Below, piece by piece: positions 1 to 55,358 of a stretch of 55,358 bases of DNA. The stretch is from positions 1 through 55,358 of the forward strand of contig CACXYH010000024.1 of assembly GCA_902771785.1 (NCBI GenBank). Direction: 5' to 3'. Both the position numbers and the translations under genes were made by a program. The notes beneath the pieces are model-generated. The model was not told where the DNA came from. It did not search any database and saw only the letters and a list, made by a program, of their open reading frames with translations. The DNA is from an uncultured Prevotellaceae bacterium. GTDB taxonomy: Bacteria > Bacteroidota > Bacteroidia > Bacteroidales > Bacteroidaceae. Numbering within the stretch: the first letter of the stretch is position 1; every line of letters starts with the position of its first letter.

Positions 1-48
1 CGTATCATTTGCATTTTTGAAAAATGAGAGGAGCTAAGAAAGAGTGTG

Positions 49-106
49 TAAATTATATTTATATATTATATATATTATAATATATATAATATATAAATAT
101 AATTTA
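49..106. repeat. Perfect 58-bp A/T-only palindrome
   Basis: Every base from 49 to 77 pairs with its mirror from 106 back to 78, with no mismatch and no loop, and there is no G or C inside. Pairing stops at 48 (g) against 107 (a). In a GC-rich genome this can extrude as a cruciform in DNA or form a 29-bp RNA hairpin. It has no T-run of its own beyond the stem. Function is unknown; a terminator for a gene outside the window, or a small mobile repeat, are options. Confidence 0.9.
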
Positions 107-142
107 ATGGCTGGGTTCGGAAAAATGAAAAATCGTAATGAT

Positions 143-182
143 ACGTCGTTACGTCGTTACGTCGTTACGCCGTTACGCCGTC
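143..182. repeat. 8-bp tandem repeat, five copies
   Basis: Five consecutive 8-mers: ACGTCGTT three times, then ACGCCGTT, then ACGCCGTC. The change from T to C is progressive, as in a decaying microsatellite. No role is visible. Confidence 0.85.
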
Positions 183-286
183 AAGGTGTTTCACCACTGC
201 AACATGCGCAACATGAAGGGGAAAATGCATTTCGACGACCTCGATTTTAACATTTCAAACTTTTTTGAAATTAATCGGGGGAACAC

Positions 287-317
287 TTGTTTTGCTTTAT
301 TATTATATGTAACTTTG
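287..317 (+). promoter_or_regulatory. Possible Bacteroidota promoter with no gene behind it
   Basis: TAACTTTG at 310-317 fits the Bacteroidota -7 element TAnnTTTG, with TTG at 287-289 and a 20-bp spacer as a -33 match. Transcription would run right into the 3' end of the leftward beta-helix gene. There is no convincing ORF, so it could drive an antisense or small RNA, or be chance. Confidence 0.4.
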
Positions 318-479
318 CATTGCATTTGAGAGAGGAAAAAGTGGTTGATTCTGACGGTGGGCCGCGGCGATTCAGTCGACAAATTGCATCGGTTCAGCCA
401 ATGAAAAGGGGCCATTCAGCCGGCAAACAACTCCATTCCATCACGCTCTCTGCGAGAGAGCTCCAAATATAAATCACAC

Positions 480-2717
480 TTAGAACTTCCAATCCGCCTG
501 CAACCGATGGAGCATAGTGGTGCTTTCTCCGCAGGAGCCGGTGTGCTGAATGGCAATGCCGCCAAAGGAGTTGGGAGCAACGGTGGCGCTCAGGTGAACC
601 TCGTGGGGCAGCGTCGAATCAGACGGTTTGGGCGTCTTGGTGGTGACGTCGGCAGCGAGGCGCCCGTCGAGATAGCTGAGGACGATGGTGCAGCCGGTGC
701 GATAGCAGGTAGACGAGACAGGCTCTGTGAGCTGACGGGTAACGCCGTTCTGATACTCCACCAAATAGAAGTCGACGGCCTTAGCATGCTTGGTGGTGCG
801 GATGATGCGCAGGGCATAGCCCGTGAGCGTGCGAGTATCGAACTTCAGGCAGACGTCCATATACTGCCCGGTAGCCGAGCCGAAGCCCTGTCCGGCAGTC
901 TTCGTGGGGTCGACGCAGAGGGTGAGCGTCATAGGGCCATATTTCTTTTCCAGCGGCGTGTACATGAGGCGGGCACCACGCTGAGCCTGCAACAGGCCAC
1001 GACCCACGGCGCCGTTATAGCCCTCGCCATACTCCCACATGGGGCGGTCGCGGCGGAAGCTCCAATCGAACTCATGAGTGTCGGCAGGCTTGAAGCCATC
1101 CACGGTCCAATAGCCTTCGAGCACCTGCGGCTGCCACAGGCAGGGGAAGTCGCTGAAATCGGTCGCAAGTGTCGACGCCTTCACCGCCTTCTTCACCCGC
1201 TTCTCGACCTCTGTGGCCTTCGTGTCAAGGCTTCGCTGATGGCGGGGCTCGATGCGGGCCGAGAGCAGACAGCCGGCATCGGCTTCGGTGAGGGTGTAGG
1301 TGCGCTGCGGAGCATCGTGGCTGACGCTCACAGGAATGCCGTTGCGCAGCCAGGTGATGTCTGATTCGTCGCGCCTTCCCTGCAGGTCGAGGGCATAATC
1401 GAGGCTGGCCACACCCTGCCTGACAACGATGCGCGGCTGGCGCAGGAAGGCAGGAGCAGGCAGCAGGCTGGGCTTCACCACCAGATGGCACGCTGCCTGA
1501 CGGCCGTCGGGGGTCGTAGCAACAAGGGTAACGGCGGCATCGTCGTCGGTTTGGTTGGTGGGCACGACGACCACAGAATCGCCCCTAACGGCTGAAAGCG
1601 ACACGAGCGACTGACACTCGGCATGCACGCTCCAGCTGACGGGCTGTCCGCCAGACGACTGCACGCGGAGCATCAGCGGCTGGTCGGCGGCTGTGCGCAG
1701 GGAGGCGTCGCGCGGAATAACGGCGAGATAAGGCGGTTCAAGCCCCTCGAAGCCCTGCATGACGACGGTGTTCTGCGGTTGCCGGCTGCCGATGGTGTAG
1801 GGACGGCCGTTGAGCGTGAAGTTCTGCTGATAGCAGCGCAGCCAAGGTTGTGGATAGGCCGTCCAGCCGATATAGACGTCCTGGGGCGCATGATAGCGGC
1901 AATCGACGACGGTGACAGGTCCGCCCTGCTTGCAGAAGTACATTTCGCGGTTGTTGCTGTGCACGAAGAAGTCGCAGTCGATGAACAGGGCGCCTGCGCC
2001 GCTGGTACTCCAGAAGGGCTTCTGGCCGTAGAGGCCGAAGGTGCAGTGGCGATAGGTGGCGCGGCCGTTGAGGGCGTCGTCGGTGCACTCGAAGTGGCAG
2101 TCTTCGTAGTAGGAGTGCCGGGCGCCGTTGAGGGGATTCAGATTCAATCGGCTGATGAAGCGCACGTTGCGGGCCACGAGCTGGCGTCCGCGGACGTAGC
2201 CCACGTGAGCCTGAGTGATGGCCTCGCTACGCTTCTTGCGCGAGAGCGAGGGGTTGAGCGGGTAGTCGAGGTCTACGTTGCAGTAGTTGCCCATCGTGAG
2301 GTTCTCAACGTAGAGGTCGTCGACGTGGAAATCAAACATGGTGAAGTTGCCGACGGCACCCTGCGTCTGTCCGCGCTGCGAGGCGAGCACGGTGTTGCGG
2401 GCGTCGGCATCGAGGCCGATGAGCCGTAGCTTGGGTGCACGGACGACCATACCAAAGGGTCCGCCGCCGTTGCCAACGACCACAGCGGGCGTATCAGGAT
2501 TGTCAATCCAGTAGACGTAAGGCGCAATGTAGAGGGTAGTGCTGTCGCTGAAGTGGCGTGCAGCCTCCTGGAAGGTGTTGTAGGTGTGCTGACGTGCTGC
2601 CACCTCGGCATCGCTGAGCGAGCCGTCGAGCAGCAGGTGGTGGGCGTCGAGCGCTGGCTGGGCGGCTGCACGCAGGCAGAGGGCGGCCAGGACGAGCGCC
2701 GTGAGCAGCTGTTTCAT
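480..2717 (-). CDS. Secreted right-handed beta-helix (pectin-lyase-fold) protein
   Basis: The 745-residue product starts with a signal peptide (MKQLLTALVLAALCLRAAAQ, cleavage after about residue 20). Residues about 40-330 read as a pectinesterase/pectin-lyase-like parallel beta-helix: repeated short strands such as DLYVENLTM, ARNVRFIS, YRHCTFG and FIDCDFFV. Two Ig-like stretches follow (about 340-430 and 435-520), then a C-terminal jelly-roll, concanavalin-like part. I cannot point to the catalytic aspartates of a pectin methylesterase, so enzyme activity is unproven; carbohydrate binding or esterase action outside the cell is the likely area. Its ATG overlaps the glsB stop (ATGA, 2714-2717), so translation is probably coupled. 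It is the last gene of the gls operon, which is odd for a secreted carbohydrate-active protein. Confidence 0.75.
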   Translation of the reverse strand: MKQLLTALVLAALCLRAAAQPALDAHHLLLDGSLSDAEVAARQHTYNTFQEAARHFSDSTTLYIAPYVYWIDNPDTPAVVVGNGGGPFGMVVRAPKLRLIGLDADARNTVLASQRGQTQGAVGNFTMFDFHVDDLYVENLTMGNYCNVDLDYPLNPSLSRKKRSEAITQAHVGYVRGRQLVARNVRFISRLNLNPLNGARHSYYEDCHFECTDDALNGRATYRHCTFGLYGQKPFWSTSGAGALFIDCDFFVHSNNREMYFCKQGGPVTVVDCRYHAPQDVYIGWTAYPQPWLRCYQQNFTLNGRPYTIGSRQPQNTVVMQGFEGLEPPYLAVIPRDASLRTAADQPLMLRVQSSGGQPVSWSVHAECQSLVSLSAVRGDSVVVVPTNQTDDDAAVTLVATTPDGRQAACHLVVKPSLLPAPAFLRQPRIVVRQGVASLDYALDLQGRRDESDITWLRNGIPVSVSHDAPQRTYTLTEADAGCLLSARIEPRHQRSLDTKATEVEKRVKKAVKASTLATDFSDFPCLWQPQVLEGYWTVDGFKPADTHEFDWSFRRDRPMWEYGEGYNGAVGRGLLQAQRGARLMYTPLEKKYGPMTLTLCVDPTKTAGQGFGSATGQYMDVCLKFDTRTLTGYALRIIRTTKHAKAVDFYLVEYQNGVTRQLTEPVSSTCYRTGCTIVLSYLDGRLAADVTTKTPKPSDSTLPHEVHLSATVAPNSFGGIAIQHTGSCGESTTMLHRLQADWKF

Positions 2718-3703
2718 CGTTCTTTGTAAATCACTTTGTTGGCTCCGCTGGTAATCTTCAAGGCTTCTGGATGCTCCTTGATAAACGAGTCGATGTGACG
2801 TACTTTCTTCTCCTCCAGTATCTCGTCCATCGCAATGAGAATGCCCGTCTCCTCCACATCGCCAAAGCCGTAGTTGATGGCGGTGCCGAAGAGTTTCATG
2901 GTGGGCGAAAGGCTCATGTAGGCATTCACCAGCGGTGGAATGTTGTAGCCCAGTTTTCGTATTTCTGTGTTCAGTATCTTGTAGTCGTCCTTAAAGTCGC
3001 TGCCGCAGAAGAGCTGCTGCAGCTCCTGCTCGTCGGCCTCGATTTTGAGCGGTTTCATCGGGATGATGAGGTGCTCCTTGTCGTCGAAGTGTTTCTTGAG
3101 GAAGTAGAGAATCATGTCGCGTCCCTTGCGAATGTAGCTGGGGTACATGGTCATCTTGCCGAAGAAGTACTTCACGTTGGGCATGATCACCGTCAGCGCG
3201 CCCAGGCCGTCCCACAGGTTGTCGAGGGCAAAGAGGCTCTTGGCTCCCATGCGCGTGCTCTGATAGGGCAGCGAGACGAACGAGCGTCCCAGCTCGATGG
3301 TGTAGGGCATGTAGTCGCGGATGAACTTCTCAGAGAAGTGGAACATGTGGCTGGTGGCCAGCCGAGGCTGCCCGTTGTCGTCGATTTCCCATTTCGTGCC
3401 CTCCAGATAGCGGTATCCGCCAATGATTTCATTAGCCTCAGGATTCCACACGATGAGCTGCTTGTAGCAGTTTTCACAGGTGTCGAACTCGTCGATATCC
3501 ATCGACTTGCCGGTGCCGCCACCTGCCTCACGAAACGCTATTTCGCGCAGGCGACCTATCTCTTTCATCACGTTGGGCGCATTGTGATGGGTGATGATGA
3601 AGATTTCGTTGTGGCTCTTATTGGTCATGCGCAACTGCTTGTCGGGCGTAAGCTCGCTCTTAAGCACCTCAACTGGAATGGGTTCGATGATGGGTTGTTC
3701 CAT
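2714..3703 (-). CDS. glsB: Glycine-lipid N-acyltransferase, GNAT family (GlsB-like)
   Basis: 329 residues related to OlsB-type ornithine/glycine N-acyltransferases of the acetyltransferase (GNAT) fold. In Bacteroides, GlsB transfers a 3-hydroxy-acyl chain to the glycine amino group, giving lyso-glycine lipid. Recognisable parts are the GNAT-like centre with IIGGYRYLEG, ELGRSFVS and ALDNLWDGLG. The protein has no signal peptide and probably works at the inner face of the membrane. It lies 33 bp after glsA and overlaps the next gene by 4 bp, so the three form one operon. Symbol assigned from resemblance and from the glsA neighbour. Confidence 0.8.
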   Translation of the reverse strand: MEQPIIEPIPVEVLKSELTPDKQLRMTNKSHNEIFIITHHNAPNVMKEIGRLREIAFREAGGGTGKSMDIDEFDTCENCYKQLIVWNPEANEIIGGYRYLEGTKWEIDDNGQPRLATSHMFHFSEKFIRDYMPYTIELGRSFVSLPYQSTRMGAKSLFALDNLWDGLGALTVIMPNVKYFFGKMTMYPSYIRKGRDMILYFLKKHFDDKEHLIIPMKPLKIEADEQELQQLFCGSDFKDDYKILNTEIRKLGYNIPPLVNAYMSLSPTMKLFGTAINYGFGDVEETGILIAMDEILEEKKVRHIDSFIKEHPEALKITSGANKVIYKER

Positions 3704-3736
3704 TTTTTCAGGACGTTATTCGTTATGATTAGGACT

Positions 3737-4570
3737 TTATAATTTCAGTTTGTACACCTCATCCTGCACGTAGGCTGCCCATTCGGCCGGCGTCTTCGAA
3801 TGGTCGAAGGTCTGCCAGGGAATTGGTTTGCCTATCTTCACAGGAAACGTGTTGCCGGTATTCTTAAACATCTCATCCACAAGGAAGAGCATCGCAATGT
3901 TGACTTTCTTCACCAGGCGGTCGCTGATGTTCGACAGACGGTAGAAGAAGTCGCTGTTGCGCCCGCCGAAATGGATGGGAACCACATCGCGATGGGTCTC
4001 GACACTCTTGGTGATGAAGGTTTTCTTCCAGGGAAGGTCGCGAATTTCACCGTTACGCTTGCGCGAGCAGAGGCCCGCGGGGAACATGAGCATGTGGAAG
4101 TCGCTGTTGAAGCCCGCTTCGACCATAGCCGGAAAGTTGCGGCTCTGCTTGCCCGTCTTGTTGATGGGAATACAGAGGGGTGCCAATCCAGGCAGGTTCA
4201 TCAGCAGGTCGTTCACCAGATAACGGAAGCGGCCGTCGTAGTGCTTTCCTATCACGGAACCCAGCGCCACGCCGTCGATGCCACCCATAGGGTGGTTGCT
4301 GACGAAGGTATAGAGGCGGCCGTCGTCCTTAGGCGGCAGATTCTCCATGCCCTCAACCTCAAGCGTCGTCGAGAGAAAGTCCATGCAGGCCTCGAGCCAA
4401 GGCGTGCCCTTCAGGTCGCGGCTACGCCACAGAAACTCGTTCACCTGGTCTTCATGCGCTATGCGCTTCAGCCAGTTTACAGCCACTCCAGGCACCCAGC
4501 GCGCATTCTTTCCAAGCTTTCCCTTCAGAATCTCCTCAATGTCAACCGTCTTCTCGGTAATTGTAGTCAT
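3737..4570 (-). CDS. glsA: Lysophospholipid-type O-acyltransferase (GlsA-like, PlsC fold)
   Basis: 277 residues of the LPLAT/PlsC acyltransferase superfamily. The motif-I region is NHPMGGIDG (about 92-100), where His93 and Asp99 are five residues apart, one more than the usual HX4D. A second block, FPAGLCSRKRNG (about 163-174), matches the phosphate/acyl-acceptor motif. In Bacteroides, GlsA adds the second acyl chain to lyso-glycine lipid, completing the product begun by GlsB. It is first in the operon, and its promoter probably lies at 4597-4604, about 30 bp upstream, divergent from mraZ. Confidence 0.8.
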   Translation of the reverse strand: MTTITEKTVDIEEILKGKLGKNARWVPGVAVNWLKRIAHEDQVNEFLWRSRDLKGTPWLEACMDFLSTTLEVEGMENLPPKDDGRLYTFVSNHPMGGIDGVALGSVIGKHYDGRFRYLVNDLLMNLPGLAPLCIPINKTGKQSRNFPAMVEAGFNSDFHMLMFPAGLCSRKRNGEIRDLPWKKTFITKSVETHRDVVPIHFGGRNSDFFYRLSNISDRLVKKVNIAMLFLVDEMFKNTGNTFPVKIGKPIPWQTFDHSKTPAEWAAYVQDEVYKLKL

Positions 4571-4596
4571 TGCTTCTCTATAGCTTTATGAAGTTG

Positions 4597-4604
4597 CAAA
4601 AGTA
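4597..4604 (-). promoter_or_regulatory. -7 element for the gls operon
   Basis: Read on the minus strand this is TACTTTTG, a TAnnTTTG match, about 27 bp before the glsA ATG. No good -33 TTTG is seen at the usual 19-21 bp. Confidence 0.5.
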
Positions 4605-4805
4605 CACAAAAACTTTCGAATAGCCTACATTTTAACGTAAAAAAGCACTCTTTCCCATACATTTTTCAACCCGCCCCTGCCCGACACGCTGCAAGCATGG
4701 ATGCAAAATGCAGAAAAAACGACTGCACAACACCCCCCATTGTGAGCAAAACAGAGGACCGTTTTGTCGCAGAAAAATACTTTTTTGAAAGTTTTTTGAA
4801 AAAAA

Positions 4806-4831
4806 GTGGGGAATTGTGGGGCGGAGTGGAG
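4806..4831 (+). promoter_or_regulatory. Three phased MraZ-type boxes (operator of the dcw cluster)
   Basis: GTGGGG at 4806-4811, GTGGGG at 4816-4821 and GTGGAG at 4826-4831 repeat exactly every 10 bp. MraZ of other bacteria binds direct TGGGN repeats with 5-bp spacers upstream of its own gene, which is this layout. The boxes occupy the -33 zone of the mraZ promoter, so bound MraZ would block transcription. Binding is inferred, not shown. Confidence 0.7.
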
Positions 4832-4840
4832 GAAATGTAT

Positions 4841-4848
4841 TATCTTTG
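4841..4848 (+). promoter_or_regulatory. -7 element of the mraZ/dcw promoter
   Basis: TATCTTTG, a perfect TAnnTTTG match, 29 bp before the mraZ ATG. The usual -33 position falls inside the MraZ boxes and has no clear TTTG, as for an activator-free or repressed promoter. Confidence 0.75.
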
Positions 4849-4877
4849 TACGCGAAAACGATTAAAGTAAAGTACGC

Positions 4878-5333
4878 ATGCGTTTTTTTGGTAATATAGA
4901 AGCGAAGACCGACGCGAAAGGAAGAGTTTTCCTGCCCGCAACATTCCGCAAGGTGCTACAAGCATCGGGCGAGGAGTCGCTGGTAGTGCGCACCGACCTG
5001 AGCGAGCAGTGCCTCGTGCTCTACCCTGAGAGCGTGTGGAACAAGCGCATGGACGAAATGTTTGCACGCGCCGAAGACTTCGACGACGACGAGCGGCTGG
5101 TGGTCCGACAGTATGTGGCCCAGGCCGAAATGGTGACGCTCGACGGAAACGGGCGCTTCCTGCTTTCCAAACGACTCCTGCAAGCGGCGGGCATCAACCA
5201 ATGCGTGCGCTTCCTGGGAATGAACGACACCATAGAAATCTGGGCGACGGAGCGCACCGAGCAAACGTTCCTGCCAAAGGACGAGTTCAAGGCGCGCATC
5301 AAAGCCATCATGAAGAAAAACCCCGATCAATGA
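4878..5333 (+). CDS. mraZ: Transcriptional regulator MraZ
   Basis: 151 residues with two AbrB-like MraZ domains, marked by DxxGR at 12-16 (DAKGR) and again at 89-93 (DGNGR). In other bacteria MraZ forms ring oligomers and represses the division and cell-wall cluster it heads. Here it is the first gene of that cluster and has three matching direct repeats upstream at 4806-4831. Its stop overlaps the rsmH start (ATGATGA), so the two are translationally coupled. Confidence 0.95.
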   Translation: MRFFGNIEAKTDAKGRVFLPATFRKVLQASGEESLVVRTDLSEQCLVLYPESVWNKRMDEMFARAEDFDDDERLVVRQYVAQAEMVTLDGNGRFLLSKRLLQAAGINQCVRFLGMNDTIEIWATERTEQTFLPKDEFKARIKAIMKKNPDQ

Positions 5334-6250
5334 TGATAACCACTGCCGACACATATCACGTATCTGTGCTGCTTAAGGAAAGCATCGACGGGCTGGACAT
5401 CCAGCCCGATGGTGTCTACGTAGACGTCACCTTCGGGGGCGGCGGACACTCACGCGAGATACTCAGACGACTCGGTCCGAAAGGGCGGCTCTACAGCTTC
5501 GACCAGGATGCCGACGCCGAGAAAAACATCATCGACGACGACAGGCTGACCTTCGTCAGAAGCAATTTCAGATATGTGAAGAACTGGATGAGATACTACG
5601 AGGTAGACCACATCGACGGGCTGCTGGCCGACCTGGGAGTGTCGAGCCATCACTTCGACGACGAGAGCAGAGGCTTCTCATTCCGGTTTGAAGACGCACC
5701 ACTCGACATGCGCATGAACAAGCGGGCGGCAACAACCGCTGCCGACGTGGTGAACAACTACACGGAGGAGCAGCTGAGCGACGTATTCTACCTCTACGGC
5801 GAACTGAAAACAGCACGCCGGATAGCCGCAGCCATCGTGAAAGCCCGTCAGACGAAGCGCATCGAGACAGCACACGACCTGATGGAAGCCACCGAGAAAT
5901 TCTTCGCCCGCGAACACGAGAAGAAAGATATGGCCCGACTCTTCCAGGCACTGCGCATCGAGGTGAACCACGAAATGGAGGCACTCAAGGAAATGCTCAA
6001 CGGAGCATGCGAGCTGCTCGGCAAGGGAGGACGCCTCAGCGTGATAACCTATCACTCGCTCGAAGACCGCATCGTGAAAAACATGATGAAGGCCGGCAAT
6101 GCCGAAGGGCACGTGGAGCAGGACTTCTTCGGACGCATCCAGGCTCCGCTGCGCGCCGTAGGCAATAAAGTCATCACGCCCAGCGACGAAGAGATAGAGC
6201 GTAATCCGCGCAGCCGAAGCGCCAAACTGAGAATAGCAGAAAAAATATAG
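5330..6250 (+). CDS. rsmH: 16S rRNA (cytosine-1402-N4)-methyltransferase RsmH
   Basis: 306 residues from the ATG at 5330, which overlaps the mraZ stop; a second in-frame ATG follows at 5333. An upstream in-frame extension exists but runs inside mraZ and is not protein-like. The SAM-binding signature is clear: VTFGGGGHS (about 33-41) and SFDQD (56-60). It methylates N4 of C1402 in the ribosomal P site. Also called MraW; second gene of the dcw cluster, as in most bacteria. Confidence 0.95.
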   Translation: MMITTADTYHVSVLLKESIDGLDIQPDGVYVDVTFGGGGHSREILRRLGPKGRLYSFDQDADAEKNIIDDDRLTFVRSNFRYVKNWMRYYEVDHIDGLLADLGVSSHHFDDESRGFSFRFEDAPLDMRMNKRAATTAADVVNNYTEEQLSDVFYLYGELKTARRIAAAIVKARQTKRIETAHDLMEATEKFFAREHEKKDMARLFQALRIEVNHEMEALKEMLNGACELLGKGGRLSVITYHSLEDRIVKNMMKAGNAEGHVEQDFFGRIQAPLRAVGNKVITPSDEEIERNPRSRSAKLRIAEKI

Positions 6251-6255
6251 ACAAC

Positions 6256-6717
6256 ATGGCAGATACTGACAACGAGAAACTAACAGCCCAGCAGCCGGAG
6301 CCCCAAGAGCCAGAGCTGCAGAAAGAAGAACCGACGCAGTCGACGCTCGACCAAATCAGGCAGGCCGCCAAAGAAGACGACTCGCAACCTGTAGGTACGC
6401 TCACGCTGCGCACCATCCTCGGTGGCGACATCCTGACGGCCGACTTCATGCGCCGCCAGATATGGCTGTTCGTGCTCATCATGCTGTTCACCGTCGTCTA
6501 CGTAGCCTTCCGCTATCAGTGCCAACAGGACATGCTCACCATCGACCGCCTTGAGAAAGAGCTGCTCGATGCCAAATACAAAGCCCTGTCGAGCTCAAGC
6601 AACCTGACCGAGAAATGCCGCGAGAGCCACGTGCTCGAGGTGCTGCGGCAGAACCACGATAGCCTGCTGCAAGTAAGCGGGCACCCACCTTATATAATTA
6701 ATGTACCCGAGGAGTAA
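6256..6717 (+). CDS. ftsL: FtsL-like cell-division protein
   Basis: 153 residues with an acidic, Gln/Pro-rich cytoplasmic N-terminus (1-65), one membrane segment (about 69-86, WLFVLIMLFTVVYVAF) and a periplasmic coiled-coil with ESHVLEVL. This is the FtsL type of Bacteroidota, recognised by size, topology and position between rsmH and ftsI rather than by strong sequence identity. It would join FtsQ and the FtsB-like partner at the division site to activate FtsW/FtsI. The cytoplasmic tail is longer than in E. coli. Confidence 0.8.
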   Translation: MADTDNEKLTAQQPEPQEPELQKEEPTQSTLDQIRQAAKEDDSQPVGTLTLRTILGGDILTADFMRRQIWLFVLIMLFTVVYVAFRYQCQQDMLTIDRLEKELLDAKYKALSSSSNLTEKCRESHVLEVLRQNHDSLLQVSGHPPYIINVPEE

Positions 6718-6729
6718 GCGAGAGAAAAG

Positions 6730-8925
6730 ATGAGTAAGTTCAAGAAAGAAAAAGTACTGCCACGCTACACGGCCATCGCCGTTGTGCTGACCATCATCGG
6801 TGTTGCCATCATTGGCAAGGCCTTCTACATCATGACGGTCAAGAAAGACTACTGGACCGAAGTGGCATCGAAAATGAAACGCGACAGCGTGAGCGTGAAG
6901 CCTAACCGCGGCAACATCCTGAGCTGCGACGGCCAGCTCATGGCATCGAGCATCCCTGAGTACAAAGTGTTCATGGACTTCCAGGCGGGCGACCCGCTCG
7001 ACACGGCGTGGACGCGCAAGCGCGACTCTCTGTGGTACGAAAAGATTGACAGCATCAGCATGATGCTCAACGAGATATTCCCCTCCCGCAGCGCTGCCGA
7101 GTTTAAAGCCAACCTGCAGGAAGGTCACGACAAGCGTCTGAAGAACGGCACCATAGGCGCACGCCACTGGCCCATCTGGCCGCGACGCATCGACTACAGC
7201 ACCTACTGCGAAGTAAAGAAAATACCGTTCTTCAACCTTCCCACCAACAAGGGCGGCTTCCATCGCGAGGAGTTCAACGCCCGTCGGCGTCCCTTCGGAT
7301 CGCTTGCGCAGCGCACCGTAGGCATCATGTTCGGCGCCAAAGACACGGCCCGCTGCGGCATCGAGCTCTCTTACGACTCTATCCTGCGTGGACAGAACGG
7401 CCTTGTCCACCACCAGAAAGTGCTCAATAAGTACATGGACATCACCGTAGCACCTCCCATCGACGGAGCCGACATCGTGACTACTATCGATGTGGGCATG
7501 CAGGATCTGGCCGAACGGGCACTCATCGAGGAAATGAAGTTGCCGGAAGTAAATGCCGAGATGGGCGTAGCCATCCTGATGGAAGTGAAGACGGGCGACG
7601 TGAAGGCCATCGTCAACATGACCCGATGCGAAGACGGGAAGTATAGAGAGGTGGTCAACAATGCCATCAGTCATCGATGCGAGCCTGGTTCCGTGTTTAA
7701 AGTGGCCTCCTTCCTCGTGGCACTCGACGACGGAGTGGTAGACACCAGCTTCGTCATCCACACGGGTTGCGGCGTGATGAACATGCACGGACGCGACATG
7801 AAAGACCACAACTGGCGACGCGGAGGCTATCAGGACATCAACGTGGCACGCGCGCTCGAGGTCAGCTCCAACATCGGCGTCAGCTATGTCATCGACAAGT
7901 TCTATAACAACAACCCTGAGAAATACGTGCAAGGGCTCTACCGCGTAGGCATCGGACAGGACCTGCAGATTCCGCTGGTGGGCTATCTGCCACCCCAAAT
8001 CCGCATGCCCGATACCAAAACCACCAACCGTGCCCTCTACTGGAGTAAGACAACGCTACCCTGGATGAGCATCGGCTACGAGACGCAGATTGCACCCATC
8101 AACACGGTGACGTTCTACAACGCCATTGCCAACAACGGGAAAATGGTGCGTCCACGCTTCGTCAAACGCATCGTAAAGGACGGACAGACGCTGATAGAGA
8201 CGCAGCCCGAGGTCATCAAGGAGCAAATTGCCAAACCTCAGACCATCGCCACCATGCAGACCATTCTGGAGCATGTAGTGAGCCAAGGACTGGGAAAGAA
8301 GGCCGGCTCGCGTTCGTTCAAGGTGGCAGGTAAAACGGGTACGGCCCAGATTGCCGACGAGCACGGCGGCTATCACTCGGGCATCACTCGCTACTGGCTA
8401 TCGTTCTGCGGATACTTCCCCGCCGACGACCCTCGCTACACGTGCATCGTCTGTCTGAAAAAATCGGGTCTGCCGGCATCGGGTGGCGGCATGTCGGGTG
8501 TCGTATTCCATCATATCGCCGAGGGCGTGATGGCCCATCATCTGAAAATGCGCGTTGAAGATGCACGCGACAGCACCTCTATCCTGGTGCCAGAAGTCAA
8601 GAATGGCAACATGGTGGCAGCCGACTACGTGCTCAACAAGTTAGGCATCAAGACGTTTGGAGGCTGGAACGGAGCCTACCCGCACAGCGATCCCGTATGG
8701 GGAAAGGCCACTCGCGAGCGCGACAACGTGCAGCTGGCACAGGTAAAGAGCAACCTGGGCATCATGCCCGACGTCAGAGGAATGGGTGCCCGCGATGCCG
8801 TCTACATGCTGGAGCAGCGCGGACTCAAGGTGAAATTGCAAGGAACGGGACATATCAAGAAGCAGAGCATTCCTGAAGGAAGAAACCTGCAGCGAGGCAT
8901 GACCTGCGAACTGATACTTGAATAA
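6730..8925 (+). CDS. ftsI: Division-specific transpeptidase FtsI (class B PBP) with PASTA domain
   Basis: 731 residues: N-terminal membrane anchor (about 14-35), dimerisation region, then the penicillin-binding transpeptidase domain with all three motifs, SVFK (Ser321 nucleophile, Lys324), SSN (379-381) and KTG (535-537). A PASTA domain ends the protein (about 676-731, IMPDVRGMGARDAV). It cross-links septal peptidoglycan with FtsW. 12 bp after ftsL. Confidence 0.95.
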   Translation: MSKFKKEKVLPRYTAIAVVLTIIGVAIIGKAFYIMTVKKDYWTEVASKMKRDSVSVKPNRGNILSCDGQLMASSIPEYKVFMDFQAGDPLDTAWTRKRDSLWYEKIDSISMMLNEIFPSRSAAEFKANLQEGHDKRLKNGTIGARHWPIWPRRIDYSTYCEVKKIPFFNLPTNKGGFHREEFNARRRPFGSLAQRTVGIMFGAKDTARCGIELSYDSILRGQNGLVHHQKVLNKYMDITVAPPIDGADIVTTIDVGMQDLAERALIEEMKLPEVNAEMGVAILMEVKTGDVKAIVNMTRCEDGKYREVVNNAISHRCEPGSVFKVASFLVALDDGVVDTSFVIHTGCGVMNMHGRDMKDHNWRRGGYQDINVARALEVSSNIGVSYVIDKFYNNNPEKYVQGLYRVGIGQDLQIPLVGYLPPQIRMPDTKTTNRALYWSKTTLPWMSIGYETQIAPINTVTFYNAIANNGKMVRPRFVKRIVKDGQTLIETQPEVIKEQIAKPQTIATMQTILEHVVSQGLGKKAGSRSFKVAGKTGTAQIADEHGGYHSGITRYWLSFCGYFPADDPRYTCIVCLKKSGLPASGGGMSGVVFHHIAEGVMAHHLKMRVEDARDSTSILVPEVKNGNMVAADYVLNKLGIKTFGGWNGAYPHSDPVWGKATRERDNVQLAQVKSNLGIMPDVRGMGARDAVYMLEQRGLKVKLQGTGHIKKQSIPEGRNLQRGMTCELILE

Positions 8926-8945
8926 TATATAATAAGGTGTAGAAT

Positions 8946-10400
8946 ATGAAACTGAGCGAGATTATCAGAAACATCAAAGTAACCGGAATTGTTGGCAACA
9001 GCGAGGTAGAGATTTGCGACATCGACATTGATTCGCGCAAGGCGGCCCCCGGCCATCTGTTCGTGGCCATCAAAGGCACGCAGACCGACGGCCATAAGTT
9101 CATTCCCAAGGCCGTAGAACAGGGGGCTTCGGCCATCCTCTGCGAGGAACTTCCTGAAGAGACGAAGGCGGGCATCACCTACGTCACCGTCGACTCTACC
9201 GAAGCCTCAGTGGGCCCTGTAGCCACCACCTTCCACGGCAATCCCACGGAGAAACTGAAGCTGGTGGGCGTGACAGGCACCAATGGCAAGACCACCATCG
9301 CCACCTTATTATATAATATGTTCCGCTGTCTGGGCTACAAGTGCGGCCTGCTGAGCACGGTTTGCAACTACATCGAGGGCGAACCAATACCTGCCAGCCA
9401 CACCACACCCGACCCCATCGAGCTGAACAATCTGCTGGCCCGTATGGTTGAAGCAGGCTGCGAATACTGTTTCATGGAGTGTTCGAGCCACGCCATCGCC
9501 CAGCATCGAATCGGCGGACTGACATTCGCAGGCGGCATCTTCACCAATCTGACACGCGACCACCTTGACTATCACAAGACGTTTGAGAACTATCGCGATG
9601 CCAAAAAGGCATTCTTCGACATGCTGCCCAAATCGGCTTTCGTCATTACCAACGCCGACGACAAGAACGGCATGTTCATGGTTCAGAACACGAAGGCAGC
9701 GGTGAAGACCTATTCAACCCGCACAATGGCCGACTTCCGTGGGCGCATCATCGAGTGCCACTTCGAAGGCATGTATCTCGACATTTGCGGACGCGAGGTA
9801 GGTGTGCAGTTCATCGGCAAGTTCAACGTAAGCAACCTGCTGGCCGTCTATGGCGCTGCCGTCATGCTGGGACAGCGTCCTGAAGACGTACTGGTGGTGA
9901 TGAGCACCCTGAAGAGCGTTGCCGGCCGCCTGGAGCCCATCCGCTCTAAGGACGGTGTGACGGCCATCGTTGACTACGCTCACACCCCCGATGCGCTGGA
10001 GAACGTGCTGAACGCCATCCACGAGGTGCTCGACGGCAAGCAGGGAAAGGTCATCACCGTGTGCGGAGCTGGTGGCAACCGCGACAAGGGCAAACGACCG
10101 CTGATGGCCCAGGAGGCCGTGAAGCAGAGCGACCGCGTGATTATCACCTCCGACAACCCCCGTTTCGAGGAGCCGCAGGACATCATCAACGACATGCTGG
10201 CAGGCCTCGACCAGAAGCAGATGAAGAAGGTTGTGGCCATCACCGACCGCCGCGAGGCCATCAAGACCGCCACCATGCTGGCCCAGAAGGGCGACGTCAT
10301 CCTCATTGCCGGCAAGGGACACGAGGACTATCAGGAAATCAAGGGCGTGAAACACCACTTCGACGACCGCGAGGTGGTGCGCGAATGCTTCGAGGTTTAA
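8946..10400 (+). CDS. murE: UDP-MurNAc-L-Ala-D-Glu:meso-DAP ligase MurE
   Basis: 484 residues. The ATP loop is GTNGKTT (111-117). DNPR at 403-406 is the signature of the meso-diaminopimelate-specific enzymes rather than the lysine type, so the wall should be DAP-type. It adds the third residue of the stem peptide in the cytoplasm. It lies 20 bp after ftsI, within one transcription unit. Confidence 0.96.
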
Positions 10401-10447
10401 GGCAGAGAAAGACGACATAACAAACAAACGAAGAAAGAAGAATCAAG

Positions 10448-11719
10448 ATGCTATACTACGTTTTCCGCTTTTTAGAACAGTATGATGTGCCGGGGGCACA
10501 CGTCTGGAGCTACATCTCGTTTCGTGCATTGCTGACGCTCATCCTGTCGCTGGTCATCTCGGCCTGGTTCGGCGAGTACTTCATCAAGTGGATGAAGCGC
10601 AGAAAGATATTCGAGACTGAGCGCGACCCAGAGATCGACCCCTTTGGAGTCGAGAAGAAAGGCGTGCCCACGATGGGCGGCATCATCATCATCGTCAGCA
10701 TCCTCGTGCCGGTATTGCTGCTGGGACGCCTGCGCAACATCTACCTCATCTTGATGATTATCACCACTCTGTGGCTGGGCTTGCTGGGCTTCCTCGACGA
10801 CTACATCAAGATTTTCCGTCGGAACAAAGAAGGACTGAAGGGAAAATACAAGATAGTAGGACAGGTAAGCATCGGCTTCATCGTGGGCCTCACCCTGTGG
10901 CTTAGCCCCGATGCGGTAGTACGGGAGAACGTAAACGTGGTGCAGCAGAACCAGGAAATCGTGGTGAAGCACAAGCAGCAGGCCGTGAAGTCGCTGAAAA
11001 CCACCATTCCGTTCATCAAGAACCACAACTTGAACTACAGCAACGTCATGAACTTCCTGGGTAAGTACAAGGTGGCTGCAGGCTGGGTGCTCTTTGTGCT
11101 GATGACGATTATCGTGGTGACAGCCGTATCGAACGGAGCCAATCTGAACGACGGTATGGACGGCATGTGTGCGGGCAACTCAGCAATCATTGGCGTGGCA
11201 CTGGCCATCTTTGCCTACGTCTCGTCGCACATCATCTATGCAGCCTACTTCGACATCATGTACATTCCAGGTTCTGAGGAGCTGGTGGTGTTCCTCTGCG
11301 CGTTTATCGGCGCCATGATTGGCTTCCTCTGGTACAATGCCTTCCCTGCCCAAATCTTCATGGGCGACACGGGTTCGCTCACCATTGGCGGCATCATCGG
11401 CGTTTGCGCCGTAATCATTCACAAGGAGTTGCTGCTGCCCCTGCTGTGCGGCATCTTCTTCGTCGAGAGCCTCAGCGTGATTATTCAGACCCAGTGGTTC
11501 AAGCTGATGAAGCGCAAGGGCAAGCGTGTCCGCGTGTTCCGTGCCACTCCCATCCACGACACATTCCGCAAACTTGACAAGCAACTCGACCAGACATCGA
11601 CCTACGTGCTTCGCAACTGGCCACACCGTCCGTTCCACGAGTCGAAGATTACCATCCGCTTCTGGATTACAACCATTATCCTTGCGGCACTCACTATCAT
11701 CACTTTGAAGATTAGATAG
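10448..11719 (+). CDS. mraY: Phospho-MurNAc-pentapeptide transferase MraY
   Basis: 423 residues, about ten membrane helices. Catalytic aspartates are visible in FLDDYIK and in NLNDGMDGM. It makes lipid I from UDP-MurNAc-pentapeptide and undecaprenyl phosphate. A hydrophilic insert between helices (about 155-200, with VRENVNVVQQNQ) makes it longer than the E. coli enzyme; Bacteroidota MraY proteins often carry such an insert. Confidence 0.96.
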   Translation: MLYYVFRFLEQYDVPGAHVWSYISFRALLTLILSLVISAWFGEYFIKWMKRRKIFETERDPEIDPFGVEKKGVPTMGGIIIIVSILVPVLLLGRLRNIYLILMIITTLWLGLLGFLDDYIKIFRRNKEGLKGKYKIVGQVSIGFIVGLTLWLSPDAVVRENVNVVQQNQEIVVKHKQQAVKSLKTTIPFIKNHNLNYSNVMNFLGKYKVAAGWVLFVLMTIIVVTAVSNGANLNDGMDGMCAGNSAIIGVALAIFAYVSSHIIYAAYFDIMYIPGSEELVVFLCAFIGAMIGFLWYNAFPAQIFMGDTGSLTIGGIIGVCAVIIHKELLLPLLCGIFFVESLSVIIQTQWFKLMKRKGKRVRVFRATPIHDTFRKLDKQLDQTSTYVLRNWPHRPFHESKITIRFWITTIILAALTIITLKIR

Positions 11720-11793
11720 GCAACATTCAACAGATAAATAAAAAGATATAGGAAAAAATTTAAGCTAAATTTCAAACGAAAGGAAAGCAAAAG

Positions 11794-13125
11794 ATGAAGA
11801 GAATCGTTGTTTTAGGAGCAGGAGAGAGCGGTGCTGGCGCAGCCGTTCTTGCCAAAAAAGAAGGTTTCGACGTGTTTGTCTCTGACATGTCGCACATTGC
11901 CGACCGCTACAAGAAGCTGCTCGACGACCACGACATCGCGTGGGAAGAAGGACAGCACACCGAAGAGAAGATACTCAATGCCGACGAAATCATCAAGAGT
12001 CCCGGCATACCCGATACGGCACCGATGATGCAGAAAGTCATCGCAAAAGGCATCCACGTGATTAGCGAAATAGAGTTTGCAGGACGTTACACCGATGCAA
12101 AGATGATTTGCATTACGGGCTCCAACGGCAAGACCACGACCACGAGCCTCATCCACCACATCTTCGTGCAGGCAGGCTACGATGCCGGACTAGCTGGAAA
12201 CATCGGCCGCTCACTGGCACTGCAGGTGGCCGAAGACCCGCATGCCTACTACATCATCGAGCTGTCGTCGTTTCAGCTCGACAACATGTACGACTTCCGC
12301 GCCAATATTGCCATCCTGCTCAACATTACGCCCGACCACCTGGATCGCTACGACTTCAAGATGCAGAACTACGTCGACGCCAAGATGCGCATTACGCAGA
12401 ACCAGACCGAGCAGGACGCATTCATCTACTGGGCCGACGACCCCATCATCGCGAAAGAGCTGAAGCGCTACAACATCAAGGCAGTGCTGTGTCCGTTCTC
12501 TGATGTCAAGAAGAACGGTGTCATCGGATACATCGAAGAAGGCCAGTACAAGCTGGAATACCCCACCCCCTTCAACATGGAGCAGGAGAGTCTGAGCCTG
12601 ACAGGCCGCCACAACATCTACAACTCACTGGCTGCGGGCATCGCTGCCAACATAGCCGGCATTAAGAAAGAGAGCATACGCAAGTCGCTCAGCGACTTCC
12701 CCGGCGTAGAGCACCGACTGGAGAAGGTGTGCACTGTGCGGGGCGTGCAGTACGTGAACGACTCGAAGGCCACTAACGTCGACGCCTGCTGGTATGCCCT
12801 CGAGTCGATGAAGACGAAGGTGGTACTCATCATCGGCGGCAAGGACAAAGGCAACGACTACGAGCCCATCAAGCCGCTCGTCAAGGAGAAGTGCTCGGCC
12901 ATCGTCTATCTCGGTGCCGACAACACGAAACTCCACCAGAATTTCGACGACATGGGCATTCCCACCCGCGACACTCACTCCATGCGTGAGTGCATGGAAG
13001 CCTGCTACGAGTTGGCCCAACCTGGCGAGACGGTGCTGCTGTCGCCCTGCTGCGCCAGCTTCGACCTGTTCAAGAACATGGAAGACCGCGGCGAGCAGTT
13101 CAAGCAGCTGGCACGCGCCCTCTGA
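11794..13125 (+). CDS. murD: UDP-MurNAc-L-alanine:D-glutamate ligase MurD
   Basis: 443 residues. Rossmann-like N-terminus (GAGESGAGAA), ATP loop GSNGKTTTT (109-117), Mur-ligase centre ITPDHLDRY, and C-terminal NDSKATN with GGKDKGNDY. It adds D-Glu to UDP-MurNAc-L-Ala. It is 74 bp after mraY, the widest gap so far in the cluster, with no -7 element seen there. Confidence 0.96.
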   Translation: MKRIVVLGAGESGAGAAVLAKKEGFDVFVSDMSHIADRYKKLLDDHDIAWEEGQHTEEKILNADEIIKSPGIPDTAPMMQKVIAKGIHVISEIEFAGRYTDAKMICITGSNGKTTTTSLIHHIFVQAGYDAGLAGNIGRSLALQVAEDPHAYYIIELSSFQLDNMYDFRANIAILLNITPDHLDRYDFKMQNYVDAKMRITQNQTEQDAFIYWADDPIIAKELKRYNIKAVLCPFSDVKKNGVIGYIEEGQYKLEYPTPFNMEQESLSLTGRHNIYNSLAAGIAANIAGIKKESIRKSLSDFPGVEHRLEKVCTVRGVQYVNDSKATNVDACWYALESMKTKVVLIIGGKDKGNDYEPIKPLVKEKCSAIVYLGADNTKLHQNFDDMGIPTRDTHSMRECMEACYELAQPGETVLLSPCCASFDLFKNMEDRGEQFKQLARAL

Positions 13126-13160
13126 CCAATAACGATTACTTCCACCCTACGCAAGTCACA

Positions 13161-14420
13161 ATGGAAAAAAGAATTAGCAACCTCTTCAAAGGCGACAAGG
13201 TCATCTGGATGGTGTTCTTCTTCCTCTGCATGATCAGTATTGTCGAAGTCTTCTCGGCTTCGAGCAACCTGACCTACAAGAGCCATAACTACCTGAGTCC
13301 TATCATGGGCCACGTAGGGAAGATCATCTTCGGCGCCTTCGTGTGCATCGTCACGCTCAACATACCCTGCCGCTACTTCAAGATCATGACGCCATTCCTG
13401 CTATTCGTCAGCTATGCCACCCTGCTATGGGTGCTCATCGGCGGCGAAAGTATCAACGGTGCCAACCGAGTCATACAGATACCTGGCTTCACTTTCCAGC
13501 CGTCTGAGATTGCAAAAGGCACGCTCGTGCTGGCCACAGCCCAGATTCTGAGCGCCATGCAGCGAGAGGACGGAGCCGACAAGAAGGCTTTCAAGTATAT
13601 CCTCATGACGTCGCTGCCCGCAGTCTTCCTGATTGGTATCGAAAACCTCTCTACGGCCGGCCTGCTCATGATGGTCATCATCCTCATGATGTTCATCGGA
13701 CGCGTGCCTTTGATGCAGCTGGGCAAGCTCATGGGCGTCTTACTGGTGTGCGTGGCTGTATTCCTAACGCTGGTATTCTCGATTGGCAGCCTCGATAACG
13801 AAGACGATGAAAATGCGCCTACTACCGAGATGGTGGCCCAACAGCAGCAACACCAGAAGAAGGAGCGTACTGGCATACAGGTGGTGACCCACCGCTTTGC
13901 CACCTGGCGCAACCGCCTACTGAGCCACGCCAAGAATGAAAATGTGACGGCAGCAGAGTACGACATCAACAAGAACTATCAGGTGGGCCATGCCAACATC
14001 GCCATCGCCACGTCGGGCATCATCGGCAAAGGACCGGGCAACTCCGTTGAACGCGACTTCCTGCCGCAGGCATTCAGCGACTTCATCTATGCCATCATCA
14101 TAGAGGAGATGGGCATCATCGGAGCCTTCTTCGTAGTGTTCCTCTACGTCATCCTGCTATTCCGTTCTGCCCGCATTGCCAGTCGCTGTGAAAACAACTT
14201 CCCAGCGTTCCTCGTAATGGGCTTGGCCCTGATGTTGGTCATTCAGGCCGTCATCAATATGCTCGTAGCGGTAGAGATTATGCCCGTCACCGGTCAGCCG
14301 CTGCCTCTGATTTCGCGAGGTGGCACATCAACCATCATCAACTGCGCTTATCTGGGTGCCATCCTGAGCGTAAGCCGTTCGGCCAAGAAGCGCGACGAAC
14401 TGAAGCCAGCAATGGCATAA
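13161..14420 (+). CDS. ftsW: Septal peptidoglycan glycosyltransferase FtsW (SEDS)
   Basis: 419 residues from the ATG at 13161 (MEKRISNLFKGDK); a longer in-frame reading would begin inside murD. SEDS-family polymerase with about ten membrane helices, the loop motif TFQPSEIAKG and the C-terminal LPLISRGGTS. It polymerises lipid II at the septum with FtsI. A hydrophilic insert around 215-265 (DNEDDENAPTTEMVAQQQQ) is longer than in E. coli. 35 bp after murD. Confidence 0.95.
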   Translation: MEKRISNLFKGDKVIWMVFFFLCMISIVEVFSASSNLTYKSHNYLSPIMGHVGKIIFGAFVCIVTLNIPCRYFKIMTPFLLFVSYATLLWVLIGGESINGANRVIQIPGFTFQPSEIAKGTLVLATAQILSAMQREDGADKKAFKYILMTSLPAVFLIGIENLSTAGLLMMVIILMMFIGRVPLMQLGKLMGVLLVCVAVFLTLVFSIGSLDNEDDENAPTTEMVAQQQQHQKKERTGIQVVTHRFATWRNRLLSHAKNENVTAAEYDINKNYQVGHANIAIATSGIIGKGPGNSVERDFLPQAFSDFIYAIIIEEMGIIGAFFVVFLYVILLFRSARIASRCENNFPAFLVMGLALMLVIQAVINMLVAVEIMPVTGQPLPLISRGGTSTIINCAYLGAILSVSRSAKKRDELKPAMA

Positions 14421-14446
14421 CCACTATATATAATATAATAAGGTAT

Positions 14447-15559
14447 ATGGAGAAAGAGCTTAGAGTCATCATCAGCGGAGGAGGCACAGGAGGCCACATC
14501 TTCCCCGCAGTCAGCATAGCCAATGCCGTGAAGGCCTTGCGTCCAGACGCAAAAATTCTGTTCATCGGTGCCCTGGGCCGTATGGAGATGCAGCGCGTGC
14601 CAGCCGCAGGCTACGAAATAAAAGGACTCCCCATCAGAGGGTTCTATCGCCCGTTGTGGAAGCCAGCCAACGTAGGCGTAGCACTCGACTACCTGCGAAG
14701 CAAGTGGCAGGCCAAGAAAATTCTGCGCGACTTCCGTCCCAACGTGGCCGTAGGCGTGGGTGGCTATGCCAGCAGTGCTGCATTGGGAGCAGCCAACAGC
14801 CTGGGCATTCCAACGCTCATTCAGGAACAGAACAGCTACGCTGGTCTGGCCAACAAACAACTGGCAGGCAAGGCCAGCAAGATTTGCGTAGCCTACGAGG
14901 GAATGGAGCGCTTCTTCCCTGCCGAGAAAATCATGCTCACAGGCAACCCCGTGCGCCAATCGCTGCTCGACGCCACCATCACCAGAGAGCAGTCACTGAA
15001 GAGCCTCGGACTTGACCCAGCAAAGAAGACGGTGCTGCTCGTTGGCGGAAGCCTCGGTGCACGCACTATCAACGAGAGCGTGCTGCAACACATGAGCGAC
15101 ATTGCCGCCGCCACCGGTCTGCAGTTCATCTGGCAGACAGGCAAGTACTATAGTCAGCAAATAGCCGAGCAACTCAAGCAGACACCTGCACCCGCCAACC
15201 TGAAAGTCATGGACTTCATCACCGACATGGGTGCTGCCTACAAGGCTGCCGACCTCGTCATCAGCCGTGCCGGCGCCAGCAGCATCTCGGAGTTCTGCCT
15301 CATCGGCATGCCCGTCATCCTGGTACCCTCGCCCAATGTGGCCGAAGACCACCAGACAAAAAACGCCATGGCACTGGTCAATCGGGAGGCTGCCCTGTTC
15401 GTGAGCGATGCCGAAGCGCCGGGAAAACTGATAGGACTGGCCATCGACACCGTGAACGACGATGCCAAACTGGCGTCGCTCCACGAGCATATCCTGCAGA
15501 TGGCCCTGCCCGACTCGGCCGAAATCATTGCAAAAGAAGTTATAAAATTAGCACAATAA
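14447..15559 (+). CDS. murG: Lipid II synthase MurG (GlcNAc transferase)
   Basis: 370 residues, GT-B fold. The N-terminal glycine loop is GGGTGGHIFP (11-20); the donor-site part has SRAGASSISE. It transfers GlcNAc from UDP-GlcNAc to lipid I on the inner membrane face. The stop shares one base with the murC start (TAATG at 15557-15561), indicating coupling. Confidence 0.96.
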   Translation: MEKELRVIISGGGTGGHIFPAVSIANAVKALRPDAKILFIGALGRMEMQRVPAAGYEIKGLPIRGFYRPLWKPANVGVALDYLRSKWQAKKILRDFRPNVAVGVGGYASSAALGAANSLGIPTLIQEQNSYAGLANKQLAGKASKICVAYEGMERFFPAEKIMLTGNPVRQSLLDATITREQSLKSLGLDPAKKTVLLVGGSLGARTINESVLQHMSDIAAATGLQFIWQTGKYYSQQIAEQLKQTPAPANLKVMDFITDMGAAYKAADLVISRAGASSISEFCLIGMPVILVPSPNVAEDHQTKNAMALVNREAALFVSDAEAPGKLIGLAIDTVNDDAKLASLHEHILQMALPDSAEIIAKEVIKLAQ

Positions 15560-16935
15560 TGGAACTGAAAGATATTAAAGCTGTTTATTTCGTAGGTGTG
15601 GGCGGCATCGGCATGAGCGCCATTGCCCGATACTTCATCAACCGCGGGCTGGTGGTTGCCGGCTACGACAAGACTCCTTCTGAACTGACGAAGAGGCTGG
15701 AGAAAGAAGGAGCCCTCATACACTACAAGGAGGATGTGGCTGAAATACCGCATGCCTGCAAACAGAAAGCATCGTGTCTGGTGATTTACACGCCAGCCAT
15801 TCCTGCCGAGCATGCCGAACTGAAATACTTCCGCGAGAACGGGTTCGAAATACAGAAGCGCGCCCAAGTGCTGGGAACGCTGACTCAAGCCCATCGCGGT
15901 CTCTGCGTGGCAGGTACACACGGAAAGACCACAACATCGACTATGTGCGCCCATATCATGCACCAGAGCAGCATTGACTGTAATGCCTTCCTGGGCGGCA
16001 TCTCCAAGAACTACGGCACCAACTACATCCTTTCCGAGAGCAACTACGTGGTAATCGAGGCCGACGAGTTCGACCGTTCGTTCCACTGGCTGCGTCCCTG
16101 GATGAGCGTCATCACCTCTACCGACCCCGACCACCTCGATATCTACGGAACGAAAGAGGCCTACTTGGAAAGTTTCCGCCACTACACCGAACTCATTCAG
16201 CCAGGCGGAGCACTCATCATCCACCGCGGCCTGGAGATGAAGGAGGCACTGCAGGAGGGCGTGCGCCGCTACGACTACAGCCGCGATGAGGGCGACTTCC
16301 ACGCAGAAAACATACGCATTGAGAACGGAGGCATCACCTTCGACTTCATCTCGCCTATAGAGTGCGTACCCAACGTCGAACTGGGACAGCCCGTCCCTAT
16401 CAACATCGAGAATGGCATTGCTGCCATGGCTATGGCACAGTTGAACGGATGCAACGCCGAGGAGCTGCGCTACGGCATGAAAACCTACGGAGGCGTTGAC
16501 CGTCGCTTCGACTTCAAGCTGAAGACCGACAAGCTCGTGTTCCTCAGCGACTATGCTCACCACCCCAAGGAGATATACCAGAGCGCGAAGAGCATGCGCG
16601 AGTTGTACAAGGACCGCCGCATTACGGCCATTTTCCAGCCCCACCTCTACACCCGCACCCGCGACTTTTACCGTGAGTTTGCTGAGGCACTGAGCCAGCT
16701 CGACGAAGTTATACTGACCGAAATCTATCCCGCTCGCGAGCTTCCTATCGAGGGTGTCACCTCGCAACTCATCTACGACAACCTGCGTCCCGGCATCGAC
16801 AAGCAACTCATCCAGAAGGACGACGTCCTCAGTTTCGTGAAGAGCCACGACTTCGACGTGCTGATTGTGCTCGGTGCAGGCGACCTTGACAACATGGTAC
16901 CGCAAATCACCAAAATACTACAAACAAGACTATGA
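15559..16935 (+). CDS. murC: UDP-MurNAc:L-alanine ligase MurC
   Basis: 458 residues. N-terminal nucleotide-binding loop GVGGIGMSA, ATP loop GTHGKTT (119-125), then TSTDPDHLD and, in the C-terminal domain, DYAHHPKE. It adds the first amino acid to UDP-MurNAc. No ddl follows, as usual in Bacteroidota, where D-Ala-D-Ala ligase sits elsewhere. Overlaps ftsQ by 4 bp (ATGA). Confidence 0.96.
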   Translation: MELKDIKAVYFVGVGGIGMSAIARYFINRGLVVAGYDKTPSELTKRLEKEGALIHYKEDVAEIPHACKQKASCLVIYTPAIPAEHAELKYFRENGFEIQKRAQVLGTLTQAHRGLCVAGTHGKTTTSTMCAHIMHQSSIDCNAFLGGISKNYGTNYILSESNYVVIEADEFDRSFHWLRPWMSVITSTDPDHLDIYGTKEAYLESFRHYTELIQPGGALIIHRGLEMKEALQEGVRRYDYSRDEGDFHAENIRIENGGITFDFISPIECVPNVELGQPVPINIENGIAAMAMAQLNGCNAEELRYGMKTYGGVDRRFDFKLKTDKLVFLSDYAHHPKEIYQSAKSMRELYKDRRITAIFQPHLYTRTRDFYREFAEALSQLDEVILTEIYPARELPIEGVTSQLIYDNLRPGIDKQLIQKDDVLSFVKSHDFDVLIVLGAGDLDNMVPQITKILQTRL

Positions 16936-17681
16936 ACTGGAAGAAAGCCCCCATCATCGTCATCGACGTCGTTCTCGCCGTCTATCTGCTACTCGCCATC
17001 ACCGCGTTCAACAAGCCCGATGAGGAGGCTTCGCTGTGTACAGAGGTGCCCATCACGCTGGAAAAAGACGACGTAGAAGGATTCCTGACGGAGAAAGACG
17101 TGGTCAACATACTGAAACGCGGCAACCTCTACCCCGTGGGCAAGCCCATGAAGCAGGTGAAAGCACGCCAGATTGAAGAGCTGCTGCAAGGCAATGAGCT
17201 CGTCGAGAAAGCCGATGTCTACAAAACCGCGAGCGGTCATGTGTGCATCAACATCAGCCAGCGCATTCCCGTAGTGCGAATCATGAATGCCAATACGGGC
17301 GAAGACTACTGTATCGACAGCAACGGCGAGGTAATGCCGAAAGGCGGATACACCTGCAACCTGCTCATAGCCACAGGCCACATCAGCAAAACCTACGCAA
17401 AAAAATCGCTGGCTTCGCTGGCCAGCATCATCAATGCCGACATGTTCTGGCGCAACCAGGTAGAACAGCTCAACGTGCTCAGCGACGGCTCGGTAGAGAT
17501 AGTGCCGCGCGTAGGCGAGCACATCGCCTACTTAGGTCAGCCCACGGGCGTTGCCAACAAGTTGGAACGGCTGCGCAAGTTCTATCGGTACGGCCTGAAC
17601 CAAGCAGGCTGGAACAAATACTCGCGAGTGAGTGTTGAATTCGACAACCAGATTATCTGCAAGAGACGCCACCACAAATAA
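16932..17681 (+). CDS. ftsQ: Cell-division protein FtsQ
   Basis: 249 residues: short cytoplasmic tail, a membrane helix at about 8-25 (IIVIDVVLAVYLLLAI), a POTRA-like part (about 40-115) and the FtsQ beta domain. It bridges FtsL/B-type proteins to FtsA/FtsZ at the septum. The start overlaps the murC stop. Identified by topology and by its place between murC and ftsA. Confidence 0.9.
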   Translation: MNWKKAPIIVIDVVLAVYLLLAITAFNKPDEEASLCTEVPITLEKDDVEGFLTEKDVVNILKRGNLYPVGKPMKQVKARQIEELLQGNELVEKADVYKTASGHVCINISQRIPVVRIMNANTGEDYCIDSNGEVMPKGGYTCNLLIATGHISKTYAKKSLASLASIINADMFWRNQVEQLNVLSDGSVEIVPRVGEHIAYLGQPTGVANKLERLRKFYRYGLNQAGWNKYSRVSVEFDNQIICKRRHHK

Positions 17682-17723
17682 CCACAGAAGATAAAGAAGG
17701 AAAAAAGTAAAAAGCATACAAAT

Positions 17724-19172
17724 ATGGCAGTAAAGGATTTTATCGTAGCAATCGAACTCGGTTCATCGAAGGTGACGGGTATCGCCGGACAGAAGAAACA
17801 AGATGGCAGCATCAGCGTGCTGGCCGTTGTCAAGGAGCCGTCTTCGTCGTTCATCCGCAAGGGTGTAGTCTACAACATCGACAAGACAGCTCAGTGCCTC
17901 ACCAACATCGTCAACAAACTGGAGAGCCAGTTGAAGACGCAGATTACTCAAGTGTTCGTCGGAGCGGGCGGACAGTCGATACGTGGAGTGAAGAACATGA
18001 TTGCCAAAGACCTGCCGCAAGATACTATCGTGACCCAGGAGATGGTGGCCGAACTGATGGACACCAACCACAACCTGGACTATCCGGAGCAGGAAATCCT
18101 GGACGTTGCCGAACAGGAATATCGTGTGGACTCACAGTTGCAGATTGACCCCGTAGGCATTCAGGCCACCCATCTGGAGGGCAACTACCTGAACATCGTC
18201 GAGCGGAAGGCCTTCTACAAGAACCTGAACAAGTGTTTCGAAACTGCCGCCATCAACGTTGCTGATCTCTATCTGGCACCATTGGCACTGGCCGACAGCG
18301 TGCTGACAGAGGCTGAACGCCGCTCGGGCTGTGCACTGGTCGACATCGGTGCCGACACAACCACGGTTAGCGTCTACTCAAAGAACGTGCTGCGCCACCT
18401 TGTAGTCATTCCACTGGGCTCCAACAACATAACCAAGGACATTGCCTCGCTACAGATGGAAGAAAGCGATGCCGAGCGCATGAAGCTAAAGTACGGTTCG
18501 GCCTACACCGATACCAACGAAATCGATCAGACCCTGAAATACTCGATCGACCCCGAACGGCAGGTGGAGAGCCGTCGCTTCATCGAAATCGTGGAGGCAC
18601 GCATGCTTGAAATCATTGAGAACGTGTGGTACCAGATACCTTCCGAGTACTACGACAAGCTGCTGGGCGGCATCATTCTGACGGGTGGCGGCTCGAACAT
18701 GAAGAACATTGAGAAGGCATTCCAAAACCACACGCGTATCGACAAGATACGCACGGCTAAGTTCGTCACCCAGACCATCAACTCCAACAACGAAGCCATC
18801 AAGGCCCACGACGGCACCATGAACACCGTGCTGGGACTGCTGGCCAAAGGCAATCTGAACTGCGCTGGCGAAGAACTCGACGAAATCGGCGACCTCTTCA
18901 ACGGCCAGGCCAAGACGCCCGTACAGCCTACCGACCGCCGTGCACGCCAGCCCCACGAGACAGAACAGGGCGTCATTCGCACACAGCGCGAGAAAGAGCA
19001 GGCCGAAGACGAGGCCCGCAAGAAGAAGGAGGAAGAAGAAAGGCAGGCCAAGGAAGCCGAGGAGGCACGCAAGGCCGAAGAAGAACGTCAGCGCAAGGAG
19101 AACAGCCTCTTCAACAGGATCAAGAGAGGACTGACGAAACTGGGACGCGACATCGTGAGTGAAGAAGACTAG
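17724..19172 (+). CDS. ftsA: Cell-division actin-like protein FtsA
   Basis: 482 residues, actin/Hsp70 ATPase fold: phosphate loop IELGSSKVTG near the start, second loop DIGADTTTVSV and adenosine motif LTGGGSNMKN. It tethers FtsZ to the membrane. After the ATPase core comes a long charged stretch rich in Lys/Glu/Arg (about 415-458) before a C-terminal amphipathic helix (LFNRIKRGLTKLGRDI) that should insert in the membrane. The linker is longer than in E. coli FtsA and is probably a single helix or coiled coil. Confidence 0.96.
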   Translation: MAVKDFIVAIELGSSKVTGIAGQKKQDGSISVLAVVKEPSSSFIRKGVVYNIDKTAQCLTNIVNKLESQLKTQITQVFVGAGGQSIRGVKNMIAKDLPQDTIVTQEMVAELMDTNHNLDYPEQEILDVAEQEYRVDSQLQIDPVGIQATHLEGNYLNIVERKAFYKNLNKCFETAAINVADLYLAPLALADSVLTEAERRSGCALVDIGADTTTVSVYSKNVLRHLVVIPLGSNNITKDIASLQMEESDAERMKLKYGSAYTDTNEIDQTLKYSIDPERQVESRRFIEIVEARMLEIIENVWYQIPSEYYDKLLGGIILTGGGSNMKNIEKAFQNHTRIDKIRTAKFVTQTINSNNEAIKAHDGTMNTVLGLLAKGNLNCAGEELDEIGDLFNGQAKTPVQPTDRRARQPHETEQGVIRTQREKEQAEDEARKKKEEEERQAKEAEEARKAEEERQRKENSLFNRIKRGLTKLGRDIVSEED

Positions 19173-19200
19173 TAATACAACACTTAACAAAGAAGCAACT

Positions 19201-20526
19201 ATGGCAGACATTAACAATAACGAACTCCTGGACTTCGGAGCACCCGAGAAGGAGCATAGCATCATCAAAGTTATCGGCGTAGGCGGTGGTGGCGGCAACG
19301 CTGTGAACCACATGTATCGCGAAGGCATTCACGACGTGACCTTCGTTCTCTGTAACACCGACAATCAGGCACTCAACGACTCGCCCGTTCCTGTTCACCT
19401 GCAACTGGGCAGCGAGGGACTGGGCGCCGGCAACAAGCCCGAAAAGGCACGGCAGGCCGCCGAAGAAAGCATCGACGACATCAAGAACATGCTGAGCGAC
19501 GGCACGCGCATGGCCTTCATCACAGCTGGCATGGGTGGTGGTACCGGCACCGGAGCCGCTCCGGTCATTGCCCGCATCTCGAAGGAGATGGGCATCCTCA
19601 CCGTAGGCATCGTCACCATTCCCTTCCGCTTTGAGGGTCACAAGAAGATTGACCAGGCACTCGACGGTGTCGAAGAGATGTCGAAGCACGTCGATGCCCT
19701 GCTCGTGATTAACAACGAACGCTTGCGCGAAATATACCCCGACCTGTCGCTCATCGACGCTTTCGGAAAGGCCGACGACACACTCTCGGTAGCTGCCAAG
19801 TCGATTGCAGAAATCATTACCGTCCACGGCCTTATCAACCTCGACTTCAACGATGTGAAGACGGTGCTCAAGGATGGCGGCGTAGCCATCATGTCGACGG
19901 GCTACGGAGAGGGTGAGGACCGCGTGAAGAAGGCCATCGAGGATGCCCTGCACTCGCCGCTGCTCAACGACAACGACGTGTTCAACTCGAAGAAGATCCT
20001 GCTCTCGATTGCCTTTGCCTCTCAGAAAGACGGCAACAACAACTTCATGATGGAGGAAATGAACTACGTGAACGACTTCATGGACAAGTTTGGCGACTTC
20101 GAAATCAAGTGGGGCGTAGCCATCGACCCGGAACTGGGCAAGAAGGTGAAGGTGACCATCCTGGCCACTGGCTTTGGCATCTCGAACGTCGACGGCATGA
20201 GCGAGCGCATTCAAAAGATGGACCGCGAAACTGCCAACAAGCTGGCAGAGGAACAGGAAAAGGCTGCCCGCCGCGAGGAACGACGCGACCAGTACTACGG
20301 AAAGGGTGACAACAAGGTGCACTACAAGCGTCATCCGAACATCTACCTCTTCCGTCCAGAAGACCTGGACAACGACAACATCATCTCGGCAGTAGAGTCG
20401 ACTCCTACCTACAAGCGCAGCCACGACATTCTGGACAGCATCGGGCGACCCGAGATTGCCCCTGCAGAAGAAACGGTACAGCCGTCGTCTGAAGAACCCG
20501 TACAAGGTGTCATCCGCTTTGCATAA
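19201..20526 (+). CDS. ftsZ: Cell-division tubulin FtsZ
   Basis: 441 residues from the ATG at 19201 (MADINNNELL); an earlier in-frame start would overlap ftsA. GTP-binding motifs GVGGGGGNAV (26-35) and GGGTGTG (112-118) are intact. It forms the Z ring. The C-terminal tail has STPTYKR about 40 residues from the end, the nearest match to the usual FtsA-binding peptide, but the protein ends in GVIRFA rather than at that peptide. Last gene of the dcw cluster. Confidence 0.96.
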   Translation: MADINNNELLDFGAPEKEHSIIKVIGVGGGGGNAVNHMYREGIHDVTFVLCNTDNQALNDSPVPVHLQLGSEGLGAGNKPEKARQAAEESIDDIKNMLSDGTRMAFITAGMGGGTGTGAAPVIARISKEMGILTVGIVTIPFRFEGHKKIDQALDGVEEMSKHVDALLVINNERLREIYPDLSLIDAFGKADDTLSVAAKSIAEIITVHGLINLDFNDVKTVLKDGGVAIMSTGYGEGEDRVKKAIEDALHSPLLNDNDVFNSKKILLSIAFASQKDGNNNFMMEEMNYVNDFMDKFGDFEIKWGVAIDPELGKKVKVTILATGFGISNVDGMSERIQKMDRETANKLAEEQEKAARREERRDQYYGKGDNKVHYKRHPNIYLFRPEDLDNDNIISAVESTPTYKRSHDILDSIGRPEIAPAEETVQPSSEEPVQGVIRFA

Positions 20527-20578
20527 GCTATAATTTCCACACAATAAACAACAATCAAAAACGTAACATTTCAAGGCT

Positions 20579-21049
20579 ATGAAGAAAATGAAAGTATGGG
20601 CAATCGCACTGGTCCTTATGTGCGGCACAATGATTGGCGTTACAGCATGTAAAGAGGCTCACGCCCAGGAAGACAACCCCGTGCAGCAGGTACAGAGCAC
20701 CGAGCTGATACGCACCTCGCAAAGCTGGGACGGCGTAGAGCTACCCGACTATTTGCAGGGCCGTCCCGAGCTGGTTGCTGTAAAGTATGTATTCCCCGCC
20801 GGACAAAAACTCGGCTGGCACCACCATCCCGTAATGAATTTCGGCGTACTGGTGCAAGGCGAGCTGACCATCATCGGGCAAGACGGCAAGGAAAAAGTCG
20901 TGCATGAGGGCGAGTCTGTAGTAGAGATGGTGAACACCATTCACCACGGCGAGAACCGTGGCACGAAGCCCGTCATCCTCTACATGTTCTACCTCTCGCA
21001 GAAAGACCTGCCACTGGCCGTGCAACACCCGGAGATTCCCCTGGAATAA
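20579..21049 (+). CDS. Cupin-domain lipoprotein
   Basis: 156 residues. The N-terminus has a hydrophobic signal ending in a lipobox-like VTAC, so Cys after about residue 20 is probably lipidated. A single cupin barrel follows: GWHHHPVMNFGVLVQGEL supplies the metal-binding histidines, and VNTIHHGENRG the second motif. The exact function (metal-dependent enzyme or ligand sensor) cannot be told. It lies 52 bp after ftsZ with no clear promoter, and ends 1 bp from convergent recO. Confidence 0.75.
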   Translation: MKKMKVWAIALVLMCGTMIGVTACKEAHAQEDNPVQQVQSTELIRTSQSWDGVELPDYLQGRPELVAVKYVFPAGQKLGWHHHPVMNFGVLVQGELTIIGQDGKEKVVHEGESVVEMVNTIHHGENRGTKPVILYMFYLSQKDLPLAVQHPEIPLE

Positions 21050-21050
21050 A

Positions 21051-21776
21051 CTAAGAATAGATTTCGCGCAACACAGCCACGGAGCGCAGTTCTGGGAAAG
21101 CAGGCAGATGCAACCGATAGTAGCTCAACAGCACGTCGAGTATACGGTTGCGATCGGCATGCGACAACTGGAACAGGTGCATCGTGGTGAAATCCATGCG
21201 CATCAGCAATCCTATCTTGGCGGCGTCGTCGGGCATCAGGAAGTCACGATGCAAGGGCGGAGCACCGCAGAACGTGCTCTGTCGGAGGTCGTAGTATGCC
21301 CCTTCGTAGAAGCCGTCTAAGTTCGGGTAGAAGCCAAGGAAAAGCGAAAGACGCATGAGGAACACCAGATGGAAGTTGGCAAAGCGGTCGTCAGAACCGT
21401 CGAGCCACTCTATGGCCGAGGCTAAATAGTCGAAAAGAGGCACATTCTGCTGCTCGCTCTTCAAGGCGTGGAACAGGAACTCGGCCACAAAGAGTGCAAT
21501 CGACAGCTTCGTGGGGTCGGCATAAAGCGAGGAATAGGGTGAAAGCAGCGATGCGTCTCGCAGCTTCTGCAACTGTTGCAGCGGTCGAAGGTCAAGTTCG
21601 GTGCTGAGCAGCGTCAGCGGTTGGAAATACTGCTTCTTCAACTTGCCGCGCTGCGTCTTCGGCACCGATACGATGACCGACAGTCGTCCCTGCTCGCGAG
21701 TGAACAAATCAACAATCACTCGCGAGTCTCCATACTTGAGCTGGTGGAGCACGATAGCCTTCGACTTTAGCAACAT
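21051..21776 (-). CDS. recO: DNA repair protein RecO
   Basis: 241 residues from the ATG at 21776 (MLLKSKAIVLHQLKYGDSR); a 13-residue in-frame extension is not RecO-like. N-terminal OB fold with IVDLFTREQGRLSV, then a helical domain; the Cys4 zinc motif of some RecO proteins is absent. RecO loads RecA onto SSB-coated DNA with RecR and anneals strands. Convergent with the cupin gene, 1 bp apart. Confidence 0.9.
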   Translation of the reverse strand: MLLKSKAIVLHQLKYGDSRVIVDLFTREQGRLSVIVSVPKTQRGKLKKQYFQPLTLLSTELDLRPLQQLQKLRDASLLSPYSSLYADPTKLSIALFVAEFLFHALKSEQQNVPLFDYLASAIEWLDGSDDRFANFHLVFLMRLSLFLGFYPNLDGFYEGAYYDLRQSTFCGAPPLHRDFLMPDDAAKIGLLMRMDFTTMHLFQLSHADRNRILDVLLSYYRLHLPAFPELRSVAVLREIYS

Positions 21777-21829
21777 ACGGAGCAAAATTACACAAAAAAA
21801 GCGAAAACCATGCATTTTTCCTCAGAAAA

Positions 21830-21861
21830 TTTGGTCAATTCAAAAATTAGCCGTACCTTTG
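21830..21861 (+). promoter_or_regulatory. Promoter of tRNA-Glu (and probably rpsT)
   Basis: TTTG at 21830-21833, a 20-bp spacer, then TACCTTTG at 21854-21861: both elements and spacing match the Bacteroidota housekeeping consensus. The -7 box ends 19 bp before the tRNA. Confidence 0.85.
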
Positions 21862-21880
21862 CACCCGCTTAACCAGCAAT

Positions 21881-21952
21881 GGTCCCTTCGTCTATCGGTT
21901 AGGACGAGAGATTTTCATTCTCTAAAGAGGAGTTCGACTCTCCTAGGGACTA
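21881..21952 (+). tRNA. tRNA-Glu (anticodon TTC)
   Basis: Full cloverleaf. Acceptor GGTCCCT pairs with AGGGACT (first pair G-T), anticodon stem AGAGA/TCTCT closes loop TTTTCAT with TTC at its centre, and the T arm carries GTTCGACTC. The 3' CCA is not encoded. Confidence 0.95.
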
Positions 21953-21962
21953 CAAGCATTTA

Positions 21963-22104
21963 AATCTGTCATCTGCGCAGTGATGCGCTACCTGTCGGAA
22001 GGCAGGGAAGGGGTGGCAGAGGATTTTTTATAATCCGCCCAGGGCAGTCCTTGCGACGCAAGACCCATAAGCTTTATGTCAAACATCAAAAAATTTATTA
22101 AAAA
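21963..22104 (+). promoter_or_regulatory. Structured leader between tRNA-Glu and rpsT
   Basis: No second TAnnTTTG is seen before rpsT, so it is probably read from the tRNA-Glu promoter. The stretch holds several hairpins: GCGC/GCGC (21975-21988), CCTGTC-GGAA-GGCAGG with a GNRA loop (21991-22006), GGATT/AATCC (22021-22036), and TTGC/GCAA closed by GTC/GAC (22047-22064). It could be a tRNA processing region or an S20 autoregulatory leader. Confidence 0.45.
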
Positions 22105-22359
22105 ATGGCAAACCACAAATCATCGGTGAAGAGAATTCGCCAGACGCAGAAGAGAACTCTGCACAACAAGTACTACGCTAAGACCATGCGCAACGCCGTT
22201 CGCAAGCTGCGCGCCATGACCAACAAGGAAGAGGCCGTCAAGCTTTATCCCGCCGTCCAGAAGATGCTCGACAAGCTGGCCAAGAACCACATCATCCACA
22301 AAAACAAGGCCGCAAACCTGAAGTCAAGCCTCTGCATGCACATCAATAAGCTAGGCTAA
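22105..22359 (+). CDS. rpsT: 30S ribosomal protein S20
   Basis: 84 residues, very basic and helical, with the typical start [17 protein letters not shown] and C-terminal [11 protein letters not shown]20 binds 16S rRNA early in 30S assembly. A strong terminator follows at 22386. Confidence 0.96.
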
Positions 22360-22385
22360 GACTTCTTTTCATAGAACTAACACAC

Positions 22386-22424
22386 GCAGGTTGCACCCAC
22401 AAGGATGCAACCTGCTGTTTTTTT
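22386..22424 (+). terminator. Rho-independent terminator after rpsT
   Basis: Ten-base-pair stem GCAGGTTGCA/TGCAACCTGC with a 10-nt loop, then TGTTTTTTT. Confidence 0.9.
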
Positions 22425-22469
22425 GTGGTTTTTTAGCAAAGAAAAGTAAGCCGTATGCGTTTTTTTTAG

Positions 22470-22477
22470 TAACTTTG
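22470..22477 (+). promoter_or_regulatory. -7 element of gyrB
   Basis: TAACTTTG 25 bp before the gyrB ATG, just after the rpsT terminator. No -33 TTTG at the standard distance. Confidence 0.7.
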
Positions 22478-22502
22478 CACGCTAATAAGACCAACAAAGG
22501 AA

Positions 22503-24479
22503 ATGACTGAAGAATTACAGCAAGAACAGCAGAACTACAGCGCGAGTAACATTCAGGTGCTCGAGGGACTGGAGGCCGTGCGCAAGCGCCCGGCCATGTA
22601 TATTGGTGACATCAGTGAGAAGGGACTCCACCATTTGGTGAACGAGACCGTGGACAACTCTATAGACGAGGCGATGGCCGGCTTCTGCACGCACATCGAA
22701 GTGACTATCAACGAAGACAACTCGATAACCGTACAGGACAACGGACGTGGTATTCCCGTAGACGAGCACGAGAAGATGCACAAGTCAGCCCTTGAGGTGG
22801 TCATGACCGTGCTCCACGCAGGTGGTAAGTTCGATAAAGGCAGCTACAAGGTGTCAGGTGGTCTGCACGGTGTGGGTGTCTCGTGCGTCAATGCACTCTC
22901 TACGCACATGATGTCGCAGGTATTCCGCAACGGACACATCTACCAGCAGGAGTACGAAAAGGGTAAGCCCCTCTACGACGTAAAGATTGTGGGCGACACC
23001 GACAAGACCGGTACGCGCCAGCAGTTCTGGCCCGACGGCACGATTTTCACCACGACTGAATTCAAATATGACATCATTGCCAAGCGCATGCGCGAGCTGG
23101 CCTACCTGAACGCGGGCATCACCATCACCCTGACCGACCTGCGTCCCGACGAAGAAGGCAACCTGAAGGAGCCCGAGGTGTTCCATGCCAAGGACGGACT
23201 GAAGGAGTTCGTGCGCTACGTGGACCGTCACCGCTCGCACCTCTTCGACGACGTGATTTACCTGAAGACCGAGAAGCAGGGCATTCCCATCGAGGTGGCA
23301 GTGATGTACAACACCGACTACACGGAGAATATCCACTCCTACGTAAACAATATCAACACCATCGAGGGTGGTACCCACCTCGTGGGCTTCCGCATGGCCC
23401 TGACGCGCACGCTGAAGAAGTATGCCGATGCCGACCCGCAGATTTCAAAGCAAATCGAGAAGGCCAAGATCGAGATTGCCGGCGAGGACTTCCGCGAGGG
23501 ACTCACTGCCGTCATCAGCATCAAGGTGGCCGAGCCGCAGTTCGAAGGCCAGACAAAGACCAAGCTGGGCAACTCTGAAGTGGCAGGTGCCGTGCAGCAG
23601 GCCGTAGGCGAGGCCCTCAGCAACTATCTGGAGGAACACCCGAAGGAGGCTAAGCTCATCTGCGACAAGGTGGTGCTGGCCGCTACCGCCCGTATCGCCG
23701 CCCGCAAGGCTCGCGAAAGCGTACAGCGCAAGAACCCCATGACGGGTGGCGGACTGCCCGGCAAACTGGCCGACTGTTCGAACAAAGACCCGAAGGACTG
23801 TGAGATATTCCTCGTCGAGGGTGACTCGGCAGGTGGTTCTGCCAAGCAAGGCCGCGACCGTCACTTCCAGGCAATCCTGCCGTTGCGCGGTAAGATTCTG
23901 AATGTGGAAAAGGTGCAATGGCACCGCGTCTTCGAAGCAGAGTCGGTGATGAACATCATCCAGTCTATCGGCGTACGCTTCGGCGTTGAGGGCGAAGGCG
24001 ACCGCGAGGCCAACATCGACAAGCTGCGCTACGACAAGATTATCATCATGACCGATGCCGACGTCGATGGCTCGCACATCGACACGCTGATTATGACGCT
24101 CTTCTACCGCTTCATGCCGCAGGTCATCCAGGGCGGACACCTCTACATTGCTACTCCCCCACTCTACAAGTGCACCTACAAGAAGGTCTCTGAGTACTGC
24201 TACACCGAACAGCAGCGTCAGGCTTTCATCGACAAATACGTGGCTGGCGACGAGAACAGCTCGGCCCTGCACACGCAGCGCTACAAAGGTCTGGGTGAGA
24301 TGAACCCCGAGCAGCTGTGGGAAACCACCATGAACCCCGAGAACCGTCTGCTGAAGCAGGTGACCATCGAGAATGCTGCCGAGGCCGACGAAATCTTCTC
24401 CATGCTCATGGGCGACGACGTAGAGCCGCGCCGCGAGTTCATCGAGAAGAACGCCACCTATGCCAACATCGACGCATAG
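22503..24479 (+). CDS. gyrB: DNA gyrase subunit B
   Basis: 658 residues. GHKL ATPase domain with NETVDNSIDEA (catalytic Glu48), DNGRGIPVD and GGLHGVGVS; transducer domain; TOPRIM domain with EGDSAGGSAKQGRDR and DADVDGSHI; C-terminal RYKGLGEMNPEQLW. It powers negative supercoiling with GyrA. The EGDSAGGSAKQ..FQAILPLRGKILNVEK block and length fit GyrB better than ParE. Own promoter and terminator, so monocistronic. Confidence 0.94.
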   Translation: MTEELQQEQQNYSASNIQVLEGLEAVRKRPAMYIGDISEKGLHHLVNETVDNSIDEAMAGFCTHIEVTINEDNSITVQDNGRGIPVDEHEKMHKSALEVVMTVLHAGGKFDKGSYKVSGGLHGVGVSCVNALSTHMMSQVFRNGHIYQQEYEKGKPLYDVKIVGDTDKTGTRQQFWPDGTIFTTTEFKYDIIAKRMRELAYLNAGITITLTDLRPDEEGNLKEPEVFHAKDGLKEFVRYVDRHRSHLFDDVIYLKTEKQGIPIEVAVMYNTDYTENIHSYVNNINTIEGGTHLVGFRMALTRTLKKYADADPQISKQIEKAKIEIAGEDFREGLTAVISIKVAEPQFEGQTKTKLGNSEVAGAVQQAVGEALSNYLEEHPKEAKLICDKVVLAATARIAARKARESVQRKNPMTGGGLPGKLADCSNKDPKDCEIFLVEGDSAGGSAKQGRDRHFQAILPLRGKILNVEKVQWHRVFEAESVMNIIQSIGVRFGVEGEGDREANIDKLRYDKIIIMTDADVDGSHIDTLIMTLFYRFMPQVIQGGHLYIATPPLYKCTYKKVSEYCYTEQQRQAFIDKYVAGDENSSALHTQRYKGLGEMNPEQLWETTMNPENRLLKQVTIENAAEADEIFSMLMGDDVEPRREFIEKNATYANIDA

Positions 24480-24502
24480 TCGTTAGCAAGTTCGCAGAAC
24501 AA

Positions 24503-24543
24503 AAAAGGCGATTGGCTGAAATAATTTCGGCCAATCGCCTTTT
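24503..24543 (+). terminator. Terminator after gyrB
   Basis: A 19-bp stem (24503-24521 with 24525-24543, one G-T pair) around loop TAA, A-rich on the left and ending in TTTT, so it can work in both directions. Confidence 0.9.
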
Positions 24544-24548
24544 CTTCA

Positions 24549-24680
24549 TACCTTTGCATCAGAAAACAAAAGCAACGAAGTTTCATAAGAAAGGTTTTAT
24601 ATTAGTTTGTAGTTATTTTTATTTGGTTAGTAGTTTATACACAGTAATGAGGACGCAGTGATGCGTCCTCATTAGTTTTG
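24549..24680 (+). ncRNA. Candidate small RNA: orphan promoter plus terminator
   Basis: TACCTTTG at 24549-24556 is a consensus -7 element with TTTC 20 bp before it, inside the gyrB terminator. About 100 AT-rich bases without an ORF follow, then a perfect 13-bp hairpin (24645-24657 with 24662-24674, loop GTGA) and a short T-rich tail. This makes an RNA of about 115 nt. The hairpin may instead serve buk, which ends at 24702 on the other strand, though no T-run follows on that side. Confidence 0.45.
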
Positions 24681-24701
24681 TATGCAGCGCGTCGCGATGC
24701 T

Positions 24702-25772
24702 TCACTTATACTCCTTTGCCTCCCGCTTGCCGCGCAACACGGCGAGGGCATTCATGGCCAGCGCCTCCATCTCGTCCTCGCCAGGGAAGCAGCGGATGGG
24801 AGCCAGGAAACCGATGCGCTCGCGCAAGCGGCTGACCACATACTCGCTGCGGGCGAGGCCGCCCGTCAGCAGAATGGCATCAATCTTGCCGCAGAGCACA
24901 GCCGCCTCGGCTGCAATGTTCTTGGCCACGTGGTAGAGCATGGCGTTCAGGATGAGCTCGGCATGCGTGTCGTGATAGTCCTCGATGCGGCGGATAATCT
25001 CCTTCACGTCGTTCGTACCCAGATGGGCGTTGAGTCCAGCCTTGCCGGCAATGCGCTTCAGCAGCTGCTTCTCGCTGTACTTGCCGCTGAAGCAGAGGCG
25101 AATCAGGTCGGCCGCAGGCAGGCTTCCGGCCCGCTCGGGCGAGAACGGTCCCTCGCCGTCGAGCGCATTATTGGCATCGACAGCGCGCCCATGGTCGTGG
25201 GCGGCAATCGAGATGCCTCCGCCCATGTGACAGATAATCAGATTCAGGTCTTCATACTGCCGGCCGATTTCTGCCGCATAGCGCCGGGCAATGGCACGCT
25301 GGTTCAGGGCGTGCCAGATGCAGATGCGGTTCATGAGCGGCGAACCGCTGATGCGGGCATAGTCGTTCAGCTCGTCGACCACGCCCGGATCGGCAATGAA
25401 CGAGCGGCAGCCGGGAATCTCCGATGCGATTTCGTGGGCTATCAGGCATCCCAGATTGCAGGCATGATTGTGCAGCGCTATACCGCTGTGCGTGTCGTCG
25501 AGCATCAGCTGGTTGATTTCATATACGCCGCCCGCAATGGGCTTCACCAGTCCGCCGCGCCCGATGACGGCATCAAACTTCACGCTCATGCCCGCCTTTT
25601 GCAGCTCTGTCATGACAAGATGCTTGCGAAACTCCTGCTGCTCAATCACGTCGTCGAACTGCGCCAGCTCCTCGGGCGAGTGGACAATGTTGCGCAGCAG
25701 CACCGGCTTCTCGTCGTCGTAGACAGCCAGCTTGGTCGAAGTCGACCCAGGATTTATGACAAGGATATACAT
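24702..25772 (-). CDS. buk: Butyrate kinase
   Basis: 356 residues from the ATG at 25772 (MYILVINPGSTSTKLAVYDD); an upstream in-frame extension overlaps ptb and is not kinase-like. ASKHA fold of the acetokinase family: NPGSTSTK phosphate loop, later CHMGGGIS and the adenosine motif LTGGLARSEYV. It converts butyryl phosphate and ADP to butyrate and ATP, or runs in reverse on branched acids. It lies 10 bp after ptb. Confidence 0.92.
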   Translation of the reverse strand: MYILVINPGSTSTKLAVYDDEKPVLLRNIVHSPEELAQFDDVIEQQEFRKHLVMTELQKAGMSVKFDAVIGRGGLVKPIAGGVYEINQLMLDDTHSGIALHNHACNLGCLIAHEIASEIPGCRSFIADPGVVDELNDYARISGSPLMNRICIWHALNQRAIARRYAAEIGRQYEDLNLIICHMGGGISIAAHDHGRAVDANNALDGEGPFSPERAGSLPAADLIRLCFSGKYSEKQLLKRIAGKAGLNAHLGTNDVKEIIRRIEDYHDTHAELILNAMLYHVAKNIAAEAAVLCGKIDAILLTGGLARSEYVVSRLRERIGFLAPIRCFPGEDEMEALAMNALAVLRGKREAKEYK

Positions 25773-25782
25773 GGTTGTTCCA

Positions 25783-26619
25783 CTAAATGGCAGCCAAGGC
25801 CAATGAATAGTACTTTGACTCGGGGCTATCGGCCCTCGACGACACCACACAGGGGCAGGTCGTGCCCTGCAGGACGCCCGCCGTCTTGGCATAGGCAAAG
25901 AGCGTCAGCGTCTTATAGAACACGTTGCCCGCTACGATGTCGGGGAATATCAGGGCATCAGCCTGTCCGTCGATGACGGAGTGGATGCCCTTCTCGCGCA
26001 GGCTCACGGAGTCGAGCGAGGTCTTCAGGTCAAGCGGACCGTCGATGATGCAGCGGCCGTACTTGCCCGTCTGCGCTTCGGCAATGATATCCAGATAGTC
26101 CTTGGTGTAGGGGAACGTCTTTTCGCTCACCTTCTCGGCACAGTGGATGAGCGAGATGCGAGGCTCCTCGATGCCCAGCGCGTGGCATACGTAGGTCATG
26201 TACATCACCTGCTGCCGGCGCTGTTCCTTCGTCGGCACGGGAATGACGGCCGCATCCGTAAAGAAGAGCAGTTTCTCGTATTTGGGAATTTCGGCCATCG
26301 CCACATGAGTCAGCACGCGTCCTGGGCGCAGGATGCCCGTGTCCTTGTTCAGGATGGCACGCAGCAGGTTGTCGGTGTTGATGAGTCCCTTCATCAGGAT
26401 GTCGGCTTCGCCGCTCTTGCAAAGGGCCACGGCCTGCCGTGCACACTCATCCTTGTCGTCGCCATCGACGTAGATAGGTTCAATGAATCCCATTTCCTTT
26501 CCCTTCTCCACGGCATAGCGTGTAGAAGCATCGTTGGCACAGACTACGGCCACTCGCTTTCGGTCGCCTCGCTCCTGGAGGAAGGCCACCATGTCGTTCA
26601 AAGTTTTCATCTTTTCCAT
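25783..26619 (-). CDS. ptb: Phosphate butyryltransferase
   Basis: 278 residues from the ATG at 26619 (MEKMKTLNDMV); ATG at 26610 is also possible. Phosphotransacetylase family with LMKGLINTDNLLRAILNK, IDGPLD and DALIFPDIVAGNVFYKTLTL. It makes butyryl phosphate from butyryl-CoA for Buk. Compared with the members I recall (about 300 residues), the stretch after GFIEPIYV (about residue 45) goes straight to DGDDKDE and seems to lack about 20 residues, in frame. First gene of the operon; its -7 element is at 26642-26649. Confidence 0.88.
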   Translation of the reverse strand: MEKMKTLNDMVAFLQERGDRKRVAVVCANDASTRYAVEKGKEMGFIEPIYVDGDDKDECARQAVALCKSGEADILMKGLINTDNLLRAILNKDTGILRPGRVLTHVAMAEIPKYEKLLFFTDAAVIPVPTKEQRRQQVMYMTYVCHALGIEEPRISLIHCAEKVSEKTFPYTKDYLDIIAEAQTGKYGRCIIDGPLDLKTSLDSVSLREKGIHSVIDGQADALIFPDIVAGNVFYKTLTLFAYAKTAGVLQGTTCPCVVSSRADSPESKYYSLALAAI

Positions 26620-26641
26620 AGGCTTAGATGTTTTGCAGGCA

Positions 26642-26649
26642 CAAAGATA
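26642..26649 (-). promoter_or_regulatory. -7 element of ptb-buk
   Basis: On the minus strand, TATCTTTG, 22 bp before the ptb ATG. It is divergent from the GH30 promoter 45 bp away. Confidence 0.7.
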
Positions 26650-26692
26650 CGAAAAAGTTTCAAGATACACGTACTTTTTCGTTTTTTTTTCT

Positions 26693-26700
26693 TACTTTTG
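26693..26700 (+). promoter_or_regulatory. -7 element of the GH30 operon
   Basis: TACTTTTG, a TAnnTTTG match, 24 bp before the GH30 ATG. Confidence 0.65.
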
Positions 26701-26724
26701 CAGCCGAACCAAGACTAACGACCC

Positions 26725-28230
26725 ATGAGCAGAAGAGTTGCCACCGCATTATTGCTTGCCACCATCATCGTTTCCGTGCAGGCGCAGACCTTCAATATCG
26801 ACACGTCGAAGCCCCGGCAGACCATTCGCCACTTCGGGGCTTCCGATGCCTGGTCCATGCAAAACATCGGCATCTGGCCCGATGAACAGGAGCAGGCCAA
26901 GATTGCCGACTGGCTCTTTTCTGCCGAAAACGACGCCAACGGACAGCCCAAGGGCATTGCCCTCTCGCTGTGGCGCTTCAACCTCGGAGCAGGCAGCGCC
27001 GAGCAGGGCGACTCCTCTTATATTAATAGAGGTACGCGCACGGAGTGCTTCCTGCAAGCCGACGGCACCTACGACTTCACGAAGCAGGCCGGACAACGCA
27101 AGTTCCTGCGCATGGCCAAGGAGCGCGGCGTGCCCTATCTGCTGGCTTTCCTCAACTCGCCACCCGTCTTTTTCACCCAGAACCATCTGGCCACCAACAC
27201 CGGACGCGACGGTACGCTGAACCTGCGCCCTAAGTGCTACGAGCCGTTTGCCCGCTTCATGGCCACCGCCATCGACGGTCTGCAGAAGCACGACGGCATC
27301 AAGATTGACTATCTCTGTCCGGTCAACGAGCCCGACGGCCACTGGAACTGGCAGGGACCGAAGCAGGAAGGCTCGCCTGCCACCAACCGCGAGGTGGCGC
27401 GGCTGGCCCGGCTCACCGACCGGGCCCTCACCGATAAAGGCCTTGCGACGCAGCTGCTCGTCAACGAGTCGAGCGACCTGCGCTGCCTGCTGGAGACCCA
27501 CATGACCAACTGGGAGCGCGGCTACGCCCTCAAGACCTTCTGGACCAAGGACAGCACCGACACGTATTTAGGCGACCTGAAGCATGTGCCCCGCCTCATG
27601 CTGGGCCACAGCTACTGGACCAACACCCCCATTCCCTTCATGAAACGCATCCGGCAGCGCCTGCGCCGCGAGTGCCAGCGGCTGGGCATCGGCTTCTGGC
27701 AGAGCGAGCTGTGCATCATGCAGAACGACGAGGAGATTGGCGGAGGCGGCGGCTACGACTTCACGATGAAGACGGCCCTCTACGTGGCCCGCGTCATTCA
27801 TCACGACCTGGTGTATGCCGACGCCGAGAGCTGGTCGTGGTGGCGCGCCTGCGGAGGCAACTATAAGGACGGGCTCATCCGCGTGTTCGACCGTCAGCGG
27901 CGGGCCCGCGACTCGCGACTGCTCTGGGCCCTGGGCAACTACAGCCGCTTCGTGCGCCCGGGTGCCGTGCGCTATGAGGTCGACGGAAAGGAAGACCCCT
28001 ACGGCCTGATGGTCTCTGCCTATAAGAACCAGGACGGCAGCTGGGTGGTCGTGGCCATCAACTATAGCGAGGAGCAGAAGCCCTTCAGCATCAGTCGCGA
28101 CCAGGTGGCAGTCGGCGCCGACCGCTGGCAGGCCTACCGCACCAGCGACGCCGACGGCGAGACGCTGAAGCCCGTAGCCGTGACAGGCAGCCTGCAGCCC
28201 CGCAGCATCACCACCTTTGTGGGTAAATAA
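26725..28230 (+). CDS. Secreted GH30-family glycosidase
   Basis: 501 residues. Signal peptide (1 to about 20, ending SVQA), then a GH30-type TIM barrel with a flanking beta domain. The acid/base is probably Glu202 in CPVNEP, and the nucleophile Glu328 in FWQSEL. GH30 acts on beta-linked glucans, xylans or beta-1,6-galactans; the GH35 neighbour makes a galactan side chain (for example type II arabinogalactan) a fair guess, not a result. First of three genes spaced 12 and 37 bp apart. Confidence 0.82.
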   Translation: MSRRVATALLLATIIVSVQAQTFNIDTSKPRQTIRHFGASDAWSMQNIGIWPDEQEQAKIADWLFSAENDANGQPKGIALSLWRFNLGAGSAEQGDSSYINRGTRTECFLQADGTYDFTKQAGQRKFLRMAKERGVPYLLAFLNSPPVFFTQNHLATNTGRDGTLNLRPKCYEPFARFMATAIDGLQKHDGIKIDYLCPVNEPDGHWNWQGPKQEGSPATNREVARLARLTDRALTDKGLATQLLVNESSDLRCLLETHMTNWERGYALKTFWTKDSTDTYLGDLKHVPRLMLGHSYWTNTPIPFMKRIRQRLRRECQRLGIGFWQSELCIMQNDEEIGGGGGYDFTMKTALYVARVIHHDLVYADAESWSWWRACGGNYKDGLIRVFDRQRRARDSRLLWALGNYSRFVRPGAVRYEVDGKEDPYGLMVSAYKNQDGSWVVVAINYSEEQKPFSISRDQVAVGADRWQAYRTSDADGETLKPVAVTGSLQPRSITTFVGK

Positions 28231-28242
28231 GGATAACAAATA

Positions 28243-31128
28243 ATGAACAGCAAAGTGAAACGCAGTCTTTTTCTAACGATTGTAATGCTTGCCGCAGCCC
28301 TCGGCGCGTGGGCCCAGTCGTCGCTCGACGACGTGCGCAAGAAACTTCACAACGCGCCCGTGCAGGAGAAAGTCTACCTGCACCTGGACAACCAATGCTA
28401 CTTCAAGGGCGACACCATCTGGTATAAAGCCTACGTCGTACGCGCCGACAGCCTCACCTATACCGACATGAGCCGCATTCTCTACGTGGAGCTCGTGTCG
28501 CCCGACGGCATGGTGGTCGAGCGACAGCAAATCATCGTCAGCAACCTGGGCTACAGCGACGGCAACTTCGCCCTGCAGGACAGCATCTACTCCGGCTTCT
28601 ACGAGCTGCGGGCCTACACCCGCTGGATGCTGAACTTCAAGGTGAGCGAGCACGACTACGGGCGCAAGGACCGCGAGTTCTTCTACAACAAGCAGATGGC
28701 CGATGACTTCTTCCGCCTGTTCGGCACGGTCTACAGCCGCGTGGTGCCCGTCTACGAGCGCCCCGAGGAGCCGGGCGACTACGCCATGAAGTACATCGTG
28801 AGCCGTCCGAAGACACGCATCGAGAAGGAGCTGAAGGACAATCTCTTCGTCAACTTCTATCCCGAGGGCGGCCATCTGGTGACCGGCAAGCGCTGCAACG
28901 TGGCCTTCGAGGTGCAGAACGAGGAGGGCGAGCAGGTGAGCATCGAGGGCACCATCGGCAGCACCCGCATCAAGACCGAGCACGAGGGGCGCGGCGCCTT
29001 CACCATCGACGTGCCCGAAAGCGGACGCCTCAACGCCAAGTTCAACTATAAGGGAAAGGACTACGACTTCGACCTGCCCAAGGCCGAGCCAAGCGGCTGC
29101 GCGCTGACGCTCAGCGCCGACGAGCGGGAGCTGACGGTGAGCATCGGCTTCGGCAAATACATGGCAGGGCTCGACTACGCCGTCGCCGTGCTGTGCCGCG
29201 GCGTGCTGAAGCATTTCGCCCCGCTCAAGCCCGATGCCCAGGGGCAGGCCGTGGTGAAGATAGACAAGGCGCTGCTACCCACGGGCGTCAACGACCTGCT
29301 CGTGCTCGACGAGATGGGGCAGCCCCTGGCCGACCGCCTGTTCTTCGTCGACAACCACGACTACGATGCTGAGTTCATCAGCCTCAGCGGCACGTCGCCC
29401 GAGAAGACCTACCAGCCCTACGAGAAGATAGAGGTGGCCTTCCAAGCGCCTGCCGAAGCCCGCCACCTGTCAATCGCCATACGCGACGGAGCCACCGACG
29501 AGCCTACCTACGACACCGGCAACATGATGACCGACCTGCTGCTGTCGAGCGAGCTGCAGGGCTTCATTGCCTACCCCCACTACTATTTCGAAGCCGACGA
29601 CGCCAAGCACCGCCGCGCCCTCGACCTGCTCATGCTGGTGCAGGGCTGGCGACGCTATGACTATCAGGAGCTGACCAGCGGCGAGCCGCTGCGCTATCTG
29701 CCCGAGACGGCCATCACCGTCGAGGGCAGCGTCTATCCTACGGCCGACGAGGAGAATATTGAGACCGACGAGATGCGCTACTGGGCGCAGGGCATCTTCG
29801 GCTACAGCCCCAGCAAGCTCGATGGTGCCAACAGCGGTTCCAGCGACGAAGTGAGCACCGGAGTCTCCGCCGCCCAGCTGCGCGAGGCTTACGAAAAGGG
29901 CGAGCGCACGCTGGAGACGGCCTACGGCGTGATGGAGCTGGAGAAGGTGGCCGACGCCATCAACATCGTCGACCCGGCCGAGCCCAAGAGCGTAGCCGAC
30001 CCCTACTTCGGCATCAACCACGGCGGACTGAAGCACGAGGTGACCATCGAGAGCGAGCTGGTGTTCGAGGACGACATTGCCAGCATCAAGATGGAGACCG
30101 ACCACGGCGGACACTTCGCCTTCTCGGTGCCGGCCTACTACGGACAGGCCATCCTCTTCATGAAGGCCTACGACACCGACATGAGCGAGAAGAAGCAGAA
30201 GCGGATGAACAGCAAAGGCATGCTCGACGAGAGCGACTGGCCCGAATACTACGTGAAGCGCGACCTGTTCTATCCCGTCTTCGCCAAGAAGTACAGCTGG
30301 TATCAATGCCACCTGCCCAGCGACGACCAGACGGCTGCTGTCGCCGGCAGTACCGACGGCTCGGGCAACGAGAACGCTGACGAGGGACGCCTCTCGATGT
30401 TCGACCGCGAGCTGTCGGAGGTGACGGTGAAGAAGAAGCGCCGCCGCGGACGCCACGCCATCGACTATTCGAAGCCGGCCTGCGTCTACGATGCGCAATG
30501 GCTCTACAACCTGGCCACCGACCGCGGACTCTCCTTCGGGCGCTACCAGCCCGACCGCTTCCCTATACAGGTGGCAATGGCGCTGCTGGGCAACTACAAC
30601 AGCGACCGCCCTCTGCAGGTCATGGCCCGACAGAACAACCGACAGCTCACGCCCTACGTCTACTACCGCAACTACGACCCAGGGGCTACGACCATGGAAC
30701 AGTTCGTGAGCGACGCCGAGATAGAACGGAACAGCCGACTGAAGCGAATGGACGAGGTGCGACTCTACACCGACTTCGAGCTGCGCAATGAGGATAAGCA
30801 CGTGGAGCAGCAGACGAACGCCGCCGACGTGACGCTCGACGTGATGCTCGTGGCCGACGACGGCGAGCGCTACACCTATCGCGACCGCCGCCTCATTCTT
30901 GACGGAATGACCGAGCCCGCCCAGTTCTATCACCCCAACTACGAGGGACGCGCCCTGCCCGACCTGCCGAAGGACTACCGGCGCACGCTCTACTGGAACG
31001 CCAACGCCCGCCTCGACAGCGAAGGCCGCTTCACCGCCACCTTCTATAACAACAGCAAGGAGACACGCATCAAGGTGTCGGCCGCCGGACTGACGACCCA
31101 CGGCAAGCCGCTGGTGATGAAGCAATGA
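28243..31128 (+). CDS. Large exported protein with alpha-2-macroglobulin MG2-like domain
   Basis: 961 residues. Signal peptide (to about residue 24, GAWA). Residues about 40-135 have the MG2 pattern, VYLHLDNQCYFKGDTIWYKA, seen in macroglobulin-like proteins where strands carry cargo through an envelope. A second domain begins near 205 with FYPEGGHLVTG. No thioester or bait region is seen. Similar Bacteroidota proteins occur next to TonB receptors and glycosidases, with unknown role. It sits between GH30 and GH35 genes in one operon, so an envelope role linked to glycan use is inferred. Confidence 0.65.
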   Translation: MNSKVKRSLFLTIVMLAAALGAWAQSSLDDVRKKLHNAPVQEKVYLHLDNQCYFKGDTIWYKAYVVRADSLTYTDMSRILYVELVSPDGMVVERQQIIVSNLGYSDGNFALQDSIYSGFYELRAYTRWMLNFKVSEHDYGRKDREFFYNKQMADDFFRLFGTVYSRVVPVYERPEEPGDYAMKYIVSRPKTRIEKELKDNLFVNFYPEGGHLVTGKRCNVAFEVQNEEGEQVSIEGTIGSTRIKTEHEGRGAFTIDVPESGRLNAKFNYKGKDYDFDLPKAEPSGCALTLSADERELTVSIGFGKYMAGLDYAVAVLCRGVLKHFAPLKPDAQGQAVVKIDKALLPTGVNDLLVLDEMGQPLADRLFFVDNHDYDAEFISLSGTSPEKTYQPYEKIEVAFQAPAEARHLSIAIRDGATDEPTYDTGNMMTDLLLSSELQGFIAYPHYYFEADDAKHRRALDLLMLVQGWRRYDYQELTSGEPLRYLPETAITVEGSVYPTADEENIETDEMRYWAQGIFGYSPSKLDGANSGSSDEVSTGVSAAQLREAYEKGERTLETAYGVMELEKVADAINIVDPAEPKSVADPYFGINHGGLKHEVTIESELVFEDDIASIKMETDHGGHFAFSVPAYYGQAILFMKAYDTDMSEKKQKRMNSKGMLDESDWPEYYVKRDLFYPVFAKKYSWYQCHLPSDDQTAAVAGSTDGSGNENADEGRLSMFDRELSEVTVKKKRRRGRHAIDYSKPACVYDAQWLYNLATDRGLSFGRYQPDRFPIQVAMALLGNYNSDRPLQVMARQNNRQLTPYVYYRNYDPGATTMEQFVSDAEIERNSRLKRMDEVRLYTDFELRNEDKHVEQQTNAADVTLDVMLVADDGERYTYRDRRLILDGMTEPAQFYHPNYEGRALPDLPKDYRRTLYWNANARLDSEGRFTATFYNNSKETRIKVSAAGLTTHGKPLVMKQ

Positions 31129-31165
31129 AACGAACGAAATAACCATGTAACGCTTATATAACATT

Positions 31166-32356
31166 ATGAAAACGACGAAACTATTCAGGCAGCTGGCCCT
31201 CGCGGCCCTGCTGCTGGCGGCTCCCGCAACGACGCAGGCCGCCAACCAAAAGCCCGGCACCTTCACCGTGGGCGACAAGACTTTCCTGCTCAACGGCCAG
31301 CCCTTCATCGTGAAGGCGGCCGAAGTGCACTACCCCCGCATTCCGCGTCCCTACTGGGAGCACCGCATCAAGATGTGCAAGGCGCTGGGCATGAACGCCG
31401 TCTGCATCTACATCTTCTGGAACATCCACGAGCAGCGCGAGGGGCAGTTCGACTTCACGGGCAACAACGACGTGGCCGAGTTCTGTCGTCTGGCTCAGAA
31501 GAACGGCATGTACGTCATCGTCCGTCCCGGACCCTACGTCTGTGCCGAGTGGGAGATGGGCGGCCTGCCCTGGTGGCTGCTGAAGAAGAAGGACATCCGG
31601 CTGCGCGAGCGCGACCCCTACTTCATGGAGCGCGTGAAAATCGAGAAGGTGGGCGAGCAGCTGAAGCCGCTGACCATTCAGAATGGCGGCCCCATCATCA
31701 TGATACAGGTGGAGAACGAATACGGAAGTTATGGCGAGGACAAGCCCTACATCAGCGAGATTCGCGACTGCCTGCGTGGCATCTATGGCAAGGAGATTGA
31801 GCTGTTCCAGTGCGACTGGTCGAGCAACTTCGAGAAGAACGGACTCGACGACCTGACATGGACCATGAACTTCGGCACGGGTGCCAACATCGACCAGCAG
31901 TTCCGCCGCCTGGGCGAGCTGCGCCCCAACGCGCCGAAGATGTGCTCTGAGTTCTGGAGCGGCTGGTTCGACAAGTGGGGTGCCCGCCACGAGACGCGCC
32001 CCGCCAAGGACATGGTCGAGGGTATGGACGAAATGCTGTCGAAGGGCATCTCGTTCTCGCTCTACATGACCCACGGAGGTACTTCCTTCGGCCACTGGGC
32101 AGGCGCCAACTCGCCCGGCTTTGCCCCCGACGTCACCTCGTATGACTACGATGCGCCCATCAACGAGTATGGCCAGGCCACGCCGAAGTACTGGGAGCTG
32201 CGCAAGATGATGGAGAAGTACAACGACGGCAAGAAGATGCCCGCCGTTCCCAAGGCTCCGATGCCTATTATCACCATTCCCAAATTCGAATTGAAAACGT
32301 TTGCAGAGTTACTTCTGGCTCCTGGCAAGGAAGATAGAGGTGCAGATGGGGAATGA
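31166..32356 (+). CDS. GH35 beta-galactosidase, N-terminal catalytic half (frame broken)
   Basis: 396 residues. Signal peptide (to about 25, TTQA) and a complete GH35 TIM barrel: acid/base Glu185 in QVENEYG and nucleophile Glu262 in CSEFWSGW. Homology ends near IPKFELKTFAEL (about residue 382); the last 14 residues look like an out-of-frame tail. The other half starts in the +2 frame at 32353, overlapping the stop as ATGA. By the family pattern, roughly 10 residues of the linker are missing. The catalytic half may still fold, since its active site is whole. Confidence 0.85.
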   Translation: MKTTKLFRQLALAALLLAAPATTQAANQKPGTFTVGDKTFLLNGQPFIVKAAEVHYPRIPRPYWEHRIKMCKALGMNAVCIYIFWNIHEQREGQFDFTGNNDVAEFCRLAQKNGMYVIVRPGPYVCAEWEMGGLPWWLLKKKDIRLRERDPYFMERVKIEKVGEQLKPLTIQNGGPIIMIQVENEYGSYGEDKPYISEIRDCLRGIYGKEIELFQCDWSSNFEKNGLDDLTWTMNFGTGANIDQQFRRLGELRPNAPKMCSEFWSGWFDKWGARHETRPAKDMVEGMDEMLSKGISFSLYMTHGGTSFGHWAGANSPGFAPDVTSYDYDAPINEYGQATPKYWELRKMMEKYNDGKKMPAVPKAPMPIITIPKFELKTFAELLLAPGKEDRGADGE

Positions 32357-33480
32357 TGCTCTATTCGACCACTCTCCCCGACATACCTACTCAGAGTGTG
32401 CTTACTGCTGAGATACACGATTTCGGACAAGTCTTTATCAATGGTGATTATATCGGCAAGATTGACCGTGTGAAGAACGAGAAGTCAATCACGTTGCCCC
32501 CAGTCAAGAAAGGGCAGAAACTGCTCATCCTTGTCGAGGGTATGGGCCGTATCAACTTCGGACGGGCTATCAAGGACTTCAAGGGCATCGTTGGCGACGT
32601 CACCATCTCTGCTGAAGTAGACAACAATGAAGTAACATGGAAACCTCGCGAATGGTGGCAATGTGCCACTGACGACAGCTACGAGACCGCAGTGAACACG
32701 CTTCGCCTCACTGCCAACACCAACATCAACAAACCAACCGAAAAGTCAAAGCGTGGCTACTATCGCGGCTACTTCAACCTCTCGAAGGTAGGCGACACCT
32801 TCCTGAACTTCGAGACCTGGGGCAAGGGTCAGGTATGGGTGAATGGTCATGCTATGGGCCGCATCTGGTCGATAGGCCCGCAGCAGACGCTCTATGTGCC
32901 CGGCTGCTGGCTGAAGAAGGGACAGAACGAAATCATCGTCCTCGACGTGGTAGGCCCGAAGGAGGCCGTGGTATGGGGTCAGGACAAGCCCGAGCTGAAC
33001 AAGCTGCAGCTGGAGAAGAGCAACAAGCACAACAACATCGGCGACAAGCCCGACCTGAACTCGGCAACGCCCGTAGCCGCTGGAGCCTTCAAGGCTGGCA
33101 ACGGCTGGCAGACTATTAAGTTCAATGCGCCTGCAAAGGGCCGCTACCTCGCCATAGAATGCCTCAGCACTCAGAAGGACGGCGACCGCGCCGCCATCGC
33201 CGAGCTCTATCTGCAGGGCCAGGACGGCAAGCGACTCTCGCGCGAACCCTGGAAGACGAAGTATGCCAACTCTGAGGAGGAGAACGGCAACCACCTGGGC
33301 GACAAGGTCTTCGACCTGCAGGAGTCTACCTACTGGCAGACGGAGCGCTCGGCTCAGGCCCCCCATCTGCTGGTCATCGACCTGGGCTCGGTGCAGACCG
33401 TCACCGCCCTCGAGTATCTGCCGCGCGCTGAGCAGGGCGCCCCAGGCAGCATCAAGCAGTTCAAGGTCTACCTTTACTAA
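32353..33480 (+). CDS. GH35 beta-galactosidase, C-terminal half (jelly-roll and F5/8-type domains)
   Basis: 375 residues as drawn, but homology starts 5' of the ATG: the same frame reads WG just before MMLYSTTLPDIP, as in intact enzymes. It contains the galactose-binding-like jelly-roll (GQVWVNGHAMGRIWSIGP) and a discoidin/F5/8-type C-terminal domain (about 250-375). It has no signal peptide, so it could not be exported alone. Codon use in its first ~130 codons is less GC-rich than in the N-terminal half, which hints at recombination with another GH35 copy. Confidence 0.82.
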   Translation: MMLYSTTLPDIPTQSVLTAEIHDFGQVFINGDYIGKIDRVKNEKSITLPPVKKGQKLLILVEGMGRINFGRAIKDFKGIVGDVTISAEVDNNEVTWKPREWWQCATDDSYETAVNTLRLTANTNINKPTEKSKRGYYRGYFNLSKVGDTFLNFETWGKGQVWVNGHAMGRIWSIGPQQTLYVPGCWLKKGQNEIIVLDVVGPKEAVVWGQDKPELNKLQLEKSNKHNNIGDKPDLNSATPVAAGAFKAGNGWQTIKFNAPAKGRYLAIECLSTQKDGDRAAIAELYLQGQDGKRLSREPWKTKYANSEEENGNHLGDKVFDLQESTYWQTERSAQAPHLLVIDLGSVQTVTALEYLPRAEQGAPGSIKQFKVYLY

Positions 33481-33489
33481 CCCATAGGT

Positions 33490-33514
33490 GCCGCCTCTCG
33501 CCTGCAGAGGCGGC
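33490..33514. other. Hairpin after GH35
   Basis: GCCGCCTCT pairs with AGAGGCGGC around a 7-nt loop; no T-run. The left arm, GTGCCGCCTCTC, is repeated in the right arm of the next hairpin, so alternative pairings exist. Confidence 0.5.
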
Positions 33515-33530
33515 GCTCTCTCAACCGAAA

Positions 33531-33568
33531 GGCGGCACTTCCCTCACCCGGAAGTGCCGCCTCTCTTT
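33531..33568 (+). terminator. Terminator of the GH30-MG2-GH35 operon
   Basis: Twelve perfect pairs, GGCGGCACTTCC with GGAAGTGCCGCC, loop of 7, followed by TCTCTTTG. The T-run is interrupted. Confidence 0.65.
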
Positions 33569-33576
33569 GTTGCCTC

Positions 33577-33664
33577 GACTGCAGTCAACGATATGATCGA
33601 CTGCAGTCAACCATATTGCCGACTATAGTCAACCATATCGCTGACTGGAGTCAACCATAAAAGC
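33577..33664. repeat. Four 22-bp iteron-like repeats
   Basis: Units start at 33577, 33599, 33621 and 33643, exactly 22 bp apart. Core: GACTnnAGTCAACCATAT; each has a small palindrome GACTnnAGTC, perfect (GACTGCAGTC) in the first two. 22 bp is two helical turns, so all copies face one side of the DNA, as for a bound protein. The last unit diverges at its end. Confidence 0.85.
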
Positions 33665-33760
33665 AAAGGCGCCTCAACCACGGATAAACGGCGCCGCGAG
33701 CACGCTCAAGTGACGCTTGAACAAGGGAAAAGTAACGTCTCTCCCTGCCTTTAGGCCAGC

Positions 33761-34588
33761 CTAAAGGGTGCTGAGGTCAAGCTTTCGGCTCAGTCGGCTC
33801 TTGGTAGAGCGCACGGCCTGCTCGCTACAACAGAACGACTGGGCCTTCTCGGCGTCGGTCTTGCCGTAGTGCTGCATGATGCAGAAGAAGGTTTCCTTGG
33901 GCGTCAGGGGCGATTCGGCCTGCGCCAGCAGCTCGGCCAGCGGGCGGTCTACCAGCTGAAGCGTCTCCACGACCGCCGTCTGCTCGGCCTTGCCACACTG
34001 GCTGATGTTCTGCCCCTGCACCATACGGTGCAGCACGTCGACGCCCAGATGCAGCTGTTCCCACTGGAGCGGCTGTTGCTGCGGCTCGTCGGCCAGGCGC
34101 AGTTGCAGCGCCGCGATTTCGTCGTGCACGCGGCCCACGCGCTCGGCATAGACGCGCTGCAGCCTGTGCAGTCTGCGCCTGTGCCACCACGCCAGCACGC
34201 CCACCACCGCCACCAGGCCCACAACGGCCAGCAGCAGCCACAGCCGCAGCGAGGCTTGCCGCTGCTGTCCCGCGTGCTCCTGCAGGCGTATCAGGCTCAT
34301 CGTGCGCTGGGCGGGCAGCGTGCTCATCAGCACCTGCGCCTTGTCGTCCTTGCCCTCCATGATGTAGACGAAGCACAAGAGCGACATCGCCTCCTCTTCC
34401 TCCACCGAGTCGCGGCCGGCCAGCACGGCGCCGAAGGCCGTCTGCTCGGCCTCGTGCATGCGCCCCTCCTCGAGCAACTGCAGCACCTGCTCCATCTGCT
34501 TCGAGGCCGCCGACGGCTGCTCCTCCTGCTGGCTGCAAGCGCAGCAGAGCACCACGAGCCATAGAAAGGAAAACATCTTCAGCTTCAT
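33761..34588 (-). CDS. Membrane-anchored lipoprotein with C-terminal HTH domain
   Basis: 275 residues from the ATG at 34588 (MKLKMFSFLW); ATG at 34576 fits the promoter distance as well. Signal ending LCCACS suggests lipidation. Residues about 30-110 are helical with TPR-like features (EEGRMHEAEQTAFGAVLAGR), then a membrane helix (about 118-138), a coiled coil, and a C-terminal region (about 225-275) with LTPKETFFCIMQHYG and SEQAVRSTKSRLSRKL, close to a LuxR-type helix-turn-helix. It resembles Bacteroidota one-protein sensors with an envelope part, TM helix and HTH. If the Cys is truly lipidated, the topology needs two membrane anchors, which is unusual. Function unknown. Confidence 0.65.
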   Translation of the reverse strand: MKLKMFSFLWLVVLCCACSQQEEQPSAASKQMEQVLQLLEEGRMHEAEQTAFGAVLAGRDSVEEEEAMSLLCFVYIMEGKDDKAQVLMSTLPAQRTMSLIRLQEHAGQQRQASLRLWLLLAVVGLVAVVGVLAWWHRRRLHRLQRVYAERVGRVHDEIAALQLRLADEPQQQPLQWEQLHLGVDVLHRMVQGQNISQCGKAEQTAVVETLQLVDRPLAELLAQAESPLTPKETFFCIMQHYGKTDAEKAQSFCCSEQAVRSTKSRLSRKLDLSTL

Positions 34589-34597
34589 ATCGAAGCA

Positions 34598-34605
34598 CAA
34601 AACTA
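34598..34605 (-). promoter_or_regulatory. -7 element of the HTH lipoprotein gene
   Basis: TAGTTTTG on the minus strand, with CAAA (TTTG on minus) at 34624-34627, 18 bp further up. It is only 10 bp from the ATG at 34588, so a very short leader or the later ATG is implied. Confidence 0.5.
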
Positions 34606-34715
34606 CAAAAACTTGCACAAACCCAAAAACTTTTCCCCCTTTTCCGCCCACAAATTAATAGTTTTTAGTGAGCGTTAAAATTACAAATGACCATGATTGA
34701 TAGTACAGAGCCTCC

Positions 34716-34769
34716 CCCTAAAGCGGATATAGCTACAGACAGCACCCTAAAGCGGGTATAGTTACAGAC
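34716..34769. repeat. 29-bp-period direct repeat at the left edge of the array
   Basis: CCCTAAAGCGGATATAGCTA at 34716 and CCCTAAAGCGGGTATAGTTA at 34745, both followed by CAGAC: 25-bp copies with two differences. The second copy runs into the 46-bp inverted repeat. Confidence 0.75.
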
Positions 34770-35354
34770 CCCACCCCTAACCCCTCCCCTTGAAGGGAGG
34801 GGAATTGTATGCGGCTTGTCTCACGGCGACAATCAGTTCTTCTGAGGAATGGACAGCGACTATAGGCATTCTTCTCCCCTTGAAGGGGGGAATTGTATAC
34901 GGCTTGTCTCACGGCGACAACCATTTCTTCTGAGGAATGGCCAGCGGCTATAGGCATTCTTCTCCCCTTGAAGGGGGGGAATTGTATGCGGCTTGTCTCA
35001 CGGCGACAATCATTTCTTCTGAGGAATGGACAGCGGCTATAGGCATTCTTCTCCCCTTGAAGGGGGGAATTGTATGCGGCTTGTCTCACGGCGACAATCA
35101 TTTCTTCTGAGGAATGGACAGCGGCTATAGGCATTCTTCTTCCCTTGAAGGGGGGAATTGTATGCGGCTTGTCTCACGGCGACAATCATTTCTTCTGAGG
35201 AATGGCCAGCGGCTATAGGCATTCCCCTCCCCTTGAAGAGGGGAATTGTATGTGGCCTGTCTCACGGCGACAATCAGTTCTTCTGAGGAATGACCAGCGG
35301 CTATAGGCATTCCCCTCCCTTCAAGGGGAGGGGTTAGGGGTGGGGTCTGTAACT
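34760..35354. repeat. Repeat element: 46-bp inverted ends around an 88-bp tandem array
   Basis: 34760-34805 is the perfect inverted copy of 35309-35354 (46 bp, including CCACCCCTAACCCCTCCCCT). Between them lie six near-identical units; the motif AATTGTAT starts at 34803, 34891, 34980, 35068, 35156 and 35244, a period of 88 (once 89). Each junction carries the near-palindrome CCCCTTGAAGGGG. ORFs through it stay open in more than one frame but have no protein character. C-rich CCCCTAACCCCTCCCC-like sequence is common in Bacteroidota intergenic repeats. No transposase is present. Confidence 0.9.
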
Positions 35355-35771
35355 TCCCCAAGTTATTATTTACGGCCACTTTAGGGCTTACACCCGGCAG
35401 CAACAGCCGTTGTGAGCGCGTTCCCCTTGTGTCAATCGTGCCTCGCGCCCATTCATCAACCTGCTCGTCCTCAATCACTTACGTCTCCGCGAGTGTGTCA
35501 ATCATCCTCACCCTATTGCAGAAGCAGCAAAAAAGCCCTATCTTTGCATCGACATACTTACCAATGTCAACTGCAAACCAACAACTTGTAGATGTGTGGC
35601 GGCGTGGTGATGCCCGCCATGGGGGCATGACACAAGCCTCACGTCGCCACACTTTCTTCCCAGCATTTACACCTCTTTTATATAATATTTCATAATTCAT
35701 AAGCCATAATTCACAATTATTTCGTACCTTTGCAGGCTGAAAGTAAAAGGACTTAAATACAAAAAGCAATT
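35355..35771. other. Non-coding stretch before gpmI with a short promoter-driven ORF
   Basis: A -7 element TATCTTTG at 35539-35546 precedes a 43-codon ORF (35564-35695, start MSTANQQLVDVWRRG). A long imperfect hairpin overlaps it (35594-35606 with 35640-35652, inner ATGCCC/GGGCAT). The ORF is Arg/His-rich and reads as repeat-derived DNA; translation is doubtful. Short repeats of CATAATTC follow at 35690-35716. Confidence 0.45.
35725..35732 (+). promoter_or_regulatory. -7 element of gpmI
   Basis: TACCTTTG 39 bp before the gpmI ATG. Confidence 0.65.
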
Positions 35772-37292
35772 ATGGCAAAGAAAGCACTACTCATGATTCT
35801 CGACGGATGGGGAATCGGACAGCACGGCAAAGGCGACGTGATCTACAATACGCCTACTCCTTATCTCGATTATCTCACAGCAACCAGCGCCCACTCGCAG
35901 CTGCAGGCCTCGGGTGAGGACGTCGGCCTGCCCGACGGACAGATGGGCAACTCGGAGGTGGGCCACCTCAACATCGGCGCCGGACGCATCGTCTATCAGG
36001 ACCTGGTGAAGATCAACCGCGCCTGCAAGGACGGCTCAATCGTGGAGAACCCGCAGGTGAAGGCAGCCTACACCTACGCCAAGGAGAAGGGCAAGAAGCT
36101 CCACCTCATGGGCCTCTGCTCTGACGGCGGCGTGCACTCAAGCCTCGAACACCTGTTCAAGCTCATCGAGGTGGGCAAGCACTACGGACTGAAGAACCAG
36201 ACCTTCATCCACTGCTTCATGGACGGACGCGACACCGACCCCAAGAGCGGCAAGGGCTTCATTGAGCAGGTCACCAAGGTATGCGCCGACAACGACGCCG
36301 CCATCGCCAGCATCATCGGCCGCTTCTACGCCATGGACCGCGACAAGCGCTGGGAGCGCGTGAAGGAAGGCTACGACCTCATCGTCAACGGCACCGGCAA
36401 GCAGGCCACCGACATGGTGAAGGCCATGCAGGAGAGCTACGACGAGGGCGTCACCGACGAGTTCATCAAGCCCATCCACAACGCCAGCGTCAACGGATGC
36501 ATCGAGGAGGGCGACGTCGTCATCTTCATCAACTTCCGCAACGACCGCGCCAAGGAGCTCACCATCGCGCTCACCCAGGAAGACATGCCTGAGCAGGGCA
36601 TGAAGACCATACCCGGACTGCAGTACTACTGCATGACCCCCTACGACGCCAAGTTCCAGGGCGTTCACATCCTCTTCCCCAAGGAGAACGTGGAGGACAC
36701 GCTGGGCGAATACCTCTCGCGCCAGGGCAAGAAGCAGCTGCACACCGCCGAGACCGAGAAGTATGCTCACGTCACCTTCTTCTTCAACGGCGGACGCGAG
36801 CAGCCCTTCGAGGGCGAGGACCGCATCCTCGTAGCCAGCCCCAAGGTGGCCACCTACGACCTGAAGCCCGAGATGAGCGCCTACGAGGTGAAGGACAAGC
36901 TCGTCAGCGCCATCGGCACACAGCAGTACGACTTCATCGTGGTGAACTTCGCCAACGGCGACATGGTGGGCCACACCGGCGTCTACAACGCCATCGCCAA
37001 GGCCGTCTGGGCCGTAGACAACTGCGTGCGCGAGGTGATTGAGGCCGCCAAGAAGAACGACTACGAGGCCATCATCATCGCCGACCACGGCAATGCCGAC
37101 AACGCCATCAACCCCGACGGCACCCCCAACACGGCTCACTCGCTGAACCCCGTACCCTTCATCTACGTCACCAACAACAACTCGGCCACCGTTCGCGACG
37201 GCCGCCTGGCCGACGTAGCCCCCTCGATCCTCCACATCATGGGTCTGGAGCAGCCGAAGGACATGACCGGCGAATGCCTCATCACCGACTAA
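35772..37292 (+). CDS. gpmI: 2,3-bisphosphoglycerate-independent phosphoglycerate mutase
   Basis: 506 residues, alkaline-phosphatase fold. LMILDGWG supplies metal-binding Asp11; [11 protein letters not shown] holds the nucleophile Ser61; ADHGNADN gives further metal ligands. It interconverts 3- and 2-phosphoglycerate in glycolysis. Own promoter and strong terminator, so monocistronic. Codons are nearly all C/G-ending, as for a highly expressed gene. Confidence 0.96.
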
Positions 37293-37310
37293 GGCTGGGA
37301 TTTACGCAAT

Positions 37311-37352
37311 AAGAGAAGAGGGCGTGTCTGCGACGACACGCCCTCTTCTCTT
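37311..37352. terminator. Bidirectional terminator between gpmI and the AGCS gene
   Basis: Perfect 18-bp stem (37311-37328 with 37335-37352) with loop TGCGAC. No long T-run, but the stem is strong and lies between convergent genes. Confidence 0.8.
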
Positions 37353-37368
37353 GCATATAGCTTCCCAA

Positions 37369-38724
37369 CTAAGCATCAGCCTCTTCGTCGAGCCGGTTGC
37401 CCCAAAGATACTTCTTGGTTTCGCGCGCTGCCACGCCGCTGAGCAGCAGCAGGGCGATGAGGTTGGGAATGGCCATCAGGGCATTCATGCAGTCGGCAAT
37501 GTTCCAGATGATGTCGAGGTTGATGATGCTGCCGAAGAAGAGGGCAACGATGTAGAGGATGCGATAGAAGCGGTTGATGCGGCGACCCTCAATATAGTTC
37601 ACGGCACTCTCGCCATAATAGCTCCAGCCCAGGATGGTGCTGAAGGCGAAGGTGAGGATGCCGAACGTGAGCAGCGGAGCCCCCACATAGGGAATCTTCG
37701 AGAAGGCCACCTTCGTCAGGGCTGCCCCGTCGGCATAGGTGATGTCGGGATAGGCCAGGATGCTGCTGACGAGCACCAGGCCCGTGAGGGCGCAGATGAC
37801 GACCGTGTCCCAGAACGTGCCCGTGCTGCTGACCAGCGCCTGGCGCACGGGATTGCGGGTCTGGGCCGCTGCCGCCACGATGGGCGCCGAGCCCATGCCG
37901 CTCTCGTTAGAGAACAGGCCGCGGGCAATACCATAGCGGGCGGCCATCATGACCGTGGCGCCCACAAAGCCGCCGCCTGCCGCCGAGGGATTGAAGGCCG
38001 ACTGCACGATGAGCTGCAGGGCGGGCCACACGTAGGCTCCGTTCATGATGAGGATGACGATGCAGCCCACCACATAGAGCACCGCCATGAACGGCACGAA
38101 GACGGTGCAGACGCGGGCAATGGCCTTCACGCCACCCAGGATGACCGAGGCCGCAAGCACGCAGACCAGAATGCCCACGACCCAGGTGGGCACGCCAAAC
38201 GTCTCGTGGGCCAGCAGCGCTATCGAGTTGGCCTGCACCGTACAGCCGATGCCAAACGAGGCCAACGCCGTGAACACGGCAAAGAGCACGGCCAGCCACT
38301 TCATGTTGAGTCCGCGCTCCAGGGCGTACATCGGCCCGCCGTAGGTATGCCCGTCGGCTCCCTTCACGCGATATTTCACCGCCAGCAGGCCCTCGGCATA
38401 CTTCGTCGACATGCCGAAGATGCCCGTGAGCCAGCACCACAGCACGGCTCCAGGGCCACCCAGCGCCACCGCCGTGGCCACGCCCACGATGTTGCCCGTG
38501 CCGATGGTGGCCGCCAGCGCCGTGGCCAGCGCGCCGAACTGACTCACGTCGCCCTCGGCACCAGGGTCTTTCTTCACCGACAGGCGGATGCCCGTCAGCA
38601 GCTTCCGTTGGGGAATGCCCAGGCGGAAGGTGAGAAACACGTGGGTGCCCAGCAGCAGGATAATCATCGGCCAGCCCCAGAGCAGGGAGCTCATCAGCGA
38701 GAAGAAATCATTAATTGTCTCCAT
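37369..38724 (-). CDS. Sodium:alanine/glycine symporter (AGCS family)
   Basis: 451 residues, about ten or eleven membrane helices. Family signature near the start: FGALATALAATIGTGNIVGV, then GGPGAVLWCWLTG and ESGMGSAPIVAAAA. It imports alanine or glycine with Na+. Monocistronic with its own -7 element at 38756-38763. Confidence 0.92.
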   Translation of the reverse strand: METINDFFSLMSSLLWGWPMIILLLGTHVFLTFRLGIPQRKLLTGIRLSVKKDPGAEGDVSQFGALATALAATIGTGNIVGVATAVALGGPGAVLWCWLTGIFGMSTKYAEGLLAVKYRVKGADGHTYGGPMYALERGLNMKWLAVLFAVFTALASFGIGCTVQANSIALLAHETFGVPTWVVGILVCVLAASVILGGVKAIARVCTVFVPFMAVLYVVGCIVILIMNGAYVWPALQLIVQSAFNPSAAGGGFVGATVMMAARYGIARGLFSNESGMGSAPIVAAAAQTRNPVRQALVSSTGTFWDTVVICALTGLVLVSSILAYPDITYADGAALTKVAFSKIPYVGAPLLTFGILTFAFSTILGWSYYGESAVNYIEGRRINRFYRILYIVALFFGSIINLDIIWNIADCMNALMAIPNLIALLLLSGVAARETKKYLWGNRLDEEADA

Positions 38725-38755
38725 AAGAAACTATCTCTATTTAGTTTTCGCGCTG

Positions 38756-38763
38756 CAAAGATA
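38756..38763 (-). promoter_or_regulatory. -7 element of the AGCS gene
   Basis: TATCTTTG on the minus strand, 31 bp before the ATG. Confidence 0.65.
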
Positions 38764-38850
38764 CGAAGAAGCGCCGAATTGAGCAAGCAGATGTTTCACA
38801 TTTTTAGAGCATTTCTCGGGTCGGCAGGGGCGTTTTTCCGAAAAAGTTTG

Positions 38851-38858
38851 TATCTTTG
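38851..38858 (+). promoter_or_regulatory. -7 element of ung
   Basis: TATCTTTG, 27 bp before the ATG at 38886; an upstream in-frame ATG at 38856 would overlap it, which supports the later start. Confidence 0.7.
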
Positions 38859-38885
38859 TGGCCTACAAGCGAAAGCGAAAGCATT

Positions 38886-39551
38886 ATGAACGTACAAATA
38901 GAGGAGTCGTGGAAACGACATTTGGAGGGGGAATTTGAGAAACCCTACTTCCTGCAACTCACGGAGCGGGTGAGGCAGGAATACCAGAGCACGGCCTGCT
39001 ATCCGCCGGGCAGATTCATCTTCAATGCCTTCAACCTGACGCCGTTCGACGAGGTGAAGGTGGTCATCATCGGACAAGACCCCTACCACGAGCCGGGGCA
39101 GGCCCACGGGCTGAGCTTCTCGGTGCAGGAGGGCGTCATGTTTCCACCCTCGCTGCAGAACATCTTCAAGGAGATAGAGCAGGACCTGGGGACGCCCGTT
39201 CCGAAGAGCGGCGACCTCTCGCGCTGGGCCCGGCAGGGGGTGCTGCTGCTCAACGCGACGCTCACCGTACGCGCCCATCAGGCCAACAGCCACGCCATGC
39301 TGGGCTGGCAGACGTTCACCGATGCGGCCATCAAGGCGCTTGCCACGCATCGCGAGCACCTCGTCTACATGCTCTGGGGCGGATTTGCACGCGGCAAGGC
39401 TTACATGATAGACCGCAACAGAAACCTCGTGCTGGAGTCGGTACACCCCTCGCCCCTCTCGGCCAACCGCGGCGGATGGTTCGGCCTGCACCAGTTCTCG
39501 CGCTGCAACGACTATCTGCAGGCGAACGGGCTGACGCCCATACAGTGGTAA
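38886..39551 (+). CDS. ung: Uracil-DNA glycosylase (family 1)
   Basis: 221 residues from the ATG at 38886. Water-activating motif GQDPYH (63-68, Asp65), and the minor-groove loop HPSPLSANRG with His187. It removes uracil from DNA. Length and motifs are those of family-1 UDG. Confidence 0.96.
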   Translation: MNVQIEESWKRHLEGEFEKPYFLQLTERVRQEYQSTACYPPGRFIFNAFNLTPFDEVKVVIIGQDPYHEPGQAHGLSFSVQEGVMFPPSLQNIFKEIEQDLGTPVPKSGDLSRWARQGVLLLNATLTVRAHQANSHAMLGWQTFTDAAIKALATHREHLVYMLWGGFARGKAYMIDRNRNLVLESVHPSPLSANRGGWFGLHQFSRCNDYLQANGLTPIQW

Positions 39552-39629
39552 CATGGCTCGCGGGCACAGGCATTTTCCAATATAAACGAGGAAAACTTGC
39601 AAGTAAAGCGAAAATAGTTGATGAAATAT

Positions 39630-39660
39630 TTTGCCACATGGGCAGAAATGCTTACCTTTG
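39630..39660 (+). promoter_or_regulatory. Promoter of the small RNA unit after ung
   Basis: TTTG at 39630-39633, spacer 19, TACCTTTG at 39653-39660: one of the best promoter matches in the window. Confidence 0.8.
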
Positions 39661-39666
39661 TTGCAC

Positions 39667-39741
39667 CTAACCAATTGTTATCTTAAACCTATCTATGAAA
39701 CGAAGACACATAAAGTGCGCCACCTGAAGGCGCACTTTTTT
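39667..39741 (+). ncRNA. Predicted ~75-nt RNA with a 10-codon ORF inside its terminator
   Basis: Expected start near 39667; ends at a terminator (39712-39721 with 39729-39738, AAAGTGCGCC/GGCGCACTTT, then T's). The ATG at 39695 opens MKRRHIKCAT and its stop (39725-39727) falls in the hairpin loop. The next gene has its own promoter after the terminator, so this is not simply its leader. Possible attenuator-like peptide leader, sRNA or very small basic peptide; size and ends are inferred from promoter and terminator. Confidence 0.6.
39712..39741 (+). terminator. Terminator of the small RNA unit
   Basis: Ten perfect pairs, 7-nt loop ACCTGAA, then six T's in all (39736-39741), three of them within the stem. 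Confidence 0.85.
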
Positions 39742-39784
39742 CGTTAAATTCGGCCGTTTTGGCGCTATTCACAAAAAAAAGCAG

Positions 39785-39792
39785 TAACTTTG
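39785..39792 (+). promoter_or_regulatory. -7 element of the DUF3109 gene
   Basis: TAACTTTG, 33 bp before the ATG at 39826; it overlaps an upstream in-frame ATG (39790), so the later start is preferred. Confidence 0.65.
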
Positions 39793-39825
39793 CGGGCATA
39801 CAAACCATTAAACATCAGAAAGATT

Positions 39826-40458
39826 ATGCTACCTCCCATCCTGCAAATAGGCGACGTGCTCATATCAACAGAGATACTGACGGAACGTTTTTGCTGCGAC
39901 CTGGCCGCCTGCAAAGGGGCCTGCTGCATCGAGGGCGATGCCGGCGCGCCCGTAACGCTCGACGAAATCGGCGAAATAGAGAACATGCTCGACAACGTGT
40001 GGAACGACCTCTCGGCCTCGGCACAAGCCATCATCGACCGACAGGGCGTGGCCTATACCGACCAAGAGGGCGACCTCGTGACGAGCATCGTCGGCGGAAA
40101 AGACTGCGTGTTCACGTGCTACGACGACATACAGGCCGACGGGGCAACCATCGGCAACTGCTGTCTCTGCGCCCTGGAGAGAATAGCCCGCAGGCAGAAG
40201 GGCAAGGAAAGCGGCCGCTTCGTGAAGCCCATCAGCTGCGCACTCTACCCTATCCGCGAGAAACGATTCAGCGACGGCACGACGGGGCTGAACTTCCACC
40301 ACTGGAAGGTGTGCGAAAGCGCCTTCAAGAAAGGCAAGGAACTCGACCTGCCCGCCTACCAATTCCTGAAAGAACCACTCACGCGGCGCTTCGGCAAAGC
40401 CTGGTACGACGAGCTCTGCAGCGTGGCCGACAGCCTCAAAGCGCAGGGTTATCTGTAG
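39826..40458 (+). CDS. Cysteine-rich DUF3109 family protein
   Basis: 210 residues from the ATG at 39826. Cysteines cluster as in metal or Fe-S binders: RFCCDLAACKGACC (C23, C24, C29, C33, C34), DCVFTC (C94, C98), NCCLC (C112, C113, C115), then C138 and a later VCESAF. The family is widespread in Bacteroidota with no known function; it is related in style to YkgJ-type CxxxCxxCC proteins. No signal peptide, so cytoplasmic. Monocistronic. Confidence 0.8.
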   Translation: MLPPILQIGDVLISTEILTERFCCDLAACKGACCIEGDAGAPVTLDEIGEIENMLDNVWNDLSASAQAIIDRQGVAYTDQEGDLVTSIVGGKDCVFTCYDDIQADGATIGNCCLCALERIARRQKGKESGRFVKPISCALYPIREKRFSDGTTGLNFHHWKVCESAFKKGKELDLPAYQFLKEPLTRRFGKAWYDELCSVADSLKAQGYL

Positions 40459-40530
40459 CTGCGGGAACCCCGACAGGAGGGCAAGATAGTCCCTCGGTAC
40501 GTTAAATATACCTAAATCTATGCTATATTT

Positions 40531-40555
40531 TAGTACTTTGTATTGCAAGGTACTA
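40531..40555 (+). promoter_or_regulatory. Palindromic operator on the padR promoter
   Basis: TAGTACTTTG (40531-40540), 5-bp spacer, CAAGGTACTA (40546-40555): inverted with one mismatch. The TTG in its centre sits 20 bp before the -7 element, so a bound repressor would cover the -33 site. PadR proteins bind such palindromes and often repress themselves. Confidence 0.65.
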
Positions 40556-40565
40556 AAGTTTTGCC

Positions 40566-40573
40566 TATCTTTG
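40566..40573 (+). promoter_or_regulatory. -7 element of padR-pspC
   Basis: TATCTTTG, with TTG at 40543-40545 and a 20-bp spacer. Confidence 0.75.
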
Positions 40574-40614
40574 CACCCGAAATCATATATTCATCACGTA
40601 ACAGAATAAGGAAT

Positions 40615-40965
40615 ATGAACATCGAGAATGCAAAGTCACAGATGCGCAAGGGCATGTTGGAGTACTGCGTGCTGCTGCTGTTGAAGCACCGCCCCTCGTA
40701 TGCCAGCGACATCATTCAGCAACTGAAGAATGCAGAGCTACTGGTGGTGGAGGGTACGCTCTACCCACTGCTGACCCGCCTGAAGAACGACGGGCTGCTC
40801 TGCTACGAATGGCAGGAGTCTACGCAAGGGCCCCCGCGCAAGTACTACGCCCTCAGCCCGGAGGGCGAAAAATGTCTGGAAGGCCTCGACAGCGCCTGGA
40901 CGGAACTCGCCAACACCATCAATTATCTTAAGAACATTCACCCGAAATTATTAGAATCGAAATGA
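40615..40965 (+). CDS. PadR-family transcriptional regulator
   Basis: 116 residues from the ATG at 40615 (MNIENAKSQMRKGMLEYC); an earlier in-frame start would overlap the promoter. Winged-helix PadR domain with VEGTLYPLLTRLKNDGLL and GPPRKYYALSPEG in the wing, then a dimer helix. It stands directly before the pspC gene, overlapping it by 4 bp (ATGA), and has a palindrome on its own promoter, so it probably regulates the pair in response to an unknown signal. Confidence 0.92.
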   Translation: MNIENAKSQMRKGMLEYCVLLLLKHRPSYASDIIQQLKNAELLVVEGTLYPLLTRLKNDGLLCYEWQESTQGPPRKYYALSPEGEKCLEGLDSAWTELANTINYLKNIHPKLLESK

Positions 40966-42677
40966 AAAAGAACATCACCATCAACCTCTGCGGGCGCCTA
41001 TTCCAGATTGACGAGGACGCCTACGAGATGCTGCAGCACTACATCGACTCGCTAAGCCACGCGTTCGGAAAGCAGGAGGGAGGCGACGAGATAGTCAACG
41101 ACATTGAGGCGCGCATTGCCGAGCTCTTCGACGAACTGCGGCAGCAGGGCGTAGAGGCCATCACGATTGACCACGTAAAGGACATCATCACCCGCATCGG
41201 CAAGCCGGAAGAGCTGACGGGCGAAGAAGAGGAAACCGGAAGCAGCAGCGACTCAGGCCATCGCTACGACTCGGCCCGCTCGGCTGCACAGGACATCTAT
41301 GAGAATGTACGCACGAGGATAGCTGGCAAGAAGCTCTTCCGCAACCCCAAGGACAAGATGCTGGCCGGCGTGCTCTCGGGCTTAGCCACCTACACCAACA
41401 CCGACCCCGTCATCTGGCGACTGCTCACCGTACTGCTGTTCTTCTGCTATGGCGTCGGACTGATTGCCTACATCGTGCTGGCAATCATACTGCCCGAGGC
41501 CAAGACGCCGGAACAGCTGCTGCAGATGGAGGGCAAGGAGGTGACACCGCAGAACCTGGCCGACGTGGTGGTAGACAAAGACGAGCCGTCAGACTCGCGC
41601 CCCGGTTTGCTGCGCGGTCTCTTCTCCATCTTGCTGAAGATTCTGTTCGGTATCTTCGTGGCTGGCGCCATGATAGTCTGTCTGTTCCTGTGCCTCGGCT
41701 CCTTGTTTCTGCTGGTGGTAATAGTAAGTGCGCTTACCTTACCCATCACGAGCAACATGCCCTTCAGCCTGGAGGCGATGGGACTGGCAGAACTTTACCA
41801 AGCCAACCCGTACGTGCTCTTGCTCTTTGCATTCACCCTCTTCATGCTGCTGCTGATACCCATCTATGCCATTGTCCACATGCTGCTCTCGCTGACAGGC
41901 AAGACGAAGCCCATGGGCATCGTACAGCGCATCCTGTGGATAGTGCTCTGGATTGCCGCCCTCTGCTGCGTCGTTCCGTGCGGCATCCAGATGGCGGAGT
42001 ACAGCGAGAAGCACGACCGCAAGCAATACGAAGAGTGGAACGATGCAAGGCTCAAGGTCTATCAGGACACGGAGATGAGCACCGAAGATGCCGACTTCCT
42101 GCGCCAAGGCAGCTGGAACCTGATAAGGAATGAGAACTGCGACCACTACACCTGGAGCGGACGCTACCCCACGGGCGACCGCAGCAGACGCTATCTCGAC
42201 GTGTATAACGATGCCTGCAACGCCATCGTCCAGGTGGAGCGCAAAGAGGCTGTCGAGCCTGGCATCTATCGCATGGACTGTCTGGTGCGCGCCGAGGGTC
42301 CCGGTGCCTTTGTCTACGCCTCGGCTCAGGGAATGCAGCTGAAAGAGATACCTGCCTACGACAACAAACCCGCCGGCCTCTACGACATGCTTCGGAAGCA
42401 GCTGAACGACAGCGTCTCAACCATCCGGCTGGAGAACATCAACCTGGAGGTGAAGGCAAGAAACGTGCGTGAGCACAGCGACAAGATAGACAGCTGGTCG
42501 GTGATAACCATCGAGAACATCGTTGCCACAGGCGACTCCATCGCCTACGGCATGGTGAGCGACAGCTCCGTGACTGGCCAGCCCTGCCGCGCCAAGTGGT
42601 TCTCTGCCACCGACTTCACCCTGACCCGCATAGGCGACCTGCCTCCTGCTGCCAGAAAGACGGCTGCCCGCAGATAA
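40962..42677 (+). CDS. PspC-domain membrane protein
   Basis: 571 residues. The cytoplasmic N-terminus (1-115) has an acidic helical part; the PspC domain follows at about 118-180 (KKLFRNPKDKMLAGVLSGLA, then a membrane helix). About three more membrane helices lie between 215 and 345, then a long periplasmic C-terminal domain (about 350-571). PspC proteins respond to envelope stress. padR-pspC pairs are common in Bacteroidota and probably form an envelope-stress switch, with PadR as the regulator. Confidence 0.85.
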   Translation: MKKNITINLCGRLFQIDEDAYEMLQHYIDSLSHAFGKQEGGDEIVNDIEARIAELFDELRQQGVEAITIDHVKDIITRIGKPEELTGEEEETGSSSDSGHRYDSARSAAQDIYENVRTRIAGKKLFRNPKDKMLAGVLSGLATYTNTDPVIWRLLTVLLFFCYGVGLIAYIVLAIILPEAKTPEQLLQMEGKEVTPQNLADVVVDKDEPSDSRPGLLRGLFSILLKILFGIFVAGAMIVCLFLCLGSLFLLVVIVSALTLPITSNMPFSLEAMGLAELYQANPYVLLLFAFTLFMLLLIPIYAIVHMLLSLTGKTKPMGIVQRILWIVLWIAALCCVVPCGIQMAEYSEKHDRKQYEEWNDARLKVYQDTEMSTEDADFLRQGSWNLIRNENCDHYTWSGRYPTGDRSRRYLDVYNDACNAIVQVERKEAVEPGIYRMDCLVRAEGPGAFVYASAQGMQLKEIPAYDNKPAGLYDMLRKQLNDSVSTIRLENINLEVKARNVREHSDKIDSWSVITIENIVATGDSIAYGMVSDSSVTGQPCRAKWFSATDFTLTRIGDLPPAARKTAARR

Positions 42678-42696
42678 CACTCAACAATAGGTACAA

Positions 42697-42735
42697 AAAA
42701 GAGGATATGCCCGAGTGACGGACATATCCTCTTTT
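42697..42735. terminator. Bidirectional terminator between pspC and rpoC
   Basis: AAAAGAGGATATG pairs with CATATCCTCTTTT, with further inner pairs (CCG/CGG); A-run on one side and T-run on the other. Confidence 0.85.
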
Positions 42736-42761
42736 CGTATTACTGATTCAGGCGTAGGCCT

Positions 42762-44759
42762 TTACTTCTCGTCGAGCGCAGGCTCCTCAACAAAGTCGAG
42801 GACGTTCTTGCGATTGGCCTGCATGCGCTCATAGTCTTCCTTCGAGCCCACGATGAGCTTCTCGAACTCGCGCAGACCTGTACCGGCGGGGATGAGGTGA
42901 CCGCAAATCACGTTCTCCTTCATGCCCTCGAGGAAGTCCTGCTTGCCGCGGATGGCAGCCTCGTTGAGCACCTTCGTGGTTTCCTGGAACGATGCAGCCG
43001 ACATGAACGACTTGGTCTGCAAGGCAGCACGCGTGATACCCTGAAGTATCTGAGTAGACGTTGCGGGCACGGCATCGCGCACCTGAACGAGCTTCATGTC
43101 GCGGCGCTTCAGCGAAGAGTTCTCGTCGCGCAGACGACGGGCGGTAACAATCTGGCCCTTCTGCAGGTTCTCTGAGTCGCCTGCGTCGATGACCACCTTC
43201 TTACCCCAGATGCGGTCGTTCTCCTCAGCGAAGTCGAGCTTGTCGACAATCTCCTGCTCGAGGAACGATGTGTCGCCCGGGTCGTTAATCTGCACCTTGC
43301 GCATCATCTGGCGCACGATAATCTCGAAGTGCTTGTCGTTGATCTTGATACCCTGCAAGCGATACACATCCTGCACCTCGTTGACGATGTACTCCTGTAC
43401 GGCGGTCGGGCCCTTGATGGCCAGGATGTCGCTCGGAGTGATAGCACCATCGGAGAGCGGAGTGCCGGCACGCACGGCGTCGTGCTCCTGCACCAGGATC
43501 TGCTTCGACAGCGATACGAGATACTTGCGCTGCTCGCCAGTCTTCGAGGTGACGATGATTTCGCGGTTACCGCGCTTCACCTTACCCATGGTGACCTCAC
43601 CATCGATTTCAGAAACGATGGCAGGGTTCGACGGGTTGCGGGCTTCGAAGAGCTCGGTGACACGAGGCAGACCTGCCGTAATATCACCACCCTTGGCAGC
43701 GGCACGAGGAATCTTGACCAGCGTCTCACCCGTCTTCACGGTCTGGCCGTCTTCTACGACAACGTGACCGCCCACGGGGAAGTTATAGGTTCCAAGGATT
43801 TCGCCATTCACATCGAGCACGTCGCAGGTAGGCACCTTCGTCTTATCCTTCGACTCGGTAATAATCTTCTCAGTCAGACCGGTCGTTTCATCGGTCTCGG
43901 CACGGAAGGTGATACCTTCGATAACGTCATTGAACTTGAGCACACCGGCAAACTCGGTGACGATCACAGCGTTGAAGGGGTCCCACTGGGCAATCTTGTC
44001 GCCCTTCTTCACCACGTCGCCCGTCTTGAAGTAGAGTGAAGAACCGTAAGGCACGTTCACCGTAGAGAGGGCAATCTTGGTATTGGGGTCGACAAAGCGC
44101 AGTTCGCCCAGACGGCTGACCACCATCTCGCAATCGCGTCCGTCCTCGTCGAAGGGAACAGTACGAACCTCCTCGAACTCAAGGCGGGCACTCTCATACT
44201 TATTCACAATCGAAGCGTTGGCAGCAGCGTTGGCAGCCACACCACCGGCGTGGAACGTACGAAGCGTAAGCTGTGTACCCGGCTCACCAATGGCCTGAGC
44301 AGCAATCACACCGACAGCCTCGCCCTTCTGCACCATGCGGCGCGTAGCCAGGTTGCGGCCGTAGCACTTGCGGCATACACCCTTCTTCGACTCGCAGGTG
44401 AGCACCGAGCGGATTTCAACGCTCTCAATCTCGGCAGCCTCGATGGCATCGGCAATGGGCTCGGTGATTTCCTCACCGGCAGAAACGATGACTTCGCCAG
44501 TCTTAGGATTGATCACGTCGTGAACAGAGACACGACCCAGGATGCGCTCGGAGAGTGAAGAGACAATCTCGTCGCCGCTCTTCAATGCCGTGCAGACAAG
44601 TCCGCGCAGCGTACCGCAGTCTTCCTCGGTGATAATCACGTCGTGGCTGACGTCGACAAGACGACGAGTCAGGTATCCGGCATCGGCCGTCTTCATAGCG
44701 GTGTCGGCCAGACCCTTACGGGCACCGTGGGTAGAGATGAAGTACTCCAGCACCGACAT
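42762..44759 (-). CDS. rpoC: RNA polymerase beta' subunit, C-terminal part (frame broken)
   Basis: 665 residues as drawn from [12 protein letters not shown]; homology in this frame continues upstream to 44798 ([13 protein letters not shown]). It contains the bridge helix ([16 protein letters not shown]), the trigger-loop region and the second zinc site [13 protein letters not shown]. Between this and the N-terminal part about 26 codons are absent and the frame shifts, so no whole beta' could be made. An essential gene, so the loss is probably not real in the living cell. Confidence 0.92.
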
Positions 44760-47017
44760 ACCTTCCTTGAAGTTCGACAGAATGGGGTTCTCAATAATCT
44801 ACTACCACGAGCACCCGAGTCGAGCATCATGAACACAGCATTGAAGCCCTGGTCGGCCTCGGTCATCTGCTTCATCAGGATGTTACCGATATCGTTGTTC
44901 ACGTGGGTCCAGGTATCAATCACCTGGTTGTAGCGCTCGTTGTCGGTAATGAAGCCCATGTTGTAGTTGTCGGTAATCTGCTGTACTTCCTGATTACCTT
45001 TCTCAATAAGCTCGGCCTTCTCCTTCGGGATGATGATGTCGTCGAGGTTGAACGAAAGACCAGCCTCGTAAGCCATGCGATAACCCAGATTCTTGATACC
45101 ATCGAGGAACTCGCAAGCCTCGGCAAAGCCCACGTTCTTAATCACATCGGCAATGATGTCGCGCAACGACTTCTTAGAGATGACCTTATTGACGAAGCCT
45201 ACTTCCTTCGGAACGATGCCGTTCACGATAACACGGCCTACGGAGGTCTCTACCTGATGGCGTATCTTCTGACCATCGACAACGTCGTCGACCACTACCT
45301 TCACCTGAGCATGCAGGTCGCACTTGCCTTCGTTGTGAGCGATAATGGCTTCCTCAGGACCATAGAACGAAAGGCCTTCGCCCTTGGCACCCGGACGGAT
45401 TTTCGAGATATAGTAGAGACCTAGCACCATATCCTGCGAGGGCACCGTGATAGGAGCACCATTGGCAGGGTTCAGGATGTTATGGCTCTGCAGCATGAGC
45501 AGCTGTGCCTCCAGAATAGCCTCGTTGGAAAGGGGAAGGTGGACAGCCATCTGGTCGCCGTCGAAGTCGGCATTGAATGCCGTACATGCCAGCGGGTGGA
45601 GCTGAATGGCCTTACCCTCGATGAGCTTCGGCTGGAATGCCTGGATACCCAGACGGTGAAGTGTTGGTGCACGGTTAAGCAGCACAGGATGACCCTTCAT
45701 CACGTTCTCAAGGATATCCCAGATAATCGGCTCACGACGGTCGACAATCTTCTTGGCCGACTTCACCGTCTTGACGATGCCGCGCTCAATCAGCTTGCGG
45801 ATGATAAACGGCTTGTAGAGCTCGGCTGCCATCAGCTTAGGCAGACCGCACTCACCCATCTTCAGCTCAGGGCCTACGACAATTACAGAACGGGCAGAAT
45901 AGTCGACACGCTTACCGAGCAGATTCTGACGGAAGCGGCCCTGCTTACCTTTCAGCGAGTCGCTGAGAGACTTCAGCGGGCGATTGGAGTCGCTCTTCAC
46001 GGCGCTCGACTTACGCGAGTTGTCAAAGAGAGAGTCGACTGCTTCCTGCAGCATACGCTTCTCGTTGCGGAGAATGACTTCAGGAGCATGAATCTCCATC
46101 AGACGCTTCAGACGGTTGTTACGAATGATGACGCGACGATAGAGGTCGTTCAGGTCGGAAGTGGCAAAACGTCCACCATCGAGCGGCACAAGAGGACGCA
46201 ACTCAGGAGGAGTCACGGGAATAATCTTCATAATCATCCACTCGGGACGGTTGATGCCCTTCTCAACGCTTGAGCGGAAGGCCTCGACCACCTGCAGACG
46301 CTTCAGAGCCTCGTTCTTACGCTGCATCGAAGAGTCGCTGTTGGCGCGGTCACGCAATTCGTATGAAAGTGAATCAAGGTCAAGACCCTGCAGCAGCTCA
46401 TAGACAGCCTCGGCACCCATCTTAGCTACGAACTTATTGGGGTCGCTGTCGTCGAGCAGATAGTTGTCCTCAGAAAGCTGGTTGTCCAGAATATCGTTGT
46501 ACTCCTCCTCTGAGAGCAGGTCGAACTTCTGAGAACCCAGCAGGGGTTCGCCGTCGGCGTTCTTGCGTCCTTCGAGCACACCAGGCTGAATGACGACATA
46601 ACGCTCATAGTATATGATAGCATCGAGCTTCTTGGTGGGCAGACCGAGCAGATAACCTATCTTATTAGGCAGGCTACGGAAGTACCAGATGTGAGCCACA
46701 GGAACAACCAGCTCGATATGTCCGCTACGCTCACGACGTACCTTCTTCTCTGTTACCTCAACGCCGCAACGGTCGCAGACGATACCCTTATAGCGAATGC
46801 GCTTGTACTTGCCGCAGGCACACTCATAGTCCTTCGTAGGACCGAAGATACGCTCACAGAACAAACCGTCGCGCTCGGGCTTGTAGGTACGATAGTTAAT
46901 GGTTTCAGGCTTGGTAACCTCGCCATAGGAGTTCTCGAGGATTTCTTCGGGTGAAGCAAGTCCAATGGTAATCTTGGTGAAATTACTCTTTACTTTTGAA
47001 TCTTTCTTGAAAGCCAT
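44693..47017 (-). CDS. rpoC: RNA polymerase beta' subunit, N-terminal part (frame broken)
   Basis: 774 residues as drawn, but only the first 739 are RpoC; after [10 protein letters not shown] (ending at 44801) the last 35 are out of frame. Zinc ribbon [16 protein letters not shown] near 70-90 and catalytic NADFDGDQM are intact. What should follow, in the family pattern a KEQIRQLSGMRG-like stretch, is missing (about 76 bp, estimated from the family). 40 bp after rpoB. Confidence 0.92.
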
Positions 47018-47022
47018 ATTTC

Positions 47023-47043
47023 AATTCTTAATTCTTAATTCTT
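47023..47043. repeat. 7-bp tandem repeat between rpoB and rpoC
   Basis: AATTCTT three times in a row, followed by AATG. A short microsatellite in the 40-bp gap. Confidence 0.8.
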
Positions 47044-47057
47044 AATGTTTAATCTCA

Positions 47058-50870
<3,813 letters not shown>

Positions 50871-50891
50871 ATATTTAAATACGTTGTTGTT

Positions 50892-50946
50892 TCTAGATGT
50901 TCTAGATAGGCTAGATTATTCTAGTAATTCTAGAAAATCTAGTTAA
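50892..50946. repeat. Phased TCTAG array in the rpoB leader (six units)
   Basis: CTAG occurs at 50893, 50902, 50911, 50921, 50930 and 50939: spacing 9, 9, 10, 9, 9. Units read (T/G)CTAGnnnn. CTAG is a rare tetramer in many bacteria, so six in 50 bp at fixed phase is not chance. The array lies 22 bp before the rpoB ATG. Confidence 0.9.
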
Positions 50947-50954
50947 GAGAGACG

Positions 50955-50991
50955 AAAAGGTTAGGAACCCTCGACTGGAGAGTCCCTAACC
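50955..50991 (-). terminator. Attenuator-like hairpin between rplL and rpoB
   Basis: On the minus strand, GGTTAGG pairs with CCTAACC at the base, with inner GT/AC and CTC/GAG pairs around a 5-nt loop, followed by TTTTC. In E. coli a partial terminator at this place lowers rpoBC relative to L7/L12; the same role is inferred. Confidence 0.75.
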
Positions 50992-51014
50992 AAATTGTTA
51001 TTGTCTTGCTAAAA

Positions 51015-51395
51015 TTACTTCAGCTCAACCTCGGCACCAGCAGCCTCGATAGCCTTCTTCAGGTTCTCAGCCTCTTCCTTAGACAGGCCTTCCTTCACAG
51101 TAGCAGGAGCACCGTCTACCAGGTCCTTAGCTTCCTTCAGTCCGAGACCGCAAGCCTCCTTAACGGCCTTAACGACCTGGAGCTTAGCAGCACCTGCCGA
51201 CTTCAGGATAACGTCGAACGACGTCTTCTCCTCAGCAGCAGCCTCACCAGCAGCTGCGGCAGGACCAGCAGCTACAGCAACGGCTGCAGCAGCAGGCTCA
51301 ATTCCATACTCGTCCTTCAGGACTGTTGCCAACTCGTTTACTTCTTTCACAGTAAGGTTTACCAACTCTTCTGCAATAGCTTTAATATCTGCCAT
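51015..51395 (-). CDS. rplL: 50S ribosomal protein L7/L12
   Basis: 126 residues: N-terminal dimer helices, an Ala/Gly-rich hinge (about 35-52), and the C-terminal factor-binding domain with [12 protein letters not shown]. It recruits translation GTPases as the ribosomal stalk. Followed by the attenuator hairpin. Confidence 0.97.
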
Positions 51396-51446
51396 TTTTA
51401 TTCTAAATTTTAATTGTTTTTAATTCTGTTGATATAATCTTTTCGC

Positions 51447-51962
51447 TTATTTGTTACGCTCAGCGATTGCGTCAAGCAGACCGTGAATCTTGCCACCAGC
51501 ATTCAAACCAGAGACAACATTCTTGATAGGAGACTGCAGCAAAGCCACAACCTCGGCAATCAGTTCGTTCTTGCTCTTGATAGCCACCAGTTCCTCAAGC
51601 TTGTCTGCACCTACGAAGATGCTTTCCTCGGCATAGGCACCCTTCAATGCGGGAATACCTTCCTTGGCATATTCCTTGAGAAGTTTGGCAGGTACATTAG
51701 CTGTCTCTGCAAACATGACAGCAGTATTACCCTTCAAGCAGTCATACAGGGGAGAGAAATCAATCTCCGAAGCTTCAAAAGCCTTGTGAAGAAGAGTGTT
51801 CTTCACCATCAGCAGTTTGATGCCGTTCTTGAAACACTTACGACGAAGGTCACTCGTCTTTTCTGCATTCAGACCGGTCAGGTCGACCAGATAGAAATGC
51901 GGATGTGCCTTCAGCTGTTCTCCAAGTGCTACGATAATAGTATCTTTTACTTCCTTTTTCAT
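51447..51962 (-). CDS. rplJ: 50S ribosomal protein L10
   Basis: 171 residues. DLTGLNAEKTSDLRRK and MVKNTLLHKAFE are typical of L10. Base of the L7/L12 stalk; in many bacteria it also represses its own operon through the mRNA leader. 20 bp after rplA. Confidence 0.96.
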   Translation of the reverse strand: MKKEVKDTIIVALGEQLKAHPHFYLVDLTGLNAEKTSDLRRKCFKNGIKLLMVKNTLLHKAFEASEIDFSPLYDCLKGNTAVMFAETANVPAKLLKEYAKEGIPALKGAYAEESIFVGADKLEELVAIKSKNELIAEVVALLQSPIKNVVSGLNAGGKIHGLLDAIAERNK

Positions 51963-51982
51963 TTTACTAAACTTTTAACGAG

Positions 51983-52675
51983 TTATTCAACTGATTTAGG
52001 ATCGACCTTGATACCCTTACTCATAGTGCTTGAAACAAAGATACTCTTAATATATGTACCTTTGGCGGCAGCAGGCTTCAACTTGATAATGGTCTGGATA
52101 AACTCCTTCGCATTCTCAAAAATCTGGTCAGCAGTGAACGACACCTTGCCGATAGACGTGTGTACAATACCCGTCTTGTCAACCTTGAAGTCAATCTTAC
52201 CCTGCTTTACTTCCTTAACTGCCTTCGCAACGTCCATAGTAACGGTGCCACTCTTGGGGTTAGGCATCAGTCCGCGAGGACCGAGCACACGGCCCAAAGG
52301 ACCTAACTTACCCATGCATGATGGCATCGTGATGATTACATCAACATCTGTCCAACCACCTTTGATCTTCTCGATATACTCGTCAAGACCAACATAGTCG
52401 GCACCAGCCTCCTTAGCGGCAGCCTCCTGGTCAGGAGTACAGAGTGCAAGCACACGCGTTACCTTACCAGTTCCGTTCGGAAGCGAAACAACGCCACGAA
52501 CCATCTGGTTGGCCTTACGCGGGTCAACGCCCAAACGAACGTCGATATCTACGGAAGCCTCGAACTTGGTCGTAGTAATTTCCTTCACCAAGGCTGCGGC
52601 TTCTTTCAAAGAGTATGCTTTCCCTGCTTCAATCTTATCAGCTACCAACTTTTGATTTTTTGTCAGTTTACTCAT
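51983..52675 (-). CDS. rplA: 50S ribosomal protein L1
   Basis: 230 residues. [19 protein letters not shown] and PNPKSGTV are the L1 signature. Forms the L1 stalk at the E site and represses the rplK-rplA operon in E. coli. 27 bp after rplK. Confidence 0.97.
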
Positions 52676-52702
52676 TTTCTTTTAATTGAAGTTATTTGTA
52701 AT

Positions 52703-53140
52703 TTAACCAGGGAATTCCCCTTTGACAGTGATACCCATACTACGAGCCGTTCCGGCAATCAGCTTCATAGCAGACTCAACAGTGAAGCAGTTCAGGTCAG
52801 CCATCTTATCTTCGGCAATGGCACGAACCTGATCCCAGGTTACTGTAGCCACCTTCTTACGGTTAGGCTCAGCCGAACCGCTCTTGACCTTAGCAGCTTC
52901 CAGCAGCTGAACAGCTGCGGGAGGAGTCTTAACTACAAAACTAAATGACTTGTCAGTGTAGTAAGTGATAACGACAGGAAGAATCTTGCCTGCCTTATCC
53001 TGGGTTCTGGCGTTGAACTCTTTGCAGAATCCCATGATGTTGATACCCTTCGAACCCAGAGCAGGTCCTACGGGAGGCGAGGGATTCGCAGCGCCACCTT
53101 TAATCTGTAATTTGATTAATCCAGCAACTTCTTTAGCCAT
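52703..53140 (-). CDS. rplK: 50S ribosomal protein L11
   Basis: 145 residues. [20 protein letters not shown] and the C-terminal MNLxxxTVxxA-like [20 protein letters not shown]. Binds 23S rRNA at the GTPase centre. 95 bp after nusG; a short GGAG/CTCC hairpin is the only structure seen in that gap. Confidence 0.97.
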
Positions 53141-53235
53141 TTCTGTTTATAATTAATTTGATTGTCATATAAGCCAAGGAGTGGAAGCCTCCAGTGACCG
53201 TATATTAGAATCAAGCACACCGTAACAATTGTGCC

Positions 53236-53781
53236 CTATTCTTTCTCTACCTGATTAAAGCCGAGCTCGAGTGGGGTCTTTCTTCCGAAGATCTTAACCA
53301 TCACCTTAAGCTTGCGCTTCTCAGCATTTACTTCCTCGATAACTCCGCTGAAACCACTGAAAGGACCATCTGTAACCTTAACAGCCTCATCAAGCACGAA
53401 TGGAATATCGAATTCCTCGGTCCTGATAGCCGTATCCTCAGCAGTTCCTAATATTCTATTAATGTCAGCCTGCCGAACGGGGCTTGGATTGTCCATACCA
53501 CCGAGGAAACCAAGCACGTTAGGAATATATCGGAGCGTATGGGTCGTCTCACTGTCAAGCCGAGCCTCAACCAACACATAGCCAGGGAGAAACAGCTTCT
53601 CCTTGACAACACGCTTACCATTACGGAGCTGAGCATATTTTTCTGTTGGCAGAAGCACCTGTCCAACATGCTCAGACAGCGCTTCGTTGTTCCTCATCAA
53701 CGCCTCAAGATATTCCTTAACCTTAGCTTCTTTTCCGCTAACGGCTTTTAGAACATACCATTTCTTTCCTGTATCGGCCAT
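53236..53781 (-). CDS. nusG: Transcription elongation factor NusG
   Basis: 181 residues. NGN domain (KWYVLKAVSGKEAKV, LFLPGYVLVEA) and KOW domain (VTDGPFSGFSGVIEEVN). Couples RNA polymerase, Rho and ribosome. 18 bp after secE. Confidence 0.97.
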   Translation of the reverse strand: MADTGKKWYVLKAVSGKEAKVKEYLEALMRNNEALSEHVGQVLLPTEKYAQLRNGKRVVKEKLFLPGYVLVEARLDSETTHTLRYIPNVLGFLGGMDNPSPVRQADINRILGTAEDTAIRTEEFDIPFVLDEAVKVTDGPFSGFSGVIEEVNAEKRKLKVMVKIFGRKTPLELGFNQVEKE

Positions 53782-53799
53782 TTCTTTATCAATAGAGAA

Positions 53800-53988
53800 T
53801 TAGCCTGGATAAACCAGACCCATTATCAACTTGAAAACACCATCCATTGCCCACACGACAAGAGCAATAATCAAAGAAGCAGAGAGAACTACGACAGCAC
53901 TCTGCGTCAGCTCATTGTACGTAGGCCATGTTACCTTATGTGCCAACTCTTCGTAGCACAACTTACAATAATTGATGAATTTCTTCAT
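53800..53988 (-). CDS. secE: Preprotein translocase subunit SecE
   Basis: 62 residues from the ATG at 53988 (MKKFINYCKLCYEEL). A 7-codon extension to a GTG at 54009 would overlap tRNA-Trp and is rejected. SecE signature KVTWPTYNELTQSA then one membrane helix. Binds SecY. Confidence 0.94.
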   Translation of the reverse strand: MKKFINYCKLCYEELAHKVTWPTYNELTQSAVVVLSASLIIALVVWAMDGVFKLIMGLVYPG

Positions 53989-54006
53989 TTTGCTTATCTT
54001 TTTTAG

Positions 54007-54079
54007 CACGGGAAGGAGGACTCGAACCCACGACCCTCGGTTTTGGAGACCGATGCTCTACCAACTGAGCTATTCCCGT
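54007..54079 (-). tRNA. tRNA-Trp (anticodon CCA)
   Basis: On the minus strand the acceptor ACGGGAA pairs with TTCCCGT; the anticodon stem CGGT/ACCG closes CTCCAAA with CCA in the middle. CCA end is not encoded. Lies between tuf and secE, as usual in this phylum. Confidence 0.95.
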
Positions 54080-54083
54080 AAGT

Positions 54084-54109
54084 AAGCCCCCGCCCGTTGA
54101 CGGGGGCTT
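54084..54109. other. Hairpin between tuf and tRNA-Trp
   Basis: AAGCCCCCG/CGGGGGCTT, 8-nt loop. No T-run on the minus strand, so more likely an RNA-processing or stability hairpin than a terminator. Confidence 0.6.
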
Positions 54110-54121
54110 GGTTATTTGCTA

Positions 54122-54157
54122 TCTAGTCTTTCTAGATTATCCAGAAGCTCTAGGATT
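54122..54157. repeat. Phased TCTAG array at the tuf 3' end (four units)
   Basis: Four 9-bp units without gaps: TCTAGTCTT, TCTAGATTA, TCCAGAAGC, TCTAGGATT. The last two bases overlap the tuf stop codon. Same unit design as in the rpoB leader. Confidence 0.85.
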
Positions 54158-55196
54158 AGTCTTCGTAGACCTCAGTGATCTGGCCAGAGCCTACCGTGCG
54201 GCCACCTTCGCGGATAGCGAAACGCAGACCCTTGTTCAGAGCAACAGCGTAGATAAGCTCAACAGTGATTTCCACGTTATCACCAGGCATCACCATCTCA
54301 ACGCCCTCGGGCAGAGTAATCTCACCCGTGCAGTCCATGGTGCGGAGGTAGAACTGAGGACGATACTTGTTTCCGAACGGAGTGTGACGTCCACCCTCTT
54401 CCTTCTTCAGGACATAGATAGAAGCCTTGAACTTCTTGAAGGGCTTGATCTGTCCGGGATGGCAGAGCACCATACCACGCTTGATCTCGATAACACCAGT
54501 CTCGATACGGCCAGTAGCAACAGTGCCACGACCTGTGATTGAGAACACGTCCTCAACAGGCATCAGGAAGGGCTTGTCGGTAGCGCGAGGAGGCTCCTGA
54601 ATCCACTCGTCAACGGTGTTCATCAGCTCCATCACCTTCTCTTCCCACTTCTCAACGCCGTTCAGAGCACCGAGAGCAGAACCACGGATGATAGGAGTAT
54701 CCTCTTCGAACTCATACTGCTCAAGGATTTCGCGAACCTCCATCTCAACGAGCTCGAGCATTTCCTCATCGTCAACCATGTCGCACTTGTTCAGGAACAC
54801 AACCAGACGGGGAACGTTCACCTGACGAGCGAGCAGGACGTGCTCACGGGTCTGAGGCATAGGACCGTCGGTAGCGGCAACTACGAGGATAGCACCATCC
54901 ATCTGAGCGGCACCAGTTACCATGTTCTTCACATAGTCAGCGTGTCCCGGGCAGTCAACGTGTGCATAGTGACGCTTAGCGGTCTCGTACTCCACGTGTG
55001 CGGTGTTAATGGTGATACCACGCTCCTTCTCCTCGGGGGCGTTGTCAATCTGGTCGAAAGACTTAACTTCAGACAGACCCTGCTTGGCCAGAACGGTCGT
55101 GATAGCAGCAGTCAGAGTGGTCTTACCATGGTCGACGTGACCAATAGTACCAATGTTTACGTGCGGTTTGGTGCGCACAAAGGTTTCTTTTGCCAT
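54156..55196 (-). CDS. tuf: Elongation factor Tu with a 48-residue internal deletion
   Basis: 346 residues against about 394 in related species. G domain is intact (GHVDHGKTT at 19-27, [13 protein letters not shown]). At residue 236, RIETGVI is joined directly to EIKRGMVLC; the family has about 48 residues in between, most of the domain-2 barrel. The join keeps the frame. Such a protein could hardly bind aminoacyl-tRNA, so either this copy is inactive or the sequence is misassembled. The rest of domain 3 is normal ([16 protein letters not shown]). Confidence 0.95.
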
Positions 55197-55263
55197 TGTT
55201 TTGTTGTTTATTAATTAATTTGATAAATCAATTGTTTTTGCTCCTCCCGTCATCTTCTCAGAG

Positions 55264-55335
<72 letters not shown>

Positions 55336-55358
55336 ATGTTTATAGAGCGGAAAACGGG

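Follow-up and report, generated by a model that had tools for sequence, protein, structure and literature searches.

The tuf gene near the end of the window (the whole stretch of DNA analysed, 55,358 nt) raises the question of whether the organism makes a shortened EF-Tu or whether part of the gene was lost in the making of the sequence. The first-pass annotation of this locus had offered two explanations, a mis-join in assembly and a degenerate second tuf copy. The tuf frame, with start and stop codons, was found to span 54156-55196 on the minus strand and to encode 346 amino acids. Twenty-nine loci of the same genus (L008-L036) were used for comparison; 24 of these carry a full-length frame of 394 amino acids, and the remaining five are truncated at the ends of their contigs. 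By this approach, 48 codons (144 bp) that are present in all 24 full-length relatives were found to be absent from the window tuf, with the missing residues (HVGD...IDKN) positioned between GVI and EIKRG in each of the 24 loci. The break follows codon 236 and lies between 54489 and 54488 on the minus strand. The first 236 codons (54489-55196, minus strand) encode the GTPase domain and the start of domain 2, and the last 110 codons plus stop (54156-54488, minus strand) encode the end of domain 2 and domain 3. Alignment to two genomes of the genus that are each represented by a single contig (G345 and G117) revealed that exactly 144 bp were lost with 0 bp extra, and that 0 to 1 bp is shared at the join. 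No N was detected in the whole window. The earlier description of an in-frame loss of 48 codons with a seamless join at residue 236 was thus accurate in its size, position and coordinates. Its statement that most of one barrel was removed placed the loss correctly in domain 2 and was slightly strong in the word 'most', as 48 residues represent about half of this domain by the domain length that we presume. A 51-bp non-coding difference from G117 was also observed just downstream of tuf.

The short product was analyzed for the domains of EF-Tu by profile search and structural modelling. By Pfam search, the GTPase domain (PF00009) was detected at residues 10-200 (E 6.4e-65) and domain 3 (PF03143) at residues 250-343 (E 1.8e-36), and domain 2 was not detected at an E-value threshold of 0.001. 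The whole protein scored 622.8 bits against the NCBIfam family TIGR00485, for which the curated cut-off is 522.4, with the match divided into two stretches. The window product is similar to an ordinary EF-Tu (TIGR00485, the 394-residue form of the genus) in its score over the cut-off, its G345-like gene neighbours and its possession of the GTPase domain and domain 3, but differs in that it matches in two pieces with 48 residues absent between them and has no Pfam domain 2. When 16 EF-Tu sequences of named records were aligned, 17 of the invariant positions were located in the lost stretch, which corresponds to approximately residues 248-296 of the Thermus aquaticus chain (chain order taken as residue numbers). 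An excerpt of one published source (PMC4329189) assigns Ile231, Val237, Leu289 and Glu271 to the pocket for the 3'-end of the tRNA and His67, Glu226, Asp227, Phe229, Thr239 and Asn285 to the aminoacyl pocket. Since the lost stretch covers about 248-296 of this chain, the equivalents of Glu271, Asn285 and Leu289, among the residues named in that excerpt, are by residue range deleted from the window tuf.

When the short product was modelled with AlphaFold2, residues 207-250 had pLDDT values of less than 50 and were limited to strands of two residues. By contrast, domain 2 (residues 201-300) of a full-length relative (L037), modelled as a control, had block means of pLDDT 78-93 and ten strands of at least three residues. 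The alignment depths of the two models were nearly equal (16 sequences for the control compared to 17 for the short product), and both models were also of low confidence in portions of the GTPase domain, located within approximately residues 46-66 and 83-96. The models predict that the short product forms no domain 2 barrel and that the full-length relative does. A real and working short EF-Tu, in which the remnant of domain 2 suffices or tRNA binding is provided by a different protein, would be compatible with the in-frame nature of the loss and the intact state of both flanking domains. However, of the features of a functional EF-Tu, the GTP-binding domain and domain 3 were found and the domain 2 barrel with its aminoacyl/3'-end pocket was not; pocket residues named in the excerpt are gone, the model is without a domain 2 that its control has, and the lost stretch is kept in all 24 full-length relatives compared. 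A working short protein is on this evidence vanishingly improbable, and as the only EF-Tu of a cell it should not be able to support translation. A study of noncatalytic EF-Tu domains (Cetin et al. 1998, cited in PMC8431766) reportedly included an EF-Tu without the middle domain; the proteins of that study were made in the laboratory, whereas the loss in the window is partial and most likely absent from the cell.

We examined the copy number, conservation and neighbourhood of tuf, all of which bear on the proposal of a degenerate second copy with a working copy elsewhere. The source assembly (G000) consists of 123 contigs and is estimated as 97.8% complete and 1.4% contaminated. The count of tuf genes that the first-pass annotation had called for gave one tuf only; no second tuf was found across the 123 contigs, where the further matches were other GTPases of 31-36% identity. 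When a 2685-base query from G345 was used for DNA search, tuf was matched on the window contig as two pieces (query positions 1345-2208 and 2352-2685). The lost stretch itself was not found elsewhere in the assembly, where the search returned one 26-base match at chance level (E 0.34, among the best 40 of 61 candidates). Amino-acid identity to the 24 relatives was 96.2-98.7% before the join and 96.4-99.1% after it, and no stop or decay was seen in the remaining tuf sequence. Among 398 genomes of the genus, 196 had a match at E ≤ 1e-100, and each of these had a single such match among the best five candidates per genome. A search of plasmid records yielded one Bacteroides finegoldii record, annotated tuf, with 79% identity over 61% of the query.

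The genes that flank the window tuf are those of the single tuf of G345, with tRNA-Thr upstream (55263-55335, minus strand) and tRNA-Trp downstream (54006-54079, minus strand), the latter followed by two further frames that we take to be secE and nusG. The contig ends 23 bases past tRNA-Thr. In G345, the sequence continues upstream through tRNA-Tyr and tRNA-Thr and past them, and this DNA matches contig C83 at its end; thus, the assembly is broken near tuf as well. This break between the window contig C24 (window end 55358) and C83 (end 19176) falls at the tRNA-Gly of G345. Stretches of 85-87% identity to the tRNA-Gly region of G345 were observed on contigs C4 (two stretches) and C13, and 79 bp of contig C37 (581-659) were identical to the tRNA-Thr(TGT) region of G345, besides the tRNA-Thr(TGT) on C83. 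An assembly that is incomplete and in 123 contigs may lack a second tuf that the cell has, so that the absence of such a copy is no proof. The single match per genome within the genus, the neighbours of the single G345 tuf, the absence of stop and decay, and the identity to relatives on both sides of the join nevertheless argue against a degenerate copy, and a second tuf would leave losses in four other genes of the assembly (described below) unexplained. We consider this proposal of the first-pass annotation highly improbable, and the organism most likely carries a single normal tuf of full length, about 394 codons.

Other core genes of the same assembly were compared to those of related genomes. 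Within the window, the region from 42.7 to 55.3 kb was aligned to both G345 and G117, and losses of more than 40 bp relative to both references were counted. Two were detected: the 144 bp of tuf and 76 bp of a gene that we take to be rpoC (42762-47017, minus strand), which is split into two frames of 774 and 665 amino acids. The rpoC join (44800-44801, minus strand) is free of N and shifts the reading frame, and no second rpoC was found in the assembly. The operon of ribosomal protein genes on contig C10 (in L147) served as a second region and was compared to G117 only. By this comparison, rpsQ was found to have lost 90 bp near 44.2 kb of the contig, rpsH 50 bp near 46.05 kb and rpsM 88 bp near 51.17 kb, all without N, the first in frame and the other two with a frameshift. 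A non-coding difference of about 75 bp was also seen upstream of rpsH between C10 and G117. Taken together, comparison of two regions of the genome revealed five N-free losses of 50-144 bp in core genes, and all five joins share just 0-2 bp. Family searches detected S13, S17 and S8 whole, with a single match each, in nine of nine searched genomes of the genus that consist of one or two contigs. By contrast, the assembly under study had only fragments of these three proteins, of which the S8 fragments still pass a low family cut-off. Copies of the rpsQ, rpsH and rpsM region elsewhere in the assembly were not detected, with only four pieces of C10 matched by one long DNA query at E 0.001, a search from which pieces of 50-90 bp could escape. 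The loss was in frame in two of the five genes (tuf and rpsQ) and caused a frameshift in three (rpoC, rpsH and rpsM). This ratio is close to chance, and little weight can thus be given to the tuf loss being in frame.

Loss of tuf, rpoC or rpsH function is lethal, and S13 and S17 can be removed from E. coli at heavy cost. Our confidence that the losses are artefacts is not altered by the dispensability of S13 and S17, since tuf, rpoC and rpsH remain. A biological origin of these losses is implausible, as functional tuf and rpoC are required for a cell to live, and for five such cuts across two sampled regions of one genome it is not credible. Nor can the rpoC frameshift be read in the manner of a working short EF-Tu. 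That the bacterium lives with an EF-Tu lacking the core of its tRNA-binding domain together with cut rpoC, rpsQ, rpsH and rpsM, with the missing parts provided by unassembled copies or restored after transcription, is likewise vanishingly improbable. A real but broken allele, carried by a dead-end sub-population or by one sequenced clone with the 144-bp deletion and picked by the assembler, fares somewhat better: with almost no sequence shared at the join, the joined sequence may exist in some reads, and the undecayed state of the remaining tuf is as expected of a very recent deletion. However, growth would not be possible for one clone with all five losses on two contigs, those of tuf and rpoC included, and the selection by the assembler of five separate minority alleles is improbable. 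We regard a broken allele as very unlikely.

To place the tuf loss in the context of the genus, 276 genomes of at least 90% completeness (G000 included) were surveyed for their best match to full-length EF-Tu, with six candidates scored per genome. All 40 genomes of 10 or fewer contigs had a tuf of near full length (E 1e-217 or better). By contrast, the 236 genomes of more than 10 contigs included 160 with a tuf of near full length, 35 with a partial tuf (the window genome among them) and 41 lacking it. Absent or fragmentary tuf was thus found in 76 of 236 genomes in the more fragmented group compared to 0 of 40 in the other (Fisher p 1.3e-6). The best matches in the 41 tuf-lacking genomes ranged from 1e-18 to 1e-24, a strength typical of other GTPases. 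As a separate observation, these 41 of 276 genomes without a tuf-grade match all have more than 10 contigs and are at least 90% complete, the defect being invisible to completeness scores.

Thirteen tuf stretches that appeared interrupted were retrieved, eight from the 34 other partial genomes and five with odd spans or frames among the matches listed. N-free losses of 33-118 bp, elsewhere in tuf than the window loss, were found in six of these drafts: G192 (L133, 118 bp), G376 (L134, 50 bp), G464 (L135, 45 bp, aligned as 22 + 23), G467 (L136, 33 bp), G260 (L138, 58 bp) and G009 (L144, 35 bp). Runs of N inside tuf were present in four others (G028, G127, G436 and G181). The remaining three (G174, G072 and G296) had neither an N-free loss nor an N run, and the tuf of G174 was split over frames by smaller differences. 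The occurrence of N-free losses at differing places in tuf of other drafts suggests that this gene breaks easily in assemblies of the group.

These results lead us to conclude that the short tuf is very probably an artefact of assembly and no genuine feature of the organism, the decisive evidence being the N-free losses in rpoC, rpsQ, rpsH and rpsM of the same assembly. A defect of like kind was found in unrelated core genes of the one assembly, and it was absent from finished and near-finished genomes of the genus (0 of 40 for tuf, with S8, S13 and S17 whole in nine of nine). Of the two explanations in the first-pass annotation, the mis-join is the one borne out, by the five core genes with N-free losses and by how often tuf is broken in drafts of the genus.

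The fragmentation of the genome indicates that it is probably of metagenomic origin, and the underlying data would be short reads from a mixed community. The 144-bp stretch inside tuf was very probably dropped during draft assembly, with the flanks joined without N, and rpoC, rpsQ, rpsH and rpsM would have been affected likewise. A plausible cause is a tangle in the assembly graph, formed by near-identical stretches shared with co-occurring relatives, after which scaffolding or gap closing could have butted the ends together. The longest exact tuf run shared between pairs of the 24 relatives had a median of 59 nt. Regions common to several species are said, in a portion of PMC8021871, to fragment metagenome assemblies and cause errors. 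A portion of another report (PMC7111523) describes local errors of assembly through which incorrect protein genes remain in public drafts, with one assembler suspected to be prone to them. The losses described here are similar to those errors of metagenome-assembled genomes, as far as that portion describes them, in that wrong sequence lies inside genes and several cases occur per assembly. They differ in that the published errors, of several types, were detected by missing read support, whereas the losses in this genome are known from the assembled sequence.

Collapse at a repeated k-mer as the sole cause was considered and rejected; the five joins share 0-2 bp, and plain k-mer collapse in a de Bruijn graph is thus insufficient. 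The possibility that the lost stretch is the most conserved part of tuf was likewise rejected, as it ranked 219 of 348 windows of the same size among the 24 relatives, and its coverage by exact 31-mers shared among them was slightly below that of the whole gene. Since the stretch is not unusually conserved, this ranking does not place it in the most tangle-prone part of tuf. The 98 nt directly after the join are identical to two relatives (L012 and L023). This hint of a chimaera is weak, as exact runs of at least 93 nt occur in 10.9% of the pairs of relatives.

Among the matches listed in a search of the open-licence PMC literature, no report of a tuf shortened like the window copy was found, which proves little. 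As biology, the short tuf is of no importance, and its value lies in the caution that it provides on draft genomes. A draft with 97.8% completeness and 1.4% contamination still carries seamless losses in no fewer than five core genes (in frame in two cases), and such losses are revealed neither by a completeness score nor by a count of N. Searches of such drafts for translation factors of reduced length, absent domains or pseudogenes will yield false positives.
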